Part shown: piece by piece, positions 1 through 64,000 of the stretch
Numbering within the stretch: the first letter of the stretch is position 1
Layout of the letters: each line of letters opens with the position of its first letter
From: Aquificota bacterium
GTDB taxonomy: Bacteria > Aquificota > Aquificia > Aquificales > Aquificaceae
Reading direction: 5' to 3'
DNA: 64,000 nt
Assembly: GCA_018771605.1 (NCBI GenBank)
Contig: CP076324.1
Location: forward strand, 124,001 to 188,000
Translations under genes and position numbers: made by a program
The notes under the pieces: generated by a model
Seen by the model: only the letters and a program-made list of their open reading frames with translations
Databases searched by the model: none
What the model was told of the DNA's origin: nothing

Positions 1-304
1 TTATAACAGGAACTCCCGTTTTTTGTCCAAGCCTGCTTAAGGCTTTTCTTATTTCAGGTTGGAATATAACCACAAGGGAGAAAAGTCCCACAGTCCATAG
101 CTTTTCAAAGACCCAAGAAAGGGTACTAAGACCCAAAAGCTCCGCAACAAGCCAAAAAATGGCCAAAAGACTTAGGCCTTTGAATATTTGAAAACCTCTC
201 GTTATACGTAAAAAGTACAAGATGCCATAAAAAAACAAAGAAACAGACAGTATATCTAAAAGGTCCTTCCAAGATATAACCTTTAAAAAGTCAAAATTCA
301 CCAT
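1..304 (-). CDS. cdaA: Diadenylate cyclase CdaA, N-terminal part (runs off the window)
   Basis: Reading leftward from the ATG at 304, about 101 codons are open to the window edge. The product starts MVNFDFLKVISWKDLLDILS and continues through three hydrophobic stretches to FSLVVIFQPEIRKALSRLGQ. That membrane region followed by the IFQPE(I/L)R(K/R)AL motif is the typical N-terminus of CdaA/DacA, the membrane-bound enzyme that makes cyclic di-AMP from two ATP. The catalytic DGA and RHR motifs would lie beyond the edge, so activity cannot be judged here. The start overlaps the end of folP by 14 bp, so the two are probably cotranscribed. Confidence 0.85.
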   Translation of the reverse strand, partial: MVNFDFLKVISWKDLLDILSVSLFFYGILYFLRITRGFQIFKGLSLLAIFWLVAELLGLSTLSWVFEKLWTVGLFSLVVIFQPEIRKALSRLGQKTGVPVI

Positions 305-1481
305 AGGTCCTCACCGTATCAAGCAAAGCCAAAAACTCACGAGTTTCTTTAACGTCATGAACCCTTACTATATGAGCGCCTTTTATCACAGCCAGAGCCA
401 ATGCTCCAAGGCTTCCGTATAGCCTCTCTTTTGGCTCTGTCTTCTTTTTTAATAGCCCTTCTATAACAAGGCCTATAAAGGACTTTCTTGAAACTCCTAC
501 AAGCAAAGGAAGGCCAAAAAGTCGTAGCTCATCAAACCTCTTTAATATCTCCACATTATGTTCCGGGAGCTTCCCAAAGCCTATGCCTGGGTCAAGGATG
601 GCTTGACTTTTATAGCCCGATTCTTCAAGGGCCTTTAACCTCTCTTCAAACCAAAGGATGATTTCTTCCATCACATCTTCATAGACTATGGGCATCTCCT
701 TCCATGTTTCTGGCTTACCCTTAATGTGTGTTATTACATAAGGGCAGTTGTATTTGGCTACTACGCTGTACATGTTAGGGTCAAAGGTTCCACCGCTTAT
801 ATCATTTATCATATCCGCACCTTCTTGAAGGCAGGCATCTGCCACTCCAGCCTTATAAGTATCTATGGATATCCAGACCTTTGGAAGCTCCTTTCTTATC
901 TCCTTTAAAACGGGTAAAACCCTTTCCAGCTCCTCTTGGGCTGATATCCTCTGTGAGCCTGGCCTTGTAGACTCCCCTCCTATATCTATTATATCAGCTC
1001 CTTCTTCTGCCATCTGCACAGCCCTTTTTACCGCCTCAGAAGGCTTCAAATACAGCCCTCCATCGGAAAAAGAATCTGGAGTTATATTAAGCACGCCCAT
1101 TATGGCCGTTTTTATGCCCAGTGGTAATATTTTTTGGTTATACTGTATCTTAAAGGACCTTTTCCGGTAGTTTTGAAGCTTTTGAAGTATTTCAAGGGCA
1201 AGGGCCTTATCTTCCTTTACAAGAAGGGAACAAAAATCCCTTATCTTTGCCTCAGAACCACAAAGAACAAAGCCACCTTCTCCATAAAAAGCGTGAAGGC
1301 AAGCCTGTTTTGCCAAAGGGAAAAGTATTTCTGGCTTTACATTCTTTAGATATATAACATGAAAAATACCCTCAAAAGCCCTATCGTAGGCTTCTCTAAA
1401 GAATATTCCTACTTTTTCCTTAAGAAATCTGTAAAAGGCATCCCTGCTTTCAAAATGCTTGACCATCATATAGAATAGCAT
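291..1481 (-). CDS. folP: Dihydropteroate synthase with N-terminal extension
   Basis: Condenses 6-hydroxymethyl-dihydropterin diphosphate with p-aminobenzoate in folate synthesis. The pterin-binding TIM barrel starts near residue 122: MGVLNITPDSFSDGG, then IDIGGESTRPG, SIDTYKAGVADA, INDISG, LDPGIGFGK, VGVSRKSFIG and VRVHDVKETREF. The first ~120 residues are an extra domain I cannot assign; it resembles no part of the short E. coli enzyme. Several in-frame ATGs (residues 1, 5, 6) are possible. Residue 5 or 6 (1469/1466) fits a -10-like TATGCT just upstream. The gene is divergent from the iron-sulfur subunit gene at 1495 with only 13 bp between them, and cdaA overlaps its 3' end. Confidence 0.93.
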   Translation of the reverse strand: MLFYMMVKHFESRDAFYRFLKEKVGIFFREAYDRAFEGIFHVIYLKNVKPEILFPLAKQACLHAFYGEGGFVLCGSEAKIRDFCSLLVKEDKALALEILQKLQNYRKRSFKIQYNQKILPLGIKTAIMGVLNITPDSFSDGGLYLKPSEAVKRAVQMAEEGADIIDIGGESTRPGSQRISAQEELERVLPVLKEIRKELPKVWISIDTYKAGVADACLQEGADMINDISGGTFDPNMYSVVAKYNCPYVITHIKGKPETWKEMPIVYEDVMEEIILWFEERLKALEESGYKSQAILDPGIGFGKLPEHNVEILKRFDELRLFGLPLLVGVSRKSFIGLVIEGLLKKKTEPKERLYGSLGALALAVIKGAHIVRVHDVKETREFLALLDTVRTYGEF

Positions 1482-1488
1482 ACATTAT
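1459..1488 (+). promoter_or_regulatory. Probable promoter of frdB/sdhB, leaderless start
   Basis: TTGACC (1459-1464), an 18-bp spacer and CATTAT (1483-1488) lie inside the 5' end of folP. Only 6 nt separate the -10 from the ATG at 1495, so transcription would begin at the start codon. No Shine-Dalgarno site precedes that ATG. Confidence 0.45.
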
Positions 1489-1494
1489 TTACTC

Positions 1495-2178
1495 ATGGTT
1501 CTAAGGTTGAAAATTAGAAGGCAGGAAGAGAAGGGAAAGCCATACTATCAGAGCTTTCAAGTTCCTTATGAAGAGGGCATGACCCTTCTTATGGTCCTAC
1601 AAAGGATAAAGGAAGAGATAGACCCAACCTTAAGCTTTAGACATTTTTGCAGAGCTGGTATATGTGGAACTTGTGCAGTTATGGTAAATGGCTTTCCAAA
1701 GCTTGCTTGCAAAGAGCAAGTATTGCCCTATGTGCTTTTCGGTGAAGAGATTACCATAGAACCCCTTAAGAACTTTGAGGTTATAAGGGACCTCGTGGTG
1801 GATAACGAAAAGGTCATTAGAAAGATGAAAGATATGCACCTTTGGATAAAGGAAAAGTCCAAGGACCCACGCATACCACCAGAAGTGAGCAAAAGGATAG
1901 AAAACTCTGCAGACTGTATTTTATGCCTTTCCTGTCAGGCCTACTGCCCACAGGTTTTGGAAGAAAATTATGCTGGACCTCTCTTCTTTGCCAAGCTTTA
2001 CAGGTTTTATGAAGACCCAAGGGAAGAAGAGAAGGACCTAAGAGCCTTTCAGGCCATAAAGGAAGGGAATCTTTACCACTGCCTTTCTTGCAATAAGTGC
2101 AACCTTGTATGTCCCAAGGAGGTAGAGCCAGCCACATTAATAAGAGAGCTTATGAAAGCTATGGATGTGGCTACTTAG
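1495..2178 (+). CDS. frdB: Succinate dehydrogenase/fumarate reductase iron-sulfur subunit
   Basis: Electron-transfer subunit that links a flavoprotein to quinone or another partner. An N-terminal 2Fe-2S domain has CRAGICGTCAVMVNG (residues ~53-67) with a later C at KLAC. The C-terminal domain has two Cys clusters, CILCLSCQAYCP and CLSCNKCNLVCP, for 4Fe-4S and 3Fe-4S/4Fe-4S centres. The 227-aa length is normal for the family. In Aquificaceae a fumarate reductase works in the reductive TCA cycle, so frd is a reasonable reading, but catalytic direction is not visible. No flavoprotein subunit is adjacent. It overlaps the flgA gene by 14 bp. Confidence 0.88.
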   Translation: MVLRLKIRRQEEKGKPYYQSFQVPYEEGMTLLMVLQRIKEEIDPTLSFRHFCRAGICGTCAVMVNGFPKLACKEQVLPYVLFGEEITIEPLKNFEVIRDLVVDNEKVIRKMKDMHLWIKEKSKDPRIPPEVSKRIENSADCILCLSCQAYCPQVLEENYAGPLFFAKLYRFYEDPREEEKDLRAFQAIKEGNLYHCLSCNKCNLVCPKEVEPATLIRELMKAMDVAT

Positions 2179-2782
2179 CCTCTTTTTGCTTGCAAGTCTT
2201 TGCTTTGGGAAAGTAGAAAAGCTTGTGGAAGAGGAGGTCTATAAAAGGTTTGGAGACCTTGTTAAGGTCAACAAGGTAAAGATTACAGGCAAGATAGAAA
2301 AGGTTGATAAGATTGAGCTTGATATGGAGTATAGTAAAAGCAGGATGGTTGCTTATATCTACTCTGGGGATGAGAGGCATCAAGCCCTTATAGATGCTCT
2401 GTGGAAGGTCAAGGTCTTTGTGGCAAAGGAAGACATAGAGAAAGGCACACCTATAAACCCAGAGCTTTTTAGAGTGGAAGAGAGGTTTATGAAAAGTATT
2501 CCATCGGACCTAAGGCTAAACCCAGAAGAGTTTGAAAACTTTGTTGCTTCCACAAGGATAGTGAAAGGAACTATGTTAAGAAGGTCCTTGCTAAGAGAGT
2601 TGCCGGCTGTCAGGGCGGGAGAAGTGGTGGAAGCCATCTTCAAAAGCGGGACTATAGAGATAAGCTTTCAGGCTATAGCGGTAGATACAGGTACTGTTGG
2701 AAAGGTAATAAGGATTAAAAGGGATGAGAATATGTTGAGAGGTAAGGTGATATCAAGGGGTAAGGTGGAGGTGGTGCCATGA
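2165..2782 (+). CDS. flgA: Flagellar P-ring assembly chaperone FlgA
   Basis: Periplasmic chaperone for P-ring (FlgI) assembly. The N-terminus WLLSLFLLASLCFG is a short Sec signal peptide. The C-terminal two thirds match the SAF domain of FlgA: VFVAKEDIEKGTPINPELF, then STRIVKGTMLRRSLLR, VRAGEVVEAIFKSGTIEIS and GTVGKVIRIKR. At 205 aa it is at the short end for FlgA. It overlaps the preceding frdB-like gene and the following NUDIX gene by a few bases, so it sits in a mixed-function operon with no other flagellar gene in view. A general SAF-domain chaperone is the alternative. Confidence 0.82.
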   Translation: MWLLSLFLLASLCFGKVEKLVEEEVYKRFGDLVKVNKVKITGKIEKVDKIELDMEYSKSRMVAYIYSGDERHQALIDALWKVKVFVAKEDIEKGTPINPELFRVEERFMKSIPSDLRLNPEEFENFVASTRIVKGTMLRRSLLRELPAVRAGEVVEAIFKSGTIEISFQAIAVDTGTVGKVIRIKRDENMLRGKVISRGKVEVVP

Positions 2783-3183
2783 AAGAGGAGTTTTCGGCGG
2801 GTGGTGTGCTTTTGAAGGATGGGGAGGTCCTTCTTATAAAGAACCCATCGGACGTTTGGACCTTTCCTAAGGGGCTTGTGGAGTCTGGAGAAAACCCAGA
2901 AGAGACAGCCATAAAGGAGGTATCTGAGGAGACGGGGGTAAAAGGGAAAATAGTTGCACCTATTGGTGAGATAAGATACTGGTATATGAGAGAGGGAGAA
3001 AGGATAAAGAAAAAGGTGCTTTTTTATCTAATGGAGTATTTGGAGGGTGAGCCAAGGCCCTCCTGGGAAGTAAAGGATGCTAAGTTTTTCCCTCTGGAGG
3101 AGGCAAAGAGGCTTTTAAAATACAAGGGAGACAAGGAGATATTTAAAAAGGCTTTGGAGATGCTTTATTATAAAAATAAATGA
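2779..3183 (+). CDS. NUDIX hydrolase, Ap4A-hydrolase-like
   Basis: Hydrolyses a nucleoside diphosphate linked to another moiety; likely housecleaning of Ap4A-type dinucleotides. The Nudix box is complete: G(L)VESGENPEETAIKEVSEETGV fits GX5EX7REUXEEXGU except that the usual Arg before the first Glu pair is Lys (IKEVSEE), a tolerated change. Preceding it are FSAGGVLL and VWTFPKG, and following it IRYWY, typical of small Ap4A hydrolases such as the Aquifex enzyme. The start ATG overlaps the flgA stop (ATGA type). Length (134 aa) is normal. Confidence 0.85.
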   Translation: MKEEFSAGGVLLKDGEVLLIKNPSDVWTFPKGLVESGENPEETAIKEVSEETGVKGKIVAPIGEIRYWYMREGERIKKKVLFYLMEYLEGEPRPSWEVKDAKFFPLEEAKRLLKYKGDKEIFKKALEMLYYKNK

Positions 3184-3242
3184 GAAAAAACGTAGGCATG
3201 TCCTACAAAGGATGAATTTTTCCCACCTGTCCTTTTTTAGTT

Positions 3243-3248
3243 TATAAT
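3243..3248 (+). promoter_or_regulatory. -10 element of dnaN, leaderless start
   Basis: A perfect TATAAT ends 7 nt before the dnaN ATG at 3256, and no Shine-Dalgarno sequence lies between them. The -35 region (around 3220-3225) is poor. Transcription should start at or one base before the start codon. Confidence 0.6.
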
Positions 3249-3255
3249 ATAGGGC

Positions 3256-4341
3256 ATGAAGCTCAGAATAGACAGGGAGGAGTTTCTATCTGCCCTTCAA
3301 AAAGCTAAAAACGCCACAGAGAAAAAATCTGCCTTACCCATATTAAACAACTTCCTATTGGCAGTGGAAGACGGCAAGCTAAAAGTACGTGCTACAGATC
3401 TTGAAAACTTCCTATCCTTAGAGGTTGCTGCAGAAGTGGAAGAAGGAGGCTCTGTAGCTGTAAATGCAGATAAGCTAACAAGTATAGTCAAGGGCTTACC
3501 TTCTGCTACAACCACCATTGAACTAAAAGAGGATAAACTAATCCTAAGCGGCGGGAGAAGCACTTTCAAACTTACAACTCTTGATCCAGAAGATTTTCCA
3601 GAGTTCCCAAATCCACAAACATCTACAGAGTTTCCAGCTATGGACTTACTCAAGGCCATAGATAAGGTGGAATACGCCATTTCTAAGGAAGACTCACGAT
3701 ATGCCCTTCAGGGGCTTTATGTACATGAAGTGGACGGTAAAACCCATTTTGTGGGTTCTGACGGCCACAGACTGGCACTTTTTTGGAGGAATTCTTCTTT
3801 TCCTATGGAGCTTCTCATACCAAGGAAGAGCCTAAAGGTTATAGAAGGATTGGTAAAAGACTATCTAGGGCATGTTCATTGTGGAAAGGATGAGTCCTTT
3901 ATACATTTTACTGGTGAGGATTGGAAGCTTTCTGTAAGGTTTTTGGAGGGCGAATATCCAGACTATATGGCCGTAATACCCACAAGCTTTAACTACGAAG
4001 CCCTTGTGGATAGGTCAAGCTTCCTCGAAAGCCTAAAAAGGCTCTCCAACATAGCCGAATCCTCAGCCTTTCCAGTAAAGATAACCTTTTCTAACCACCT
4101 TGCCATCCTTGAAATATCCGACCCAGAGTACGGAGAGGGAAGGGATGAGGTAGATGTGGATTACGATGGCGAAGCCGTTGAGATAGGTTTTAATGGCAAA
4201 TACCTAATAGAAGCCCTTGATAGCTTTGATGTGGATAAGGTATGGGTAAAGATGGTGGACCCAGACAGCGCTGTGGTTATAGAGTCGGATGATACGGAAA
4301 GAGACCCATATCTTTGTGTAGTTATGCCAATGAGGCTCTAA
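3256..4341 (+). CDS. dnaN: DNA polymerase III beta sliding clamp
   Basis: Ring-shaped processivity factor for the replicative polymerase. The 361-aa protein has the three repeated clamp domains: N-terminal EEFLSALQKAKNATEKKSALPILNN, middle AIDKVEYAISKEDSRYALQGLYV with SDGHRLAL, and C-terminal SFLESLKRLSNIAES with FNGKYLIEALDSFD. It ends in VVMPMRL, the conserved (M)PMRL terminus that forms part of the peptide-binding pocket. The 3' end overlaps the convergent gcvPB by 20 bp. No origin-like DnaA-box cluster is seen beside it. Confidence 0.97.
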   Translation: MKLRIDREEFLSALQKAKNATEKKSALPILNNFLLAVEDGKLKVRATDLENFLSLEVAAEVEEGGSVAVNADKLTSIVKGLPSATTTIELKEDKLILSGGRSTFKLTTLDPEDFPEFPNPQTSTEFPAMDLLKAIDKVEYAISKEDSRYALQGLYVHEVDGKTHFVGSDGHRLALFWRNSSFPMELLIPRKSLKVIEGLVKDYLGHVHCGKDESFIHFTGEDWKLSVRFLEGEYPDYMAVIPTSFNYEALVDRSSFLESLKRLSNIAESSAFPVKITFSNHLAILEISDPEYGEGRDEVDVDYDGEAVEIGFNGKYLIEALDSFDVDKVWVKMVDPDSAVVIESDDTERDPYLCVVMPMRL

Positions 4342-5758
4342 GCACAGGCTTTCTATTGGCTTCGGCCTCTTTTATTCTCCTTACTGGCGTTTTGGTAGGC
4401 ATACTTTTTATAGACTCTGGCTCTTCTTGTGCAAGCTCTATTATTTCCTTCAAAGCTGCGGCAAAACTTTCAATGCTTTGAGGGATTTCTGTCTCTGTAG
4501 GCTCTATCATAAGAGCCTCTCTCACCGTGAGAGGGAAGTATATGGTGGGAGCATAAAAGCCTTTTTCCAACAATGCCTTTGCCAGGTCTATGGCCTTTAT
4601 ATCATACTTTAACAAATTCTGGGCAGAAACCACAAATTCGTGCATGCGAGGTATACCTTCATAAGGGTCAAGCAATAGACCCTTTAAAAGATGCCTTAGG
4701 TAATTGGCATTAAGCACCGCATACTGGGCCACCTTTTTAATCTCACTACCATAAGAGAGGATATATGCGAAAGCCCTTAGCATAACACCTACATGTCCAT
4801 AAAAGGCAAGTATCTTTCCTACGCTTTTTGGCCTGTCCCATTCAAGTCCATACTCCCTACCGTTAAAAACCACCTGAGGCACAGGAAGATATGGCTCAAG
4901 TCTCTCCGAAACACCTATGGCACCGCCACCAGGGCCTCCTCCCCCATGGGGAGTGGAAAAGGTCTTATGAAGGTTAAAGTGCATCACATCCACACCCCAA
5001 TCACCTGGCCTTGCCATACCTACAAGAGCGTTCATATTGGCACCATCCATATATAGCAAGGCATCCTTTCTATGAAGAGCTTCTGCAATCTTTTTTATCT
5101 TCCTCTCAAATATGCCAAGGGTATTGGGGTTTGTTATCATAAGGCAGGCCACGTCATCTTTTAAATTCCTTTGGAAATCCTCCCAGTCAAGCTCACCTTT
5201 TTCATCGCTTTTTATGGTTATCACCTCAAAGCCACAAAGGCTTGCTGTAGCTGGATTTGTACCATGGGATGTATCTGGCACAAGAACTTTATTTTTATGA
5301 GTGTTGCCCCTATCCCTATGGTATGCCAATATCATCAAAAGGCCCAAAAGCTCACCATGAGCGCCCGCAGCTGGCTGTAAGGAAACCTCCTTAAAGCCCC
5401 CTATCTCTTTTAAAAGCTCTTTCAATTCATACATCAACCTTAAGGTACCCTGTGCCTCCTCCTTTGGTGTGGTAGGATGTATATTTTTAAAGCTATCAAG
5501 GTTTGCAAGCTCTTCGTTGATCCTTGGATTGTACTTCATAGTGCAAGACCCAAGGGGCACCATGGTCGTATCTATGGCATAGTTTAGCTGGGAAAGCCTT
5601 GTGTAATGCCTTACCACATCAAGCTCAGAAACCTCAGGAAAGTTTAATTCCTCCCTAAGGTATTCTCCAAGATAATCTTTTACGTCAATCCTATCCACAT
5701 CAAGCTTTGGAAGTCTATAGCCCTTTCTACCCTTGGAAGAAAGCTCAAATATAAGCAT
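4322..5758 (-). CDS. gcvPB: Glycine dehydrogenase (decarboxylating) subunit 2
   Basis: PLP-dependent beta subunit of the P-protein of the glycine cleavage system, which decarboxylates glycine and passes aminomethyl to lipoyl-GcvH. The 478-aa length and the separate-subunit form are usual in thermophiles. Diagnostic stretches are PLGSCTMKYNPR (69-80), DTSHGTNPATAS (162-173), LYMDGANMNA and NLHKTFSTPHGGGGPG (262-277), with the PLP lysine at K265. The gene is divergent from recR, with 25 bp between the two start codons. The alpha subunit GcvPA, GcvT and GcvH are not in this window. Confidence 0.96.
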   Translation of the reverse strand: MLIFELSSKGRKGYRLPKLDVDRIDVKDYLGEYLREELNFPEVSELDVVRHYTRLSQLNYAIDTTMVPLGSCTMKYNPRINEELANLDSFKNIHPTTPKEEAQGTLRLMYELKELLKEIGGFKEVSLQPAAGAHGELLGLLMILAYHRDRGNTHKNKVLVPDTSHGTNPATASLCGFEVITIKSDEKGELDWEDFQRNLKDDVACLMITNPNTLGIFERKIKKIAEALHRKDALLYMDGANMNALVGMARPGDWGVDVMHFNLHKTFSTPHGGGGPGGGAIGVSERLEPYLPVPQVVFNGREYGLEWDRPKSVGKILAFYGHVGVMLRAFAYILSYGSEIKKVAQYAVLNANYLRHLLKGLLLDPYEGIPRMHEFVVSAQNLLKYDIKAIDLAKALLEKGFYAPTIYFPLTVREALMIEPTETEIPQSIESFAAALKEIIELAQEEPESIKSMPTKTPVRRIKEAEANRKPVLRASLA

Positions 5759-5771
5759 AGTTAAAAAATTT

Positions 5772-5777
5772 TATAAT
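5772..5777 (+). promoter_or_regulatory. -10 element of recR, leaderless start
   Basis: TATAAT is followed after 6 nt by the recR ATG at 5784. The same AT-rich 25-bp gap must also hold the divergent gcvPB promoter; on the minus strand TATAAA (5775-5770) lies 11 nt before the gcvPB start. No good -35 hexamer is evident for recR. Confidence 0.55.
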
Positions 5778-5783
5778 GTTTTC

Positions 5784-6398
5784 ATGCCTTACGATGATGT
5801 TCTTCCTAAGTCCATAAAGGAAGCCTTAGAAAAACTGATACTTATACCCACCTATGGAGAGAGGGGTGCGGGAAGGTTACTTTACAATCTTTTGAAAATG
5901 CCAAAGGAAAAGAGGTTAGAGGTTATAAAAAGTCTTAATGAAGCTGCAGAAAAGATAAAACCTTGCGTGGAATGCGGTCTTTATACAGAGGAAGAAATAT
6001 GTAACATATGTGCTAGCCCAAAAAGAAGCAAAAGGTTTATATGCGTTGTGGAAGAACCACAGGATGCCTTTGCCATAGAAAAGTTGGAAAGGTATACAGG
6101 TGTCTATCATGTTCTTGGAGGAAGAATAGCACCTCTTGAAGGAATATCACCGAATGACCTCAAAATAGACAGTTTATTGGAAAGGATAGAAAAATATTCG
6201 GTTAAGGAGATTATCCTAGCAACTAACCCCAATGTGGAAGGAGAGGCAACCGCCGTATACTTGGCAAGGTTAATAAGGAAACAATTTCCAAACGTAAAAA
6301 TAACACGTATATCTCACGGCTTACAGTTTGGGTCTTTAATAGAGTTTGCAGACGAACTATCTTTGGAAAAATCCATAGAAAATAGAAAATCCCTTTGA
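5784..6398 (+). CDS. recR: Recombination mediator protein RecR
   Basis: Works with RecO/RecF to load RecA on gapped DNA. From the ATG at 5784 (MPYDDVLPKSIK) it gives about 204 aa, the normal length. Visible are the helix-hairpin-helix region PTYGERGAGRLLYNLL, the C4 zinc finger CVECGLYTEEEICNIC, and the Toprim domain ICVVEEPQDAFAIE through HVLGGRIAPLEGISPNDL to TNPNVEGEATAVYLA. An upstream in-frame extension of 17 codons exists but would overlap the gcvPB start and lacks family similarity. The last 85 bp overlap the convergent ChaN-like gene. Confidence 0.94.
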   Translation: MPYDDVLPKSIKEALEKLILIPTYGERGAGRLLYNLLKMPKEKRLEVIKSLNEAAEKIKPCVECGLYTEEEICNICASPKRSKRFICVVEEPQDAFAIEKLERYTGVYHVLGGRIAPLEGISPNDLKIDSLLERIEKYSVKEIILATNPNVEGEATAVYLARLIRKQFPNVKITRISHGLQFGSLIEFADELSLEKSIENRKSL

Positions 6399-7105
6399 CT
6401 TCTTTTGAGTATTTTTATGTTAATCCCAGGCTTGAGGATTTTAAGCCTTCTGGGTATACCGCTGTCGTATTCTTCAGCATGCCCCTTCCCCACCAGGACC
6501 ACCACCTTATGTTTGGGATATTCTTCCAAAAGCCTCGCTATAGCAAGAGCCATCCCATTGTCCCAAGCATTTTGGATATCAAAAAACCTCTTTTCTTCAA
6601 CCTTTGGATGTGAGGTAAGTACATCTCTTAACTTTTGTTTTTCTTCCTCCCTCTGATCTATTATAGGATAGGGTAGGCTTTCATCCCTTACTCTTTCCAA
6701 GCCGTCATTTCTTATCTTTTGCACCAACTCAGAAGATATGTTTATAGCCACTATCCTTATGGCCTTTTCCTTAGCAAACTTCCATATGTCTCTATAAAGG
6801 GCTGGGTCAAAGCCCCATCTCTTGGCGTATTCTGTCTTTTTTAACATCTCTTCCTCACCTATTTGGCAATTTATATACTGATCAAGAAACACTTGAAAAG
6901 GCTGTTGAAACATTTCCATAGCTATAAGTATTTTGTGCCCCCTCCAATTAAGATATTTAATTACCTCAAGTTGAAATCTATGATCTTCTTTATTTGTGTG
7001 CTCTTCTGGAATAAATATGACCTGATATTTATCAAAGATATCTTTGGAAACCTCTGCGCTTTTTGCACTTGAAATCATGATTATGATGAACAAAATTATA
7101 AACAT
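6314..7105 (-). CDS. ChaN-like (haem-binding uptake family) exported protein
   Basis: Resembles the ChaN/haem-uptake lipoprotein family: IFIPEEHTNKEDHRFQLEVIKYL, then IAMEMFQQPFQ and, near the end, VVVLVGKGHAEEYDSGIPRRL. These carry the conserved His and Glu positions used by the family for haem or metal binding. The ATG at 7105 begins a hydrophobic stretch ending ISSAKSAE, a plausible signal peptide, although it has no positive n-region. A TTG start at 7159 would add one but would overlap the start of the divergent gene at 7153. The C-terminus (SSSANSIKDPNCKP) is coded within the recR 3' end on the other strand, an 85-bp overlap. Confidence 0.72.
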   Translation of the reverse strand: MFIILFIIIMISSAKSAEVSKDIFDKYQVIFIPEEHTNKEDHRFQLEVIKYLNWRGHKILIAMEMFQQPFQVFLDQYINCQIGEEEMLKKTEYAKRWGFDPALYRDIWKFAKEKAIRIVAINISSELVQKIRNDGLERVRDESLPYPIIDQREEEKQKLRDVLTSHPKVEEKRFFDIQNAWDNGMALAIARLLEEYPKHKVVVLVGKGHAEEYDSGIPRRLKILKPGINIKILKRSQRDFLFSMDFSKDSSSANSIKDPNCKP

Positions 7106-7115
7106 GATGTATAAT
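7087..7115 (+). promoter_or_regulatory. Sigma-70-type promoter of the small basic protein gene/hisC
   Basis: TGAACA (7087-7092), a 17-bp spacer and TATAAT (7110-7115). Transcription from ~7122 gives a ~31-nt leader containing AGGAGG (7141-7146) six bases before the ATG at 7153. It overlaps the start region of the divergent ChaN-like gene. Confidence 0.6.
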
Positions 7116-7152
7116 TTTAATGCTATGGAAAATTTCCAAAAGGAGGAGTAAA

Positions 7153-7395
7153 ATGGCAAGGAGACCCAGAAAAAAAGGTGGTGCTAGATATAAGAGAGTT
7201 GTCCTTTCTCTACCAAAAAGACTCTATTACGTGCTAAATGGTATAGCCATGGGAGATGAACGTAAACTAAATAGACTCATAAAAGGTATACTTGATGATA
7301 AGCTCATGGAGTCTACAGTGGCTGAGCTTGAGCTATACCTTGGTAGAGGAGAAGAGGAGGAAGAGGAAGAAGAAAAGGAAACTCAAGAACAATAA
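7153..7395 (+). CDS. Small basic protein with acidic tail, possible ribbon-helix-helix
   Basis: 80-aa protein starting MARRPRKKGGARYKRVVLSL. The segment YKRVVLSLPKRLYYVLNGIA followed by MGDERKLNRLIKGILDDKL has the strand-helix-turn-helix pattern of small ribbon-helix-helix DNA-binding proteins; this is inference from pattern, not a firm match. The last ~15 residues are nearly all Glu. AGGAGG at 7141-7146 fixes the start at 7153. The stop codon shares its last base with the ATG of hisC, so the two genes are translationally coupled. Function unknown; a nucleoid-associated or regulatory protein is one possibility. Confidence 0.7.
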   Translation: MARRPRKKGGARYKRVVLSLPKRLYYVLNGIAMGDERKLNRLIKGILDDKLMESTVAELELYLGRGEEEEEEEEKETQEQ

Positions 7396-8444
7396 TGATA
7401 AGTAAGAGGGTTCTCTCCCTCTCCCCTTACAAAACAGAAACAACCTCGGCCAAGGTAAAACTTTCTTCGAATGAACTATCCATTGACTTTCCAGAAGAGG
7501 TAAAAAAGCGCATAGCGGAAGAGGTATCTAAAATACCTTTTAATCGCTATCCAGACCCAGAAGCAAACCTTCTAAAGGAAGCTTTGGCAGGGTGGCTTGG
7601 TGTAAAGCCAGAGAATCTACTACTTGGCAACGGGTCAGATGAGCTAATATATTACCTTTCCATAGGCATTGGGGAATTTGATAGGGGGGTTTTTTATCCA
7701 GTGCCTACCTTTTCCATGTATGGCATATCAGCACAAGTGCTTGGAAGGGAGAAAGTTGAGACAAGGCTTGATGAAAACTTTGACATAGACCTAAAGGAAA
7801 GCCTAAGGCTTATAGAGGAAAAAAAACCAATCATAGCCTACTTTGCCTATCCAAACAACCCTACGGGCAACTGCTTTAGTGAGGATAGAATAAGGAGAAT
7901 AAGGGAAAAAGGACTTTTTTTGGTGGTGGATGAAGCTTATTATTCCTATTCCAAAAAAACCTTTTTAAAAGAAGCTTTACATAGGGAAGATACGGTTGTT
8001 TTACGCACACTATCCAAGATAGGCATGGCTGGACTTAGGGTAGGCATCATGGTAGGAAGGGAGGAGGTAATAAGAGAGCTAAACAAGATAAGGCTACCCT
8101 TTAACATAACCTATCCCTCACAGGTAATAGCAAGGCTTTTATTAACAGAGTTTTATCACATAATAGAGGATGCAGTGGAGGTAGTTATAAAAGAAAGGGA
8201 GAGAGTATACAGAGAACTATCAAAGATGGAGGGTATAAAGGTATATCCATCGGAGGCAAACTTTATATTCTTTAAAAGCCTTAGCATGCCAGCGGACCTG
8301 CTCCACAAAAGGCTTGTGGAAGAAGGAGTGCTTATTAGGAACTTTTCTTATATGGTGCCACAATGTTTAAGAGTTAGCATAGGCAAACCTCAAGAGAATG
8401 ATGCCTTTCTGGAGGCTTTAGGGAGGGTTCTCAAAAACTCTTGA
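7395..8444 (+). CDS. hisC: Histidinol-phosphate aminotransferase
   Basis: PLP-dependent class I/II aminotransferase that converts imidazole-acetol phosphate to histidinol phosphate. The 349-aa length is typical. Seen in order: SSNELSIDFPEEV near the N-terminus, NPNRYPDP-like FNRYPDPEA, LLLGNGSDELI, FAYPNNPTGN, VVDEAYYSY, RTLSKIGMAGLRVG (PLP lysine in SKIG) and the C-terminal LRVSIGKPQEND. HisC-type enzymes can also use aromatic amino acids, so substrate range is not certain. The start ATG overlaps the stop of the upstream small gene. Confidence 0.92.
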   Translation: MISKRVLSLSPYKTETTSAKVKLSSNELSIDFPEEVKKRIAEEVSKIPFNRYPDPEANLLKEALAGWLGVKPENLLLGNGSDELIYYLSIGIGEFDRGVFYPVPTFSMYGISAQVLGREKVETRLDENFDIDLKESLRLIEEKKPIIAYFAYPNNPTGNCFSEDRIRRIREKGLFLVVDEAYYSYSKKTFLKEALHREDTVVLRTLSKIGMAGLRVGIMVGREEVIRELNKIRLPFNITYPSQVIARLLLTEFYHIIEDAVEVVIKERERVYRELSKMEGIKVYPSEANFIFFKSLSMPADLLHKRLVEEGVLIRNFSYMVPQCLRVSIGKPQENDAFLEALGRVLKNS

Positions 8445-8469
8445 CAAATGATAAAAATTTGCATATAAT
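8441..8469 (+). promoter_or_regulatory. Consensus sigma-70 promoter of the DUF3501 gene
   Basis: TTGACA (8441-8446), exactly 17 bp, then TATAAT (8464-8469). Both hexamers are perfect. The predicted start near 8476 gives a ~21-nt leader with AAGGAGG before the ATG at 8497. The -35 hexamer overlaps the hisC stop codon. Confidence 0.85.
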
Positions 8470-8496
8470 AAAAGATAAAATCAAGGAGGATAGGCC

Positions 8497-9084
8497 ATGA
8501 AAAAGATAACAAGGGAAGAGATACTAAACATTTACGAATATGAAAAGGCACGTCCACAAAAGATGCAGGAGATAATCCAGCTAAAGAAGAAGAGAAGGGT
8601 TTTTATAGAACCATGGATACATCTGGTCTTTGAAAACAGGGAGACGGTGTGGTTCCAGATTCAAGAGATGATTAGGGCGGAGAGGATGGTAAGGGAAGAA
8701 GAAATCCAGCAGGAAATAGACGTTTATAACGAGCTCATACCCGATAAAAATGAGCTTTCTGTTACCATGTTTATAGAGATACCAGACGCCAACGATAGGA
8801 AAAAACTACTTCCACAACTGGTAGGCATACACGACCATCTATACTTCCATATAGGAAACAAGCACACTATTAGGGCTGTGGCTGATGAAAGGAGTAAAGA
8901 GGATTATCAATACGGAAAGGCTGCAGTGGTGCATTTCCTAAAGGTAAAGTTCACAGAGGCTCAAGTGGAAGATTTCAAAAGGGAACAGGTAAGGATAGAG
9001 ATAAACCATCCAAATTATAAAGCCATAACGGTGCTCCCTGAAGAGGTAAAGGAGGAGTTAATAAAAGACCTAAGCTCTGAATAA
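8497..9084 (+). CDS. DUF3501 family protein
   Basis: 195 aa matching the DUF3501 family: KITREEILNIYEYEKARP, KKRRVFIEPWIHLVFENRET, WFQIQEMIRAERM, then YNELIPDKNELSVTMFIEIPD and KAAVVHFLKVKF. No catalytic motif is known to me for the family; in proteobacteria it often lies near rubrerythrin-like or heterodisulfide-reductase-type genes. No signal peptide or membrane segment is seen, so it is cytoplasmic. Its promoter is a perfect consensus, suggesting strong constitutive expression. The gene is a single unit followed by the small mobile element at 9115-9248. Confidence 0.82.
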   Translation: MKKITREEILNIYEYEKARPQKMQEIIQLKKKRRVFIEPWIHLVFENRETVWFQIQEMIRAERMVREEEIQQEIDVYNELIPDKNELSVTMFIEIPDANDRKKLLPQLVGIHDHLYFHIGNKHTIRAVADERSKEDYQYGKAAVVHFLKVKFTEAQVEDFKREQVRIEINHPNYKAITVLPEEVKEELIKDLSSE

Positions 9085-9089
9085 GGAGC

Positions 9090-9276
9090 TGTATAACTTT
9101 TCAGTAAGAAAATACGCCGGGTGAAAAATTCCTTTTTGTGGGTGTAAAATGCATACTGCCAACTTTTTGTAGGCACGTGTCAGTATGCCACTACATTTAG
9201 AAAATCCACTGGCCGGAAGCCTACGGGCTTTAATTTCTAACCCAGCGTATGTACAACTTATTTTCAGTAATAAAAT
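9090..9276. repeat. MITE-like element (9115-9248) with ~25-28 bp flanking direct repeats
   Basis: The ends CGCCGGGTGAAAAATTCC (from 9115) and AATTTCTAACCCAGCGT (to 9248) are inverted repeats that match the ends of the 965-bp insertion sequences at 36010 and 55478. The 134-bp interior has no transposase; it holds an inverted repeat GCATACTG / CAGTATGC. Outside the ends lie imperfect direct repeats, 9090-9114 (GTATAACTT..TTCAGTAAGAAAAT) and 9249-9276 (GTACAACTTATTTTCAGTAA and on). These look like a decayed target duplication. It is a non-autonomous relative of the insertion sequence. It fills most of the 9085-9390 gene-free gap. Confidence 0.75.
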
Positions 9277-9342
9277 GTGTAATATTTTAAAGGTAGTCCA
9301 TGAATCACCACATTTAATTGTCTTATTTATTTTTGGCAAGAT

Positions 9343-9384
9343 ATGATATATATCAGGTATAAAGTAATTTCATGATATTATAGT
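9343..9384 (+). promoter_or_regulatory. FNR/Crp-family box and -10 of nirDL
   Basis: TGATATATATCA (9344-9355) matches the FNR-type consensus TGAT-N4-ATCA; its centre is 9349.5. TATAGT (9379-9384; overlapping TATTAT 9376-9381) ends 6 nt before the nirDL ATG at 9391. If transcription starts at that A, the box is centred at exactly -41.5, the class II activator position. There is no Shine-Dalgarno site, so the mRNA is probably leaderless. Confidence 0.7.
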
Positions 9385-9390
9385 TAAAAT

Positions 9391-10383
9391 ATGATACAAA
9401 GTCGTGATGGTCTTATAAAGGCTATTCAGGAAGAAATTCCTATTGTAGAAAGGCCATTTGGGGAAATAGGTAAAAGCCTTGACATAGGAGAAGATGATGT
9501 TATAAAAGCCATAGAAAAGCTTAAGGAAGATAAGGTTATAAGGCAGATATCACCCATATACGATACAAGGATGCTGGGCTATGATTCTTCTTTGGTTGCC
9601 TTTAAGGTAAAGCCTGAACGTATAGAAGAGGTTGCATCCTTTATAAACACCCATCCGGGAGTAAGCCATAACTATGAAAGAACACATGAGTTTAACCTGT
9701 GGTTTACCATAGCGGTACCGCCCGATGTAGGTGTAGGTTTGGAGGATACGGTAAGGTATATGGCTGAGAAGGCAGATGCTTGGGATTATAAGATACTCAG
9801 GACCAAAAGGGTCTTTAAGATAGGAGTGAAGCTAAGCTATGAATCCCTTATGGAGAGGGAGGAGGTAAGCCTAAAAAGTTATGACTATAGACCTTTAACT
9901 GAGGAAGAAAAACTCATAGTAAGAATTACGCAGGAAGATATGCCCTTGGTAAGCAGGCCCTTCCGTGAGTATGCTAAAAGGCTCAATATGAAAGAAGAAG
10001 ACCTTATTGAAAAGCTATTGGAGTTTAAAAGTAGGGGTATTTTAAGGAGAATAAGCGCCATTCTTTATCACAGAAGGGTAGGCTTTACAGCCAACGCAAT
10101 GACAGTTTGGAAGGTCAAAGAAGATATGATAGAAGAAGTAGGCAGGTTTTTGGCAAGCTTTAAAAGCGTATCCCATTGCTATGAGAGGTCCGGCTGGGAT
10201 TATAACCTGTTTGCCATGATACATGGAAAAGAAAAAGAGGAAGTCAAAAACCTTGTAAAAGGCATAGGTCAAGAAATTGGCCTAAAGGACTATGCCCTCC
10301 TTTTCTCTACAAGAGAATTCAAAAAGAGAAGGATAAGCTACTTCTCAGAAGACTTTTACAGATGGTATGAGGAGATGGCTTAG
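9391..10383 (+). CDS. nirDL: Siroheme decarboxylase, fused NirD-NirL (AsnC/Lrp type)
   Basis: Removes the C12 and C18 acetate carboxyls of siroheme to give 12,18-didecarboxysiroheme, a step of heme d1 synthesis. The 330-aa chain holds two AsnC/Lrp-like halves. Residues ~1-165 contain VERPFGEIGKSL, IRQISPIYDTRMLGY and THPGVSHNYER; residues ~170-330 contain VSRPFREYAKRL, LRRISAILYHRRVGF and SFKSVSHCYERSGWDYNLF. Paired RxxSxI and SHxYER motifs are family hallmarks. A fused NirDL is known from Hydrogenobacter. It faces the nir operon convergently through the downstream radical SAM gene. Confidence 0.93.
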   Translation: MIQSRDGLIKAIQEEIPIVERPFGEIGKSLDIGEDDVIKAIEKLKEDKVIRQISPIYDTRMLGYDSSLVAFKVKPERIEEVASFINTHPGVSHNYERTHEFNLWFTIAVPPDVGVGLEDTVRYMAEKADAWDYKILRTKRVFKIGVKLSYESLMEREEVSLKSYDYRPLTEEEKLIVRITQEDMPLVSRPFREYAKRLNMKEEDLIEKLLEFKSRGILRRISAILYHRRVGFTANAMTVWKVKEDMIEEVGRFLASFKSVSHCYERSGWDYNLFAMIHGKEKEEVKNLVKGIGQEIGLKDYALLFSTREFKKRRISYFSEDFYRWYEEMA

Positions 10384-11061
10384 ATGAACACAGGTGGTTT
10401 TCAAAGCTTTACCTTAATAGACTATCCTAACAAGATGGCCTGTATAGTTTTTACTCAAGGGTGTGATTTTAGGTGTCCTTACTGTCAAAATCCTGAGCTT
10501 GTTCTAGGCACGGCTAAAAGTATTCCTCAGGAGGAGATAATTTCTTTCCTTTGGAAAAGAAGGGGAATGTTGGAGGGTGTGGTCATAAGCGGTGGAGAAC
10601 CAACTATTCAAAGGGATTTAGAAGGTTTTGTAAAAAGGGTAAAGGATATGGGCTACCTTGTAAAGCTGGACACCAACGGTCACAACCCACAGGCTCTTGA
10701 AAGAATAATAGACCTTTTGGATTATGTGGCCATGGACGTAAAGGCACCCCTTTATAAGTATGAAGAGGTGGTAAGGGCAAAGGTGGATGTGAAAAGAATA
10801 GAAGAGAGTATAAGGTTTATAATGGAGAGGGCAAAAGATTATGAGTTTAGGACCACTGTGGTGAAGGAGCTTCTTTCAGAAGAAGACCTTCTTCAGATTG
10901 GAAGTCTTATAAAAGGAGCAAAAAGGTATTATCTTCAGAGGTTCAACCCAAGAAAAACCTTAGACCCAAGCTACAGGTGGAAAACCACCTACACAGAAGA
11001 GGAGCTAAAGAACTTGGCCCTTAGGCTAAAGGAGTATGTCAAGGAGTGTTATGTAAGGTAG
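10384..11061 (+). CDS. Radical SAM activating enzyme, NrdG2-like
   Basis: 225-aa radical SAM protein starting GGFQSFTLIDYPNKMACIVF. The cluster motif CDFRCPYC (C27, C31, C34) is followed by ISGGEPT and KLDTNGHNP. This is the pattern of anaerobic ribonucleoside-triphosphate reductase activating proteins of the NrdG2 type, which install a glycyl radical on NrdD. No nrdD lies nearby, and the gene directly follows nirDL (ATG 1 base after its stop), so a role in the nir pathway cannot be excluded. The 3' end overlaps the convergent cobA by 23 bp. Confidence 0.82.
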   Translation: MNTGGFQSFTLIDYPNKMACIVFTQGCDFRCPYCQNPELVLGTAKSIPQEEIISFLWKRRGMLEGVVISGGEPTIQRDLEGFVKRVKDMGYLVKLDTNGHNPQALERIIDLLDYVAMDVKAPLYKYEEVVRAKVDVKRIEESIRFIMERAKDYEFRTTVVKELLSEEDLLQIGSLIKGAKRYYLQRFNPRKTLDPSYRWKTTYTEEELKNLALRLKEYVKECYVR

Positions 11062-11791
11062 CCTCATACCAAGAGAGATTTTCTCTTAGCCTTACTACAC
11101 TTCCCACCACCATGATGGCAGGAGGGTTTACCTCAGGCGGGTTTGTGGAAAGCTCATAAAGGTCTGTAAGTATAACCTTCTGCCTCTCTGTGGTCCCATT
11201 CTCTATAAAGGCCACAGGCTCTTTTGGGTCCCTCCCTGCCTCTATAAGCCTTTTGGCTATCTCTTTTCTTCTTGATACTCCCATTAGAACTATCAAGGTG
11301 TTTATACCTTTTAGACTCTCCCAATCTATGCTGGACCTTTCCTTTCTTGGGTCCTCATGTCCTGTTATTACGGCAAAGGATGAAGAAATCCCCCTGAAGG
11401 TTATTGGTATGCCAGCATAGGCTGGCACTGAGTAAAAGGAACTCACTCCTGGAACTACTTCAAACTCTATGCCATGCTCTACCAAAAATAGGGCCTCTTC
11501 CCCTCCCCTTCCAAAGATGAAGGGGTCTCCTCCTTTTAGCCTTACCACCACTTCCCTTGTGTGGGCATACTTTAGCAAAAGCTCGTTTATCTTCTCTTGT
11601 TCTATGGTATGCTTTCCATCTTCTTTTCCTACATAGACCAGCTCACAATCTGGCTTGGCAAAGAGTAATATCTCTTGGTTTATGAGCCTGTCGTAGAGTA
11701 TGACATCTGCGGACTTTATTAATCTCAAAGCCTTTAGCGTTAAAAGCTCTGGGTCTCCTGGTCCTGCACCTACAAGGTATACTTTACCCAT
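11039..11791 (-). CDS. cobA: Uroporphyrinogen-III C-methyltransferase (siroheme branch)
   Basis: SAM-dependent methylation of uroporphyrinogen III at C2 and C7 to precorrin-2, supplying siroheme for heme d1. Motifs: VYLVGAGPGDPELLTLKA, YDRLINQEIL, VRLKGGDPFIFGRGGEE, VVPGVSSFYSVPAYAGIP and ITGHEDPRK. The ATG at 11791 is preceded by AGGAGGTGTG; an earlier in-frame ATG at 11815 lacks this. It is the last gene of the nir operon. A close paralog (roughly three quarters identical by eye) lies at 44168 beside the sulfite reductase gene. No NAD-dependent precorrin-2 dehydrogenase/chelatase domain is fused. Confidence 0.94.
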   Translation of the reverse strand: MGKVYLVGAGPGDPELLTLKALRLIKSADVILYDRLINQEILLFAKPDCELVYVGKEDGKHTIEQEKINELLLKYAHTREVVVRLKGGDPFIFGRGGEEALFLVEHGIEFEVVPGVSSFYSVPAYAGIPITFRGISSSFAVITGHEDPRKERSSIDWESLKGINTLIVLMGVSRRKEIAKRLIEAGRDPKEPVAFIENGTTERQKVILTDLYELSTNPPEVNPPAIMVVGSVVRLRENLSWYEATLHNTP

Positions 11792-11801
11792 GGCACACCT
11801 C

Positions 11802-12836
11802 CTATGGCAAAACAAAGATGCCCGAAGGGTTTGGAACCTCCAGCTCCTGAATAGACTTTAGGTCTGGAAGGCTCAAAACCCTTAGCTTAGAATCAAAGTA
11901 GGAAGAGATATATAGCCTTTTACCATCCTTGGAAAAGCGCATATGCATTATCCTTTTGCCCGCCTTTACCTCCCTTATCACCTTTCTTTTGGACACATCC
12001 ACAAGGGCTATATAGTCCTCCCTATCACCGCTGAAGTTAACAGCCAAAAGCCTTTTATCGGGAGAAGCTACTACAAATACTGGAAGGCCAGGAAGGTTTA
12101 TACTTCCCTCCGGTTTTAGGTCTTTTAAGTTCAATATGTATAGCTTCCTTTCTCCCACCGCAGGCACATAGGCCATCCCATCCACCACACCCCAGGTGCC
12201 AAAATGAGGTATCTTAAAAACAGCCTCTCCATTGGAACTTAAAGCTATCTTCTTGTATTCCCCTCTCCTTAAGTCTAAGATACCAAGGGATGGCTCTCCA
12301 AAAAAGCCCACAAGGTATTTATCTTCGTATAGCAAGGCATCAAAGGGCATCTTTCCAACATCCCTTAACCTTTTTACCTCTTCTCCCTCCACAATCCACA
12401 CCTCATCCCTGTCCATAAGGGCAAAAACAAAGCCAGAAGAGTAAGCCTTTATACCCACATTCCTTGAGTCTGTTTTTATGGTTTTAACAAGGTTTAGCTC
12501 CCTATCCAAGAGCACCACACTATCTGGGTCATAGTTGGCCACAAGCACATACTCTTTAAAGAAGTCAAGGCCTATACCGCTGTTGCCCACCTTTACCCTT
12601 TTTACAAGCCTGTCCTCCCTTGGGTCTATCTTTGAAAGGAAGCCATCCCTGCTTATCACATAGGCAAAGCCGTTGTAAAACTTCACCGTTGCATGATTTA
12701 GATTCCCAAGCCCTTCTATCTCACCCCGTAGCCTCCCATCCTCTATGACCGCCAGAGTTCCTCTTTCTCTCTCTACCACATAGAGTTTTTCACAGAAGGC
12801 AAAAATGGGTAAAAGCAAAAGCGCTATAAGTAGCAT
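11802..12836 (-). CDS. nirF: Heme d1 biosynthesis protein NirF
   Basis: 344-aa exported beta-propeller related to the d1 domain of NirS. The start LLIALLLLPIFAFCEKLY is a signal peptide, possibly with a lipobox Cys (FAFC). Repeated blades show the V(V/I)xxxxG/D patterns, with HFGTWGVVDGMAYVPAVGERKL and VNFSGDREDYIALVDV in the last half. NirF acts late in heme d1 formation in the periplasm. Its place between nirJ and cobA supports the call. It overlaps nirJ by 13 bp. No cytochrome c motif is present, which separates it from NirN. Confidence 0.88.
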   Translation of the reverse strand: MLLIALLLLPIFAFCEKLYVVERERGTLAVIEDGRLRGEIEGLGNLNHATVKFYNGFAYVISRDGFLSKIDPREDRLVKRVKVGNSGIGLDFFKEYVLVANYDPDSVVLLDRELNLVKTIKTDSRNVGIKAYSSGFVFALMDRDEVWIVEGEEVKRLRDVGKMPFDALLYEDKYLVGFFGEPSLGILDLRRGEYKKIALSSNGEAVFKIPHFGTWGVVDGMAYVPAVGERKLYILNLKDLKPEGSINLPGLPVFVVASPDKRLLAVNFSGDREDYIALVDVSKRKVIREVKAGKRIMHMRFSKDGKRLYISSYFDSKLRVLSLPDLKSIQELEVPNPSGIFVLP

Positions 12837-13912
12837 GCTGGGTCCTCCTCCCTGTAGTCGCCAAAGACCGCATAGGCTCTTGCCCTTGAGTTCCCGTTAC
12901 ATATGTCTATGTACTTACACTCTCCACACCTTCCCTTTAGCCTCCTTGGTCTCTCCCTCAAAAAGCTGAGCAGTCCATTACTCTGCCATATCTTCACAAG
13001 GTCCTCATCCCTCACATTGCCTACGCTGTGGAAGAAGAAGGGATCTGGCTTTACACTTCCAAGGTGGTCTATGTTTATGAGCCTTACGCCCGCCTGGTTT
13101 CCTCCCCAAAGCACAAGCCTTTCATAAAGCCTGTCAGATAGGTCTGCATACCTTTTAGAAAATTCTCTATAGAGAAGGACCGCATCCGCCTCGTTGTTTC
13201 CAGTGACTATGTCTATGGTGGTTCCCCTTTCCACATACTCAAAGGCTTTGTCAATTATAAACTTGACAACCTTTCTGTACTCTTTCTTTTCTAAGTCTGT
13301 TAGCCTTTTGGCCCTTCCAGAATAGACAAGGTGAGAGATGTATAGCTTGGGAATGCCTTCCCTTTCTACAAGGTTGAATATGAAAGGTAAGCTATTAACC
13401 GTTTGGGGAGTGAGGGTAAAGCGGAGTCCAATACTTATGCCCTCCTCAAGGCATAGCCTTATAGCCTTAAGGGACTCTTCAAAGGCGCCCCTTTTGCCCC
13501 TAAAGAGGTCATGGACCTGTAGCTCTCCATCTATGCTTATCCCAACATAGTCAAAGTGCTCTTTTATATCCCTTATAAACTCCCTAACAAGCAGGCCGTT
13601 GGTAGAAAGGTAGGTCCTTATGCCTTGTTCTTTTAAAAGCCCTGCTATGTGAAAGAGGTCTTCCCTTAACAGAGGCTCACCGCCGGAGAGGATGGCAAAC
13701 TTTACCTTTATATGTGGTAGCCTCTTTGCAAGGCTTGTAGCCTCTTCTGAAGTGAGCTCATAGGACCTTATATCCTTTGCAGAGGAATAGCAGTGCTTGC
13801 AGTAGAGGTTGCATCTGTTGGTGAGGTTCCATATAAGTATAACGCTGTCTCCAAAGGCCCTTACCTCTTTACCTTCCAATACTTCCCTTAAATACTCCGT
13901 CATCCTAAGCAT
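12824..13912 (-). CDS. nirJ: Radical SAM heme d1 synthase NirJ
   Basis: Removes the two propionate side chains of didecarboxysiroheme to leave keto groups. The radical SAM motif CNLYCKHC (C34, C38, C41) is followed by CYSSAKD, ILSGGEPLLRED and STNGLLV. The C-terminal Cys-rich SPASM-like end, CGECKYIDICNGNSRARA and DPACYL, holds the auxiliary cluster ligands. Length 362 aa is in range. ATGs at 13912 and 13903 are both possible; the first overlaps the V4R gene by 8 bp. It is cotranscribed with nirF. Confidence 0.93.
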   Translation of the reverse strand: MLRMTEYLREVLEGKEVRAFGDSVILIWNLTNRCNLYCKHCYSSAKDIRSYELTSEEATSLAKRLPHIKVKFAILSGGEPLLREDLFHIAGLLKEQGIRTYLSTNGLLVREFIRDIKEHFDYVGISIDGELQVHDLFRGKRGAFEESLKAIRLCLEEGISIGLRFTLTPQTVNSLPFIFNLVEREGIPKLYISHLVYSGRAKRLTDLEKKEYRKVVKFIIDKAFEYVERGTTIDIVTGNNEADAVLLYREFSKRYADLSDRLYERLVLWGGNQAGVRLINIDHLGSVKPDPFFFHSVGNVRDEDLVKIWQSNGLLSFLRERPRRLKGRCGECKYIDICNGNSRARAYAVFGDYREEDPACYL

Positions 13913-14393
13913 AGTTGAGCTCCACTACCACCTCGCATATGATGTCTCCATTAGCGTTGCACTTGCTTTCATAAGCCCTTACCCTTTTGTTTAGATAGCT
14001 TTCTACTATTCCAGCTACAAAGCCTGCCTCAAAGTGGCATATCTTCTTCCCTATGTTTGGCATACCGGAACATGTGATACACTCATCAAGAGCTACCACA
14101 ATCCTCTCTTCATTCCTTTCAATTGGTATTAATAGGCCTACCTTTAGGTCCTTGACAAAGTCCGCCACATTCATTATGTATCTGTCCAAATTTTCATGCT
14201 TTAGCCTTTTGCCCACCTCTTTTCCAAACTCCCTTCCCGCGTTCTGCACAAGGGTTATAGCTCCCCTATGGCCCACCGTATCCTCCAAATACATGCCCGT
14301 GAATACCCTAAAAGCTCTAAACACCAACACTGGCACATCCTCACCCAAATGGGGCCTCCTTATCTGAGATATGCTTTCAATCCATCCAGCCAT
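13905..14393 (-). CDS. V4R domain protein in the nir operon
   Basis: 162-aa soluble protein whose C-terminal part fits the V4R (4-vinyl reductase) domain: ALDECITCSGMPNIGKKICHFEAGFVAGIVESYL then KCNANGDIICEVVVEL. Four Cys (CITC, IC, KC, IC) are spaced as in V4R proteins that bind small hydrophobic ligands or tetrapyrroles. Related proteins act in bacteriochlorophyll vinyl reduction and as ligand sensors. Between nirN and nirJ, overlapping both, it may handle a tetrapyrrole intermediate of heme d1; that is inference. A second V4R gene lies at 47273. Confidence 0.75.
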   Translation of the reverse strand: MAGWIESISQIRRPHLGEDVPVLVFRAFRVFTGMYLEDTVGHRGAITLVQNAGREFGKEVGKRLKHENLDRYIMNVADFVKDLKVGLLIPIERNEERIVVALDECITCSGMPNIGKKICHFEAGFVAGIVESYLNKRVRAYESKCNANGDIICEVVVELNYA

Positions 14394-15990
14394 CCTTTAA
14401 CGCCTCCATAAAGCTTATAAGGGCCTTTAGCTCCTCCTCTTTTAGTTCTATGCGTGGCATGACGTTCCTTGAATATCCCAAGAGCTTATGGGTATTCTGC
14501 GGATCAAATATCTGGGCCATTATAAGGGCCTTATCCCTTTTCTGAGCAGACCATTTTAGTGGAGGTCCAAAGGCTTGCTCTGTAGTATGGTGGCATCCCC
14601 AACATTTTTCCATAAAAACCTGATGGCCAAGCTGGGCTAGGTCAAAGCTTCTGCTTTTGTTAAAGAAGTTATACTTTCCAGCAGGAAAGCTGGCGGGGAA
14701 TTCCTTTAGCTTTTTGAGACTTACTCCATCATAGATTACCAAAGCATCCTCAAGGCTCACATAGACAAGCCTGCCACCTGAAGAAAACTCTGTATGCGTA
14801 GCCCTTTTGCCTTCCACTGGCTTTATCCTTATGAGCTCTAAGCTTCTCTTGTCCAAAAGGGCCAAGGTGTCCGAGGATTCATCCACCCATACATAAGGCG
14901 TGCCGTAGTTGCTCCTTGCCAAAAAGCCAAAGCCCTTGAGGGGAAGGTCCTTTACATGTTCCCATTTATAAGCCTTCCATACGGACAGAAGGGGCTTTCC
15001 AAGGAGTGGAGTGGCAAAGTAAAACTCACCCTTTGAGTACCAAAAGTAGGAGGAGGCAAGGTGGGGAAGGCCAAGGGCCTTCAGCTCCTTTACAAGCTTT
15101 AGGTCCTTCAAAGAGTATATCCTTAGGCCATCTTTTGTGCTACCTATGAGGTATTCTTCAAGGGGGTCTATGGTAAAGTCTTCCAAGCTGGTATCTAACT
15201 CTTTGTAGGTTATTCTTCCATTCTTGTCCAAAAGGCCCACATAGGGCCTGTCCCTGAAGGTAAAGACAAAGCCTTCGCCATTGCGAAGCTCATAAACTGC
15301 GTTTATCTTACCTTTTACCTCTTTTATCTCTATGGGCCTTAGGTCCTTATCAAAAAGGACTAAGGAGGGAGGCAACCAGCAGGAAGCGGTAAGCACCCTC
15401 TCATCGGAGGAAAGGGCAATGCTCCTTAGGTATATACAGGCTCTTACCTTTTTTATCTCTCCCTTTTCCGGCGAGTACTTGCTTATCCATCCACTCCTTG
15501 ATGGTATGTATACTTCCCCATCCTTAGAAAACTTGACTCCACCATGCACGTAAGATATGGGTACTTTGCTGAGGACCTCTGAGCCCTCCATTACCCAAAG
15601 AAGACCTTTCCCCCTCTCCACCATTACAGTAAGGTTCTTTAAGTTGTTTATCCTTACCTTTTCCACACGAAACAGGCTTTGACTCTTTTCTATGTCTTCC
15701 CTACTCCACCTTAACTTACTCTCATCCACAGGCCTATTTATGAACTCCACTATGGCCCTTATCTCATCTTCTTTTAGATGTTCAAAGCTTGGCATGCCTA
15801 CGGTGCCCTTTTTTATCACCTCATATATCCTTTCTTCAGACCTTGGTATAAAAAAGGGGGGAAAGAGGGGAGGTGCACCCCTCCCAAGCCTGTCTTCACC
15901 ATGACAAGAAGAACAATACTTTTGATAAAGCCCCTCCCCTACTCCAAAGGAGAGGGAAAGGAGGAGTAGGGAGAGAAGTAAGTATCTCAT
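14377..15990 (-). CDS. nirN: NirN-like cytochrome with extra C-terminal cytochrome c domain
   Basis: 537-aa exported protein. After a signal peptide (LLLSLLLLSLSFG) comes a cytochrome c domain with CSSCH (26-30) and distal GMPSFEHL. A d1-type eight-bladed propeller follows. Unlike ordinary NirN there is a second cytochrome c at the C-terminus: CWGCHH (463-468) with a possible Met ligand in RNVMPRIELKEEE. NirN is the dihydro-heme d1 dehydrogenase, which introduces the acrylate double bond. The added domain resembles NirC/NirM-type electron acceptors. The ATG overlaps the nirS stop (TGATG). Confidence 0.87.
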   Translation of the reverse strand: MRYLLLSLLLLSLSFGVGEGLYQKYCSSCHGEDRLGRGAPPLFPPFFIPRSEERIYEVIKKGTVGMPSFEHLKEDEIRAIVEFINRPVDESKLRWSREDIEKSQSLFRVEKVRINNLKNLTVMVERGKGLLWVMEGSEVLSKVPISYVHGGVKFSKDGEVYIPSRSGWISKYSPEKGEIKKVRACIYLRSIALSSDERVLTASCWLPPSLVLFDKDLRPIEIKEVKGKINAVYELRNGEGFVFTFRDRPYVGLLDKNGRITYKELDTSLEDFTIDPLEEYLIGSTKDGLRIYSLKDLKLVKELKALGLPHLASSYFWYSKGEFYFATPLLGKPLLSVWKAYKWEHVKDLPLKGFGFLARSNYGTPYVWVDESSDTLALLDKRSLELIRIKPVEGKRATHTEFSSGGRLVYVSLEDALVIYDGVSLKKLKEFPASFPAGKYNFFNKSRSFDLAQLGHQVFMEKCWGCHHTTEQAFGPPLKWSAQKRDKALIMAQIFDPQNTHKLLGYSRNVMPRIELKEEELKALISFMEALKDGWMD

Positions 15991-17639
15991 CAGTAAATAT
16001 CCTTCATGGTGTTGTAAACATTGAAGTGACCTGTGGGAGTGGCTACCCAGTCTCCAGTTATCTCCTTCTTTAGCTTTAGAGTCTTGTCATCGTAAACAAG
16101 AATAGCCTGCTTATGGGGCTCGTCTTTCTTGCCCCAAACTGCAACCCATACCTCATCGCCGTTTCTGTTGTATTCAAGATGAACAGCTCTACCAGCATAC
16201 TTTTCCGGTATTTCTATCTGAGCCTTTAGCTTAAAGGTGTTTTTATCAAAGACAAAGAGAGACCTTTGCAGTTTTGGGTCGTTATTTAACGCCCTATCTG
16301 CCCAAAGATGGGGGGATTTGGGATGGGTCTTTATAAAGAGGTTTCCTCCACCTTCACCAGGCATTTCAAACTTAGCAACCACCTTCCAGGCATACTGGGG
16401 ATGCTTTACTGGGTCTGTGCCAATGCATTGGATGGTGTTATCTCCAAGGTGCCCAGTGCACCATATGGGTCCATACTTGGGATGGTCTATGTTGGCGCCC
16501 CTTCCCGGGTGTGGTCTTGTACCCACCTTTACATTCTTGACAAGCCTCTTCTCCTTTGTATCCACTATGGATATGGTGTCTCTAAAGTTTGCAGCAACTA
16601 AGAAATATCTCTTTGTGCTGTCCCAACCACCATCGTGCAGGAACCTCTCAGCCTCTATCATTGTTATCTTGGGAGCATGTATGTTAGAGTAGTCCACCAG
16701 CCATATCTGCCCAGCCTCTTTTACGTTTACCACCCATTCTGGATCATGGTGAGAAGCCACTATGGATGCAACCCTTGCTTCCCTTAAAAATTCGTTAGTA
16801 TCGTAGGTGTAGGCGCTTGTGGCAACTATTTTGAGAGGCTCCAAGGTCTGTCCATCCACTATAACAAAGGAAGGTGGCCAATAACAACCTATTATTGCAA
16901 GCTTATCAAGAAAGTCTCCCTTTGGACCCTTATACTTGGATGTGTCAAGAGACCTTCCATCGTAGCACGTTTTCACCTCAGCAACCTTGTCAGGCTTTTT
17001 CATCCAAAGATCTATAAGGACCACCTTGCCATCCCTTCCTATGGTGTAAAGGTACCTTCCAGAGGCGGAGTATCTTGCTATATGGACCGCATAACCCGTA
17101 TCCACAATGCTTACAAGCTCCTTGGTATCTCCGTCAATAACAGCAGTCTTTCCTATGTCCCTGAGTATAACAGCCATAAAGTTCTGCCAGTTCCTCCCAT
17201 GCTCTGGTTTTTTGGGCCTTTTTTCCGGTGGTACATATACCTTCCAAGACTTTTTCATTTCTCCCAAGGGTAGCTCTGGAGGGGGTGGTGGATCATGCAT
17301 TAAATACTTTGCCATCAGCTCCACTTCCTGAGGTGTTAGTATTCCCTGTCTTCCCCAGTCGGGCATACCGCCAGGTGTCCCATAGGTTATAAAGGTTTTA
17401 AGTGTTTCCAACCCCATCTTCCTTGTCTTTTCTGGCAAAAGGCTTGGTCCAGTGGCTCCTTTTCTTAAGGCTCCATGGCATCCTGCGCATCTGTCAAAGT
17501 AGATCTCCGATGCTTTTTTCATCTCCTCCTTTGTTAGGGGTGGGGCCTCTTCCTTCTGCTGTGCCAAAGAGGGCACCATTGCAGAAAGGCCTAAAACTGC
17601 CGCCATACCAAAGATTCCACTAAGCAGGTACTTTCTCAT
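15990..17639 (-). CDS. nirS: Cytochrome cd1 nitrite reductase
   Basis: Periplasmic enzyme reducing nitrite to NO. 549 aa: signal peptide through MVPSLAQQ, cytochrome c domain with CAGCH (51-55) and a proline-rich linker, then the d1 propeller. The latter shows VHIARYSASGRYLYTIGRDG, IGCYWPPSFVI, VASHHDPEWVVNV, FLHDGGWDSTKRYFL, TRPHPGRGANIDHP and HLEYNRNGDEVWVAVWG. The His residues in ASHHDP and PHPGRG match the substrate-binding and heme d1 regions. First gene of the operon; strong SD AAGGAGGTATAAGAC. Confidence 0.97.
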   Translation of the reverse strand: MRKYLLSGIFGMAAVLGLSAMVPSLAQQKEEAPPLTKEEMKKASEIYFDRCAGCHGALRKGATGPSLLPEKTRKMGLETLKTFITYGTPGGMPDWGRQGILTPQEVELMAKYLMHDPPPPPELPLGEMKKSWKVYVPPEKRPKKPEHGRNWQNFMAVILRDIGKTAVIDGDTKELVSIVDTGYAVHIARYSASGRYLYTIGRDGKVVLIDLWMKKPDKVAEVKTCYDGRSLDTSKYKGPKGDFLDKLAIIGCYWPPSFVIVDGQTLEPLKIVATSAYTYDTNEFLREARVASIVASHHDPEWVVNVKEAGQIWLVDYSNIHAPKITMIEAERFLHDGGWDSTKRYFLVAANFRDTISIVDTKEKRLVKNVKVGTRPHPGRGANIDHPKYGPIWCTGHLGDNTIQCIGTDPVKHPQYAWKVVAKFEMPGEGGGNLFIKTHPKSPHLWADRALNNDPKLQRSLFVFDKNTFKLKAQIEIPEKYAGRAVHLEYNRNGDEVWVAVWGKKDEPHKQAILVYDDKTLKLKKEITGDWVATPTGHFNVYNTMKDIY

Positions 17640-17656
17640 GTCTTATACCTCCTTAC

Positions 17657-17704
17657 ATGATCTATGTCATATATATAATATAAGTATTTATTTACAAATG
17701 TCAA
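17657..17704 (-). promoter_or_regulatory. nirS promoter with FNR-like palindromes
   Basis: On the minus strand, TTGACA (17704-17699), an 18-bp spacer and TATTAT (17680-17675) precede nirS. The -35 is part of TTGACATTTGTAAA, an imperfect FNR-type dyad. A second dyad, ATGACATAGATCAT (17670-17657), overlaps the predicted start site. It has the ATGA(T/C)-N4-ATCAT form of the box upstream of the cytochrome gene at 30333. Which element is used cannot be decided from sequence. Confidence 0.55.
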
Positions 17705-17747
17705 GATTTTTTTACTATTAACTCCTTTATGGTAGGAAAGAAAAACC

Positions 17748-18482
17748 CTATGCATGTCCACCCCTCACAAGCGCATACAAAGACCTACCCCAAACCAAGA
17801 GGGGAACTACAAGAAAGGTAAGAATGCCCCCAATCACATCAAAGACAAAGAACCAGTCTATCTGGTAAGTACCCGTCTCCGGGTTGTATCTAAAACACCT
17901 TAGCAAAAAGCCTTCTACGGGATTAAGGCTTACTTCCTCTTTCTTTGCCTCAAGCACAGCAAGTCTTAAGTCTCTAAGCTTAGGGCTTACACCGTATATG
18001 TACCTTGATATTTTCCCAGAGGGTGTGATAATCACGTAGAGGTTGGGATGTTCAAACTCTTTAAGCCTTTCATCGTACCTATACTTGTAGTCTATGGCTT
18101 TTAGAAGCTTATCCACCTCGTCGCTCCTTGCCACAAGCCAGTTGCTTGGAAGGTTATGGATTTCCTTAAACCTCTTAATGTCCAATAGGCTATCCCATGG
18201 GTCAAAGGTGATGGAAAGAACCCTCACATCCTCCTTAAGGCCTCTTATGACTTTCTTTAGTTCCTCCGTCATTACAGGACAGGCGGAGGAGCATTTGGCA
18301 TATATGGGGTTTACTATGAGCACCTTACCTTGGGCGAAGTCCTTTAGGCTGTAAACTTTTCCCTCATGGTCTTGAAGCCTTATATCGGGCACATAGGCGC
18401 CAATGGTCCTTTTCTCATCTGGCAAAAGGTTGGAGAAAGAGAAGGAAAGGAGTATAAAAAGGAGGCTAAAAAGCTTTACCAT
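17748..18482 (-). CDS. Sco1/SenC-type copper chaperone with C-terminal membrane anchor
   Basis: 244 aa with signal peptide (FSLLFILLSFSFSNLL) and a thioredoxin-like Sco domain: PDIRLQDHEGKVYSLKDF, then the CSSACP motif (C64, C68) that binds copper and the His of EHPNLYVII. A C-terminal hydrophobic segment (FVFDVIGGILTFLVVPLLVWG) anchors it. It probably delivers copper to the CuA subunit encoded four genes upstream. It overlaps the neighbouring membrane subunit gene by 17 bp, so it belongs to that operon. Confidence 0.9.
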   Translation of the reverse strand: MVKLFSLLFILLSFSFSNLLPDEKRTIGAYVPDIRLQDHEGKVYSLKDFAQGKVLIVNPIYAKCSSACPVMTEELKKVIRGLKEDVRVLSITFDPWDSLLDIKRFKEIHNLPSNWLVARSDEVDKLLKAIDYKYRYDERLKEFEHPNLYVIITPSGKISRYIYGVSPKLRDLRLAVLEAKKEEVSLNPVEGFLLRCFRYNPETGTYQIDWFFVFDVIGGILTFLVVPLLVWGRSLYALVRGGHA

Positions 18483-19728
18483 GTTTGTAAACCCTCATAA
18501 GAGATGTAAGGGAGTAAAAGAGGAAGAGTAGTCCGCCCGCCACCGCAAGCAAGCTTCCCATACCCATCACATTCAAAGCCATAAGCACCTCAGCCTTTTG
18601 CGCATACTCAAAGCCGTAGGTCTTTCTTGGTGCTCCCAATAGGCCTGCAATGTAAAAGCCGATTACCAAAAGGTTTATACCAAGGCCGAAAAGGGCAGGC
18701 TGAAGCTTGGCAAACCTCTCCCAGCTCACAAAACCAAGCCTTTCCTTTAGCATATAGTAGGTGAGCCCCATAAAGGCTATGGTTACCCCAGACACCACAC
18801 CATGATAATGGGCAGGTATTCTAAGGTCGCTCTGCATCCCACCGTAGGCTATAAATTCACCTACATAATACACACTCATGGAAAAGATCAAGGATAAGGT
18901 AGATACATCCTTGTTTATCCTCATATTCCTTAACACATAGAAGGTATGTATGAATACTGGCACACCTAAGCCTATTCCAAAGGATAGGGCTATAAGAAGC
19001 CTAAATCTATAGGAAAGCATGTCTGTAAGGTAGCCGTAAAAGAGGGTCAAGGAGAAAAGGAGCATAAAGAGGTTTGCTGAATTCATAATGGAGCTTGATA
19101 TTTGCACTCCTGAGTTTTTCTTCAAAAGCTCATGCCAAACGCATAGCATAAGGGCTGTGTACATAAACTGCTGAAGGTGTCCAGGTATCCAAAAGAGCCT
19201 TTCAAAGTAGAGCTTTCCTTCACCTTTTACAAGGAGCAAGGATAGAAGAAGGGACAGTACTGTCAAAAAGCCAAAGATAATGGATAAGGACAGCAGTTGT
19301 GTCTGCGTGTTTTGGATCAAAAGGCTTTTTATAGCTTCCCGTAGCCTAAGAAGTACCTCTGAAGAAAAACCCAAGAAGAAAAGAGTAAGGCCTGCGTAGA
19401 AGATGGGATTTTCTATAACTGGAATGTAATTGTTGAGCTGGGGTTGTCCATAGGGGAAAAGGCAGGAGAGGGAAAGGAAAAGCATACCAAGTAGGGTGGC
19501 TGGAGGTGCTACCTTCCCCTTCCTGCCTTCCTTATAGTGCCAAAAGGCCATGCCAAAGGTCATAAGCCATACTGTGATGGAAAAGGTTACATGGCCTACC
19601 AAAAAGTGGTAAAAGAGAAGGGGTGAATCAAGGAGTTTAAAGAGAGGAGCTCTTGTAAGAGCTATAAGAAGTCCAAAGATGCCAGCAAGAAGAAGCGAAA
19701 AGAGGGAAAGGGAGAGAAAGAAAAGCAT
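18466..19728 (-). CDS. Heme-copper oxidase subunit I-like membrane protein (second paralog)
   Basis: 420-aa polytopic protein from the ATG at 19728 (TAATG overlap with the upstream gene, SD GGGAGGTAAGG). By motif it is a shortened paralog of the 19728-21395 product: LVGHVTFSITVW (H46), IPGHLQQF (H184), PVFIHTF (H261) and RIPAHYHGVVSGVTIAFMGLTYYM (H307, H309). It keeps both His of the HxH heme pair, but the usual CuB His-His pair is Ile-His and no Tyr follows H184. It is probably part of the same complex as its paralog; its cofactor content is unknown. Confidence 0.72.
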   Translation of the reverse strand: MLFFLSLSLFSLLLAGIFGLLIALTRAPLFKLLDSPLLFYHFLVGHVTFSITVWLMTFGMAFWHYKEGRKGKVAPPATLLGMLFLSLSCLFPYGQPQLNNYIPVIENPIFYAGLTLFFLGFSSEVLLRLREAIKSLLIQNTQTQLLSLSIIFGFLTVLSLLLSLLLVKGEGKLYFERLFWIPGHLQQFMYTALMLCVWHELLKKNSGVQISSSIMNSANLFMLLFSLTLFYGYLTDMLSYRFRLLIALSFGIGLGVPVFIHTFYVLRNMRINKDVSTLSLIFSMSVYYVGEFIAYGGMQSDLRIPAHYHGVVSGVTIAFMGLTYYMLKERLGFVSWERFAKLQPALFGLGINLLVIGFYIAGLLGAPRKTYGFEYAQKAEVLMALNVMGMGSLLAVAGGLLFLFYSLTSLMRVYKHGKAF

Positions 19729-21395
19729 TACCTTACCTCCCACATAGCTGCGAGCCATCCCCAGTTGAGAAGTAGGAATATGAGGAAAACTCCCATAAAG
19801 AGTAGGGTAAGGGTGAGGGTTCCAGGTGCTTCAAAGCCATGCTCTTCCTTTGCCGGGGGTGGGGGTGAAGCTATCTGGAGTTGCATATCCTGAGGACCTC
19901 TCAAGGGAGCACCAAAGAAGACAGAGACGACTACTATAAGTATCCACATTAAAGCACCTATAACCGCCATTATGCCGCCGATGGCAAAAAGGACCCAGAA
20001 GAAGTCTGTAGCTGGGTTAAAGGTGTAGGTAAAAGGTCCGCCAGAGAAGGTAATATCGTAATGCCTCCTCGGAACACCAAAGGCTCCAAGTATATACATG
20101 GATACTGCCAATATGGCTATCCCTATGCCAAAGACCCAAGGCTGTAGCTTGGCAAGGCCAAAGAAGGAGATGCGCTTTCTAAACACAAGGGGTATCAGGT
20201 AGTAGGTGGCGCCCATAAAGGCTAAGGTAGTTCCACCCACCACAGTTCCCTTAAAATGTCCCGGTATGGAAAGGGTATTGTGGACTATTATGTTGGTCTG
20301 CTCCATACCGTTTACCACACCAGTAACACCACCTATAAAGCCAAAGATGATTATAGAAAGTAGCACTGCTGAGAAGGCTGGATTGCCCCAAGGGGCGTTC
20401 TTTAGCCAATCAAATAGGCCTTTTGTAAAGCCCCTTCTCCTCTGGGCTGATTCAACCGCAGATGGAACGGCAAAGGCATGTATCATAGAGGCAAGGACTG
20501 CTATGTACATGATGTAGCTTGTGTTAAAGACCTTCCAAGCAGGGCTTGGTCCTGGGTCAACCAATAGGTGGTGGGCAGAAGCCACGTTTATACCTATAAC
20601 GTAGAAAACAAAAGCAAACCTGCTAACCTTTTCATTGATAGAAGTGCCACCAACCGCAAGAAAAGCTCCAAGATACCACACAGCTATCATAGCCGTCACG
20701 TTTATCTGCTGTGAGGAGTGCCCAAGACCCCACCAGACTAACTTATAAACGCCAGCATCTATGCTTTTTATGATACCCAAAGACCAAAGGAGGGTTGGGA
20801 TGTAGATGATGGCACCTGTGGCAAGGGTAAGAGTAGCTATTATAGCAGCAGCCACAAGACCAAAGGTAAATAGTGGCAAGCTATCTCCGTAGGTCCTTTC
20901 CTTCCTTGCTATCAAAAGGTTGGCAAAGAAAAGAAAGACACCTATAAGAGCACCTACCGCAAAGAGGATAACACCAAGATAATAAAGGGGGTGGGCTTGC
21001 AAAGGAGCGTAAGAGGTCATCAAAACGTCTGCCTTCCCAGTCAGTATGGTGTAGTTAACAAGTAGAAAGCCAAGGACCATAAGGATAAAGGCAAGCCACC
21101 CAAACTTTGATGAGGACATTCGGGAGTTTAGCACTATGGTAGAACCAAAGTAAAGGCCTGCTATCTCAAAGAAAACTATCCAGAATATTAAAGCGTTGAG
21201 GCCATGAAGGGTAAGCACCCTATAGTACCAATCCACTGGCAGAAGGTGCACCACTTGCCACCTTGTAAGCACCAGAAGGAGGGCTCCGATAACACCTATA
21301 AGCAAAGAAACCACGGCCATGACGGCGTTAAGCTTAATAAGCTTTTCAGCGTTTAGATCCACCTTTAGACCTGTAATATCACACGTCCTAAACAT
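19728..21395 (-). CDS. Heme-copper-superfamily catalytic subunit, probable nitric oxide reductase
   Basis: 555 aa, about 13 membrane helices. Heme-copper motifs: HGLNALIFW (H64), GLGHSSQQ (H226), ASAHHLLVDPGP (H275, H276) and VHNTLSIPGHFKGTVVGG (H372, H380). At the position of the crosslinked Tyr of oxygen reductases (H+4 in HPEVY) stands Gln230, as expected for a NO reductase derived from oxygen reductases. The second His of HFH is Lys382. No NorB-type Glu set was recognised. Placement between nir and nos genes, with a CuA subunit and Sco, supports NO reduction in an alternative NOR family; the exact family is unresolved. Confidence 0.78.
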   Translation of the reverse strand: MFRTCDITGLKVDLNAEKLIKLNAVMAVVSLLIGVIGALLLVLTRWQVVHLLPVDWYYRVLTLHGLNALIFWIVFFEIAGLYFGSTIVLNSRMSSSKFGWLAFILMVLGFLLVNYTILTGKADVLMTSYAPLQAHPLYYLGVILFAVGALIGVFLFFANLLIARKERTYGDSLPLFTFGLVAAAIIATLTLATGAIIYIPTLLWSLGIIKSIDAGVYKLVWWGLGHSSQQINVTAMIAVWYLGAFLAVGGTSINEKVSRFAFVFYVIGINVASAHHLLVDPGPSPAWKVFNTSYIMYIAVLASMIHAFAVPSAVESAQRRRGFTKGLFDWLKNAPWGNPAFSAVLLSIIIFGFIGGVTGVVNGMEQTNIIVHNTLSIPGHFKGTVVGGTTLAFMGATYYLIPLVFRKRISFFGLAKLQPWVFGIGIAILAVSMYILGAFGVPRRHYDITFSGGPFTYTFNPATDFFWVLFAIGGIMAVIGALMWILIVVVSVFFGAPLRGPQDMQLQIASPPPPAKEEHGFEAPGTLTLTLLFMGVFLIFLLLNWGWLAAMWEVR

Positions 21396-21406
21396 GGTTT
21401 ACCTCC

Positions 21407-21937
21407 TCATTCTTTGACTATGATCTTTCCTATCATCATGTGATGCCCTATACCGCAGAATTCGTTGCATACTATGGCAAACTCTCCAGCGGAGGTTGGC
21501 TTAAAGGTAAGCACATAGTCGTAGCCTGGGAAAACCATAAAGTTCATGTTTACAGGCTGTAAGGAAAAACCGTGTAAGAGGTCCAAAGAAGATATGTGAA
21601 ACCTGTACTCTTGGCCCTTTTTAAGCACCAAAACGGGCTCCCATCTCCACATCTTGGCCACGAGGAAAACATCGCTGTTGGGCGGAGGTTCAACCACAGG
21701 TATTCCGTTCATTTCACCGGTTTTATACTTCTCCATAAAGGCAGTGGCTAAAGCGTTAAACTCCTGGGGAGTTGTGCGGTATGTGGTAAAGGAGGGGTTT
21801 TGCTTTCCGTATATGTGCCAGACAACCATCCAGAAGAATAGGATAAGGCACACCACCAGGGCAAGGGCTATCCACATCTTCTCATCCTTTGCCACCTTCT
21901 TAAAGTACCATCCTTCTTCGGGTGGTAATAGAGCCAT
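21407..21937 (-). CDS. CuA-containing subunit II of the heme-copper complex
   Basis: 176 aa: short N-terminal tail, one membrane helix (WIALALVVCLILFFWMVVWHIYG), then a periplasmic cupredoxin domain. The CuA site is complete: upstream His in LLHGFSLQP and C157-x-E159-x-C161-x3-H165-x2-M168 in CNEFCGIGHHMM. It accepts electrons from cytochrome c and passes them to subunit I. It precedes the catalytic subunit gene by 11 bp and follows a 58-residue membrane protein gene by one base. Confidence 0.9.
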   Translation of the reverse strand: MALLPPEEGWYFKKVAKDEKMWIALALVVCLILFFWMVVWHIYGKQNPSFTTYRTTPQEFNALATAFMEKYKTGEMNGIPVVEPPPNSDVFLVAKMWRWEPVLVLKKGQEYRFHISSLDLLHGFSLQPVNMNFMVFPGYDYVLTFKPTSAGEFAIVCNEFCGIGHHMMIGKIIVKE

Positions 21938-21938
21938 G

Positions 21939-22115
21939 TCACTTACCTCCTATAAGAGACTGTTTTAGTTCTGAGGGTATTGGAGATAGCCAAGCGAGTT
22001 CTATGAGCCCCCAGATTAGATAGAACACAGCATAGATAGTTACACCCAAGAAAAGAAGAAGCATAAAATCGTCCAAGATCAACTGAAGGAATGGTGTTTT
22101 CTTTTTCTCCTCCAT
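21939..22115 (-). CDS. Small one-helix membrane subunit of the heme-copper complex
   Basis: 58-aa reading frame from ATG 22115 to TGA 21939 with AGGAGGTGATAAC just upstream. The product starts MEEKKKTPFLQLILDDFMLL and has one hydrophobic helix (MLLLFLGVTIYAVFYLIWGL) followed by a short polar tail. Its stop lies one base before the CuA-subunit ATG. Tiny helical subunits at the head of cytochrome oxidase or NOR operons are common, so a structural subunit is the best guess; there is no sequence motif. Confidence 0.7.
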   Translation of the reverse strand: MEEKKKTPFLQLILDDFMLLLFLGVTIYAVFYLIWGLIELAWLSPIPSELKQSLIGGK

Positions 22116-22281
22116 GTTATCACCTCCTGTAAGTAATTGTTTACAGGATAAAGTTTAGTATTATATGGTTTTATTGTCAAGAATTAAATTTATCATATTA
22201 TAACATAAAATTAAAGTCTATAAGATTTTAATAAAAGGCTTATATTTAAAAAGTAAGTAGATATTTACAAGGAGGTGTTCA

Positions 22282-24219
22282 ATGGAAGTGATAGGCATAC
22301 AGCCCCTTTACATAGCCTTTCAAAGACTTTCTTATACTTTCAGCAGGTTATTCTCTTCCAGGCTAAACCCCCTTTACCACCTTGGAGCCATAGCCATATT
22401 CTTACTAGTCATAGATGCAATCTCTGGCGTTTATCTCTTTTTCTTCTACAGCATAGACCCAAAGGCATCCCATGCATCTGTTGAGGCCATATCACAAAGC
22501 CTTCTTGGAAACATAATGAGAGGCATACACAGATACTCCTCTGATGCCCTTATCCTTACCACCATAGCCCACATGTTGCATGTGATCATAACAGACAGAT
22601 TTAGGATGTTCAGATGGGTAGCTTGGGTAACAGGCATTGCAACTTTGCTTATCTTCTTAGCCATAGGTATATCTGGTTATATCCTGGTTTGGGATACAAA
22701 GGCACAGCTCCTTGGTATATTAACCGCCAAGTTCTTTTCCTTCCTACCCATTTTTGGTGATGTTCTTATGAGTGCTTTCTTAGGTAGCGATATAAAGTAT
22801 TTGGGAGGACTTTTTAGAATACTCCTCTTTGCCCATATAGCCCTTACCATACTCATAGTATTTACTCTTTGGGTTCATGTGATGAGGAATGCAAGGCCAA
22901 GGCTCATACCTCCCAAGTTTCTTTACATAAGCATAACATTGCTTCTTATAGCCCTCTCCATACTTTTTCCTGCAAAGAGCGACCCACCAGCCAACATAGA
23001 AAAGCTTCCCTTTGAGATGAGCCTTGACTGGTTTTATTTCTTTGGCTATCCACTACTTAAATACCTTCCCATGTCTGCCAACTGGGTCCTCTTCTTAGGG
23101 TTTTTCACCTTCCTTTTTGTTTTCCCATGGCTCATAAAGGGGAGGAGAAACCCACCAGCCCATATAGATTTTGAAAGATGCACTGGATGCGAGCAGTGTT
23201 ATATTGACTGCCCTTATGAGGCCATAACCATGAGAAGCTTTGACAATGATAAAAAGGCTGTTTTGAATGAAGAAAAATGCGCTGGCTGTGGTATATGCGT
23301 GGGGTCCTGTAGTTCAAAGGCAATAGATATATCAACCTTTCCAGTGCAAAGTATAAAAGAAAGGATAGAAAAGGAAAGGCCTTCTTATGTAGCCTTTAGA
23401 TGTCCATTTAGCGCTCAAATACCCGAAAGGAAAGATCTTCTCTCCTTTACAGTACCTTGTATAGGTGCAATAAATACCCTCTATGCGGAGGAGCTTCTTG
23501 ATATGGGCTTGGAGGGTCTTATCTTGGTTTCCTGTGAGTATGAGGATTGCTACTTTAGGGAAGGTAACAAGTGGCTGGAGGCAAGGTATAGGAGGGAAAG
23601 AAGGCCCATCTTGAGGAAAAGGGTGTTGGGAGGAAAGGTGCTTATACTGGAGGCACCTTATGTAAAACCCATTGAAAAGGAAGTGGATGAGTTTATGAGG
23701 GAAAATAAAACTGGCAAAGAGCCAAGGATTATAGCCTTAGAAAAGATAAACTACGCAGTGGCTACACTCATCCTTGCCATACCAACCTTCCTTTTTTATC
23801 CTTTAACTACCCATAAGATATCCTTTTATCCCACTCACAAGTCTGCAGTGGTTCTAAACTTTAAGTATAGGTCTTCTCCTGTTAGGGAGGCTGTGGCTAA
23901 AAAAGAAGGTCTAAAGCATATGCAACCCCAGATGGCTATAGTAAAAGAGAGGTCTCCTGTTAAGGTGGAGATAATCTCAGAAGGAAGGACGATTTACTCA
24001 AAGACCTTCTATCCAAGGGGCCTAAGGAAGGATGCTTCACTTTTTGTCTATGAGGAGATCTTTTTAAAACCCGAAGGGAAAAGGCTAAGGCTAAGGTTGG
24101 AAGAGACGGCCCATAAGGATAAGGTGAAAGAGATTGAGTTTGATATACCCCAAAAACCAAAGGAGAGCGTGCTCATAACTTACGATGATGCTACTGGTAG
24201 CTTTGTGGTTCTAAGGTGA
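22282..24219 (+). CDS. Cytochrome b / diferredoxin / MvhD fusion protein
   Basis: 645-aa fusion. Residues 1-285 are a cytochrome b of the b6/bc type with paired heme ligands H83/H97 and H185/H199, and a degenerate PEWY motif (LDWFYF, 248-253). Residues 286-350 hold two 4Fe-4S motifs (C300-C303-C306-C310; C333-C336-C339-C343). Residues 365-445 resemble MvhD/HdrA-type delta subunits, with C374, C393, C418 and C423. A helix at 491-508 is followed by a ~135-residue, probably periplasmic, domain. Divergent from the NOR-like operon and convergent with the last nos gene, it likely links quinol or a cytoplasmic reductant to periplasmic cytochromes c; role inferred. Confidence 0.8.
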   Translation: MEVIGIQPLYIAFQRLSYTFSRLFSSRLNPLYHLGAIAIFLLVIDAISGVYLFFFYSIDPKASHASVEAISQSLLGNIMRGIHRYSSDALILTTIAHMLHVIITDRFRMFRWVAWVTGIATLLIFLAIGISGYILVWDTKAQLLGILTAKFFSFLPIFGDVLMSAFLGSDIKYLGGLFRILLFAHIALTILIVFTLWVHVMRNARPRLIPPKFLYISITLLLIALSILFPAKSDPPANIEKLPFEMSLDWFYFFGYPLLKYLPMSANWVLFLGFFTFLFVFPWLIKGRRNPPAHIDFERCTGCEQCYIDCPYEAITMRSFDNDKKAVLNEEKCAGCGICVGSCSSKAIDISTFPVQSIKERIEKERPSYVAFRCPFSAQIPERKDLLSFTVPCIGAINTLYAEELLDMGLEGLILVSCEYEDCYFREGNKWLEARYRRERRPILRKRVLGGKVLILEAPYVKPIEKEVDEFMRENKTGKEPRIIALEKINYAVATLILAIPTFLFYPLTTHKISFYPTHKSAVVLNFKYRSSPVREAVAKKEGLKHMQPQMAIVKERSPVKVEIISEGRTIYSKTFYPRGLRKDASLFVYEEIFLKPEGKRLRLRLEETAHKDKVKEIEFDIPQKPKESVLITYDDATGSFVVLR

Positions 24220-24535
24220 GTATCCACCTTATCATTTGCCTTGCCTCTTCCTCCCCCACCCTTTGGGGTGGCATACACTCCCACCTTGCCTTCCACTTGT
24301 TGCATGAGCCTTCTTTAAGGCTTCTTAAAAGTATCTTCTCCGCGTTTGTTTCCCCCTTATATCTCTTAGCTATCTCCATAAAGGATGGGCCTACAAGCTC
24401 CCTTGTTTTATCATGACAATCGGTGCATCCCCTTTCTTTGAACATACTCTTTACCTCTTCTGTCTTTAAGGTTTCCTTTGTCTGAGGCTTTTCACAGGAA
24501 GACATAAGAAGTAAAAGCAAAATTATGAACCACAT
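24191..24535 (-). CDS. Lipoprotein monoheme cytochrome c of the nos operon
   Basis: From ATG 24535 (SD AGGAGGTTCCCC) the product begins WFIILLLLLMSSCEKPQ, a lipoprotein signal with Cys as acylation site. The mature part has CTDCH in FKERGCTDCHDKTRELVGPS and a likely distal Met in ECMPPQRV; it also has two additional Cys (SCNKW, WEC). It is the last gene after nosY and probably carries electrons to NosZ, as NosC-type cytochromes do. The 3' end overlaps the convergent cytochrome b fusion by 29 bp. Confidence 0.8.
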   Translation of the reverse strand: MWFIILLLLLMSSCEKPQTKETLKTEEVKSMFKERGCTDCHDKTRELVGPSFMEIAKRYKGETNAEKILLRSLKEGSCNKWKARWECMPPQRVGEEEARQMIRWILTLEPQSYQ

Positions 24536-24545
24536 GGGGAACCTC

Positions 24546-25313
24546 CTAAAAATCTTTTTTTCTAAAGACCAAACTACCAAGGCTTAGGAATAGGAGAGAA
24601 TAAAAGGAGGAAAGTAAGGCGGAGAACATAAAAAGCTTGTCAGAGTATTTTAAAAGCCATTTACCCACAAAGCCTATTATCTCATGAAGGCCAGTGTCCA
24701 TAAGGGTTGTAAGCCTTATGAGGTCAATGGGGTTCAAAAGGGTCAGGAAGATAACAAACTTTTCTATGGGGTAGTCTGAAAAAAGGATGATAATGTAGAG
24801 AAGAAGGCCATCGTATAGGGCGGAAAAGATCAGCCATACAAGAAGGGCAAGGCCAACGCCCTTTAGCCTATCCTCCTCAATAAGGGCTAAAAGGATACCT
24901 AAGGAGGTGAAAATAGGTATTACAAAAGCATTGAGCAATAAAACCCTTATATAAGTGTAATCTATGCCCAAAAGGTAGTAAAAGGGCAGGAAGGAACCAA
25001 GAAGGAAGCCAATAATCAAGGAAAGGCTTAAGCTGATAAAGATGGATAAAAAGAGCCAAAGCCTTTTTACTGGTTGTGTTAGGACAAAGCTTATAAAGTT
25101 CTTGTTGTTGTAAAAATAAATGGTTGAAAGGAGGAGGGAAAAGAGGGGCAAAGTAATGAGGGCAAGGTTGCTGTGGCTTATAATGGCCTTAGTAGTATCC
25201 TTTCCAAAGTCTAAAAAAGCATAAGCTACAGATAGATAAAAGAAAAAGATGCCCAAAAGCCATTTACTTTTAATAAGGTCGTAAAGCTCATACTTTATCA
25301 ACTTAACAGGCAA
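24546..25313 (-). CDS. nosY: ABC transporter permease NosY
   Basis: 255-aa membrane protein with about six helices. It starts KLIKYELYDLIKSKWLLGIFF, the typical NosY/ABC-2 permease opening. With NosF and NosD it forms the Nos maturation transporter that supports assembly of the CuZ site. It overlaps nosF by 16 bp. The C-terminus LSLGSLVFRKKDF matches the usual short basic end. Confidence 0.85.
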   Translation of the reverse strand: MPVKLIKYELYDLIKSKWLLGIFFFYLSVAYAFLDFGKDTTKAIISHSNLALITLPLFSLLLSTIYFYNNKNFISFVLTQPVKRLWLFLSIFISLSLSLIIGFLLGSFLPFYYLLGIDYTYIRVLLLNAFVIPIFTSLGILLALIEEDRLKGVGLALLVWLIFSALYDGLLLYIIILFSDYPIEKFVIFLTLLNPIDLIRLTTLMDTGLHEIIGFVGKWLLKYSDKLFMFSALLSSFYSLLFLSLGSLVFRKKDF

Positions 25314-25996
25314 AGCACAGCCTCCTCCAGTCTATCTTTCCCGGTAGAGTTTTTAAGGTCTTCCACGCTCCCCTGAAAAACCACCTTACCTTCGGTTATA
25401 AAAACTATATCATCCGCCAGCTCTTCAACCTCCACCATAATGTGCGATATGTAGATTATGGTCTTACCACGTTCCTTTTCTTTTATAAGGAAGGATTTTA
25501 GCCTGTAGGCTGTAATGGGGTCAAGTCCCACCATGGGCTCATCCAACACCAAAACAGGTTGGTCAAAGATTAAGGCAAGAAGCGCACCAACCTTCTGCCT
25601 TGTGCCACCAGATAGGCTTGAAAACCTCTTATCAAGCTCTTTTGACAGCATCAACAGGTCTACAAGCTCCTCAAGCCTTTTAGGGTCCTCCCCCCTTAAC
25701 TCCTTTACCATATGCACTATCTCCCTTATGGTCAGGTTTTCAGGAAACTCTGGAATTTGAGGCATATAGCCTATAAGCCTATGGTATGAGACATCCTTTA
25801 GTAGGTCCTTTCCATTAACCATAACCCTTCCTTTTTCCGGTATAACAAGGCCAAGTATGGTCTTAACCAGAGTGGTCTTTCCAGAGGCATTAGGTCCAAG
25901 GATGGCTGTGGTCCTACCTTCCCTAAGCACAAGGTTTAAGCCTTCAAACAGCCTTCTTTTACCAAAGGATTTATGTATGTTTTCCAAGACTATCAT
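25298..25996 (-). CDS. nosF: ABC transporter ATP-binding protein NosF
   Basis: 232 aa. Walker A GPNASGKTT, Q-loop GYMPQIPEFPENLTIRE, signature LSGGTRQKVG, Walker B VLVLDEPMVGLDP and switch His in IYISHIMVEVE. The Pro/Asn form of the Walker A is usual for NosF. It energises NosY. It overlaps both nosD (4 bp) and nosY. Confidence 0.92.
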   Translation of the reverse strand: MIVLENIHKSFGKRRLFEGLNLVLREGRTTAILGPNASGKTTLVKTILGLVIPEKGRVMVNGKDLLKDVSYHRLIGYMPQIPEFPENLTIREIVHMVKELRGEDPKRLEELVDLLMLSKELDKRFSSLSGGTRQKVGALLALIFDQPVLVLDEPMVGLDPITAYRLKSFLIKEKERGKTIIYISHIMVEVEELADDIVFITEGKVVFQGSVEDLKNSTGKDRLEEAVLCLLS

Positions 25997-27183
25997 GGCT
26001 TTTTAATCAAAGGCTCCCTATCTATAAGTCCCTTTGGGTTTAACAAGGGTATGAGCCTCTCCATTATGTCCATTATACGCATCAGAAAGCTGTTGTAAAA
26101 AAGAAGGGAAAGGGGATACCTTTCAAAGAGGAAGGCCATGAAGGATACGGGCCTATAAGGCATATCGCCTATGCTATCCTTGTCCATATCATAGCCCTCA
26201 TATTTGTCCCAGTAGTTTTTTGAAAATAGGTTTTCAAAATAGGAAAGGGTATTTGTGGATACATCAAAGGCGTTGTTTAAAAAGAAGTTGTTTTTAAAGG
26301 TGTTGTTTAAGCTATTGGCGTATATCTTTATAGCCCACCCGTTGTTTTCAAAGGTATTTCCTTCAAAGCTTGTCCGGTTGCATTCATCAAGATAAACACC
26401 GTAGGAGTTATTTATAAACCTGTTTTTACGCACTATGCTGTTGGAAAGGTCCTTTAACAACAGGCCGTAGGATGCTTGACCGCTGTTCTTTTCAAAGGTG
26501 TTCTCTTCCATGATCACATCCCTTGAATACATCACAGCCACGCCTGCACCATTTTTATAAAAGCGGTTTTTCCTAAAGGTATTGTCATGAGAAAACATAA
26601 AGTGCAATCCATACCTAAGGTTATTTTCACTCACATTCTCCTCTATCGTACTTCTACTTACAAACTCAAAGTATATACCATCCCTATGCCCCTTTATATA
26701 GTTCTTTTTTATGTAAAGGTTTTTAGAATCCCATGCATGTATGCCGTTCCCAGAAGCGCCTTCAGATTTGGCAAAGCCTATTATTTTATTGTTTTCAACA
26801 ATACAATCCTTTACCCTTTCCAGATAAAGGGCAAAGAAGTTGTTTAAAAAGTGGTTTTCCCTTATTGTACAAGCCTCCGAGTTTATAACCTTTATCCCAG
26901 CTATATCCTTCGAGTAGGACATGCCAGAATTTTTTATCACAAACCCTTCTATCCTTACTTTGTTAGCCTTTACCGTTATAATCTGGTATCTACCCTCCCC
27001 GTCCAACACGGGCTTTCCCTCACCTATGAGCTCCACACCTTTATTTATAAGTATGGGTCCCTTATAGACCCCAGCCTTTACTATGATCCTTTCCCCTTCC
27101 TTTGCTGAATCTATAGCGTTCTGTATGTCCTTGAACTCACAGTTAGAACATACCAGTAGAGTAAAAAGCGCCAAGCCTACCAT
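25993..27183 (-). CDS. nosD: Periplasmic beta-helix copper-site maturation protein NosD
   Basis: 396-aa exported right-handed beta-helix. Signal peptide GLALFTLLVCSNC, then many ~22-residue NxxxxNxxG repeats such as IIGFAKSEGASGNGIHAWDS, DGIYFEFVSRSTIEENVSEN and GVYLDECNRTSFEGNTF. It ends with the conserved NYWDKYEGYDMDKDSIGDMPYRP found in NosD/CASH-domain proteins. It is required with NosF/NosY for CuZ assembly. Its ATG overlaps the nosL stop codon. Confidence 0.93.
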   Translation of the reverse strand: MVGLALFTLLVCSNCEFKDIQNAIDSAKEGERIIVKAGVYKGPILINKGVELIGEGKPVLDGEGRYQIITVKANKVRIEGFVIKNSGMSYSKDIAGIKVINSEACTIRENHFLNNFFALYLERVKDCIVENNKIIGFAKSEGASGNGIHAWDSKNLYIKKNYIKGHRDGIYFEFVSRSTIEENVSENNLRYGLHFMFSHDNTFRKNRFYKNGAGVAVMYSRDVIMEENTFEKNSGQASYGLLLKDLSNSIVRKNRFINNSYGVYLDECNRTSFEGNTFENNGWAIKIYANSLNNTFKNNFFLNNAFDVSTNTLSYFENLFSKNYWDKYEGYDMDKDSIGDMPYRPVSFMAFLFERYPLSLLFYNSFLMRIMDIMERLIPLLNPKGLIDREPLIKKP

Positions 27184-27623
27184 CAGTGCGAAAACTTATA
27201 CTCCTTTTTAATAAGCTCTCTCAAGCCCTTCCAATCCAAGATTTCCCCTTTTACAGAACTTGCTTTTTCCCTATTTTTATAAGCGGATAGGTTCATACCC
27301 ATAGGACTTCTTATCTCTTGACTTCTTACATATATGGCCTTTTCAGCCTCAATAAACTCCTCAGGATTGGAAAAGTTTGTCACATAGGCCTTCTTTATAT
27401 ACTCCTCATTCTCGTTGTAGTATGCAACCATGCATTCTATGGAGTCAAACTTATAAACCCTGCCTTTCTTTGTGATAACCTCCGCAGCAAACCGCTTATC
27501 AGCTATAGCCATTCTGCAGTATTCACACAGGTCCTTACCAAGGTTTATTGGCTCAGGCCTATCCGATGTGCAAGAAAAAAAGGAAAGGAAGAGGAGGAAA
27601 GCTAATAGCACTTGGAGCATCAT
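27183..27623 (-). CDS. nosL: Copper lipoprotein NosL
   Basis: 146 aa. Lipoprotein signal VLLAFLLFLSFFSC; the mature part has the NosL copper motif CEYCRMAIADKRFAAEV with the first cysteine pair and Met, then FDSIECMVAYY. NosL binds Cu(I) and supplies it to NosZ maturation. It ends four bases into the nosB-like gene on the upstream side and overlaps nosD on the downstream side. Confidence 0.9.
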   Translation of the reverse strand: MMLQVLLAFLLFLSFFSCTSDRPEPINLGKDLCEYCRMAIADKRFAAEVITKKGRVYKFDSIECMVAYYNENEEYIKKAYVTNFSNPEEFIEAEKAIYVRSQEIRSPMGMNLSAYKNREKASSVKGEILDWKGLRELIKKEYKFSH

Positions 27624-28192
27624 TCCCTCCTCATGTCTATAATTAGGGCAACAAAACCCAAAAGAAGCGAGGCTATGGCTATGTAGCCACCTATATCTGG
27701 AAAGGAGCTTGCCATCATGTTCAAGAGCTGTTTTGTGCCTATAAGGGGTGGTTGGTAGGCAAGACCCGGTATTTTTATGGGGGCGTTGGGGTCAAGGTTA
27801 TGTCCATAATCGTACTCCCATTTGTAAAAATCCACAAGCCCGGCTATGCCTAAGAGCACAAAGACCAAAACCCATGCATAGAGAAGAACCCTTTTTCCAA
27901 TAAAGGCAGATACAAGACCAAAGAGGATAAGAAAACCCACGATAAAGGGCATGATCTTAAGCTCTGGAATTGATTCGGGCGTAATAGTTTTCATCCCTAT
28001 ATAGTGGTTTAAGAGGTTTATGTTGTAGAGGTCAAACTCGGTTCCACCGGTTATCTTATTTACCCATATGAACATCCTAAGACCCTCTGGGTATTGGGGA
28101 GCTATTAGCTCTATCCTCCAGAGGGGGAAAAAGTAAACAAGGATAAGAAGTAAAGAGGAGAGGGCCAAAAGCCCTCTTGAAATCTTATTCAT
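27620..28192 (-). CDS. nosB: Nos-operon membrane protein, NosB-like
   Basis: 190-aa protein with four helices (ALSSLLLILVYFFPLW, FIVGFLILFGLVSAFIG, LLYAWVLVFVLLGIAGLV, GGYIAIASLLLGFVALII) and a periplasmic loop WRIELIAPQYPEGLRMFIWV. A gene of this kind directly after nosZ is the usual NosB of clade II nos operons. Its function is not established; a role in electron transfer or copper loading is proposed. Identification rests on topology and position. Confidence 0.7.
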   Translation of the reverse strand: MNKISRGLLALSSLLLILVYFFPLWRIELIAPQYPEGLRMFIWVNKITGGTEFDLYNINLLNHYIGMKTITPESIPELKIMPFIVGFLILFGLVSAFIGKRVLLYAWVLVFVLLGIAGLVDFYKWEYDYGHNLDPNAPIKIPGLAYQPPLIGTKQLLNMMASSFPDIGGYIAIASLLLGFVALIIDMRRE

Positions 28193-28202
28193 TTAACTCC
28201 TC

Positions 28203-30175
28203 CTATTTTTGTGCAGTGCCAGTGTAGTATTTGAGGGGCGCGTTAGAACCTGCCGGTGAAACCCTTACATAGCCTTGCATCTCCTGGTGCAAGGCTGAGC
28301 AGAAGTCTGTGCAATAGAAGGGGTAAATGCCTGGGGCCTTTGGCTTCCATACAAGGGTCTTGGTTTGCCCGGGCATTACCAATATTTCGGCATCCTCAGA
28401 ACCTTTGATAACAAATCCATGGGGTATATCCCAGTCCTGCTCAAGGTTTGTAACATGGAAGTATACAGTATCACCTACCTTTATCCCCTCTATATTGTCG
28501 GGTGTAAAGTGGCTCCTTATCATGGTCATATAAACATGCACCTCATTACCTTTCCTTTCAACCCTCGCATCCTTTTCAGACTTGACAGCATAAGGATGTT
28601 TGTTCTTCTCAAGCTCGTATATCTTTTTCACCTTATCCTTTATCTTATCCGCAAGGATACCCTGTGCATAGTGTGGTTCGCCAACGGTGAAGAACTCGTG
28701 GATAAGCTGCATCTTCTCACCACTTATATCATAAAGCTGTGCAGATTGTAAAAGCTCTGGACCAACTGGAAGCGACCTATCCTTTGTGATCTTATTCATA
28801 GCTATGGCATACTTCCCATAGGGCTTTTTGGTATCACCACCCATTACAAGAAGGTGTCCAATTGAGTAGTAGGTAGGTGCCCTATCAACCACTTTGCATC
28901 CTTTGTAATCATACTTTATTATCTCGGAGGAAACAAAGCAAGAAGTATAGGCGAAGCCCTTTCCATCAAACTCTGTATGAAGAGGTCCAAGGCATGGTTT
29001 TTCAAGCTCGCAGTGTAAAACGGCATCGTACTTAAGGACTGGTATACCATCTATTTCCTTTTCAAAAGCCTTCTGTTCTATAGCCTTTAGCATTTTAGAA
29101 AAAGAGTGAATGGGTATAACCGTGGCAAGCTTTCCGCCACCTACTATGTATTCTCCATCGTCTGACACGTCAACGCCGTGGGGAGATTTGGGTGTAGGTA
29201 AAAAGTAGGCTACGCCTTGGCAATCCTTGGGGTTTATAACCTTCACAGACTTTTTAACCTCGGAGACAGCCATATGCTTTTCTTCATCGTAGTAGTTATG
29301 GTAATAAGTGGCAGGCATCTCCTGATACTTTCCTTGAGCTACGCACTCCTCTGCCCTCTTCCAATTTATGGCTGCTATATAGTCCTTATCGTTCTTGGAG
29401 GCGTTTATCTCAAGTAAAGTATGCGCCTGTTCGGTGTTGTAGGATGTAAAGAAGCACCAGCCATGGGATGGACCTCTCCCACATCTTGCAAGGTCATAGT
29501 TAAAACCGGGCATGAGTATTTGAAAAGCCACATCCATCTTGCCGGGTTCGTTTGCCTTTATAAAGCTTATGGTTCCTTTAAAGTTCTCCTTATAGGAATC
29601 TATAGGAACATCCTTTTGTGGAATTGGCACTGAGAACCTTGTGCCTGCAACCACATACTCTGTGTTTTCCGTTCCGTAAGGTGAAGGGTGGTTTCCTGCA
29701 GAGTTTGGTATCTCAATTATCTCGGTGGTTTCAAAGGTTGAAAGGTCAATCCTTGCAATCCTCGGCACATTGTTGGCATTTATGAAGAGCCATCTTCCAT
29801 CTTGTTCTCCGTTGGTCTGAGAAAGCCATGGATGGTGTGCGTCATCCCAAGGTATAAAGCCGTGGGAAGTCATAAGCATAGGCTTGGTTTCTGGGGTGAA
29901 TCCATAGCCAGTTTCTGGGTCAACGGAAAAGACCTTAATGACCTTAATTATCCTTCCGGAGGGAATACCATAGACTGACACTTGACCGCTAAAGCCTCCC
30001 GAGAAGAATACATAAAACTCATCATGCTTACCCGGTGGCACATAGACCTTAGAAGCCACGTCCCCGGGAGCTACCGATTTTACCGCTTCTTTTTGGGTGG
30101 GCAACCTGCCAAAAGGGCACCTACCATAAGGGCCCCTACTCCAATTAAGACTTTTCTTCTTTTTACCCCTTTCAT
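28203..30175 (-). CDS. nosZ: Nitrous oxide reductase, clade II; apparent 1-nt frameshift at the signal peptide
   Basis: Reduces N2O to N2. The propeller domain carries CuZ His regions (MTSHGFIPWDDAHHPW, NAGNHPSPYGTE, KSPHGVDVS, GPLHTEF, EPHYAQG), and the C-terminal cupredoxin has CuA CTDFCSALHQEM. The main frame opens only from a TTG at 30104. In another frame, ATG 30175 (SD AAGGAGGTG) encodes a signal peptide with KRRKVLIGVGALM and lipobox LLAGC. One extra A in the A5 run (plus-strand T run 30090-30094) would fuse both into a 657-aa protein. This may be a real mutation or a sequencing error. Confidence 0.88.
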
Positions 30176-30332
30176 GATTTTCACCTCCTTATAAAATGAT
30201 AAAAAAATCTTATGTTAAAATCAACACTTTAATTTATAACATTTTTAACAAGAATATAGGTACAAAACCAAGTTGCATGTGTCTTGTAGATATATGCTTA
30301 TCAAAGATGGAAGGTCAAAAGCTTACCTTTGC

Positions 30333-30791
30333 CTACTTTCCCTCATCAACGCTTCTTAGGTATTCAAGGATTGCCCTTGCATCCTCTTGAGATACGTTCT
30401 GAAAGGGCATCTGTGTGGGATACTCGGCTAAAAGCCCCTTTGCTATCGGGTCCTTCTGCACCATCTCAGACGGGTTTAAAATCATGTTCATTATCCATTC
30501 GGGCTTTCTCCTCTGAGTAACGCCTTTAAGCGGGGGCCCCACATACTTCTCCTCAAGTTTATGACAAGAGGCGCATTTGGAATCAAAGATTTCCTTCCCC
30601 TTCTTTGCAAGAGCCTGGTCTATAGGCCCAAGCTTTACCTCTGTAATAGGTCCTATACCCTTATCGCTTATAGCCTCTTCCTTCTTTTCCACTGGAGCTG
30701 GTGGAGTCTCTGTCTTTGGAGCTTCTTCTGCAGGCTTTTGTTGACAAGAAAAAACAAGTGCGACTGCAATCAAGAGAAGACCTTTTTTCAT
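30333..30791 (-). CDS. Lipoprotein cytochrome c upstream of nosZ
   Basis: From ATG 30791 (SD GGAGGTAGAA) the product begins KKGLLLIAVALVFSCQQKP, a lipoprotein signal. A Pro/Glu/Lys-rich linker follows, then a class I cytochrome c: CASCHKLEEKYVGPPLKGV with a distal Met in YPTQMPFQNVSQEDARAI. It is a likely electron donor to NosZ. The promoter is near consensus, with an FNR-like box about 60 bp upstream of the start site. Transcription may run on into nosZ, 157 bp downstream, though nosZ has its own leader. Confidence 0.88.
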   Translation of the reverse strand: MKKGLLLIAVALVFSCQQKPAEEAPKTETPPAPVEKKEEAISDKGIGPITEVKLGPIDQALAKKGKEIFDSKCASCHKLEEKYVGPPLKGVTQRRKPEWIMNMILNPSEMVQKDPIAKGLLAEYPTQMPFQNVSQEDARAILEYLRSVDEGK

Positions 30792-30819
30792 CTTTCTACC
30801 TCCAGTATATTCTTTTATT

Positions 30820-30848
30820 AGTATAAGATATAAGAGTAGCTTTGTCAA
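30820..30848 (-). promoter_or_regulatory. Sigma-70 promoter of the nos cytochrome gene
   Basis: Minus strand: TTGACA (30848-30843), 17 bp, TATACT (30825-30820). Start expected near 30813, giving a ~22-nt leader with a good Shine-Dalgarno site. Confidence 0.8.
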
Positions 30849-30866
30849 GTAATAAGAAATACTTAT

Positions 30867-30880
30867 ATGATTGTAATCAT
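30867..30880. promoter_or_regulatory. FNR-like box shared by divergent promoters
   Basis: ATGATTGTAATCAT is a near-perfect dyad of the TGAT-N4-ATCA type, centre 30873.5. It lies about 60.5 bp upstream of the predicted start for the leftward cytochrome gene (class I position). It is exactly 41.5 bp from the ATG of the rightward DUF2249 gene at 30915, whose -10 (TACATT, 30902-30907) is 7 nt before that ATG. Both spacings are standard for an FNR/DNR activator. No such regulator gene is in the window. Confidence 0.72.
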
Positions 30881-30914
30881 TTACATACTTAACTTAAGAC
30901 CTACATTCTAAACC

Positions 30915-31406
30915 ATGCTGGTAATACCCGAAGTAGGAAAGGGCTTTAGTTTAGATGGCGTTTATCTTAGGCTTTTAAAAGATATACTCATGCCCTCGGC
31001 GGTAGGCTATGAGAGGGTTTATATACTTTCAAAGGGATCAGGAAGGTACATACTGGGGCATAGGTTTGATAGAGTGGAGGCTCCTGCAGTCTTTTATGTG
31101 AAGAGGGCTGAGTTATTTGGCTTTATGTGTGAAGGCGAAGCAGAAATATATGAGATAGCCTTTGGAGGGGAAAGCCTTCAGGATGGTGAAACCATTGATT
31201 TAAGAAGTATAGAGCATGGCAGAAGGCACCCTTTGGTGATGGAAAGGTTTTCCAAAACCGCCAAAGGCGAAGCCTTTTTCATCATAAACGACCACGACCC
31301 CTTACCCCTTTACTTTCAGATGAGTATGGCTTTTCCTAAGAAGGTGGGATGGGAGTATGTGGCCTATGAAGGTAGCTACTGGAAGATAAAGATAAGGAGG
31401 TTGTAG
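30915..31406 (+). CDS. DUF2249 domain protein
   Basis: 163 aa. The second half is a DUF2249 domain: EHGRRHPLVMERF, FFIINDHDPLPLYFQMSMAF and GWEYVAYEGSYWKIKI. The first ~90 residues (VGYERVYILSKGSGRYILGH) form a separate small domain I do not recognise. DUF2249 proteins are frequent next to denitrification and cytochrome genes and often share FNR control, but the biochemical function is not known. No Shine-Dalgarno site precedes the ATG; the promoter geometry predicts a leaderless mRNA. The next gene begins one base after its stop. Confidence 0.8.
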   Translation: MLVIPEVGKGFSLDGVYLRLLKDILMPSAVGYERVYILSKGSGRYILGHRFDRVEAPAVFYVKRAELFGFMCEGEAEIYEIAFGGESLQDGETIDLRSIEHGRRHPLVMERFSKTAKGEAFFIINDHDPLPLYFQMSMAFPKKVGWEYVAYEGSYWKIKIRRL

Positions 31407-31407
31407 T

Positions 31408-31824
31408 ATGAGAAAAGTGGGACTTGCCCTTGCCTTGAGCCTTAGCCTTGGTTTTGCCCATGAGCATATGCAAGAAAGTAATCTCACCTTTAAACAGGTA
31501 ATGCAGATGGTAAATATGTCGGCTATAAAGATGCTTCAAGGCTTTCTTTTAAACAACGATGGACTAATAGTTGAAGGAGCTAAGGAAATAGCTGAGCATC
31601 CTATGCCACAGGGAGGGCCTTTAAGATACATAGACCCATCAAAGAGAGAGGAGTTTATCAGACTTATGCCTACCTTTGAAAGGCAGGTCCATGGCGGTGC
31701 AAGGGATGTTATAAGGTTTATAAGGGAGGGTAAAAAGGATGAGGCCTTTAAGGCCTACACACAGATGATACAAGGTTGTATGGCATGCCATGAGCTTTTT
31801 AGGGATAGGATAAGGGGAAGATAA
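31408..31824 (+). CDS. Cytochrome c'-like exported protein
   Basis: 138 aa with signal peptide (VGLALALSLSLGFAHEH) and a single heme motif at the C-terminus, GCMACHELFRDRIRG, preceded by helical segments. That layout, a four-helix bundle with CxxCH near the end, is that of cytochrome c' and related class II cytochromes, which bind NO. Cotranscribed with the DUF2249 gene under the same FNR-like box, it may protect against or sense NO; that role is inferred. Confidence 0.75.
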   Translation: MRKVGLALALSLSLGFAHEHMQESNLTFKQVMQMVNMSAIKMLQGFLLNNDGLIVEGAKEIAEHPMPQGGPLRYIDPSKREEFIRLMPTFERQVHGGARDVIRFIREGKKDEAFKAYTQMIQGCMACHELFRDRIRGR

Positions 31825-31865
31825 AATTATTTGAGACAAAAAGACAGTTATTCACAAAGATAGCT

Positions 31866-32402
31866 TTACTTAACTTTTTTAGAAGCAACTTCATCAAGCA
31901 GCTTTTCTATGCCATGTATTATCTGGATGGGCGTTGGAGGACAGCCAGGTATATAGCAATCAACGGGTATAACATTGGCAACTCCGTTTGTCACTGCATA
32001 GCTACCCTTATAAATCCCGCCGTCAATGGCGCAATCTCCACAGGCTATAACAAGCCTTGGTTCTGGCGTGGCAAGGTAGGTCTTACGTAGGGCAAGCTCC
32101 ATCTGTCTGGATATGGGTCCAGTAACTATGAGGGCGTCCGCATGCCTTGGCGAGGCCACAAAGTCTATACCAAACCTTTGAATATCATAGATGGGGTTTG
32201 TCAAAGCCGTGCATTCCCATTCGCACGCATTACATGAGCCCGCATCAACCTGGCGTATCCTTAAGGACCTTCCAAAGATGGAATGGATTTTCTTTTGCAT
32301 GGATACGAGCCTTGCCTCTTCTTCTGGAGATATGCCAAAGCCTTCTGGGAAAGGAATGGTTTTCTTTTTCGTGATAAGGTTCTTAACTATGCACTTTAGC
32401 AT
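31866..32402 (-). CDS. NuoB/HyfI-like iron-sulfur subunit of the Ehr/Hyf complex
   Basis: Start ATG 32402 (SD AAGGAGGTAAG). 178-aa protein with a 4Fe-4S site: SCNACEWE, IACGDCAIDGG and YIPGCPPTP, the pattern of the small subunit of group 4 hydrogenases and of NuoB. It takes electrons from, or gives them to, the HyfG-like subunit next to it. It is the last gene of the operon that begins at 59464. Some 20 kb of inserted DNA now separates it from the operon promoter. Confidence 0.87.
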   Translation of the reverse strand: MLKCIVKNLITKKKTIPFPEGFGISPEEEARLVSMQKKIHSIFGRSLRIRQVDAGSCNACEWECTALTNPIYDIQRFGIDFVASPRHADALIVTGPISRQMELALRKTYLATPEPRLVIACGDCAIDGGIYKGSYAVTNGVANVIPVDCYIPGCPPTPIQIIHGIEKLLDEVASKKVK

Positions 32403-32415
32403 CTTACTTACCTCC

Positions 32416-33984
32416 TTACATATCACATCCAGAATAGCTTAGATTGAAGCTTTTGTTGCATAGGGGAAAGTCTGGCACTATGTTGCCATGCACCGCAAAG
32501 GGCAAAGCTGGCCAATTGCAGTAGGATGGCGACCTTACCTTTACCCTAAAGGGCTTATAATCCTTACCAGACATAACCCAATAAAAGACAGAACCCCTTG
32601 GCGTCTCTGTATACCCCAGCGCACTGGCATATTCTGGTATTTCCTTTACCTCAACGGTAAGCTCCCCTTCATACCTGCCTTCCAGTATGGTCCTTATAAT
32701 GGACATGGAAGTCTCTGCCTCTTTTGCCCTAACCATCATCCTTGCAAAAACATCTCCCTTCTGCATGGTATGAACTCTAAGGTTGAGCCTATCATACAAA
32801 AGGTGCGGGTGGGCCCTTCTTATATCGTCGTTTATACCAGAAGCTCTCGCTGCCACACCCGTAACTCCCAGCCTTTGTGCTATATCCTTAGAAAGCTTGC
32901 CCGTGTTTTCAAGCCTTTCTATGTGGGATACGCTTCCCAAAAGCATATCCATAAGTTCTTCATATTCCTTTGAAACCACATCAAGAGTTGATAGAATATC
33001 CTCCCACTGCAATAAGACATCCTTACTAACACCACCTATAAGGTTTATACCCCTGAGATACCTACTTCCAGTGAGCCTTTGGTTGAGTTGCATTAGCCTT
33101 TCTTTTATTATTGCCCCCTTGGCATAACCTACAGCAAGGCCTGTTCCTGCACACATATTGCCAATATCGCCTATGTGGTTGTAAAGTCTTTCAAGCTCAA
33201 TAAGAAGAGTCCTTATAGCCTTTGCCTTCTGGCTTATTTCAACGCCAGCCATCCTCTCAACGGCCATGCAGTAAGCCGCCGAGTGAGAAAAGGATGATAC
33301 ATCAGAGACCCTTTCGGCAAGCTTTACACCATCAAAGAAGCTCATAGACTCAAAGTGCTTTTCTATACCCTTATGGGTATAAAAGAGCCTTGCCTCAAGG
33401 AAAAAGATCACCTCCCCAACCACGCTAAACCTAAAATGCCCTGGTTCAATAATACCAGCATGCACAGGGCCAACGGGTATTTCATGTATGCCTTCTCCCT
33501 CAACTTCCAAAAATTTATAAGGAACTTTTTGTTTTATGCCTTCTCCCCAGTCCCTTAAATCTTCCTCCGATATAGCCCAGTCTTTTCTTAAAGGGTAAGA
33601 GTTTTCTGGAAATGAATCATGGAATATTAGCCTTCTTGGGTCTGGATGGCCTTCTGGCACAAGGCCAAACATATCCCTTATCTCCCGCTCATACCAATGG
33701 GCTGCTGGTATATCCTTTGTTATGGATGGAAAGGTCAGGTCTTCTTTTAGAGATATAAAGATAATAAAGAACCTATCCATGCCAGGGATGGAAAACACAG
33801 TGTAAACTCTAAAAGCACCATCCTTTTGCCTTTCATCGGTTGCAAACATAAGCCTTAAAAGAGCCTTCTTTTTGTTGTAAAGGTATAAACATGCCTCCCT
33901 AAAATCTTCCTTTTTAACCTCCAAATAAAGCTCATTGAGATATTCTCTCTTTCCTATAGCCTTTTGCATTAGCCATTCCATCAC
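32416..33984 (-). CDS. HyfG/NuoCD-like large subunit lacking Ni-binding cysteines
   Basis: 522 aa, NuoC-like domain (residues 1-140, HWYEREIRDMFGLVPEGHPD) fused to a NuoD-like domain (HIGDIGNMCAGTG, RVTGVAARASG-like GVTGVAARASGINDD, VRSPSYCNWPAL). In hydrogenases the first CxxC lies in ERVCGIC; here residues 224-235 read ERVSDVSSFSHS. The second (DPCxxC) is replaced by LSYSGCDM at the C-terminus. A [NiFe] site is therefore unlikely. This is the pattern of energy-converting hydrogenase-related (Ehr) complexes, whose substrate is unknown. Confidence 0.85.
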   Translation of the reverse strand: MMEWLMQKAIGKREYLNELYLEVKKEDFREACLYLYNKKKALLRLMFATDERQKDGAFRVYTVFSIPGMDRFFIIFISLKEDLTFPSITKDIPAAHWYEREIRDMFGLVPEGHPDPRRLIFHDSFPENSYPLRKDWAISEEDLRDWGEGIKQKVPYKFLEVEGEGIHEIPVGPVHAGIIEPGHFRFSVVGEVIFFLEARLFYTHKGIEKHFESMSFFDGVKLAERVSDVSSFSHSAAYCMAVERMAGVEISQKAKAIRTLLIELERLYNHIGDIGNMCAGTGLAVGYAKGAIIKERLMQLNQRLTGSRYLRGINLIGGVSKDVLLQWEDILSTLDVVSKEYEELMDMLLGSVSHIERLENTGKLSKDIAQRLGVTGVAARASGINDDIRRAHPHLLYDRLNLRVHTMQKGDVFARMMVRAKEAETSMSIIRTILEGRYEGELTVEVKEIPEYASALGYTETPRGSVFYWVMSGKDYKPFRVKVRSPSYCNWPALPFAVHGNIVPDFPLCNKSFNLSYSGCDM

Positions 33985-35444
33985 TTTACCCCCATGGTAT
34001 ATATACAGGACCTTATGGCGCTGTCTAAAAAGTCTGGCACCTTAAAGCCAAGTAGTACCATAAGCAATGCCATAAGCACCATAACAAAATCGGAAGCCAC
34101 GCTTACCTTTTCCAAGCTCCTTGACCTCTCTGCCGAACCTTGACCGAAGAGCATCCTTCCAAAAGCAGAAAGCATTCCATAGAACACTATTACAAGGAAG
34201 AACAAAAATAAGGCCACAACCCACCATAAGCCATTAAGAGCTGCTGCTTTCAAGATTGTAAACTCACTTATAAACAGGTTGAAAGGTGGGCTACCAGACA
34301 ACGAAAGCACGCCTATAAAGGTAAGAGTCCCAAGCAATGGAAATGTTGAAAGCACCCCTCTTACCTTTTCTATCTTTGTGGAGCCATAGTATGCCTGAAT
34401 CCTACCCGCCGTCAAGAACATAAGGGGCTTTGCAAGGGCATGGTTTAGAATATGTAGCAAGGCGCCGTATATGCCTATAGGGCCACCTATGCCTATGCCA
34501 AGGGCTATGATACCCATATGCTCAATACTGCTATAGGCAAGAAGCCTCTTGTAGTTCTCTTGCACCAGTATAAAGAGGGCAGATATGCCTACGGAGAGAA
34601 TGCCAAAGATTATAAGTAGGTTGCTTACAAAGGCCTTACCCGTTGATGGTTCAACTATGGCTATAAACCTTATAATGCCATAAAAGGCTGTATTTAAAAG
34701 TATTCCAGAGAGTAGTGCGCTTATGGGGCTTGGCGCTTCGCTGTGGGCGTCTGGAAGCCAGTTGTGAAGAGGAGCCAAGCCAGCCTTTGTTCCATAGCCA
34801 ACAAGGACAAATATAAAGGCAAGCTTCATGGTTAGAGGATTTAGCATATGGGCGATCTGTATAAGCTCTGTCCAGTTAAGCATGCCTTTGGATACGCCAG
34901 TGGCCGTGGATGCATAGTAAGTTATGAATATTCCAAGTAGAGCAAAGGCAAGGCCAACCGTGCAGAGTATTATGTATTTCCACGCTGCCTCAATGGCCAT
35001 GGGTCTTTTCTTATACCCAAGGCCTATAAGTATGGCTGAGACTATGGTGGTTGCCTCAATGGCTATCCACATCAAAGCAAGGTTATTTGATACAACTACC
35101 AAAAGCATGGTAAAGATAAACAGATGGAGTAAGGAGTAGTATATCCTTATACCTTCTTCGTTTATTAGGCCCACATGGAACTCATGGTCTATGTAGTGGA
35201 TGGAATAGATGGAAGATATAAGGCCAAGAAAGACAACAAGAGAGGCTATATAGACCGAAAAGGCATCCATGTAGAAAAAGCCCCAAAACTCCAAAGGTTT
35301 GTTAAAGGCTTTGACTATGGGAAAGGCTGAAAACACGGAAAGGAAAATGGCGCCTACAAGGCTCACATAGCCCGTTAGACTACGACCTTTTAGAATGTAG
35401 CAGGCCAGAGCTGTGATGATGGGAGTTAGTAGCATCAAAAGCAT
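33981..35444 (-). CDS. HyfF/NuoN-like antiporter-type membrane subunit
   Basis: 487-aa protein with about 14 helices. The proton-translocating antiporter signature is present: ALMWIAIEATTIVSA (Glu in helix), GYGTKAGLAPLHNWLPDAHSEAPSPISALLSG and KRLLAYSSIEHMGIIALG, with key Lys and Glu. It belongs to the Mrp/NuoLMN family used by Hyf, Hyc and Ehr complexes. It overlaps the HyfG-like gene by 4 bp and follows the hyfE fragment by 4 bp. Confidence 0.88.
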   Translation of the reverse strand: MLLMLLTPIITALACYILKGRSLTGYVSLVGAIFLSVFSAFPIVKAFNKPLEFWGFFYMDAFSVYIASLVVFLGLISSIYSIHYIDHEFHVGLINEEGIRIYYSLLHLFIFTMLLVVVSNNLALMWIAIEATTIVSAILIGLGYKKRPMAIEAAWKYIILCTVGLAFALLGIFITYYASTATGVSKGMLNWTELIQIAHMLNPLTMKLAFIFVLVGYGTKAGLAPLHNWLPDAHSEAPSPISALLSGILLNTAFYGIIRFIAIVEPSTGKAFVSNLLIIFGILSVGISALFILVQENYKRLLAYSSIEHMGIIALGIGIGGPIGIYGALLHILNHALAKPLMFLTAGRIQAYYGSTKIEKVRGVLSTFPLLGTLTFIGVLSLSGSPPFNLFISEFTILKAAALNGLWWVVALFLFFLVIVFYGMLSAFGRMLFGQGSAERSRSLEKVSVASDFVMVLMALLMVLLGFKVPDFLDSAIRSCIYTMGVK

Positions 35445-35448
35445 TTTT

Positions 35449-36009
35449 CTACCCCTTTAAAATGCTTAGTTTATCAAGGTCTGTGGAGGCAAAGGCCCTC
35501 TTTATCTGAATGGTGAATATGCCCAGTATTATTACACCCATAAGCATGTCAAAAAGCACACCCAGTTCAATTATGGCAGGCATACCATGAGTAAGAGAAA
35601 AACCTATAAGGAACAGACCATTTTCCATAAAGAGTAGGCCTAACACCTGCGTTATAGCCTTCCTTCTTGTTATCATGATAAAAAGCCCTATAAGCATAAC
35701 CGCAATGGATATTTGAAGGGCCATGCTTGAAAAACCAGCAACAAAGATACCCTTTTTAAGGGCTACATAAACAACCCCCACGAGCAAACCCGAAATTGTC
35801 AACGAAAGGGTGTTGCTGATGTATGGTTCAACGTCATGCGTAACCTTCATACGTCTTACTATACTCTTCAAAAAGAGAGGGATAACTATTCCTTTACTAA
35901 AAAGGGTAATAAGGGAGGCTAAATAAAGATGGTTATCTTCTGCCACTATGGCAACCGCCGCTATCAACATAGAAAGGAGCCATGAGTTATATGTATAAGC
36001 CTTTATACA
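35449..36009 (-). pseudogene. hyfE, 3' fragment (interrupted by composite element)
   Basis: Codes from the middle of HyfE to its end: IKAYTYNSWLLSMLIAAVAI, HLYLASLITLFSKGIVIP and, at the C-terminus, LDKLSILKG, as in HyfE/NuoK-like subunits. Upstream of 36009 the frame runs into the insertion sequence. The missing first 33 codons lie at 56569-56471, and the 28-bp repeat codes CIKAYTYNS in both pieces. Joining 56569-56443 to 35981-35449 restores a 660-nt frame (219 aa), the normal HyfE size. An internal ATG at 35970 leaves 173 aa that could still be made but would lack the first helix. Confidence 0.88.
35982..36009. repeat. 28-bp direct repeat, left copy (target-site duplication)
   Basis: Starts ATGAGTTATATGTATAAGCC and ends TTTATACA; identical to 56443-56470. 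It abuts the left end of insertion sequence copy A. The sequence belongs to hyfE and contains the dyad GTATAA-GCCT-TTATAC. Confidence 0.9.
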
Positions 36010-36974
36010 CGCCGGGTGAGAAATTAGGCCTCAAGTTCACCCCTCCTATAATAGCTATATCCAATAGCATAAGCATATACATACACAAGCACACAAGTTA
36101 AAGTCCTCCACCCACTACCAGCATTAAAAAGCTTTATCTGACTTATAACACCCTCCACTACCTGCCTTTTTGCCCTCATCTCCCTACTACCACACACAAT
36201 CACACCTTCACAACCCCTATAACCCCTATCTCCATACACCACACAACTCTCCACAAGCTTCCTAAACCATAAACTCCTTCTCTTCCTTTCCCTAAATGCC
36301 CTAACCTCATGCACACTTCCAAAGCTTATCCACACATCATAAACTCTTCCCCACCTATCACATAACACCATCATCAACATGCCATACCTGACCTCCTCAA
36401 ACTCCACTACCTTCCCATTGTCTCTCCGAACTATCTTCCTTCTCCTCTTTGCCCACCATACCTTCCCTCTTACCCTCCTTATCTTCTGTGTCCTCGCCCT
36501 GTTTACATTGGCTATGTCCACTATGGTTCCATCTATTACAAGTTCTATCTTCTTACCATACAAAAGCCTTGCTAAAATCATAAGCCTCAGCTTGTGAAGC
36601 TTGTATTCTCTCAATATCCTGTATACTCTCTTGAGTCTGTATCTTCTGAAGATATGCCATGATTGTATGGATGGGTCAATAAGTAGTTTAGCTAAGGTGA
36701 GGACCTTTGTGTTGGTTATGTAGGAGAGTATAAAGATGGCTGCTATGTGTGTGTCTGTGAGTTTAGGCTTTCTGCCTGCTTTAGCTTTTGGCACATTAAG
36801 GAATGGCAAGGCATTTTCAAGGTCTTTTAGGATTTGTTGGTAGATGCGTAGGTAAGGTGGTATAATTTCCATGGTAAAAACCTCCGATGGTTTTTAGAGC
36901 TACTATTATAGTAGCCCTGCTGTCTTTTTATTGATATGGAAAGTTTGGCTTAAAGGGAATTTCTCACCCAGCGT
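36010..36974 (-). mobile_element. Insertion sequence copy A (965 bp)
   Basis: Ends CGCCGGGTGAGAAATTAGGC (left) and GGGAATTTCTCACCCAGCGT (right) are imperfect inverted repeats; one transposase on the minus strand. Copy B at 55478-56442 has the same length and differs at only a handful of positions. The promoter side carries a perfect dyad GCTACTATAATAGTAGC (near 36898-36914) with TATAAT in its centre. Confidence 0.88.
36024..36872 (-). CDS. DDE transposase, copy A
   Basis: 282 aa. Likely catalytic acidic residues lie in ELVIDGTIVDI, VYGDRGYRGCEG and RQVVEGVISQIK, giving the D...D...E order of IS4/IS5-like DDE enzymes. The N-terminal part (AGRKPKLTDTHIAAIFILSY) is a helix-turn-helix-like region, and the C-terminal half is very basic (KRKRR, RRRKIVRR). 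ATG follows SD GGAGGTTTTTACC. I cannot place it in one named IS family; the ~28-bp target duplication it seems to make is longer than usual. The sequence is intact and probably active. Confidence 0.88.
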   Translation of the reverse strand: MEIIPPYLRIYQQILKDLENALPFLNVPKAKAGRKPKLTDTHIAAIFILSYITNTKVLTLAKLLIDPSIQSWHIFRRYRLKRVYRILREYKLHKLRLMILARLLYGKKIELVIDGTIVDIANVNRARTQKIRRVRGKVWWAKRRRKIVRRDNGKVVEFEEVRYGMLMMVLCDRWGRVYDVWISFGSVHEVRAFRERKRRSLWFRKLVESCVVYGDRGYRGCEGVIVCGSREMRAKRQVVEGVISQIKLFNAGSGWRTLTCVLVYVYAYAIGYSYYRRGELEA

Positions 36975-36985
36975 ATAGTAAAAAT

Positions 36986-36991
36986 TATAAT
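36986..36991 (+). promoter_or_regulatory. -10 element of murA, leaderless start
   Basis: TATAAT ends 8 nt before the ATG at 37000, and starts only 12 bp beyond the right end of insertion sequence copy A, whose end must supply any -35 contact. No Shine-Dalgarno site is present. Confidence 0.5.
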
Positions 36992-36999
36992 AAAAAAAG

Positions 37000-38286
37000 A
37001 TGATAAACACCACATCATATACTTCTGAGAGTCTTATCATAGAAGGAGGTTGCAAGCTAAAGGGGAAGGTAAGAATCTCAGGCTCTAAAAACGCATCTTT
37101 ACCCATAATTATGAGTACGCTGCTTACCAATAAGTCCTGTCATATAGAAGATGTACCAGACCTGCTGGATGTTAAAAACAGTTTGGAACTTTTGCGTTTG
37201 CTTGGTGCAGAAGTTGTACAAAGTTCTACTTCTCTCACTGTTGATGCATCAAAGGTAAACAGTTTTATCGCACCTGATCACTTAGTAAGGAAGATGAGAG
37301 CGTCTGTGCTTGCCATGGGACCCCTTTTGGCACGTTTCAAAAAGGCGGTGGTTGCAATGCCAGGTGGCTGTTCCATAGGCGTAAGAGCCATAGACCAACA
37401 TCTGAAGGTCTTTGAGAAAGCAGGGGCACACATAAAGGTTCAGCACGGATACATCCACTTAGAACTAAAAGACATAAAACCCGTTGAGTATACCTTTGAA
37501 GTGGTCACTGTGACAGGCACAGAGAACGCTCTTATGTTTCTAAGCATGTGTGAAAAGAGGAGCATACTTAGGAACATAGCAATAGAGCCAGAAGTTATGG
37601 ACTTGATAGAAGTTTTAAGAAAGATGGGAGCAAACATACAGGTGGAAGGTAAAACCGCCATAATTAGGGGCAGTTCTGAACTTGGAGGCTTTACTCATAG
37701 AGTTATACCCGACAGGATAGAGGCTGGTACTTTTCTAGTAGCGGGTTTTATGACTAAAGGGGATATAGAGCTTGAAAATGTTCGCGTTGATCATCTTGGT
37801 AGTGTCATAGAGAAGCTTAAAGAAGCAGGAGCATGCATAGAAGTGTGTACAACCGATAGAATAAGAATTTATTCAAAAGGAAATGGCATCAGGCCCCTTT
37901 CTATTTCTACTTTGGAGTATCCTGGTTTTCCAACAGATATGCAAGCCCAGTTTATGTCTATGTGCTGTTTGGCAGATGGTTGGTCAGATATAACGGAAAA
38001 CATCTTTGAAAATAGGTTTCAGCATGTGGCAGAGCTAAAAAGGATGGGTGCGGACATACATGTAAAGGGTAGAACTGCTTTCGTAAGAGGTGTAGAAAAG
38101 CTCACGGGTGCAGAGGTTTTTTCTACGGATCTTCGGGCTTCTGCCAGTTTAGTGCTTGCTGGTCTTGTAGCAGAAGGAGAAACTATTGTAAGAGACATAT
38201 ACCATCTTGATAGAGGCTACGAAAGACTGGACGAAAAGCTAAGAAACCTTGGAGCGGTAGTTGAGAGGCAAACATCATATGAATGA
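37000..38286 (+). CDS. murA: UDP-N-acetylglucosamine 1-carboxyvinyltransferase
   Basis: First committed step of peptidoglycan synthesis: adds enolpyruvate from PEP to UDP-GlcNAc. 428 aa. Substrate-binding SGSKNASLPI (K30, N31), the PEP-reactive loop PGGCSIGVRAIDQH with catalytic C124, IPDRIEAGTFLVA, YPGFPTDMQAQFM and the C-terminal DLRASASLVLAGLVA are all present. An essential-type gene inside a transposon-like unit is odd. Either it is a second copy or the element carries chromosomal DNA of this same genome. Its stop overlaps the next start by 8 bp. Confidence 0.94.
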   Translation: MINTTSYTSESLIIEGGCKLKGKVRISGSKNASLPIIMSTLLTNKSCHIEDVPDLLDVKNSLELLRLLGAEVVQSSTSLTVDASKVNSFIAPDHLVRKMRASVLAMGPLLARFKKAVVAMPGGCSIGVRAIDQHLKVFEKAGAHIKVQHGYIHLELKDIKPVEYTFEVVTVTGTENALMFLSMCEKRSILRNIAIEPEVMDLIEVLRKMGANIQVEGKTAIIRGSSELGGFTHRVIPDRIEAGTFLVAGFMTKGDIELENVRVDHLGSVIEKLKEAGACIEVCTTDRIRIYSKGNGIRPLSISTLEYPGFPTDMQAQFMSMCCLADGWSDITENIFENRFQHVAELKRMGADIHVKGRTAFVRGVEKLTGAEVFSTDLRASASLVLAGLVAEGETIVRDIYHLDRGYERLDEKLRNLGAVVERQTSYE

Positions 38287-39076
38287 GTATGTACTGATCG
38301 TAGGTCTTGGCAACATGGGCAGGAAGTATCTTTCCAAGTTGGAAGAGCTAGGACAAAAGCTTGTAGCTTGTGATATAGATTTGCAAAAGGCTACAGATAA
38401 GTACCCTTTTTACTGCCACTTGGGTGAAGTGAAAGAAGAGCTAAAGGCAGTCATAGTTGCCATAGATCCTATAGCGCATGTTAGCGTATCAGAAAACTTT
38501 TTAGAAAAGGGAATTCCCGTTCTTCTTGAAAAACCACCCGCTCTTAGCATTAAGGACTTTGAAAAAATATACCATTACCCTAATCTCTATGTGTCCGAGG
38601 TAGAAACCTTCTCTTCATGCTTGAAATTTTTTCCAAAAAAAGTGGAGAACATCCAGATAGAAAGGTTAGGAAAAGGAAAAGGCTACATATCTCCCTTGTG
38701 GGACCTTGCTTGGCACGACCTTTACTTACTTCAGCTGTTTTTTGAAGACATCAAGATAGAAAGGCTTACCGTCAACAAAGTGTGGGAACTTCACGGCAGA
38801 GCGGACGATGTACCTTTTTCTATAAGGACTGCATGGCAGTATCCAGAACCATCACGAAGGTGGGTCATAAATGGTGGTCAAGTAATACTTGATTTCGCAA
38901 GAGAAGAGGTACGGGTAGGTAATAAGCTCATTCATAGGGAAGAAAAAAGGGACAAGTTAAGACTAATGTTAGAGAGCTTTATAAAAGGGGACTTTGATCA
39001 CAAAAGCAGAGAACGAGCTAAAAAGAACCTTATGCTTTTGGAACACACTGAGCGTCTTCCTGCAACATCTTTTTGA
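38279..39076 (+). CDS. Gfo/Idh/MocA-type NAD(P)-dependent oxidoreductase
   Basis: 265 aa from ATG 38279. Rossmann start VLIVGLGNMGRKYLSKLEEL, then VIVAIDPIAHVSVSENFLEKGIPVLLEKPPALS, the EKP motif region with the catalytic Lys of the family, and LAWHDLYLLQLFF. The C-terminal substrate domain is short. Substrate unknown; sugar or nucleotide-sugar oxidation would fit next to murA but is a guess. The 3' end overlaps the convergent regulator gene by 47 bp. Confidence 0.75.
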   Translation: MNEYVLIVGLGNMGRKYLSKLEELGQKLVACDIDLQKATDKYPFYCHLGEVKEELKAVIVAIDPIAHVSVSENFLEKGIPVLLEKPPALSIKDFEKIYHYPNLYVSEVETFSSCLKFFPKKVENIQIERLGKGKGYISPLWDLAWHDLYLLQLFFEDIKIERLTVNKVWELHGRADDVPFSIRTAWQYPEPSRRWVINGGQVILDFAREEVRVGNKLIHREEKRDKLRLMLESFIKGDFDHKSRERAKKNLMLLEHTERLPATSF

Positions 39077-40379
39077 GGGTTAACCTATTTATACCAAGCG
39101 CCTTTGCTGTCCTTGAATAGTTTCCTTTCAAAAGAGAAAAAGCTTCCTGCACAATGGTTTTAGAAAGCTTATCCATAAGAGTGTAGTATATGTTGCTCTC
39201 TCCTTCTCTTATTAGCCTTCTAACTTCTCTTCTTAGCGTGTCTTCAAGGCTGTAATTTTCGTAATCTTGGGTTATGATATCAAGGTCTTCTTCTTTTAGA
39301 ACCGCTCCGGTGCAAGAGTTTATAGCTCTTGTAAGCGCGTTTTCAAGCTCCCTCACATTGCCTGGCCAGTTGTAAGATAAAACTTTCTTTAAAAATCCCT
39401 CCGTATAGCCTATTATTCTTTTACCTGTTTCCCGCGAGATGTTCTGTAATATACAATCTACCAGCAACGGTATGTCATCCTTTCTCTCTCTAAGGGGTGG
39501 TATGTAGATCTCTGCTGTGCTTATCCTGTAGTAAAGGTCTTCTCTGAATTTACCCTCTTTTACGAGCCTTTTAAGATCCTTGTTGGTGGCACTTATCAAT
39601 CTAAAATCGCAGTGTATCTCTTTGGTGCTTCCAAGCCTTCTAACTTTTTTTTCTTGCAATACCCTTAAAAGTTTAGGCTGTAAGTGTAAAGGTAAGTCCC
39701 CTACCTCGTCCAAAAAGAGAATACCACCCTTTGCAGACTCTATGAGCCCCTCTTTGCTTGATATGGCTCCCGTGAAAGCTCCCCTTTCGTATCCAAAAAG
39801 CTCTGCCTCAAGTAGTTCCGAAGGCACTGCAGAACAGTTTATCGCAACAAAAGGTCCGTTCCACCTTCTGGATGTCTTCCATAATGCCTTTGCAAAGACC
39901 TCCTTTCCTACACCCGTCTCACCAAAGAAAAGCACAGGAACATCGAGAGAAGCAGCTTTACCTACCTTTAAAAGCACATCTTTCATCTTACCTTCAGGGT
40001 TCCCCACTATGGAACAGAGCTCTTTACACAGCTCTCCAGAGATCTCTTCCTCTCGCTTGTGAAGGTATATGATCCTCTGAACTTTCTGAGAACTGTCCAA
40101 CTTTTGAAGTAGCCTTCTTAGCCTTTCCTCGTCTATGGGTTTGAGCAGAACATCGTAAAATCCAAGGCTTACAAGCTTTATTGTGTAGCCCGGGATGCTT
40201 TTAGAGGTAAGTGCTACCGGTATGTTTTCTCCATCTTTTAGGTCTGGAAGGCTTGAAAGACCTACAGTGTCTATATCTACAAGCACAAAGGCCTTCTCCA
40301 ATTCTTCTGGGAGTTCCTCAACTTTTTGAAAACCTTCAACTCTCAAGCTTGGGTCTGTGGTGTACAGTAGTCTTTTCAT
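39030..40379 (-). CDS. Sigma-54-dependent transcriptional activator (NtrC family)
   Basis: 449 aa from ATG 40379. The N-terminal receiver-like domain (FVLVDIDTVGLSSLPDL, ALTSKSIPGY, LLKPIDEERL) lacks the full acidic pocket of a classical phosphorylated receiver. The AAA+ core has GETGVGKE (Walker A), GYERGAFTGA (sigma-54 contact), GGILFLDEVGDLP (Walker B) and a YYRIS sensor region. A Fis-type helix-turn-helix ends the protein (NYSRTAKALGINRLTLKKML). It is divergent from the sulfite reductase fusion gene, which has a sigma-54 promoter, so that operon is the obvious target. Confidence 0.92.
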   Translation of the reverse strand: MKRLLYTTDPSLRVEGFQKVEELPEELEKAFVLVDIDTVGLSSLPDLKDGENIPVALTSKSIPGYTIKLVSLGFYDVLLKPIDEERLRRLLQKLDSSQKVQRIIYLHKREEEISGELCKELCSIVGNPEGKMKDVLLKVGKAASLDVPVLFFGETGVGKEVFAKALWKTSRRWNGPFVAINCSAVPSELLEAELFGYERGAFTGAISSKEGLIESAKGGILFLDEVGDLPLHLQPKLLRVLQEKKVRRLGSTKEIHCDFRLISATNKDLKRLVKEGKFREDLYYRISTAEIYIPPLRERKDDIPLLVDCILQNISRETGKRIIGYTEGFLKKVLSYNWPGNVRELENALTRAINSCTGAVLKEEDLDIITQDYENYSLEDTLRREVRRLIREGESNIYYTLMDKLSKTIVQEAFSLLKGNYSRTAKALGINRLTLKKMLQEDAQCVPKA

Positions 40380-40389
40380 GTTTATAGAA

Positions 40390-40417
40390 TATACAATCTG
40401 CTTATACAATATACATG
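40390..40417. promoter_or_regulatory. Possible activator-binding repeats upstream of the sigma-54 promoter
   Basis: TATACAAT occurs at 40390-40397 and again at 40403-40410 (13-bp period), followed by TATACATG at 40410-40417. They lie ~60-80 bp upstream of the -24 element, a usual place for an enhancer site, and just upstream of the activator's own start. Low complexity weakens the case. Confidence 0.35.
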
Positions 40418-40467
40418 ATATCGCTCACATCTTATACGCTGTTTACCCTTTTCCCCACAATCTTTCT

Positions 40468-40484
40468 TTGGCACAAAGTTTGCA
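40468..40484 (+). promoter_or_regulatory. Sigma-54 (-24/-12) promoter of the sulfate assimilation operon
   Basis: TTGGCAC (40468-40474), N5, TTGCA (40480-40484). This matches TTGGCAC-N5-TTGCA with correct GG/GC spacing. Start expected near 40495, leaving a short leader with AGGAGGTTGAG before the ATG at 40513. Confidence 0.85.
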
Positions 40485-40512
40485 AAATGTTCACCGTAGG
40501 AGGTTGAGAAGT

Positions 40513-43155
40513 ATGGAGAGAGAAATTTTGGAAATAAACCCAAGAGAGAGGTTAAAGGCGGAAAAACATCCTTTGGATATTCTTTCCGAGCTTCCTGAGA
40601 TAATAAAGAAAGGATACGAAGAGACACCAGAAGAAGATCTTGTAAGGCTACAGTGGTATGGACTTTACCACGACAAGCCAAGAGTAGGGCACTTTCTCCT
40701 TAGGGTTAAGGTGCCAGGTGGTATTTTATCTGCAAAGCAGGTAAAGGTGTTAGGAGATATAGCTTATAGGTTCAACGACTATGCGGAGCTAACTTTAAGA
40801 CAGGATGTACAGCTTCACTACATAAGGTTAGAAGACCTTCCGGAAGTTTTTGAGAGACTCAAAAGCGTGGAACTCTTTCCTGTAGGAGCTTGTGGGGATA
40901 CCGTTAGGAATATTACCACATGCCCCCTCTGTGGCGTAGAAAAGCACGAGCTTTTTGATGTGGTGGATAATATCTACGAACTTGAGGAATTTTTTCATAA
41001 CCCAGAAAATAGAGAGTACTTTAACTTACCCAGAAAGTTTAAAATAACCCTTTCCGCGTGTCCTTACCATTGCAATATGCCAGAAATGCACGACCTTGCT
41101 TTTGTGGGAACCATCTTAGAAGGCACTGAAGGTTTTGCAGTGTGGGTAGGAGGTGGTCTATCCTCCACACCCAGAATAGCGCGAAAGCTTGGCATCTTTG
41201 TGGAAAAGGATAAAGTACTTGAAGTAGCAAAAGCTGTAGTGGACATATGGAAGGAAGATCCGGAAAACAGAAAATCCTTTGTGAAGGCAAGATTCAAGTA
41301 CATGGTGGACAGGCTGGGTGTTGAAAGGATAAGAGGGATGCTTTTAGAAAGACTCAGCTTTCTGCCAGCAGTCCTTGAACAAGAGCCAATACCAGTAAAA
41401 AGGTACTTCCACACGGGTTTGGGAGAACAGAAACAAAAAGGCTTTTACTACTTAGGAATACCTGTCCCAGCAGGAAGGGTAAAGGGAAGTCAGCTTTCAA
41501 AGATGGCTGAACTCATGGAAAAGTTTAACCTTTCCCTCAGGATCACTCAAAGACAGAACTTGGTGCTAATAAATATTCCAGAGGATAAGCTTGAGACGGT
41601 AAAGGAAGAAGTAAGAAGACTTGGCTTTCATCTTGATGTGAGCGAAACAAGAGCTATATCGGTTGCCTGTACCAGTGATCCTTTCTGCAATTACTCGGTA
41701 GGTCCTTCTAAGGAAGCACTTTTAGAACTTCTTGAATATCTTGAGAAAGAACTGGGAAGGATAGAGAATATAACCATAGGTGTTGACGGGTGCCCTCATG
41801 CCTGCGCTCACCATTGGCTAAACGATATAGGCTTGCAAGCAACACACCTTAGACATCCAGATGGTTCTGTAGAGACCACTTACAATTTAGTTCTTAGGGG
41901 AGGGTATGGAAAGTATGCAAAGGTAGGAAAAGTCATTGCCAAAAAAGTCTCACTTGAAAAGTTAAAGGTTTACTTAAAGAACCTTCTCCTTGCCTTTAGA
42001 AACTCGGAATTTGAAGATTTTTACTCTTTTGTAAACTCCAAAAGTGATGAAGAGCTCATCAGTATAATGTCCGCCAAAGCTCTGGAAGATAAGAAGCTTG
42101 TTAAGATAAGTATATTTGGTCCGTTAAGTCGTTTTTCTGGGGGGCTTACTGAGATTGAAGTGAGTGCTCCAACTGTACGTTCCGCTCTTGAATTTCTTGA
42201 GAAGGAGTTTGAAGGTTTTAGAGGGAAGCTTTTTGATGAACAGGGGAATCTAAAGCCTTTTGTGAAGGTTTTCCTTAACGAGGAGGACATATCTTATCTG
42301 AAGGGGCTTGATAGCGAGCTGAAAGAGGGTGATCATATCATGCTCTATCCCGCTCTCGCTGGAGGTTCTCACACTTTTGATGAACTTGAACTGCACGAGC
42401 TTGCTATAGAGTTTGAGGATAAACCTCCACAGGAACTTATCTCCTGGGCTATTGAAAACTTTCATCCTAAGCTTTATATAGCCTTCAGCGGTCAGGCGGA
42501 GGACATGGTGCTTTTGGACATGGCTTGGAGGATAAACCCAGAGGTTAGGGTTTTTATGGTGGATACAGGAAGATTACACGAAGAGACATACAGACTTATT
42601 CAGGAGATAGAAGAGAGGTATAACACAAAAGTGGAAATTTACTTTCCTTCAGCACAGGAAGTGGAAGAGCTGGTCAAAAGGCACGGGATCAACTGCTTTT
42701 ACAAATCCGTTGAACTCAGACACCTGTGCTGTCATATAAGAAAGGTAAGACCCTTATTGAGAGCTCTTTCTCAGGTGGACGCTTGGATAACAGGACTTAG
42801 GAGAGAGCAATGGGCTAGCAGGCAGAATATTATGAAAATAGAGGTAGACCACGACCATGGGCAGATAGTGAAGATAAACCCCCTTGCAGACTGGAGCGAA
42901 AGGCAGGTATGGGACTACATAAAGAAAAACAACCTACCTTATAACAAGCTCTACGAGCTGGGATACAGAAGTATAGGGTGTGAACCTTGCACAAGGCCAG
43001 TGGCACCTTACGAGGACCCAAGGGCTGGCAGGTGGTGGTGGGAGAAGGACGCTCCAAAAGAATGTGGTATGCACTGCAGTATAGAGACAGGTGGTTTTGA
43101 AAAGATAGCGGACAAGCTGATAAAGGAGGAGAAAGATGGCCATAAGAGTTCTTGA
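40513..43155 (+). CDS. Sulfite reductase - MoaD-like - APS reductase triple fusion
   Basis: 880 aa from ATG 40513 (SD AGGAGG). Residues ~1-525 are a siroheme/4Fe-4S sulfite or nitrite reductase: WYGLYHDKPRVGHFLLRVKV, LRQDVQLHYIRLEDLP, and ligands in ACTSDPFCNYSVG and GVDGCPHACAHHW. Residues ~528-617 are a MoaD/ThiS-like beta-grasp domain ending in YPALAGGSH. Residues ~620-880 are CysH: AFSGQAEDMVLLDMA, VDTGRLHEETY, the CC of LCCHIRKVRPLL, CEPC and a final ECGMHCS. The CC...CxxC pattern marks a 4Fe-4S APS reductase. One polypeptide could take APS to sulfide. An upstream in-frame extension lacks family similarity. Confidence 0.9.
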   Translation: MEREILEINPRERLKAEKHPLDILSELPEIIKKGYEETPEEDLVRLQWYGLYHDKPRVGHFLLRVKVPGGILSAKQVKVLGDIAYRFNDYAELTLRQDVQLHYIRLEDLPEVFERLKSVELFPVGACGDTVRNITTCPLCGVEKHELFDVVDNIYELEEFFHNPENREYFNLPRKFKITLSACPYHCNMPEMHDLAFVGTILEGTEGFAVWVGGGLSSTPRIARKLGIFVEKDKVLEVAKAVVDIWKEDPENRKSFVKARFKYMVDRLGVERIRGMLLERLSFLPAVLEQEPIPVKRYFHTGLGEQKQKGFYYLGIPVPAGRVKGSQLSKMAELMEKFNLSLRITQRQNLVLINIPEDKLETVKEEVRRLGFHLDVSETRAISVACTSDPFCNYSVGPSKEALLELLEYLEKELGRIENITIGVDGCPHACAHHWLNDIGLQATHLRHPDGSVETTYNLVLRGGYGKYAKVGKVIAKKVSLEKLKVYLKNLLLAFRNSEFEDFYSFVNSKSDEELISIMSAKALEDKKLVKISIFGPLSRFSGGLTEIEVSAPTVRSALEFLEKEFEGFRGKLFDEQGNLKPFVKVFLNEEDISYLKGLDSELKEGDHIMLYPALAGGSHTFDELELHELAIEFEDKPPQELISWAIENFHPKLYIAFSGQAEDMVLLDMAWRINPEVRVFMVDTGRLHEETYRLIQEIEERYNTKVEIYFPSAQEVEELVKRHGINCFYKSVELRHLCCHIRKVRPLLRALSQVDAWITGLRREQWASRQNIMKIEVDHDHGQIVKINPLADWSERQVWDYIKKNNLPYNKLYELGYRSIGCEPCTRPVAPYEDPRAGRWWWEKDAPKECGMHCSIETGGFEKIADKLIKEEKDGHKSS

Positions 43156-43429
43156 AAAAGTGAATGAGAAAAGCTTAATAAAAGAATTAACATTAAGGGG
43201 TTGGGAGGAGGGGAAATTCAATGGAAAGCAGGCTATGTTTAAGGAATTTGAAACTTACCTTTGGGTTGCAGTAGTAGAAGAGTATCCGTACTTCCTATCT
43301 CTCCCAAAAGAAGAAAATTCCAAGGTGCATTCGGAGGGTATGAAAGAATTAATGAAGGAAGTAGAAGAGCTTTCTCATAAGATGGGCTTTTCTTTACCTA
43401 TAAAGCCAGGAGGAGGACATCATGTTTGA
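43136..43429 (+). CDS. Small protein of the sulfate assimilation operon, unknown
   Basis: 97 aa, AIRVLEKVNEKSLIKELTLR at the start, a central YLWVAVVEEYPYFLSLP, and GGGHHV at the end. No Cys, no signal peptide, no membrane segment. It overlaps the preceding fusion gene by 20 bp and the following permease gene by 8 bp, so it is firmly inside the operon. I do not recognise the family; a small assembly factor or electron-transfer partner for the fusion enzyme is possible, and nothing in the sequence shows it. Confidence 0.65.
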   Translation: MAIRVLEKVNEKSLIKELTLRGWEEGKFNGKQAMFKEFETYLWVAVVEEYPYFLSLPKEENSKVHSEGMKELMKEVEELSHKMGFSLPIKPGGGHHV

Positions 43430-44171
43430 ATACGCCGTGTTTGGCTTCTTCATAGCCTTTGCCATAGGATTAACTGGTGTAGGTGCTGGAACTCTTACTG
43501 CGCCTCTTCTCATCTTGCTTGGCTTAGATCCTGCAAAAGCAGTTGGTTCTGCCCTTGCCTTCTCTACAGTGGTGAAGTTTCCAGCGGTGTTTACTCATGC
43601 AGTTTACAAAAATTTGGATTATAAAACCCTTCTTCTTATGCTTGTGGGAGGAGTTCCTGGTACACTCTTGGGTTCTCTTCTTCTCAAACTGTTTCATGAC
43701 CCCTTAGGATTAAAGAAGCTTCTTCTTTTAGTCATAGGTATCACCATAATATTTTCTGTCCTTTTAAATCTACTTATGATTTGGAAAGGTAAGAGGTTTG
43801 ACTTAAGCAGGTATAAATACCTTTTACCTGCATGTTGCTTCTTAATAGGCCTTGAAGTTGGTTTTACATCTGCTGGTGCTGGAGCTTTAGGTATGGTATT
43901 GCTCTTATACTTTACAAAACTGAGTCCTGCAAGAGCGGTTGGTGTGGATATAGCCTTTGGTTTAGCCTGCTCCTTTGTAGGTGGTACCTCACACTTTTTA
44001 CAAGGTCATACAGACACGGGAGTATTTCTTCCCATGTCCTTAGGTGGTCTCGCTGGAGTGTTGCTTGGGACTCATTTAGCAAGGACCTTAAATCCCAGGC
44101 CTCTAAGAATAGTTATATCACTGTTGCTTGTTGCAGTTGCCATAAACCTTATACAAAAGGGTTTGAGATGA
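43422..44171 (+). CDS. TauE/SafE-family anion permease
   Basis: 249-aa membrane protein with eight hydrophobic segments in two similar halves: IGLTGVGAGTLTAPLLILLG and VGFTSAGAGALGMVLLLYF, each followed by a charged PAKAVG/PARAVG turn. This is the TauE/SafE (DUF81) family, which moves sulfite, sulfoacetate or related anions. Within an operon for APS and sulfite reduction, sulfate or sulfite transport is the likely role, direction unknown. It overlaps both neighbours. Confidence 0.85.
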   Translation: MFEYAVFGFFIAFAIGLTGVGAGTLTAPLLILLGLDPAKAVGSALAFSTVVKFPAVFTHAVYKNLDYKTLLLMLVGGVPGTLLGSLLLKLFHDPLGLKKLLLLVIGITIIFSVLLNLLMIWKGKRFDLSRYKYLLPACCFLIGLEVGFTSAGAGALGMVLLLYFTKLSPARAVGVDIAFGLACSFVGGTSHFLQGHTDTGVFLPMSLGGLAGVLLGTHLARTLNPRPLRIVISLLLVAVAINLIQKGLR

Positions 44172-44917
44172 TGGGTAAAGTGTACATAGTAGGTGCAGGA
44201 CCAGGAGATGTGGAACTTTTAACCCTAAAGGCGTACAAACTCATAAAATCTGCAGATGCCATACTTTATGACAGACTCATAAACCAAGAGATACTGTTCC
44301 TTGCAAAGCCTAACTGCGAACTTCTGTATGTAGGCAAAGAGGACGGAAAGCACACCATAGAGCAAGAAAAGATAAACGAGCTTTTGCTCAGATACGCCCA
44401 CACAAAGGATACAGTGGTTAGACTAAAAGGAGGAGACCCCTTTGTCTTTGGAAGAGGAGGGGAAGAAGCCCTCTTTTTAGCACAGCATGGTGTAGAGGTG
44501 GAGGTAGTGCCCGGAGTTAGCTCTGCCATAGCGGTACCATCCTACGCAGGCATACCCTTGACCTTCAGAGGCATATCCTCTTCCTTTGCAGTCATCACAG
44601 GACACGAAGACCCAAGAAAAGAACACTCAGACATAGATTGGGGAAGTTTGAAAGGCATAAACACCCTTGTCTTTCTGATGGCAGTAAAGAACAGGCAGGA
44701 GATAGCCAAAAAGCTCATAGAGGTAGGGAGGGACCCAAAAGAACCTGTAGCCTTTATAGAGAGAGGTACTACCCACGAGCAGAGGATTGTAATAAGCAGT
44801 CTTTTGGAAGTTTCCCAAAGTCCTCCAGAAGTTAATCCGCCTGCAGTTATGGTGGTGGGCAAGGTGGTAAAGCTTAGAGAAGTACTTAAAAAAACCCTTG
44901 AGGAGGTTTTGGTATGA
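44168..44917 (+). CDS. cobA: Uroporphyrinogen-III C-methyltransferase (siroheme, island copy)
   Basis: 249 aa, motifs as in other SUMT enzymes: VYIVGAGPGDVELLTLKA, YDRLINQEIL, VRLKGGDPFVFGRGGEE, VVPGVSSAIAVPSYAGIP, ITGHEDPRKE. It supplies precorrin-2 for the siroheme of the fused sulfite reductase. It is a close paralog of the nir-operon copy at 11039, with long identical blocks (for example GKEDGKHTIEQEKINELLL). Starts at either of two adjacent ATGs (44168, 44171). It overlaps tauE and sat by 4 bp each. Confidence 0.93.
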   Translation: MMGKVYIVGAGPGDVELLTLKAYKLIKSADAILYDRLINQEILFLAKPNCELLYVGKEDGKHTIEQEKINELLLRYAHTKDTVVRLKGGDPFVFGRGGEEALFLAQHGVEVEVVPGVSSAIAVPSYAGIPLTFRGISSSFAVITGHEDPRKEHSDIDWGSLKGINTLVFLMAVKNRQEIAKKLIEVGRDPKEPVAFIERGTTHEQRIVISSLLEVSQSPPEVNPPAVMVVGKVVKLREVLKKTLEEVLV

Positions 44918-46068
44918 TACTACCGCACGGTGGAGAGCTTGTCAGCAGAGTAGTTCCCGAAAGGGAAAAGTTGAAGATCATTGAAGATGTAAAAAAGCTT
45001 CCGAGCCTTCAAGTAGATACAGACAGTCTTCTTGACATTGAAAACATAGCGGTGGGAACCTTCTCGCCTATAAAAGGTTTTATGACCAAGGAAGAGCTCC
45101 TTAGCGTAGCGTACAATATGACTTTACCAAACGGAACTGTATGGACCATTCCCATAGTCCTTCAACTTAAAGAGGAGCCAAAAGTGGGTGGCAGAATAGC
45201 TATAAAGGACAGCAATAGTCAGATTAAAGCGGTATTAGATGTAAAAGAGGTTTATAAAATAGAACTGAAGAAAATAGCCAAGTTGGTTTGGGGAACAGAA
45301 AGCGAAGACCATCCGGGAGCAAGGCTCTTTTACTCAAAGGGTGAATGGGCTGTGGGTGGTGATGTGTGGCTTTTGGAAAAAACTAATTTTTCTTTTAGAG
45401 AATGGCTTTTGGAACCAGAGGAGACCAGAAAGGTTTTTGAGTACAGAGGATGGAAAAGTGTAGTTGGTTTTCAGACAAGAAACGCACCACACAGAGCGCA
45501 CGAGTATTTACAGAGGATAGGTCTTGAAGTTGCAGACGGACTATTTATAAATCCAGTATTAGGATGGAGGAAGTCTGACGATTTTGATCCCCATACAGTT
45601 CTTGTAGCTTACGAGCATCTCATAAACAACTACTATCCCAGACACAGGGTGTTGCTTTCAGGCCTTGCCACAGCAATGAGATACGCTGGACCCAGAGAAG
45701 CAGTCTTTCATGCCATAATAAGAAAGAACTTTGGATGCACACACTTTATAGTAGGAAGAGATCACGCTGGTGTGGGAGACTTTTATGACCCTTATGATGC
45801 ACACAGGATATTTGATAAACTGCCTTCATCCATAGATATAGAGATAATAAAAGTCTCTGCTGTTTTTTATTGCAACGAGTGTGGATGTATGGCATCTGAG
45901 AAAAGCTGCGGACATGACGAAAGCAAAAGGATATATGTCAGCATGACCAAGATAAGAAACATGCTTAGAGAAGGTAAAACTCCACCTGAGGAGATGATAA
46001 GGAGAGATGTAGCGGAGCTTCTTATGGAAAAGGTAGGTACACAAAGCTTGACGAATGTTCATTCATAA
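44914..46068 (+). CDS. sat: Sulfate adenylyltransferase (ATP sulfurylase)
   Basis: Makes APS and pyrophosphate from sulfate and ATP, the substrate step for the fused reductase. 384 aa, monomeric Sat type. Active-site motifs: VVGFQTRNAPHRAHEYLQ (QTRN and HRAH), VLLSGLATAMRYAGPREAVFHA and IVGRDHAGVG. A zinc site CNECGCMASEKSCGHDE is present near the C-terminus, as in bacterial and archaeal enzymes. No APS kinase domain is fused, consistent with direct APS reduction. Last gene of the operon. Confidence 0.95.
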   Translation: MILPHGGELVSRVVPEREKLKIIEDVKKLPSLQVDTDSLLDIENIAVGTFSPIKGFMTKEELLSVAYNMTLPNGTVWTIPIVLQLKEEPKVGGRIAIKDSNSQIKAVLDVKEVYKIELKKIAKLVWGTESEDHPGARLFYSKGEWAVGGDVWLLEKTNFSFREWLLEPEETRKVFEYRGWKSVVGFQTRNAPHRAHEYLQRIGLEVADGLFINPVLGWRKSDDFDPHTVLVAYEHLINNYYPRHRVLLSGLATAMRYAGPREAVFHAIIRKNFGCTHFIVGRDHAGVGDFYDPYDAHRIFDKLPSSIDIEIIKVSAVFYCNECGCMASEKSCGHDESKRIYVSMTKIRNMLREGKTPPEEMIRRDVAELLMEKVGTQSLTNVHS

Positions 46069-46076
46069 TTTAAAAT
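46048..46076 (+). promoter_or_regulatory. Promoter with operator in the spacer, flavoprotein gene
   Basis: TTGACG (46048-46053), 17 bp, TAAAAT (46071-46076), then 6 nt to the ATG at 46083, so leaderless. The dyad GAATGTTCATTC (46053-46064) fills the -35 end of the spacer, a place where a bound repressor blocks polymerase. The same dyad form, GAATGTCCATTC, occurs upstream of the hydrogenase gene (54386-54397). Confidence 0.65.
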
Positions 46077-46082
46077 TATCCT

Positions 46083-47276
46083 ATGGAGCATTTTGATGTA
46101 GTAATCATAGGTAGTGGTCCGGGTGGTTATACGAGCGCTAAACTTCTCCTTGAAAAAGGTAAAAAGGTAGCTCTCGTAGAGAGGTCTGTTTTTGGTGGAG
46201 TGTGCCTCAACGCTGGGTGCATCCCAAAAGAGGGGCTTTATGAGCTTGCCATTAGAGAGGGTAGACCTCGGTGGAGAGTTGCGGTTCAGAGAATTCAGGG
46301 AAAAGTCATAGAGATAAGGGATATAGCACTAAAATCTTTGCTTTCTAAGGGACTAACATACATAGAAGGTGAGGCTGAACTCATTGACGAAAAGGTAGTA
46401 AAAGTTGGGAATAGAAGACTAGCCGCTCAGTATGTGATCCTTGCCTGTGGCTCAAGACCAAGGGAGGTGGGGATATCTCCAGAAGACATACTCAGAGGGT
46501 GGGTCATTCCAAAAAGTAGCGTATGTGTTGTAGGTGGAGGTGCTACGGGTTGTGAGCTTGCTTTTATACTATGTTCCTTTGGTTTTAAGGTATTCCTCGT
46601 AAGAAGAGATACAGTTTTAAAGGGTTACGAAAACATCCCAGAAGAATTTGCTCAGAAGTTAGAGGATGAGTTGGAAAGATGTGGTGTAAGGTTGGTAGAA
46701 GATCTAAAAGACGCAAATGCAGACCTAATTATAAAAGCAACAGGAAGAGTACCCAACTTTTGCCAAGAGAGGTTTCCCTTCGTAGCTGTAGATGAATGGG
46801 GATATGTAAAGGTTGATGAATTTTTAGAAACAAGTCTTGAAGGAGTTTTTGCAGTAGGAGACATAGTACCACCAATGGGTGCAGGTTATGCCTTTGAAAA
46901 AGCGAGGGTAGTAGTCCATAACATACTTTATGGTAAGGAAAAAATCTTTGAGCCAAAGAGGGTACCAGTAATTTTTTCTTCTGCTTATCAAATAGGCTTT
47001 GTGGGAAGCGTAAAAGACGCTAAGGTCTTTGCAACAAAACCTCTAAGTATAAACCCTAAAGCCTATGTTGCAGAAAAGAACGGAGTTATAAGTGTGGGAT
47101 TTGATGATGGTGGAAGGCTTGTTTGCTGTTGCGTGATAGGTAAAGATGTGAGTGAAATACTTAACCTATGTGCTACCTTTTTAGATAAAGAATTAGAAGA
47201 GCAACCTTTCGCTCACCCTTCTTATGGAGAAATAATGAACGAGATACGGTCAATAAAGCAGGAGGTGTGTAAATGA
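46083..47276 (+). CDS. FAD-dependent disulfide oxidoreductase, Lpd/MerA-like
   Basis: 397 aa. FAD site VVIIGSGPGGYTSAKLLLEKG, redox-active pair in GGVCLNAGCIPKEGL, NAD site VCVVGGGATGCELAFILCSF, second FAD motif VFAVGDIVPP, and a C-terminal dimer segment with FAHPSYGEIMNEI where the catalytic His-Glu pair (H and E) sits. It is shorter than dihydrolipoamide dehydrogenase (~460 aa) and has the trimmed region after the Cys pair. Its substrate is unknown; it forms a two-gene unit with a V4R protein. A thiol or sulfur-carrier reductase would suit the sulfur island. Confidence 0.82.
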   Translation: MEHFDVVIIGSGPGGYTSAKLLLEKGKKVALVERSVFGGVCLNAGCIPKEGLYELAIREGRPRWRVAVQRIQGKVIEIRDIALKSLLSKGLTYIEGEAELIDEKVVKVGNRRLAAQYVILACGSRPREVGISPEDILRGWVIPKSSVCVVGGGATGCELAFILCSFGFKVFLVRRDTVLKGYENIPEEFAQKLEDELERCGVRLVEDLKDANADLIIKATGRVPNFCQERFPFVAVDEWGYVKVDEFLETSLEGVFAVGDIVPPMGAGYAFEKARVVVHNILYGKEKIFEPKRVPVIFSSAYQIGFVGSVKDAKVFATKPLSINPKAYVAEKNGVISVGFDDGGRLVCCCVIGKDVSEILNLCATFLDKELEEQPFAHPSYGEIMNEIRSIKQEVCK

Positions 47277-47761
47277 GGGATCCTGAGGTTCTTTCCAAGG
47301 TGCGCGTATTCCTCAGAGAGGAAGGGGTAATAATTCCCAAAGGTCCTATAAAGGAGTTTTACTCTCAGCTTATGAAGCTCTCGGGCTTTGGGATTGGTGG
47401 TTTGCTGGTTTTTTCTGGAAAAAAGGCGGGAAAGATGGCAGGTACATACATAAGAAGCATAGTGGGAGAGGAACACCCTTCAATGAGCATGGTAGTGCCT
47501 TATATAAGTGCCTTCCTTGGGGAAACAGGTATTTGTAAAGTTGAGGAATACGAACTGTTAGATTCTCAAGTGCTCTTTAAGGTTAAGGATTCCATATTTG
47601 CACAGGATATAGAAAACAAAAAACCTGTGTGTATGCCACTAAGCGGTGCTTTGGCAGGAGTGTTTGAGGAGATCACGGGTAAAGAGTGGGACTGCAAGGA
47701 GCTTGAGTGCAAAGCTCAAGGTAAAGAACTATGTATTTTTGAGGTAAAGCTCAAGCATTAA
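47273..47761 (+). CDS. V4R domain protein in the island
   Basis: 162 aa, overlapping the flavoprotein gene by 4 bp. The N-terminal part has PIKEFYSQLMKLSGFGIGG; the V4R region is ALAGVFEEITGKEWDCKELECKAQGKELCIFEVKL with the typical closely spaced Cys. Such domains bind small ligands or metals. Pairing with a disulfide oxidoreductase suggests a redox or sulfur-linked sensor or carrier; unproven. Its end overlaps the convergent NHL gene by 11 bp. Confidence 0.72.
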   Translation: MRDPEVLSKVRVFLREEGVIIPKGPIKEFYSQLMKLSGFGIGGLLVFSGKKAGKMAGTYIRSIVGEEHPSMSMVVPYISAFLGETGICKVEEYELLDSQVLFKVKDSIFAQDIENKKPVCMPLSGALAGVFEEITGKEWDCKELECKAQGKELCIFEVKLKH

Positions 47762-48731
47762 AACTGTAAAGGACCACTCTGTTATTTCCAGTATCTGCTA
47801 TAAGCAGAAGATCCTCCGTAGAAAAAACAGCATAAGGCCAACATAGAGTGTCTTTATAAACTCCTTCCCAACGATTCTCTCCACACTTGGAAAAATCTTT
47901 TTGCCCTAAAACAGCTACAGGCTCCCGTTCTTCAAAGATAAGTACCCTGTTGTTTGATGTGTCCGCAACAAAAAGTAAGCGATGGTTTGCACTTACGCCA
48001 TAAGGCAGGTTTAAATTGAACCGTCCACATCCCTCTCCACGACCCAAGTAAAAGTCAGCCTGCTGTGCACACCTGAGTGAGTTCCTAAAGGCATAAACTT
48101 TGCTTACTCCTGTACCCGCATCTGCCACAAAGAAGTATTCATCCTTTTTGCAGATAGCATGTGGCCAGCCAAAGCCTTCGTACACCTCATCTGGTTTTTG
48201 CATACTGTCTGGTATACCTTTCCATTTAAGGATACGCCTGTTGCCCGTATCGCAAACATAAAGATCATCCCCATGATAATAAACGCCAAAGCACCAAAAG
48301 AACAGATTTCTATCTACCTGTTTAAGATTAGGTTGGCCTATTACATGGTCAGGTTTTGAAAAACTCTCTTCAGGCACCCTATCCCATAGGAGTATCCTAT
48401 GGTTCCACGCATCCGCCACAAAAAGTTTACCTTCATCTGATACAAACACACCGGTAGGCAGGAAAAGCCCCCTCTCCGTATCGCCACCTGCATTTGGATG
48501 GTCAGAGTAAAAGTCCATCTGACCGAGCACCACATCCGCTGGCTGGTTCTGTTTTGGCAGATCCTTCCATATTAACACCCTATGATTACCCGTATCCGCA
48601 ACTATTAAAGTATTATCCTTTAGAAACACACCCCTAGGACCGTAAAGAGTGTAAGGAGATGCTTTAGCGTCTGGTACTTGCAGACTAAACTCAGAACTTG
48701 CACCTATAGCGCTTAAAAACTCCACCTTCAT
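47751..48731 (-). CDS. NHL-repeat beta-propeller protein of the hydrogenase operon
   Basis: 326 aa from ATG 48731 (ATGA overlap with the upstream stop). At least five NHL repeats: GPRGVFLKDNTLIVADTGNHRVLIW, LPTGVFVSDEGKLFVADAWNHRI, CFGVYYHGDDLYVCDTGNRRI, LPYGVSANHRLLFVADTSNNRV and WPYAVFSTEDLLLIADTGNNRV. No signal peptide, so cytoplasmic. NHL proteins occur in gene clusters of group 2a [NiFe] hydrogenases; their role there is not established. Confidence 0.85.
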   Translation of the reverse strand: MKVEFLSAIGASSEFSLQVPDAKASPYTLYGPRGVFLKDNTLIVADTGNHRVLIWKDLPKQNQPADVVLGQMDFYSDHPNAGGDTERGLFLPTGVFVSDEGKLFVADAWNHRILLWDRVPEESFSKPDHVIGQPNLKQVDRNLFFWCFGVYYHGDDLYVCDTGNRRILKWKGIPDSMQKPDEVYEGFGWPHAICKKDEYFFVADAGTGVSKVYAFRNSLRCAQQADFYLGRGEGCGRFNLNLPYGVSANHRLLFVADTSNNRVLIFEEREPVAVLGQKDFSKCGENRWEGVYKDTLCWPYAVFSTEDLLLIADTGNNRVVLYSFNA

Positions 48732-49555
48732 TCTACCTTTAGCCACACATATCCATTTTCTATCCTCGTATGCACAGGAACCAACTGTACATAGTTGGCA
48801 GTAAGACACTCACCCGAAGTTATACTGTACTCGAAGTTATGCCAAGGGCATATTAAAATACCCTCTTTTGTAAGCTCTCCATCGTGAAGTGGAAGACCCT
48901 GGTGTGCACAGGAGTTTCTGTAAGCATAAAGTTTCCCTTCCCAGAGTACTAATATCACATCAGCCTTTTCGTGCAAGAACCTGTACACACGACCCTCTAT
49001 TAGCTCGCTAACATTAAAGGCTTTCACATAACCTTCTTTTTTTTGAGAAAATTCAATAAAGGCTTCTACGGGAGTGTCCTTTGCAAGCTCCACCCTCTCA
49101 ATGCTTGGAACAAAAGACTGAACCGCCTCAAGTATGGTCTGTTGGAGTGTAAAAGAAACCTGTGAACAGCCGGTGCATGCTCCTTTTAGCCTTACATAAA
49201 GCGTTTTCTCCTTAAGGTCAACGAACTCCACATCCCCACCGTGAGACCTTATGTAAGGTTTTATAAGCTCAAGAGCTTTGATAGCTTTAGTCCTGTCATC
49301 TTCTCTGATTAAACCGTGCTTTAGGAAAAGGCTATAGACCTCTGGCTCTTTCACAGCTTTTAATAGTAGCTCCTTACCTATAGGCTCCTCCTTCATAAGC
49401 CTGACAAGTTTAACTAAGGCTATTTTTGTGAACTCCTCAATGCTCTTTACGAGTTCCCCTACGATCTCTCTTTTTTCATCTTCAAACTCTCTAACCTTTT
49501 TAAGAAGTTCGTCTATCCTCTCTGCCAGTTTTTCAAAGCTAAGTTCTTCCGTCAT
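48728..49555 (-). CDS. NifU-domain / Rieske ferredoxin fusion
   Basis: 275 aa. After an N-terminal coiled-coil-like region (FEKLAERIDELLKKVREFED), a NifU C-terminal domain appears: ALELIKPYIRSHGGDVEFVD and GACTGCSQVSFTLQQTI, with the CxxC. The C-terminal ~100 residues are Rieske-type: CAHQGLPLHDGELT and CPWHNFEYSITSGEC, giving C-x-H and C-x2-H ligands. Such proteins are found beside group 2a hydrogenases and may serve in FeS assembly or electron transfer from the enzyme. It overlaps NHL and TPR genes. Confidence 0.85.
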   Translation of the reverse strand: MTEELSFEKLAERIDELLKKVREFEDEKREIVGELVKSIEEFTKIALVKLVRLMKEEPIGKELLLKAVKEPEVYSLFLKHGLIREDDRTKAIKALELIKPYIRSHGGDVEFVDLKEKTLYVRLKGACTGCSQVSFTLQQTILEAVQSFVPSIERVELAKDTPVEAFIEFSQKKEGYVKAFNVSELIEGRVYRFLHEKADVILVLWEGKLYAYRNSCAHQGLPLHDGELTKEGILICPWHNFEYSITSGECLTANYVQLVPVHTRIENGYVWLKVE

Positions 49556-50720
49556 AGCGAGCCTCCATGAGCGTTTGTATCTCTTCCAATATCTCCCTTA
49601 TACCGGTCATTTCCTCTTCCATGCCGTACTTATTGAAAATACCAAAAGCCTCCGTAAGATGTTCTTTTGCTTCCGATAGCTTGCCTAAGTGTGCCAGAGC
49701 GTTGCCCATGTTGGCTAAAGTGCGCGCGTAGCCTATTTCATCTTTAACCTCTCTGCGATAGTTTAGCACCTCTCGGTATAGCTCAATGGCTTGCAGAAGA
49801 TTTTTTGAAGGATTAGCCGTAGGCAGATACTGTAGTGCGTTAGCATAGTTCATGGTGGTGCTTGCCCATTCCTTAGGATACTTTTCCTTGGTAAACACTT
49901 TGAGTGCATTTTTAAGGCACTGTACTCCGTAAGCTAACCTGACCTGATCCTCAATATCACTGACGCCTGTGGATAGGTAAGCAAGCCCCATATTGTTGTT
50001 TATTAAAGCGTACATGTAAGGATCTCTGTCTAAGGTAAAGAAGTTAAGAGCTTCCCAATAATGTTTTACAGCTTCTGGTAGGTTTCCCATGGAGGAGTAA
50101 GCGTTCCCAAGATTAAAGTGAAGGTCCGCTTTTAAGAAGTCTGCACCCGTTTGGGATAATCTTTCTATCAGCTCTTCAAGGAGTGCAACTGTGGCGTAGT
50201 TTATACCTCTGTGTTCCATTAGCAACTTTGCCTTTTTGAGAAGTAGGTTTGCAGAAAAAAGAGGGGATGAGTTTTTTATAAGTTTTATTGCGCTATCAAG
50301 CAGTAAAAGAGCGTCTTCTATCTTTCCCTTTTTCTCAAGCACTTGCGCTCTTCTCCACAGCACCAGTGCGTTCAAGTCATCTCTACCCAAGTCTCTGATA
50401 TCAAAGTCATCAGAAAACAAAATGTCAAGCATATATGAAAGCACATCGTCCCTTAGCACCTGCTTGTGTCCAGTAAGAAGGGATAAGTTATAGTTTTTTA
50501 CATCTTCTTCCTGAATGTTTGAAAGGCAGGCAAAAGCTAATTCCCAGTTTCCATCCTTCACCGCTGAAAGGATCTCCCATTCAGGTGGTAGTTTTTCAAA
50601 CTTCAGTATGAGAATAGAGTCCACATACTCCTTCCACCCATTCCAGTAAGGAAGTATAAGGAAATCAAAGGGAAAGGGGAATATGCCTACGGGTTGAGGG
50701 AAAACTTCTCTCCAATTCAT
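49539..50720 (-). CDS. Tetratricopeptide-repeat protein of the hydrogenase operon
   Basis: 393 aa from ATG 50720 (SD GGGAGG nine bases away; a second ATG at 50729 is too close). Helical repeats such as AQVLEKKGKIEDALLLLDSA, HFNLGNAYSSMGNLPEAVKHY, NNMGLAYLSTGVSDIEDQ and TLANMGNALAHLGKLSEAKEHL have the TPR pattern. The first ~130 residues are different and Trp-rich. A scaffold or maturation helper is likely. Its ATG overlaps the upstream small gene's TGA. Confidence 0.83.
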   Translation of the reverse strand: MNWREVFPQPVGIFPFPFDFLILPYWNGWKEYVDSILILKFEKLPPEWEILSAVKDGNWELAFACLSNIQEEDVKNYNLSLLTGHKQVLRDDVLSYMLDILFSDDFDIRDLGRDDLNALVLWRRAQVLEKKGKIEDALLLLDSAIKLIKNSSPLFSANLLLKKAKLLMEHRGINYATVALLEELIERLSQTGADFLKADLHFNLGNAYSSMGNLPEAVKHYWEALNFFTLDRDPYMYALINNNMGLAYLSTGVSDIEDQVRLAYGVQCLKNALKVFTKEKYPKEWASTTMNYANALQYLPTANPSKNLLQAIELYREVLNYRREVKDEIGYARTLANMGNALAHLGKLSEAKEHLTEAFGIFNKYGMEEEMTGIREILEEIQTLMEARYDGRT

Positions 50721-50938
50721 CAACAACATCCTCCCAAGCCATCGTTAGGGTAGGGAATATCTCTGTTTGCACACCTTTTTATGTAGTTTGCTGCCATCTG
50801 AGCCTTTTCCTTAGTGAAGTACCTTCCCACTTCGTACCTTACAGAAGAATCTTTAAAAAGGACCTCTATAAAAACGCTCCATTGTCCATCTTTTTCTTCT
50901 ACAAAGGTTTCCGCAAGAAGTGCTTTTTCCTTAAACAT
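50720..50938 (-). CDS. Small protein of the hydrogenase operon, unknown
   Basis: 72 aa: FKEKALLAETFVEEKDGQWS then VLFKDSSVRYEVGRYFTKEK and a C-terminal GLGGCC. The gene lies 11 bp after the protease gene and overlaps the TPR start. The central part looks like a small alpha/beta domain; the terminal CC could bind metal. Family not recognised. Operon position is the only clue to function. Confidence 0.65.
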   Translation of the reverse strand: MFKEKALLAETFVEEKDGQWSVFIEVLFKDSSVRYEVGRYFTKEKAQMAANYIKRCANRDIPYPNDGLGGCC

Positions 50939-50949
50939 GATAACCTCCT

Positions 50950-51708
50950 TCAGAGAAGGGACACCACTAGTCCGTTCTCTTCACTATTCCACACTGCCTT
51001 TTTCTTACCAAAAGGTATGCCGGGAGGAAGTAGCTCCCACACAAGGACAGCTCTATCACCGTTTTTATTTATCCTCTTGAAAAGCAAGCCACCTTGCATA
51101 TCTGTAGGTAGAGGAAATATGGTAAATTGCATACCTTTTGGGACCACTATAACGCTCATGCAACTACTAAAATAAGTTTCTGCTACAATCGCAGGAACCA
51201 AAAGATACCCATCTTCTCTGAGTTCTACCTCAAAAACACCACCTCCCTCTATGTTGTGTTCTTTCATTATGTACTCTGCAAGCTCTTTCATGGCGTTTTC
51301 TACCTCCTCAGACAAAGCCTCTCCTATTCCAAAGTTCTTACCTTCAATGAGGTACACACTTATTCTCTTTGGATAGTTTCCGTTCAAGAGGTGCTTAGCT
51401 AAAGCTATTGCGTGATACCATTTTATTGAATGTAGGTTAGCTTCTTCTTGAGAAGGCAGTTCTTCCACTTCTTCAGCAGGCACCCTAAAAACTGTGCCGG
51501 GTTTTTCTCCCGTATAGCAAGCGTCTACTATCACCACCTCATCAGCACTTTCCATGTGAAAAGCTACATCTATGCCAGATGTTCCACCATCTACGAGTTT
51601 TACATGCGGGGGAAGCCCGCGCTCCCAAAGGTATCTTATAAGGCGCGGACCCACCCCGTCATCACCGCGTATAGGATTTCCACAGCCCACTATAACTATT
51701 TTCCTCAT
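50950..51708 (-). CDS. Hydrogenase maturation endopeptidase with C-terminal extension
   Basis: 252 aa. N-terminal ~150 residues are the HyaD/HupD protease fold: IVIVGCGNPIRGDDGVGPRL, LVDGGTSGID, EVVIVDACYTGEKPGTV and the HSIKWYHAIALA region, providing the Glu/Asp/His-type Ni ligands. It removes the C-terminal peptide of the large subunit after nickel insertion. An additional ~95 residues (GVFEVELREDGYLLVPAIVA onward) are not part of ordinary proteases and are unassigned. It overlaps the large-subunit gene by 4 bp. Confidence 0.88.
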   Translation of the reverse strand: MRKIVIVGCGNPIRGDDGVGPRLIRYLWERGLPPHVKLVDGGTSGIDVAFHMESADEVVIVDACYTGEKPGTVFRVPAEEVEELPSQEEANLHSIKWYHAIALAKHLLNGNYPKRISVYLIEGKNFGIGEALSEEVENAMKELAEYIMKEHNIEGGGVFEVELREDGYLLVPAIVAETYFSSCMSVIVVPKGMQFTIFPLPTDMQGGLLFKRINKNGDRAVLVWELLPPGIPFGKKKAVWNSEENGLVVSLL

Positions 51709-53339
51709 TTGAAGGTACCGAGTTTGTACCTTGCCAGCTCTTTACCGCGCTTTCTGTCATAAACATGAACAGTGCAGACAAGACATGAGTCAAAGCTTCT
51801 CGCCACATGAGCCACCTCTATGGGGTCTTCTGGGTTCTTTATTGGAGCGCCTACTATAGCCTTCTCTATTGGACCCATCTGTCCCTTGGAATCTCTGGGT
51901 CCTATGTTCCACGCGGTAGGAGTTACTATCTGATAGTTCTTTATTTTACCGTTCTCTATCACTATCCAGTCCTGCAAAGCTCCTCTTGCTGCCTCAGTAC
52001 CTCCGTATCCTTTGCCTTCAGGTAGTTCTTTAGGCTTTTTATAAAACCTATCATCTTTGAAGTCCACCTTAGCAAGCCATTCTTTTACCCATTTGTAGTA
52101 CTTTACAGCTTCGTGCATCCTTGCCAGGACTCTTACCATAACGCTCGGTCCTATCTTGCTGACTATGTTTTTAAATAGTGGATCTATGCCGTGTTCTATG
52201 CGTCCTGCCGCTGGACATGCTGATTTTGCTTCTTCGTATCCTGCAACTACCTGTCTTGCCAAAGGTCCCGCTTCCAGAGGAACAGGCTTACCATCTATTA
52301 GGTACCTTGGTGATTTTGCCCATGAATACTTACCTTGTTTTTTAGCTACCTCCGGATCAAGAGGCACTGTCTCACCTTCCCATGGATGAAGCAAGGAAGA
52401 ACCTTCAAAGTAAGAATGTGTAATGTCTTCTCTCACATTCATTTGGTCAAAGACGTAATACTTACCGTTGTATACTACACCGGAAGGAGATTGCAACGCT
52501 TGATTCCTGCCTTCTATGGTGGATACTGGATAGAATTCCGGATCTATGTAACTGCCGCAGGCTAAAAAGGCATTCACTCCAGCTCCATACTTGTCAAGCC
52601 CGTTTTCAAGGCAGAACCTTATGAAAAGACCACAGTCAGAGTTTCTGTGACTTTCACTCTCGTCGAGCCACTTTAGAACATCGTCCCAGGTCTTATTTTC
52701 GAGCCACCTGTCTACGGAGCAACCGAGCCATACTTTCTCAAGCCATTCGGTTCTATAACGCTCAAGGAGTGCATAAGCCCTCGTTATATGGTCAAGCTGA
52801 GGAGCACACATGACACCTCCGGGAACCATAAAGCTGGAGTGCGGCCACTGACCACCAAACATGGCGTATACCTTTACAGGTAGGGCGGATATCTCAAGGC
52901 CTATCTTATAAGAAGTTCCTACAAAGGGTGCCCAACGCTTAACTACTTCATCGTAAAGCTTGCTCTTGGCGTAGTTTTTATTTACAAAATCTATAGCGAA
53001 TATGGCGTAGTACCATCTTGGAACGGACTGAAGTGTCTCACACGCTTGCGCTATATTCCTTATATGCCAGGCATTGGGTGGAACTTCCGTCCTCCAAGCG
53101 GTGTCTATAGCCTGACAGGCTTTATAGAGGTGGCTTCCTCCACATATACCGCAAACTCTGGGTGTGACTATAAGCCCTGCGAGAGGATCCTTTCCTCTAA
53201 GGATGATCTCAAAGCCCCTGAACATGACCGCCTCTACTTGAACATCTACAACATGCCCGTCCTCTACGAACACATCAGCCCTAACATCGCCCTCCAGCCT
53301 TGCCAGAGGGTCTATAACTAAGTGTTGCTTAGTAGCCAT
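51705..53339 (-). CDS. [NiFe] hydrogenase large subunit, Huc/HupL-like
   Basis: 544 aa from ATG 53339 (SD AGGAGGTGCG). N-terminal HLVIDPLARLEGDVRADV; L1 motif RVCGICGGSH (C63, C66); L2 motif DSCLVCTVH (C519, C522, H525). A 19-residue tail (VYDRKRGKELARYKLGTFK) follows H525 and would be cleaved by the adjacent protease. All four Ni-binding Cys are present, unlike the interrupted Hyf-like complex. The operon partners and DSCLVCTVH motif point to group 2a (Huc-type) uptake hydrogenases. No hyp accessory genes lie in the window. Confidence 0.93.
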   Translation of the reverse strand: MATKQHLVIDPLARLEGDVRADVFVEDGHVVDVQVEAVMFRGFEIILRGKDPLAGLIVTPRVCGICGGSHLYKACQAIDTAWRTEVPPNAWHIRNIAQACETLQSVPRWYYAIFAIDFVNKNYAKSKLYDEVVKRWAPFVGTSYKIGLEISALPVKVYAMFGGQWPHSSFMVPGGVMCAPQLDHITRAYALLERYRTEWLEKVWLGCSVDRWLENKTWDDVLKWLDESESHRNSDCGLFIRFCLENGLDKYGAGVNAFLACGSYIDPEFYPVSTIEGRNQALQSPSGVVYNGKYYVFDQMNVREDITHSYFEGSSLLHPWEGETVPLDPEVAKKQGKYSWAKSPRYLIDGKPVPLEAGPLARQVVAGYEEAKSACPAAGRIEHGIDPLFKNIVSKIGPSVMVRVLARMHEAVKYYKWVKEWLAKVDFKDDRFYKKPKELPEGKGYGGTEAARGALQDWIVIENGKIKNYQIVTPTAWNIGPRDSKGQMGPIEKAIVGAPIKNPEDPIEVAHVARSFDSCLVCTVHVYDRKRGKELARYKLGTFK

Positions 53340-53363
53340 GGTACGCACCTCCTTGTTTTTTTT

Positions 53364-54335
53364 TCAAACCACAAAAATGTCTTCGGTTGCCCACTTGGGT
53401 GCTGCTATTCTTGCAGTTACTGCGTGAAGCATGTATGTGAACTTGTCCACCTCGTAAACGGATTCTTTGGGCATAACTCCAGCAACTTTCTGCGTCTTGA
53501 ATATAGTGCCCGGAGCGAGGTCAAACCATGGGAAGGCAAACTCAGTACAACCTATGCAAGGATGTCCTGACCTTTGCTTTGAGCTAACGCCGTTCCAGAG
53601 TATCCTGTTGCAAGGTGCATGCGTTAACGGTCCCCTGCACCCAAGCTCGTAAAAGAGACACCCCTTCCTTGTGCCTTGTCCAAACTCCTCTGCTGATATT
53701 TTCCACTCGTGGAACTGAACCCTCGTACAACCTGTTTGAGAGAAGGTTTTAAAGAAGGTAAGGGGTCTTTGGTATTCGTCTAACTGTATGTCCTTAGCTC
53801 TTCCTACAGCTAAAGCAACTAGCACTTGCGTTATCCAGTCATAGTGAGCAGGACAGCCGGGTATGTTTATAACTGGCAGTCCACCCCTTGACACAAAGTG
53901 TTCACCCAGAAAGCCCCCCTTCTTTGTCTTGTGAAACTGAAGCCCAGTGGATTCTGTGGGATTCGGGGGTACAGCAGGTATGTTTCCATGACAAGCACAG
54001 TTTCCTACAGCTACCACATACTTTGCCACATGAGCAAGCTCATATACCCAGTCCTTCATGGGTCTTCCAGCAAACATGTTGTACCTGCCAGTCCCATTAG
54101 GTCCCAGAACTACCGTACCTTCAAAGACGAAGATGTCAAGGGGGATCTTTTCCGCGAGTATATCCTTTAAAAGTGCCTGAACCTGATTTCCCATCTCAAG
54201 CCCCGCAGACGGGTGCCAGAGTATCTCTATGCCAAAGTCAGTAACCAGGTCGCAGACAGAAGGGTACTCCGCATTTAAAAAGGACATGGTGTTGCCGTTG
54301 CAAGCACCACCGTGTAGCCATAGAACTGTAGCCAT
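53364..54335 (-). CDS. [NiFe] hydrogenase small subunit, Huc/HupS-like
   Basis: 323 aa from ATG 54335 (SD GGAGGTGCG). No Tat signal peptide, so the enzyme is cytoplasmic. The usual proximal-cluster CxxC reads ACNGNT (C12, N15). Other cluster ligands are in VGNCACHGNIPAV, IPGCPAHYDW, RKGCLFYELGCRGPLTHAPC and HPCIGC. In the mycobacterial Huc enzyme (group 2a) all three clusters are 3Fe-4S, and a missing proximal Cys fits that type. A dyad operator lies 50 bp upstream. Confidence 0.92.
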   Translation of the reverse strand: MATVLWLHGGACNGNTMSFLNAEYPSVCDLVTDFGIEILWHPSAGLEMGNQVQALLKDILAEKIPLDIFVFEGTVVLGPNGTGRYNMFAGRPMKDWVYELAHVAKYVVAVGNCACHGNIPAVPPNPTESTGLQFHKTKKGGFLGEHFVSRGGLPVINIPGCPAHYDWITQVLVALAVGRAKDIQLDEYQRPLTFFKTFSQTGCTRVQFHEWKISAEEFGQGTRKGCLFYELGCRGPLTHAPCNRILWNGVSSKQRSGHPCIGCTEFAFPWFDLAPGTIFKTQKVAGVMPKESVYEVDKFTYMLHAVTARIAAPKWATEDIFVV

Positions 54336-54384
54336 GATACGCACCTCCAAGCCATTTTTAAGAAAAAGATACCCATCTATTAAA

Positions 54385-54398
54385 TGAATGTCCATTCA
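54385..54398. promoter_or_regulatory. Dyad operator upstream of the hydrogenase operon
   Basis: TGAATGTCCATTCA, inverted repeat of TGAATG around a 2-bp centre; same core as the dyad at 46053-46064. On the minus strand it precedes the small-subunit start by 50 bp. A clear -35/-10 pair for the hydrogenase operon was not found. Confidence 0.5.
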
Positions 54399-54429
54399 AT
54401 TTACTTATACCCTCTATAAAAAAAACTTA

Positions 54430-54458
54430 TAGACAGCGAACGATTGTTCGTATATATT
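54430..54458 (+). promoter_or_regulatory. Promoter with spacer operator, DUF1641 genes
   Basis: TAGACA (54430-54435), 17 bp, TATATT (54453-54458). The dyad CGAACGATTGTTCG (54437-54450) fills the spacer. Start near 54465 gives a ~24-nt leader with AGGAGG before ATG 54489. A very similar promoter/dyad lies at 55439-55467. Confidence 0.65.
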
Positions 54459-54488
54459 TGTAAGAAAAATGGATTAAGGAGGTTAGCC

Positions 54489-54920
54489 ATGAGCCATCAC
54501 GAACCTATCCTTTTGGAAGGTTTAACGGTAGGTGAGGCAAAGGAACAGCTCAGCCAGCTTATAGACAAACTTGAGACAGTCAATTTTCTACTTTCCTCCC
54601 TTGAGGAGCTTATGCAGAGGACGCCATTCATTCTTGAATCCATAAGCTCTGAAGTTATACGCTTCAGAGAAAAGTTCAGGGAGTCAGAAGATGGTATAAA
54701 AGGCGTATTTGAGCTTGTTTATAGCCTTATGGAACTTTTGGAAAAAGAGAATATTGCCTCTCTGCTAAATGGTGTGCTTGAAGCTTACAAAGAGGTAAAA
54801 CAGCACGATTACAGAACGAGCATCACAGGCATAGTCAGGGCTATGACAGACCCAGATGTACAAAGAGCTTTAGCTTTTGTACTTCTTGCTCTCAAAAAGA
54901 TGGGAACTTCCATGAGGTGA
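54489..54920 (+). CDS. DUF1641 family protein 1
   Basis: 143 aa from ATG 54489 (SD AGGAGG). Mostly helical; LLEKENIASLLNGVLEAYKE and the family signature near the C-terminus, SITGIVRAMTDPDVQRALAFVLLALK. DUF1641 proteins are often coded beside sulfide:quinone oxidoreductases or formate dehydrogenases and are thought to assist membrane association or electron transfer; the function is not established. Here it is divergent from the hydrogenase genes and followed by a second family member 4 bp downstream. Confidence 0.8.
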   Translation: MSHHEPILLEGLTVGEAKEQLSQLIDKLETVNFLLSSLEELMQRTPFILESISSEVIRFREKFRESEDGIKGVFELVYSLMELLEKENIASLLNGVLEAYKEVKQHDYRTSITGIVRAMTDPDVQRALAFVLLALKKMGTSMR

Positions 54921-54924
54921 GGAC

Positions 54925-55383
54925 ATGAACAACGGTTATGTCTTTTTAAGAAGACCTGAAGACGAGCTTGTAGAAGCCTACTTTAAAAAAGACGAAAACA
55001 TAAGGCATCTTACCACTTTCCTAAACAGCATGGATGCTCTTGCTTACTTTGCGGAGATACTTCATGCGTATGTGGAGACAAGAGAAGACCTGAGAGTATA
55101 CATACATGAAACTAATAGGGAAGAGAGAGAAAAGTCTGTAAAGGCTGGGGCGGAGAAGTTAGACTTTTTAGTTAAGGAACTTATAGGAACCCTTGAGCTT
55201 GGTAATCTTGCAGACTTTGCAAGGGCTAACTATGAAGCTTACGAAGAGACAAAGAAAAACCCAAAGAGAGTTGGGCTATTTGGCATTTACAGGGAACTGA
55301 GGGATCCAGATGTACAGCTCGCTTTGGGTTTTGTATTTACACTTTTAAAACGTGTTGCTTACCTTTTCAAGGTCAAAGAATAA
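54925..55383 (+). CDS. DUF1641 family protein 2
   Basis: 152 aa, paralog of the preceding gene: LELGNLADFARANYEAYEET and GLFGIYRELRDPDVQLALGF followed by VFTLLKRVAYLF. Only the last helix is strongly hydrophobic. Its SD overlaps the upstream stop (GGTGAGGAC). Together the pair may form a heteromeric membrane-associated helper for the hydrogenase; this is inferred from position. Confidence 0.8.
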   Translation: MNNGYVFLRRPEDELVEAYFKKDENIRHLTTFLNSMDALAYFAEILHAYVETREDLRVYIHETNREEREKSVKAGAEKLDFLVKELIGTLELGNLADFARANYEAYEETKKNPKRVGLFGIYRELRDPDVQLALGFVFTLLKRVAYLFKVKE

Positions 55384-55423
55384 GTAAAGCAATCTCTTCC
55401 TTCCCTCCCTTTCTCTTTTTTTT

Positions 55424-55467
55424 ATGATATCTATCATATTGATTTACGAACGATTAATCGTTAATAT
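55424..55467 (+). promoter_or_regulatory. Orphan promoter with FNR-like box and dyad, cut off by insertion sequence B
   Basis: ATGATATCTATCAT (55424-55437) is an FNR-type dyad. TTGATT (55439-55444), 17 bp and TAATAT (55462-55467) form a promoter whose spacer holds AACGATTAATCGTT (55449-55462). The predicted start is at ~55474, and the insertion sequence begins at 55478. No gene of the cargo remains downstream. Confidence 0.6.
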
Positions 55468-55477
55468 TACTTTTATA

Positions 55478-56442
55478 CGCCGGGTGAGAAATTAGGCCTC
55501 AAGTTCACCCCTCCTATAATAGCTATATCCAATAGCATAAGCATATACATACACAAGCACACAAGTTAAAGTCCTCCACCCACTACCAGCATTGAAAAGC
55601 TTTATCTGACTTATAACACCTTCCACCACCTGCCTTTTTGCCCTCATCTCCCTACTACCACACACAATCACACCTTCACAACCCCTATAACCCCTATCTC
55701 CATACACCACACAACTCTCCACAAGCTTCCTAAACCATAAACTCCTTCTCTTCCTTTCCCTAAATGCCCTAACCTCATGCACACTTCCAAAGCTTATCCA
55801 CACATCATAAACTCTTCCCCACCTATCACATAACACCATCATCAACATGCCATACCTGACCTCCTCAAACTCCACTACCTTCCCATTGTCTCTCCGAACT
55901 ATCTTCCTTCTCCTCTTTGCCCACCATACCTTCCCTCTTACCCTCCTTATCTTCTGTGTCCTCGCCCTGTTTACATTGGCTATGTCCACTATGGTTCCAT
56001 CTATTACAAGTTCTATCTTCTTACCATACAAAAGCCTTGCTAAAATCATAAGCCTCAGCTTGTGAAGCTTGTATTCTCTCAATATCCTGTATACTCTCTT
56101 GAGTCTGTATCTTCTGAAGATATGCCATGATTGTATGGATGGGTCAATAAGTAGTTTAGCTAAGGTGAGGACTTTTGTATTGGTTATGTAGGAGAGTATA
56201 AAGATGGCTGCTATATGGATGTCTGTGAGTTTAGGCTTTCTGCCCGCTTTAGCTTTTGGCACATTAAGGAATGGCAAGGCATTTTCAAGGTCTTTTAGGA
56301 TTTGTTGGTAGATGCGTAGGTAAGGTGGTATAATTTCCATGGTAAAAACCTCCGATGGTTTTTAGGGCTACTATTATAGTAGCCCTGCTGTCTTTTTATT
56401 GATATGGAAAGTTTGGCTTAAAGGGAATTTCTCACCCGACGT
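55478..56442 (-). mobile_element. Insertion sequence copy B (965 bp)
   Basis: Same length, orientation and gene as copy A. Ends CGCCGGGTGAGAAATTAGGC and GGGAATTTCTCACCCGACGT; the right end differs from copy A by AG to GA. A few other substitutions are seen (for example at ~55594, ~55621 and 56216-56218). The small number of differences suggests recent duplication. Confidence 0.88.
55492..56340 (-). CDS. DDE transposase, copy B
   Basis: 282 aa, identical to copy A except one visible change near residue 42 (LTDIHIAA against LTDTHIAA). Presumed catalytic residues in LVIDGTIVDI, YGDRGYRG and VEGVISQIK are intact. SD GGAGGTTTTTACC precedes the ATG, and the same TATAAT-centred dyad lies upstream. 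Reading leftward, away from hyfE, it could transcribe toward the DUF1641 genes on the antisense strand. Confidence 0.88.
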   Translation of the reverse strand: MEIIPPYLRIYQQILKDLENALPFLNVPKAKAGRKPKLTDIHIAAIFILSYITNTKVLTLAKLLIDPSIQSWHIFRRYRLKRVYRILREYKLHKLRLMILARLLYGKKIELVIDGTIVDIANVNRARTQKIRRVRGKVWWAKRRRKIVRRDNGKVVEFEEVRYGMLMMVLCDRWGRVYDVWISFGSVHEVRAFRERKRRSLWFRKLVESCVVYGDRGYRGCEGVIVCGSREMRAKRQVVEGVISQIKLFNAGSGWRTLTCVLVYVYAYAIGYSYYRRGELEA

Positions 56443-56470
56443 ATGAGTTATATGTATAAGCCTTTATACA
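56443..56470. repeat. 28-bp direct repeat, right copy (target-site duplication)
   Basis: Identical to 35982-36009 and directly abutting the right end of insertion sequence B. It continues without a break into the hyfE 5' fragment. Confidence 0.9.
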
Positions 56471-56569
56471 GGATTCAAGCCTTTTGAGGGCGTTCATGGC
56501 TATGGCCGTGAGAAGTATGCCCATGGACAGGAAATCAATAAGGGAGTATGTTTGAATCCATTCCTTCAT
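56443..56569 (-). pseudogene. hyfE, 5' fragment
   Basis: ATG 56569 after SD AGGAGGTAAGGT. It codes MKEWIQTYSLIDFLSMGILL, then TAIAMNALKRLES and CIKAYTYNS, after which the frame enters the insertion sequence. This is the missing first helix of the HyfE-like protein whose remainder is at 35449-35981. It is too short for ordinary gene finders to report. Confidence 0.85.
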
Positions 56570-56582
56570 ACCTTACCTCCTA

Positions 56583-57500
56583 TCATTTACCCATCATCAC
56601 ATAGCTCAAAAGGGAAAGCAAAGCAAGAACAAAGGCACCGCCCAAAAGGGATGGTAGCTGGAAAAACCTCATCTTTGCCCTTGTAGACTCAATAAAAGCC
56701 ATCATAAAGGCTATAAAAACTATCTTTAAAAGGTATATTGCTGTAGAAGTTGCAAGGCTGGCAATGTCTGTGGAGTTTGCAATCCCCACTGGGAAGAATA
56801 TATCAATGGCAATGGTAAACAGTAGCATCTGTTTTATGTAATGCGCCCATTCCATAAGGGCTAAGTATCTTCCAGAATACTCAAGAAGCATACCCTCATG
56901 GATCATGGTTAGTTCAAGGTGTGTGTCTGGATTATCTACGGGAATCCTGCCTGTTTCTGCGATTATTGCAACTATAAAGGCGGAAAGGGCAAGGATGTGA
57001 GATGGCGTGTAAAGGGAAACACTTGAATTTACTATGTTTGATAGGTTTGTAGAGCCAGCGGATATGGCGGCAGTAAAAAGGCTAAGCATCATAGCTGGTT
57101 CAACAAGGATAGCCACCGTCATCTCCCTACTGCTACCTTCACCGCCAAAGGCTGTACCAGCATCAAGCCCCGCAAGAGCCATAAAAAACCTTCCAAGGGC
57201 AAGTATATAGATAAGGGCGATAATATCGGCCATATTACCAAAAAGGACCTTGTCTGTAATAACTGGCACCATCATGGTTGCCACAAGGGTTGAGGAGAAA
57301 ACAATGTAGGGCGTTACTCTAAAGATCCAAGATGAAATATTGGAAATAACCAATTCCTTTTTAAAAAGCCTTATAAGGTCGTAGTAAGGTTGAAAAATAC
57401 CAGGCCCCTGCCTTCCTTGCATGTTTGCCTTGAACTTTTTGATGATTCCATTAACAAGTGGCGCAAAAATTATAATTATCAAAAACTGAAAATATTCCAT
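56583..57500 (-). CDS. HyfC/NuoH-like membrane subunit
   Basis: 305 aa, about eight helices. NuoH-type features: MQGRQGPGIFQPYYDLIRLFKKE near the N-terminus, FMALAGLDAGTAFGGEGSSREM, and ETGRIPVDNPDTHLELTMIHEGMLLEYSG, the conserved quinone-side/cytoplasmic loop. It forms the membrane junction between the peripheral arm and antiporter subunits. It is 2 bp from the hyfB-like gene and 13 bp from hyfE. The reading frame is intact even though both neighbours are damaged. Confidence 0.9.
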   Translation of the reverse strand: MEYFQFLIIIIFAPLVNGIIKKFKANMQGRQGPGIFQPYYDLIRLFKKELVISNISSWIFRVTPYIVFSSTLVATMMVPVITDKVLFGNMADIIALIYILALGRFFMALAGLDAGTAFGGEGSSREMTVAILVEPAMMLSLFTAAISAGSTNLSNIVNSSVSLYTPSHILALSAFIVAIIAETGRIPVDNPDTHLELTMIHEGMLLEYSGRYLALMEWAHYIKQMLLFTIAIDIFFPVGIANSTDIASLATSTAIYLLKIVFIAFMMAFIESTRAKMRFFQLPSLLGGAFVLALLSLLSYVMMGK

Positions 57501-57502
57501 CT

Positions 57503-59464
57503 CTACACCCCAAATATCAAAAGTACAATGAGCGTTATCAATATGTAGCCAAGATAAAGGTGAAGGCTTCCTGACTGAAGAAGCCTTATTTTGCTTGCAA
57601 GTCTGTGTATAAACAGCACACCAGGTTCATAAATGTACTTTTCAAAAAAGGGCGTTATCTCGCTTTTATATTTTATGGACTTAACAAAGAAGGGTTTTAC
57701 AATATAAGAGACAGATATTTCTCTCCTTGGAAGGTATATACCTTTGAATATAAGCTTTATGGGCTTTGTAAAGCCAGTAGCCGTGTATTGCATTCTGGGG
57801 GTAAGGGAAGGTATGCCACAGTCCCAAGAATCACCATACCTTGCCCTTTTCTTACCACCTACTATGTATATAAAGAACATGATAGCAAGGCTTACGATTA
57901 TCATGGTTGCAAGAACAAAGCCAGGTGATAATCCAGAGCCAGTTTCCTTTATAAGGATAAGTCCTTCGTAAGAAGGCAGGCCATAAGAGCCGTTGATCAT
58001 GGAAGATGCGGGAGCTATGATATTTGATACGGTGCCAGGAAATATACCCAGTAGAAGGCATAGGACCGCAAGCATAGCCATGCCAAGTATCATTGAGGGT
58101 GATACCTCCTTTGCCTCTTCCGCGTGCTTACTCCTTGGCATACCAAGGAAGGATATGCCAAAGGCTTTTACAAAACATGCTGCCGCAAGGGCACCTGTGA
58201 GCGCAAGGACAGCACCGCCAAGGGGAGAGATGATCTTCACCGTTATGGAAGGCACATTAAAACCAAGCAGAAGGGACTGGTAAGTTAGCCACTCGCTTAC
58301 AAAACCGTTAAAGGGCGGAAGGGCACATATGGAAACAGAGCCTATAAGAAAGAATAGGCTTGTATAGGGCATTACTTTAATGAGCCCGCCAAGCTTTTCC
58401 ATATTTTTTGTATGCATTGCATGAAGCACAGATCCTGCGCTAAGAAACAATAAACCTTTAAATACTGTATGGTTAAGTATGTGGTATAAACCAGCCATAA
58501 GTGCAAGGGATGCCAAAGCATTCATACCATAGGCCTTAAACAGCATAGAAGCACCAATGCCTAAGAGTATGATGCCTATGTTCTCAATGCTACTGTATGC
58601 AAGCAGCTTTTTTAGGTCATTTTCCATAAGAGCGTATATCACACCCAACACAGCGGATACGGCTCCCACTATTAGCACCGTTATGCCCCACCATTCGGGA
58701 CCACCACCGAGCATATCCATGCATACCCTTATAAAGCCATAAACCCCCCGTCTTTATCATCACACCAGACATTAGGGATGAAATGTTGGAAGGTGCCGTA
58801 GGATGCGCCCTTGGTAGCCATGTATGTAAGGGAATTATCCCAGCCTTTGTACCAAAGCCAATAAGGGCAAAAATAAACACAATATTTTTTATTTCAATTG
58901 GTATATTTAAGGAAGAGGCTTTTATGTCTGAAAAACTCATACTTCCACTGTAATAATAGAGCAAAAGAAAGAGCACGATGATAAAAGCAGTGCCAATATG
59001 TGTCATAACCGCATAAACAAGCCCAGCTTTGACAGATTTTTCATCCCTTTCAAATATAACAAGAAAGTATGATAGGATGGACATGGTTTCCCAAAACACA
59101 AGGAAGGTTATTATGTTTTGAGATAGTATTACAGCATACATGCTAAGTATAAAGAGATTAAACAAGAAGGCCATAAGCAACTTATTATTGATATGTTTTG
59201 TATATCCTATTGAGTAAAACGACACAGGAATTGAGAGAATAGATATAAGTAGTATGAAAAACCCGACAAAGCATCTCCACCAAAGGAAAAATCAAAGATA
59301 GATGAAGCCTTAAAGCTTATAGTAAAAGAAAAGTCTGTAATAAGCAATCTCAAACCATAAATTGCAAAGGAAATAGAAGCTACTATAGAAAATAGGTACA
59401 TTAAGGTGTTTAGTATTTTTGGTATGGATATGGAAGGCGATCCTTCAACTTCCTCTGTATCCAT
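57503..59464 (-). pseudogene. hyfB/NuoL-like subunit with two homopolymer frameshifts
   Basis: First gene of the Hyf/Ehr operon. The coding potential runs over 654 codons in three frames: 59464 to ~59257 (MDTEEVEGSPSISIPKILNT), ~59261 to ~58750 (VIFERDEKSVKAGLVYAVMT, GTKAGIIPLHTWLPRAHPTA) and ~58744 to 57503 (KKLLAYSSIENIGIILLGIG, ALPPFNGFVSEWLTYQ). One T seems lost from a T5 run (plus-strand A run 59257-59261), and one G seems gained in a G6 run (plus-strand C run 58744-58749). Either the gene is decaying or the consensus has homopolymer errors. A TATAAT ends 7 nt before its ATG. Confidence 0.82.
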
Positions 59465-59486
59465 GTTTATTATTATAGCACATTTT

Positions 59487-59712
59487 ACCTGTGGGTTGAG
59501 AAATTAATCTTAGGATAGGGCATACACCCACGCATATCCTTGTAAAAGATAAACAGGACAACTAAGGCGGATGTACGCTGACGCATACTCACAAACAATG
59601 TAGGGCTAAAAGCCCATATGTCATTACAGTAAAATATAGGCAGATTTAGAACCTGCCATTACAGGCATCATACATCGGTACCACTACATAAAATTGATTT
59701 CTTATCTGGCGT
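59487..59712. repeat. Degenerate MITE-like element upstream of atpC
   Basis: Left end ACCTGTGGGTTGAGAAATTA (59487 on) and right end GATTTCTTATCTGGCGT (to 59712) resemble the insertion-sequence ends with several changes. The 226-bp interior has no gene; it shares CCACTACAT..AAAAT near its right end with the element at 9115-9248 and holds a small GGGCTAAAAGCCC hairpin. It fills the 59465-59737 gene-free gap. Confidence 0.5.
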
Positions 59713-59722
59713 ATAAGAATGG

Positions 59723-59728
59723 TATAAT
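59723..59728 (+). promoter_or_regulatory. -10 element of atpC
   Basis: TATAAT ends 9 nt before the ATG at 59738 with no Shine-Dalgarno site. It lies 11 bp beyond the element's right end; no convincing -35 is seen at 16-18 bp. Confidence 0.45.
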
Positions 59729-59737
59729 TTTATAGCC

Positions 59738-60139
59738 ATGATTAAGGTAGAGGTAGTTACGCCCAAGGGCTTGCATTTTTCCAAGGAGGTCAACTCCGTA
59801 AACATACCTACCGCAGAGGGTGAGATAGGAGTCTTGGAAAAGCACATGTATCTTATGACCATGCTAAAGCCAGGGCTTGTTTATTTTGATGGCAAGATGG
59901 AAAACGGTATTGCGGTAACTTATGGTTTTGTGGATGTTACACCAGAAAAGGTTATAATCCTTGCAGAAGAAGCCTATAACATAGGGGAGATAGACGCAGG
60001 TAAGGAAAAAGAACTCTTTGACCAAGCCGTAAAAAGGCTTGCAACCGCACAAACCATGGAAGAGATAGAAGAGCTGGAAAAGGCAAAAGAAAGGGCAAGG
60101 ACCTTATTAGAATTAGTTGAGAGGTTTGGAAGGGTATAG
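59738..60139 (+). CDS. atpC: F1F0 ATP synthase epsilon subunit
   Basis: 133 aa. IKVEVVTPKGLHFSKEVNSV, PTAEGEIGVLEKHMYLMTML, YGFVDVTPEKVIILAEEAY in the N-terminal beta-sandwich, then the two-helix C-terminus (AQTMEEIEELEKAKERARTL). It couples rotation and inhibits ATP hydrolysis. The other atp genes are not adjacent, as in other Aquificaceae with scattered atp genes. Its 3' end overlaps the next gene by 23 bp. Confidence 0.93.
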   Translation: MIKVEVVTPKGLHFSKEVNSVNIPTAEGEIGVLEKHMYLMTMLKPGLVYFDGKMENGIAVTYGFVDVTPEKVIILAEEAYNIGEIDAGKEKELFDQAVKRLATAQTMEEIEELEKAKERARTLLELVERFGRV

Positions 60140-60830
60140 GGAGTTTGAATTCTTTAGAGGTAAGGTAAGGTTTAAACAGCCGAGAGCTCACAGGCTTTCC
60201 ATAGTAGAAATCCTTTTTGTGGCAAATCTAAAGGGCATTAAAAAAAGCTCTAAGGTGGTTGATCTGGGTGCAGGCTTTGGTGCCCTATCCATACTTACAG
60301 CCCTAAGATACCAATGCCAGGTATGGGCTATAGAAAGGGATCCAATTATGCTGGAGCTATTAAGATACAATGTAAAGGTAAATAACTTAGAAGATAGAAT
60401 ACACATTTTGGACCTTGATTTAAGATACATAAAGGAAGATTTAAGTCCCCACATCTTTGATGTTGCAATAGCAAATCCACCTTTTTACAAAGGACAAGCA
60501 AAAGATAATATTTATCATCATGAAAGTGATACTAGCCTTGAAGATTTTATAAAATCAGGAAGCTTTTTGTTAAAAGATGGTAGAGGTTTTAATATATTGA
60601 TCGCTTCAAATAGATTGGTAGAAGCACTAATGCATATCAAAAAATATAATATGAATGCGGCTTCTCTAAGAATTTTTTATCCAAAACATGATAAAAACGG
60701 GAAAATAACGCATATATACGCTTTAAAAAATCTAAACCCCGCTTTAATAATTGAAAAACCTCTTATAATCAATGAAAAAGGTGGAGAATATACTCAAGAA
60801 GTTAAAAACATACTTGAGAGTTTTTTATGA
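60117..60830 (+). CDS. TrmN6/YfiC-like SAM-dependent methyltransferase
   Basis: 237 aa, start codon TTG at 60117 (or 60126). SAM motif VVDLGAGFGALSILTA, acidic ribose-binding E in AIERDPIMLELL, and the N6-adenine catalytic motif NPPFYKG. The overall order fits tRNA1(Val) adenine-37 N6-methyltransferase TrmN6 (YfiC). Other small-substrate N-methyltransferases share NPPF/Y, so substrate is uncertain. The 3' half is AT-richer than neighbours. Confidence 0.82.
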   Translation: MRGLEGYREFEFFRGKVRFKQPRAHRLSIVEILFVANLKGIKKSSKVVDLGAGFGALSILTALRYQCQVWAIERDPIMLELLRYNVKVNNLEDRIHILDLDLRYIKEDLSPHIFDVAIANPPFYKGQAKDNIYHHESDTSLEDFIKSGSFLLKDGRGFNILIASNRLVEALMHIKKYNMNAASLRIFYPKHDKNGKITHIYALKNLNPALIIEKPLIINEKGGEYTQEVKNILESFL

Positions 60831-60859
60831 TATAATTGATAAGATTTAGGAGGAAGTGT

Positions 60860-61411
60860 ATGAGGCTACCAGAAAAGCTTGTAGAAAGGATAGCGGACAG
60901 AATTATAAAAGAACTCTACGAAAAAGAAAGAATTATAGAGCCAGAGGACCCATACACTTTTAGGAAAAGGATAATAGCCATATTTAAAGAAGCAGAGGAG
61001 GAGGAAAAACTACTTGATGAAAAAACAAAAGAAATACTAAAAGAAAAGCTTGATCTCTTAGAAGAGGCAAGCCTTGACTACAGGACAGCATATAAGACAG
61101 TAAGAAGTAAATTGGCCGAGGAAATGAATATACACACCAGTAGGCGGGAAAGGATGAACCAAATAGCCCATAGAATAAGGGACATGATAATGGAAGATCC
61201 ACAGGTGGAGATATACGAAGAGCCTATAATAATAAGGAATAAGATAAGGGAGATTCTTATGGAGGCGGTAAGAGAGGAGGAAGAGATAGACAAGGAAGTA
61301 AGAGAAAGGATAAGGTCCTACTCAAGGAGGATAGTGGAAGGCACGCCAGAGTGGAATCACCTTTATAAGAGAATATATGAAGATGCACTAAAAAGGAGAG
61401 GGCTACTTTAG
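60860..61411 (+). CDS. DUF507 family protein, two tandem units
   Basis: 183 aa from ATG 60860 (SD TTAGGAGGAAG). Two similar halves, each about one DUF507 unit: RLPEKLVERIADRIIKELYE with PEDPYTFRKRIIAIFKEAEE, and RRERMNQIAHRIRDMIMEDP with EPIIIRNKIREILMEAVREE. Rich in Glu, Arg and Ile; helical. DUF507 is typical of Aquificae and some Deltaproteobacteria; function unknown. Its stop overlaps the convergent peptidase stop. Confidence 0.8.
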   Translation: MRLPEKLVERIADRIIKELYEKERIIEPEDPYTFRKRIIAIFKEAEEEEKLLDEKTKEILKEKLDLLEEASLDYRTAYKTVRSKLAEEMNIHTSRRERMNQIAHRIRDMIMEDPQVEIYEEPIIIRNKIREILMEAVREEEEIDKEVRERIRSYSRRIVEGTPEWNHLYKRIYEDALKRRGLL

Positions 61412-62013
61412 GGGAGATAAGCTATGGGGTTTTGTCTTATGCCGTACTTTAGCACCTCATAGTGAAGGTGTGGGCCAAAGGCTCTTCCAGTGGTTCCCAC
61501 ATTGCCTATTATCTGTCCCTTAACCACCCTGTCTGAATAATTTACCTTTATATCGGAAAGGTGTGCGTACAAAGTGGCAAAGCCATAGCCATGATATATA
61601 ATCACCGTTTTCCCATAGCCCCTTATCCAACCTGCGTATATAACTCTACCATCTGCGGAAGCCACAACGGGCGTACCATAGGGTGTGGATATATCTATGC
61701 CTGTATGGAATTCCCTTCTCCTGCCCATAACCCTCCAACCATAATCGGAGGTTATAACACCTACCACAGGCCATAGGTCTGGTTTAACTGTTTCCACTAT
61801 TTTTACGTTTATAAGCTCTTTCATAGCCTCTTCTGCCGACATTTCAACTGCAACTATCTTATTTACCGTATCCACATCAAGTATTTCGCTGTCCGTTTGT
61901 TCTAACTCTTGGGGAATGCCCTTTGTAGGCCCGCCTATACCCAAGGGAGATACATCCACCACGGGCTTACAAAGAGCTCCCACAAGGATAAGGGCAAGCA
62001 TATACTTCTTCAT
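61408..62013 (-). CDS. M23 family (LytM-type) peptidoglycan endopeptidase
   Basis: 201 aa with signal peptide (YMLALILVGALC, probably lipoprotein or Sec). The LytM domain fills the C-terminal half: DYGWRVMGRRREFHTGIDIS with the zinc His and Asp, PVVASADGRVIYAG, YGKTVIIYHGYGFATLYAHL with the catalytic His, and GPHLHYEV with the final zinc His. All metal ligands are present, so it should be active. SD AAGGAGGTAGGGTC. Confidence 0.9.
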   Translation of the reverse strand: MKKYMLALILVGALCKPVVDVSPLGIGGPTKGIPQELEQTDSEILDVDTVNKIVAVEMSAEEAMKELINVKIVETVKPDLWPVVGVITSDYGWRVMGRRREFHTGIDISTPYGTPVVASADGRVIYAGWIRGYGKTVIIYHGYGFATLYAHLSDIKVNYSDRVVKGQIIGNVGTTGRAFGPHLHYEVLKYGIRQNPIAYLP

Positions 62014-62041
62014 GACCCTACCTCCTTGGGTTTATCTTGAA

Positions 62042-62071
62042 AACTCTACCACAGGGTTGCAAACTTTGTCA
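62042..62071 (-). promoter_or_regulatory. Promoter of the M23 peptidase gene
   Basis: Minus strand: TTGACA (62071-62066), 18 bp, TAGAGT (62047-62042). Leader of ~22 nt with a strong Shine-Dalgarno site. Confidence 0.6.
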
Positions 62072-62101
62072 AGAGGTTTTAGAGGCTGTTTCAAAAATCT
62101 C

Positions 62102-62130
62102 TTGCCAGCACACCTTTAATGGGTTATAAT
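62102..62130 (+). promoter_or_regulatory. Promoter of the 240-nt non-coding RNA
   Basis: TTGCCA (62102-62107), 17 bp, TATAAT (62125-62130). Start expected at 62137-62139, just before the structured G/C-rich segment. Confidence 0.8.
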
Positions 62131-62136
62131 ATATAC

Positions 62137-62380
62137 TGTGAAGCCCCAAGAGTGGACGGGCACCACCTCTGGATGGAACAAGTGGGCTCGGCGGGTCTTA
62201 TGACCCGTTAATGGGAGTTCTTGGGGTAGCGGCGCTGACTGCGCTCTCTCCTGAGGCTATTAGAAGCCTCTGTCCTGGGGCATATGGCTTACCAGGGCAA
62301 GTGGGGAGACCCTATATGGGCGCGAGTTCCCGCTGCAGGGGGCGGGGACGTAGCCTACGAATATGTTAGTAGGCTATTTT
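62137..62380 (+). ncRNA. Structured non-coding RNA of unknown family
   Basis: A G/C-rich stretch much richer than flanking DNA, with its own promoter and terminator and no sensible reading frame. Pairings visible: GCCCCAAGA (62143-62151) with TCTTGGGGT; hairpin CGGGTC-TTAT-GACCCG (~62192-62207); hairpin GAGGCT-ATTAG-AAGCCTC (~62253-62270); CATATGG with CCTATATG around AGGG/CCCT (~62281-62318). No GGAAG/AGCA helix-8 motif (SRP RNA), no RNase P core motifs and no tRNA-like ends (tmRNA) were found. 6S RNA is possible. A CAU tRNA gene follows. Confidence 0.7.
62351..62380 (+). terminator. Intrinsic terminator of the non-coding RNA
   Basis: Perfect 8-bp stem TAGCCTAC (62351-62358) / GTAGGCTA (62369-62376) with a 10-nt loop, followed directly by a T-run (62377-62381). 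Confidence 0.85.
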
Positions 62381-62400
62381 TGAAACACCCTGAGAGGTTT

Positions 62401-62406
62401 TATAAT
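62401..62406 (+). promoter_or_regulatory. -10 element of the tRNA gene
   Basis: TATAAT 12 nt before the tRNA; a -35-like TTTTGA (62378-62383) lies 17 bp upstream and overlaps the terminator T-run. Confidence 0.55.
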
Positions 62407-62418
62407 ATTTACCCACAA

Positions 62419-62490
62419 GGGTGCGTAGCTCAATGGCAGAGCGGGCGGCTCATAACCGCCCGGTTGGGGGTTCGAGTCCTCCCGCACCCA
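62419..62490 (+). tRNA. tRNA with CAU anticodon (elongator Met, or Ile-lysidine type)
   Basis: 72 nt. Acceptor GGGTGCG pairs with CGCACCC; discriminator A; CCA is not encoded. D-arm GCTC-AATGGCA-GAGC; anticodon stem GGCGG/CCGCC around CTCATAA (anticodon CAU); T-arm with GTTCGAGTC. The 1-72 pair is intact, and the anticodon stem lacks the three G-C pairs of initiator tRNA, so it is not tRNA-fMet. Elongator Met and lysidine-Ile cannot be separated safely by eye. Confidence 0.9.
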
Positions 62491-62967
62491 CTAATTCAAA
62501 AAACCTTTCAAAAGGTCTCCAAAGAAGACAAAAACACCTATCCTTATAGCCCTTGCTACCAAGCTTGCCACTATAAAGGTAAGCAAAGGCATATGGAAAA
62601 GTCCAGCAAGCCAACAGACCAGTTTGTAAGGCTCGCCTATAAGCACAGCCCAAAAGCCATATCTATGGAATAGGGCTTCGCCCTTCATATAAAGCCTTTC
62701 TCCAAAAATTCTTTTGACAAAAACCTCTCCTAACAACTTTGCAAGGTAATAAGCTACAATGGCACCAGCCAAATTTCCCACAAGGGACACCCAGCCAGCC
62801 ATATATGGGCTAAGGCCAAAGAGTGGAGCGCTTACAATAAAAGGATAGGGAGGTATGGGCTGGATTATAGATTCTGTAAAGGAAAGGATAAAAAGGGCTG
62901 TATAGCCATGGTCTTGCACAAAAGTCTCTGCCCATGCCTTTAGGCCAGGGAAGAACTGTTCAAGCAT
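62491..62967 (-). CDS. VTT-domain (DedA/YqaA-like) membrane protein
   Basis: 158 aa. TALFILSFTESIIQPIPPYPFI, then GWVSLVGNLAGAIVAYYLAKLLGE, and FWAVLIGEPYKLVCWLAGLF with later FIVASLVARAIRI. These are the re-entrant Pro- and Gly-rich segments of the SNARE-associated/VTT family, implicated in lipid scrambling or envelope homeostasis. It is short, like YqaA proteins. The stop codon directly abuts the tRNA 3' end on the other strand, and the start overlaps the MBL-fold gene by one base. Confidence 0.82.
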   Translation of the reverse strand: MLEQFFPGLKAWAETFVQDHGYTALFILSFTESIIQPIPPYPFIVSAPLFGLSPYMAGWVSLVGNLAGAIVAYYLAKLLGEVFVKRIFGERLYMKGEALFHRYGFWAVLIGEPYKLVCWLAGLFHMPLLTFIVASLVARAIRIGVFVFFGDLLKGFLN

Positions 62968-63749
62968 TAAAGATGAACCTCCATAAAGTCCTCTGCAGGG
63001 ATTACTGGTAGATTATACTTTTCTGAAAGGCCTTGGGCTACTTTTTTGGGGTCATGGCTTGTAAGGAATTCATAACCAAAATGGGTAAGTATAACCTTCT
63101 TAGGCTTTAAATTGCTTATTAACCTTTCCGCATCTTCTACTGTAAGGTGGTCAATAGGCTTTGTTTTTTTGTATAGAGTAGTATTTATTATCATAATGTC
63201 CACATTTTGCGGGTACATTTTAAGCATTTTATCCTCGTAAAGGGCGCAGGAAACATAAAGGACCTTATCATTAAAAAGTAAAGCGTAAGTCTCTACTCCG
63301 TGATGGGTGTGTTTCATAACAGCTTTTACCCTTATGGATTTATACGATAGCTCCACGCCTTCTTCCAAATGGCCTTCCTTTGCAAGCCTTTCTCTTATGA
63401 AAGGAAGAACTACCCTCTCATGGCCTTCAAAGGCGGATTTTGGAGCAAAGAGAGCAACGTTTTTCAATTTTCCACCATCAGTGGCGGATTCAATTACTGC
63501 GTTTACATCGGAAGAGTGGTCTAAGTGTATGTGGGAAAGGACTACAAGGTCAATGTGCCTCGGGTCTATGCCAAGCTGATGGAGGTATACAAAGGCGCCA
63601 GGACCTGGGTCCACATGGACAAGATTCCCAGAAAGCTCTATTAGAAAACCACCAGACCTTCTTAAAAACCTAAAGACACTGGCTCTACCGCCTGCAGTTC
63701 CTAAGAATATTATTCTATCCAACGTACTAATATGGAATTGCTTGGGCAA
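62967..63749 (-). CDS. Metallo-beta-lactamase-fold hydrolase
   Basis: 260 aa. RIIFLGTAGGRASVFRFLRR, VHVDPGPGAFVYLHQLG, the metal motif SHIHLDHSSDV (HxHxDH), KHTHHGVETYALLF, and final His in LTHFGYEFL. Overall close to the RNase Z-like/phosphodiesterase branch of the fold, without the RNase Z exosite arm. Substrate unknown. The ATG at 63749 lies inside the ferredoxin gene's end; a TTG at residue 10 is the alternative. Confidence 0.83.
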   Translation of the reverse strand: MPKQFHISTLDRIIFLGTAGGRASVFRFLRRSGGFLIELSGNLVHVDPGPGAFVYLHQLGIDPRHIDLVVLSHIHLDHSSDVNAVIESATDGGKLKNVALFAPKSAFEGHERVVLPFIRERLAKEGHLEEGVELSYKSIRVKAVMKHTHHGVETYALLFNDKVLYVSCALYEDKMLKMYPQNVDIMIINTTLYKKTKPIDHLTVEDAERLISNLKPKKVILTHFGYEFLTSHDPKKVAQGLSEKYNLPVIPAEDFMEVHL

Positions 63750-63940
63750 TCCTCTGCCACTTGTAAAAGTTCATCCAACACACTGCTTATAGATACTTTA
63801 ATAAAAACAAGGGGGAGGCCATCCCCCCTGTCCACAAAAACCTCCGGCAATCTCTCATAACAAAGCTGGCAGGCTGTGCAGGTATCTATGTCAACCTCTA
63901 TTTTTAAACCTCTTCCGTTATTATGGAGCCACTGGGACAT
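63710..63940 (-). CDS. Single-cluster 4Fe-4S ferredoxin
   Basis: Up to 76 aa from ATG 63940; the core is KIEVDIDTCTACQLCYERLP with CxxCxxC and the fourth Cys in AEDCPSNSI. That is the layout of small monocluster ferredoxins. The first ~11 residues (SQWLHNNGRGL) have no family match, so the real start may be a rarer codon near 63907. The ATG overlaps the neighbouring ferredoxin fragment by 37 bp. Confidence 0.82.
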   Translation of the reverse strand: MSQWLHNNGRGLKIEVDIDTCTACQLCYERLPEVFVDRGDGLPLVFIKVSISSVLDELLQVAEDCPSNSILVRWIE

Positions 63941-64000
63941 TCGTCAGTAACCTCTTTTACCTCATTTTCCAACTCTGCCGGAACCATCATCCAACCATCT
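63904..64000 (-). CDS. C-terminal end of another ferredoxin-like protein (runs off the window)
   Basis: Open frame from the window edge to TAA at 63904. It codes DGWMMVPAELENEVKEVTDE, CPSGSI and ITEEV, where the CPSGSI segment is the fourth-Cys motif of a monocluster 4Fe-4S ferredoxin. It is a probable tandem paralog of the next gene. The CxxCxxC part would lie outside. Confidence 0.7.
   Translation of the reverse strand, partial: DGWMMVPAELENEVKEVTDECPSGSIITEEV

Follow-up and report, generated by a model that had tools for sequence, protein, structure and literature searches.

What does a gene do that joins a cytochrome b, two [4Fe-4S] motifs, an MvhD domain and a membrane-anchored tail, and that lies beside a predicted eNOR? 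eNOR produces the greenhouse gas N2O and is suspected to conserve energy, and its accessory genes have been little studied. We addressed this question in a 64,000-nucleotide stretch of an Aquificota genome (hereafter, the window), where the fusion belongs to a denitrification island with NirS and d1-heme genes beyond eNOR and nos genes on the other side (Table 1). An earlier note on this DNA had proposed that the fusion routes low-potential electrons from the cytoplasm into the membrane for NO or N2O reduction.

Table 1. Features of the fusion gene and of the adjoining eNOR cluster (window coordinates)
Feature	Position	Strand	Basis
Cytochrome b - 2x[4Fe-4S] - MvhD - TM - predicted periplasmic tail fusion, 645 aa	22282..24219	+	Pfam, NCBIfam, alignment of relatives
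Cytochrome b helices A-D, residues 21-202, ligands H83/H97/H185/H199	22342..22887	+	Pfam PF00033; invariant in 13 relatives
Helices E-F, residues 203-287, degenerate PEWY (LDWF, Asp249 invariant)	22888..23142	+	phmmer alignment with bc1 cytochrome b
Two [4Fe-4S] ferredoxin motifs, predicted cytoplasmic, residues 293-348	23158..23325	+	Pfam; 8 invariant Cys
MvhD/FlpD domain (by profile), residues 366-462, C374/C393/C418/C423	23377..23667	+	Pfam; profile search of the PDB
Seventh transmembrane helix, residues about 488-507	23743..23802	+	Hydropathy; AlphaFold2 helix 491-504
Predicted periplasmic beta-sandwich tail, residues 508-645	23803..24216	+	AlphaFold2 pLDDT 80.5
Predicted eNOR subunit I, Gln230 at the position of ba3 active-site Tyr237	19728..21395	-	Alignment with ba3 and homologues
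Predicted eNOR subunit II (cupredoxin; CuA ligands in CNEFCGIGHHMM)	21407..21937	-	Pfam, NCBIfam
Candidate small subunit: 58-aa ORF with one TM helix, upstream of eNOR subunit II	21939..22115	-	
Second COX1-like protein without CuB His-His pair	18466..19758	-	
SCO1/SenC protein, eNOR cluster	17748..18482	-	Pfam

Domain architecture and predicted topology of the fusion

The fusion ORF is intact and a good ribosome-binding site precedes its start. HMM searches confirmed the cytochrome b, the two [4Fe-4S] motifs and the MvhD/FlpD domain described in the earlier note: Pfam matched Cytochrome_B over residues 21-200 (E 1.4e-15), Fer4 dicluster models over residues 293-348 (E 1e-8 to 1e-10) and FlpD/MvhD over residues 388-438 (26.8 bits, gathering cut-off 22.3), and with NCBIfam residues 293-440 aligned at 66 bits to the C-terminal Fer4-MvhD part of HdrA2. 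PF00033 was matched by 13/13 relatives, and the four heme-b His and eight ferredoxin Cys that had been pointed out proved invariant across these 13 divergent proteins. The b6-type spacing assigned to the His residues did not hold, as the distance between H185 and H199 is 14, i.e. the bc1 value, versus 15 in cytochrome b6 (phmmer alignment); the position of the b6 heme-cn Cys is His/Tyr33 in the fusion family. The alignment with bc1 cytochrome b (phmmer) continues through helices E and F up to residue 289. The PEWY equivalent (LDWFYF) is indeed degenerate, with Pro and Tyr lost, but the doubt cast on the Qo site for that reason was too strong, since the acidic residue is kept as Asp249 in 13/13 relatives and the cd loop has an invariant W-D. 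Ordinary Q-cycle chemistry is better argued against by the cluster having no Rieske gene.

The four-Cys region had been called MvhD-like, and on profile evidence this assignment is firm. When a profile of the region from eight relatives was searched against the PDB, MvhD-type chains were the sole significant matches (best E 1.3e-10), no other family being significant, and FlpD was matched by 8/8 of its members. Cys 374, 393 and 418 are invariant in the 13 divergent relatives; C423 is present in the window protein and missing in the main Bacteroidota branch. In three proteins (L075, L077 and L080), an inserted segment brings another Cys where the fourth one is lost, which suggests that a cluster ligand may have moved within the domain.

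By cytochrome b homology and hydropathy, the N-terminus is predicted on the n side and six helices are predicted to place the ferredoxin and MvhD domains in the cytoplasm; the seventh would leave the C-terminal 138 residues on the periplasmic side. Both this further helix and the periplasmic tail had been anticipated, and hydropathy and AlphaFold2 agree with them, the tail modelled in isolation being a well-folded beta-sandwich. The full-length model was modest (mean pLDDT 65.6), its membrane part being weak and heme-to-cluster distances not readable; its best Foldseek matches were cytochrome b chains. We rejected the tail as FixG_C or another named domain, since Pfam gave no match over cut-off, FixG_C included, and structural matches were generic beta-sandwiches only. 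A copper site was likewise rejected: the tail has no invariant His/Cys pair for copper, a single Met alone is common to the relatives, and the HM motif varies (QM in L041, NM in Defluviimonas). Helix plus tail form a downstream gene of their own in L074, L079 and L101 (the Defluviimonas plasmid), so that the tail can be detached as a module. In all relatives the cytochrome b, the ferredoxin motifs and MvhD remain joined; the earlier note would have counted their occurrence as separate unrelated genes in homologs against its reading.

Full-length relatives occur in Aquificaceae (53-98 % identity) and in the phylum Bacteroidota (27-36 %), and a shorter one on the Defluviimonas plasmid (Alphaproteobacteria, 31 %). 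Recurring in many genomes at 27-98 % identity, the fusion is no assembly artefact. The sole annotated record examined names it 'cytochrome b N-terminal domain-containing protein'. L033, a contig whose genes are 94-100 % identical to those of the window's denitrification island, is found in a 'Candidatus Bathyarchaeota' MAG, where it was probably placed by a binning error.

The eNOR neighbour and its linkage to the fusion

The divergent neighbour of the fusion is a B-family-like heme-copper enzyme whose nearest PDB relative is Thermus ba3. Gln replaces the active-site Tyr in the window protein and in all aligned homologues save the ba3 reference, and all CuA ligands are kept in subunit II. Gln at this position and a cupredoxin subunit II are the published criteria for eNOR (PMC8756737), by which the neighbour is classified as eNOR with a predicted NO reductase activity.

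Several other features of these clusters were observed. The 58-aa ORF (21939-22115), whose position is occupied by small ORFs in L101-L104 as well, is likely an overlooked small subunit. The second COX1-like protein (18466-19758) retains heme-type His residues and lacks the CuB His-His pair; such a protein is also encoded upstream of subunit II in five Bacteroidota eNOR loci (L075-L079). Residue 382 of eNOR (ba3 His386, a low-spin heme ligand) is Lys in Aquificota, G061, G428 and Thermus (GHFK) and stays His in other eNORs, Lys382 being a possible unusual heme ligand. In several of the loci L075-L079 and L082-L084, a protein of 144-150 aa with an Rrf2-like start (NsrR-like, by eye) is encoded near the eNOR-fusion genes, and Thermus eNOR loci contain an annotated Rrf2 gene; the Rrf2-like genes suggest a possible NO-responsive control. 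No FNR-like box was found in the divergent promoter between the fusion and eNOR.

Distribution was surveyed in 61 genomes of the Aquificota order (fusion above 780 bits, close eNOR above 930 bits) and in 395 genomes of the phylum Bacteroidota (eNOR above 680 bits in fusion genomes). In the former, the fusion and the close eNOR are confined to the identical eight genomes (Fisher p 3e-10, kinship uncorrected). In the latter, 9/9 fusion genomes carry an adjoining eNOR (Fisher p 1.7e-18, kinship uncorrected), both values overstating independence because the genomes are related by descent. Seven more Bacteroidota genomes have an eNOR at 480-520 bits and no fusion. The linkage recurs in a third phylum, on the Defluviimonas plasmid. 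On the eNOR tree, which has long branches, the fusion state would have changed two to three times, and the fusion may have arisen once or more often.

Gene order is HCO2-HCO1-SCO-fusion in Bacteroidota and HCO2-HCO1-CyoE-SCO-fusion on the Defluviimonas plasmid, and in Aquificota the fusion is divergent from HCO2. SCO is present in 14/14 fusion loci but in 0/10 eNOR loci without the fusion (those of Thermus, Thermomicrobium and a Rhodothermus-like group), and the SCO and fusion genes overlap or abut in L041, L074, L080 and L101. CcoG is found alongside the fusion in six of the nine Bacteroidota fusion genomes.

That the fusion is a membrane-anchored electron source for N2O reduction would fit the nosZ cluster that adjoins the fusion in the window and in near relatives, as well as the presence of nosZ over cut-off in 13/17 fusion genomes of the two samples, G428 having it as two pieces and G026 in a divergent form. 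Against this, G018 and G033 (99 % complete) carry the fusion and no nosZ, and of the 14 Aquificota-sample genomes with nosZ over cut-off, five have the fusion and nine do not. Moreover, 16/16 Bacteroidota eNOR genomes carry nosZ, fusion or not (15 over cut-off, the other being G428), and there nosZ lies outside the fusion operon, gene order tying the fusion to eNOR. Co-occurrence and gene order thus rule out nosZ as the partner, and the fusion-nosZ link is indirect; we regard this function, largely refuted by gene linkage, as very improbable. The earlier note proposed to check whether the fusion tracks clade II nosZ across genomes; it tracks eNOR instead. From the electron route proposed there, the NO half is retained, in line with the domains and the strict eNOR linkage, and the N2O half is abandoned.

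Proposed role and competing explanations

We consider the chances somewhat better than even that the fusion serves eNOR as a dedicated conduit for electrons across the membrane, leading from a cytoplasmic donor to the periplasmic face. The invariant ligands mark out such a path, from the cytoplasm up to the heme on the periplasmic side. A low-potential donor would reduce the [2Fe-2S] cluster of MvhD and then the two [4Fe-4S] clusters, electrons would pass the membrane via heme bH and then heme bL, and they would be consumed at the periplasmic face. This n-to-p direction, the donor and the acceptor are what we infer. As a precedent, MvhD connects a cytoplasmic enzyme to the membrane in Sporomusa (PMC9430772). 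Against the conduit, the conserved fusion-eNOR cluster contains no gene for a donor, whether HdrA-like or another flavoprotein.

The exclusive pairing with eNOR and SCO, together with SCO and fusion genes that overlap or touch in several loci, suggests that the conduit would serve either maturation or electron supply. In maturation, the fusion would give reductive help to SCO and copper in CuA/CuB assembly of eNOR, a job resembling that of CcoG or CrpH, built from different parts. CcoG is a transmembrane reductase supporting a heme-copper enzyme (PMC8267372), and CrpH supports heme-copper enzymes, copper reduction being a speculation of its authors (PMC13038864). These precedents, the SCO correlation and the lack of the fusion-SCO pair in other eNORs favour this endpoint. 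In electron supply, the recipient would be a quinone bound in the Qo-like pocket or, alternatively, the chain that reduces NO; this endpoint is favoured by the retained Qo-like features and by the MvhD module, known relatives of which connect catabolic complexes, as in Sporomusa. The two endpoints, each taking about half of the confidence placed in the conduit, are rated nearly equal, the sequence not deciding between them. The fusion is no simple replacement of CcoG, since CcoG coexists with it in most of the Bacteroidota fusion genomes, and it is not needed for eNOR catalysis itself, since other eNORs, the probable one of R. marinus among them, share the active site and the CuA but have no fusion.

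The strict linkage could also mean that the fusion is a structural or electron-transfer subunit inside the eNOR complex, which would make a ferredoxin- or Hdr-linked NO reductase, the known partners of MvhD being cytoplasmic redox complexes. We find this unlikely, because CuA is kept in all cases and subunit II of L041 adds a cytochrome c domain (CxxCH), both pointing to cytochrome c as donor, and because sister eNORs do without the fusion. Less probable again is the reverse direction, in which the fusion is a bifurcating quinol oxidase: menaquinol would be oxidised in the p-side pocket and its two electrons would part, one entering the NO chain at a carrier of high potential, the other travelling via bL, bH and the clusters until it reaches an acceptor in the cytoplasm, for instance ferredoxin. 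The invariance of Asp249 and of the cd-loop W-D is compatible with such chemistry, and bifurcation has been proposed for the Rieske/cytochrome b complexes of anammox, which include an NAD(P) reductase on the cytoplasmic side (PMC12954380). However, the Pro and Tyr of PEWY are gone, and no Rieske gene was found in any fusion cluster (clusters of relatives being compared by BLAST with window genes and by eye), nor is one annotated in that of the Defluviimonas plasmid. Rieske matches in the genome of the window itself occur only beside ordinary cytochrome b and in a ferredoxin next to hydrogenase. The latter (48728-49555, - strand), considered as the missing partner, was rejected, as it combines NifU and Rieske ferredoxin domains in one protein and adjoins [NiFe]-hydrogenase genes.

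A further reading can be put forward only tentatively and with clearly less confidence than the conduit, namely that the fusion represents a hitherto unnamed class of cytochrome b coupling a cytoplasmic ferredoxin/Hdr-type pool across the membrane to eNOR. NO reduction or its quinone pool would then draw low-potential electrons or, by bifurcation, supply them.

Significance and comparison with known systems

The fusion splits eNOR loci into two kinds, i.e. with and without the fusion-SCO pair, and it both serves as a marker gene and offers an accessory function of eNOR that can be tested. Rhodothermus marinus is reportedly the species of the biochemically characterised eNOR; one of the Rhodothermus-like loci (G071) is probably that of R. 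marinus R-10 and falls in the kind without the pair. The biochemical characterisation of eNOR is cited in PMC11388526. No description of the fusion architecture was found in the open literature, a search that did not extend to the main eNOR paper, in which a mention in an operon figure is possible. The parts of the fusion are known; their combination and the exclusive eNOR partner appear to be new.

With cytochrome b of bc1/b6f complexes, the fusion shares helices A-F, the four heme ligands, the bc1-type helix-D spacing and an Asp at the position of the PEWY Glu. It differs in having no helix G, Rieske protein or b6 heme-cn Cys, in the otherwise lost PEWY, and in carrying Fe-S domains in place of the cytochrome b C-terminus. 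The anammox complexes, too, combine a cytochrome b with electron transfer by Fe-S centres in the cytoplasm, but through separate subunits, with Rieske, multiheme c cytochromes and another cytoplasmic module. Like CcoG/RdxA/FixG, the cupric reductase of cbb3, the fusion is a membrane protein with two ferredoxin motifs and a link to heme-copper assembly, whereas it adds two b hemes and MvhD and uses another scaffold. Orthology to CcoG was rejected, no TIGR02745 match being obtained in G000 at 1e-5 and the tail having no FixG_C. CrpH is similarly a heme-dependent membrane protein backing heme-copper enzymes, but it belongs to the PepSY_TM family and Fe-S domains are not reported for it. Finally, the module order and Cys pattern are those of the HdrA2 C-terminus (Fer4-Fer4-MvhD) and of stand-alone MvhD, although the module is borne by a membrane cytochrome b and not by a flavoprotein, and the fourth MvhD Cys is lost in the Bacteroidota branch. 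The fusion thereby shows an HdrA2-type Fe-S/MvhD module transferred onto a cytochrome b.
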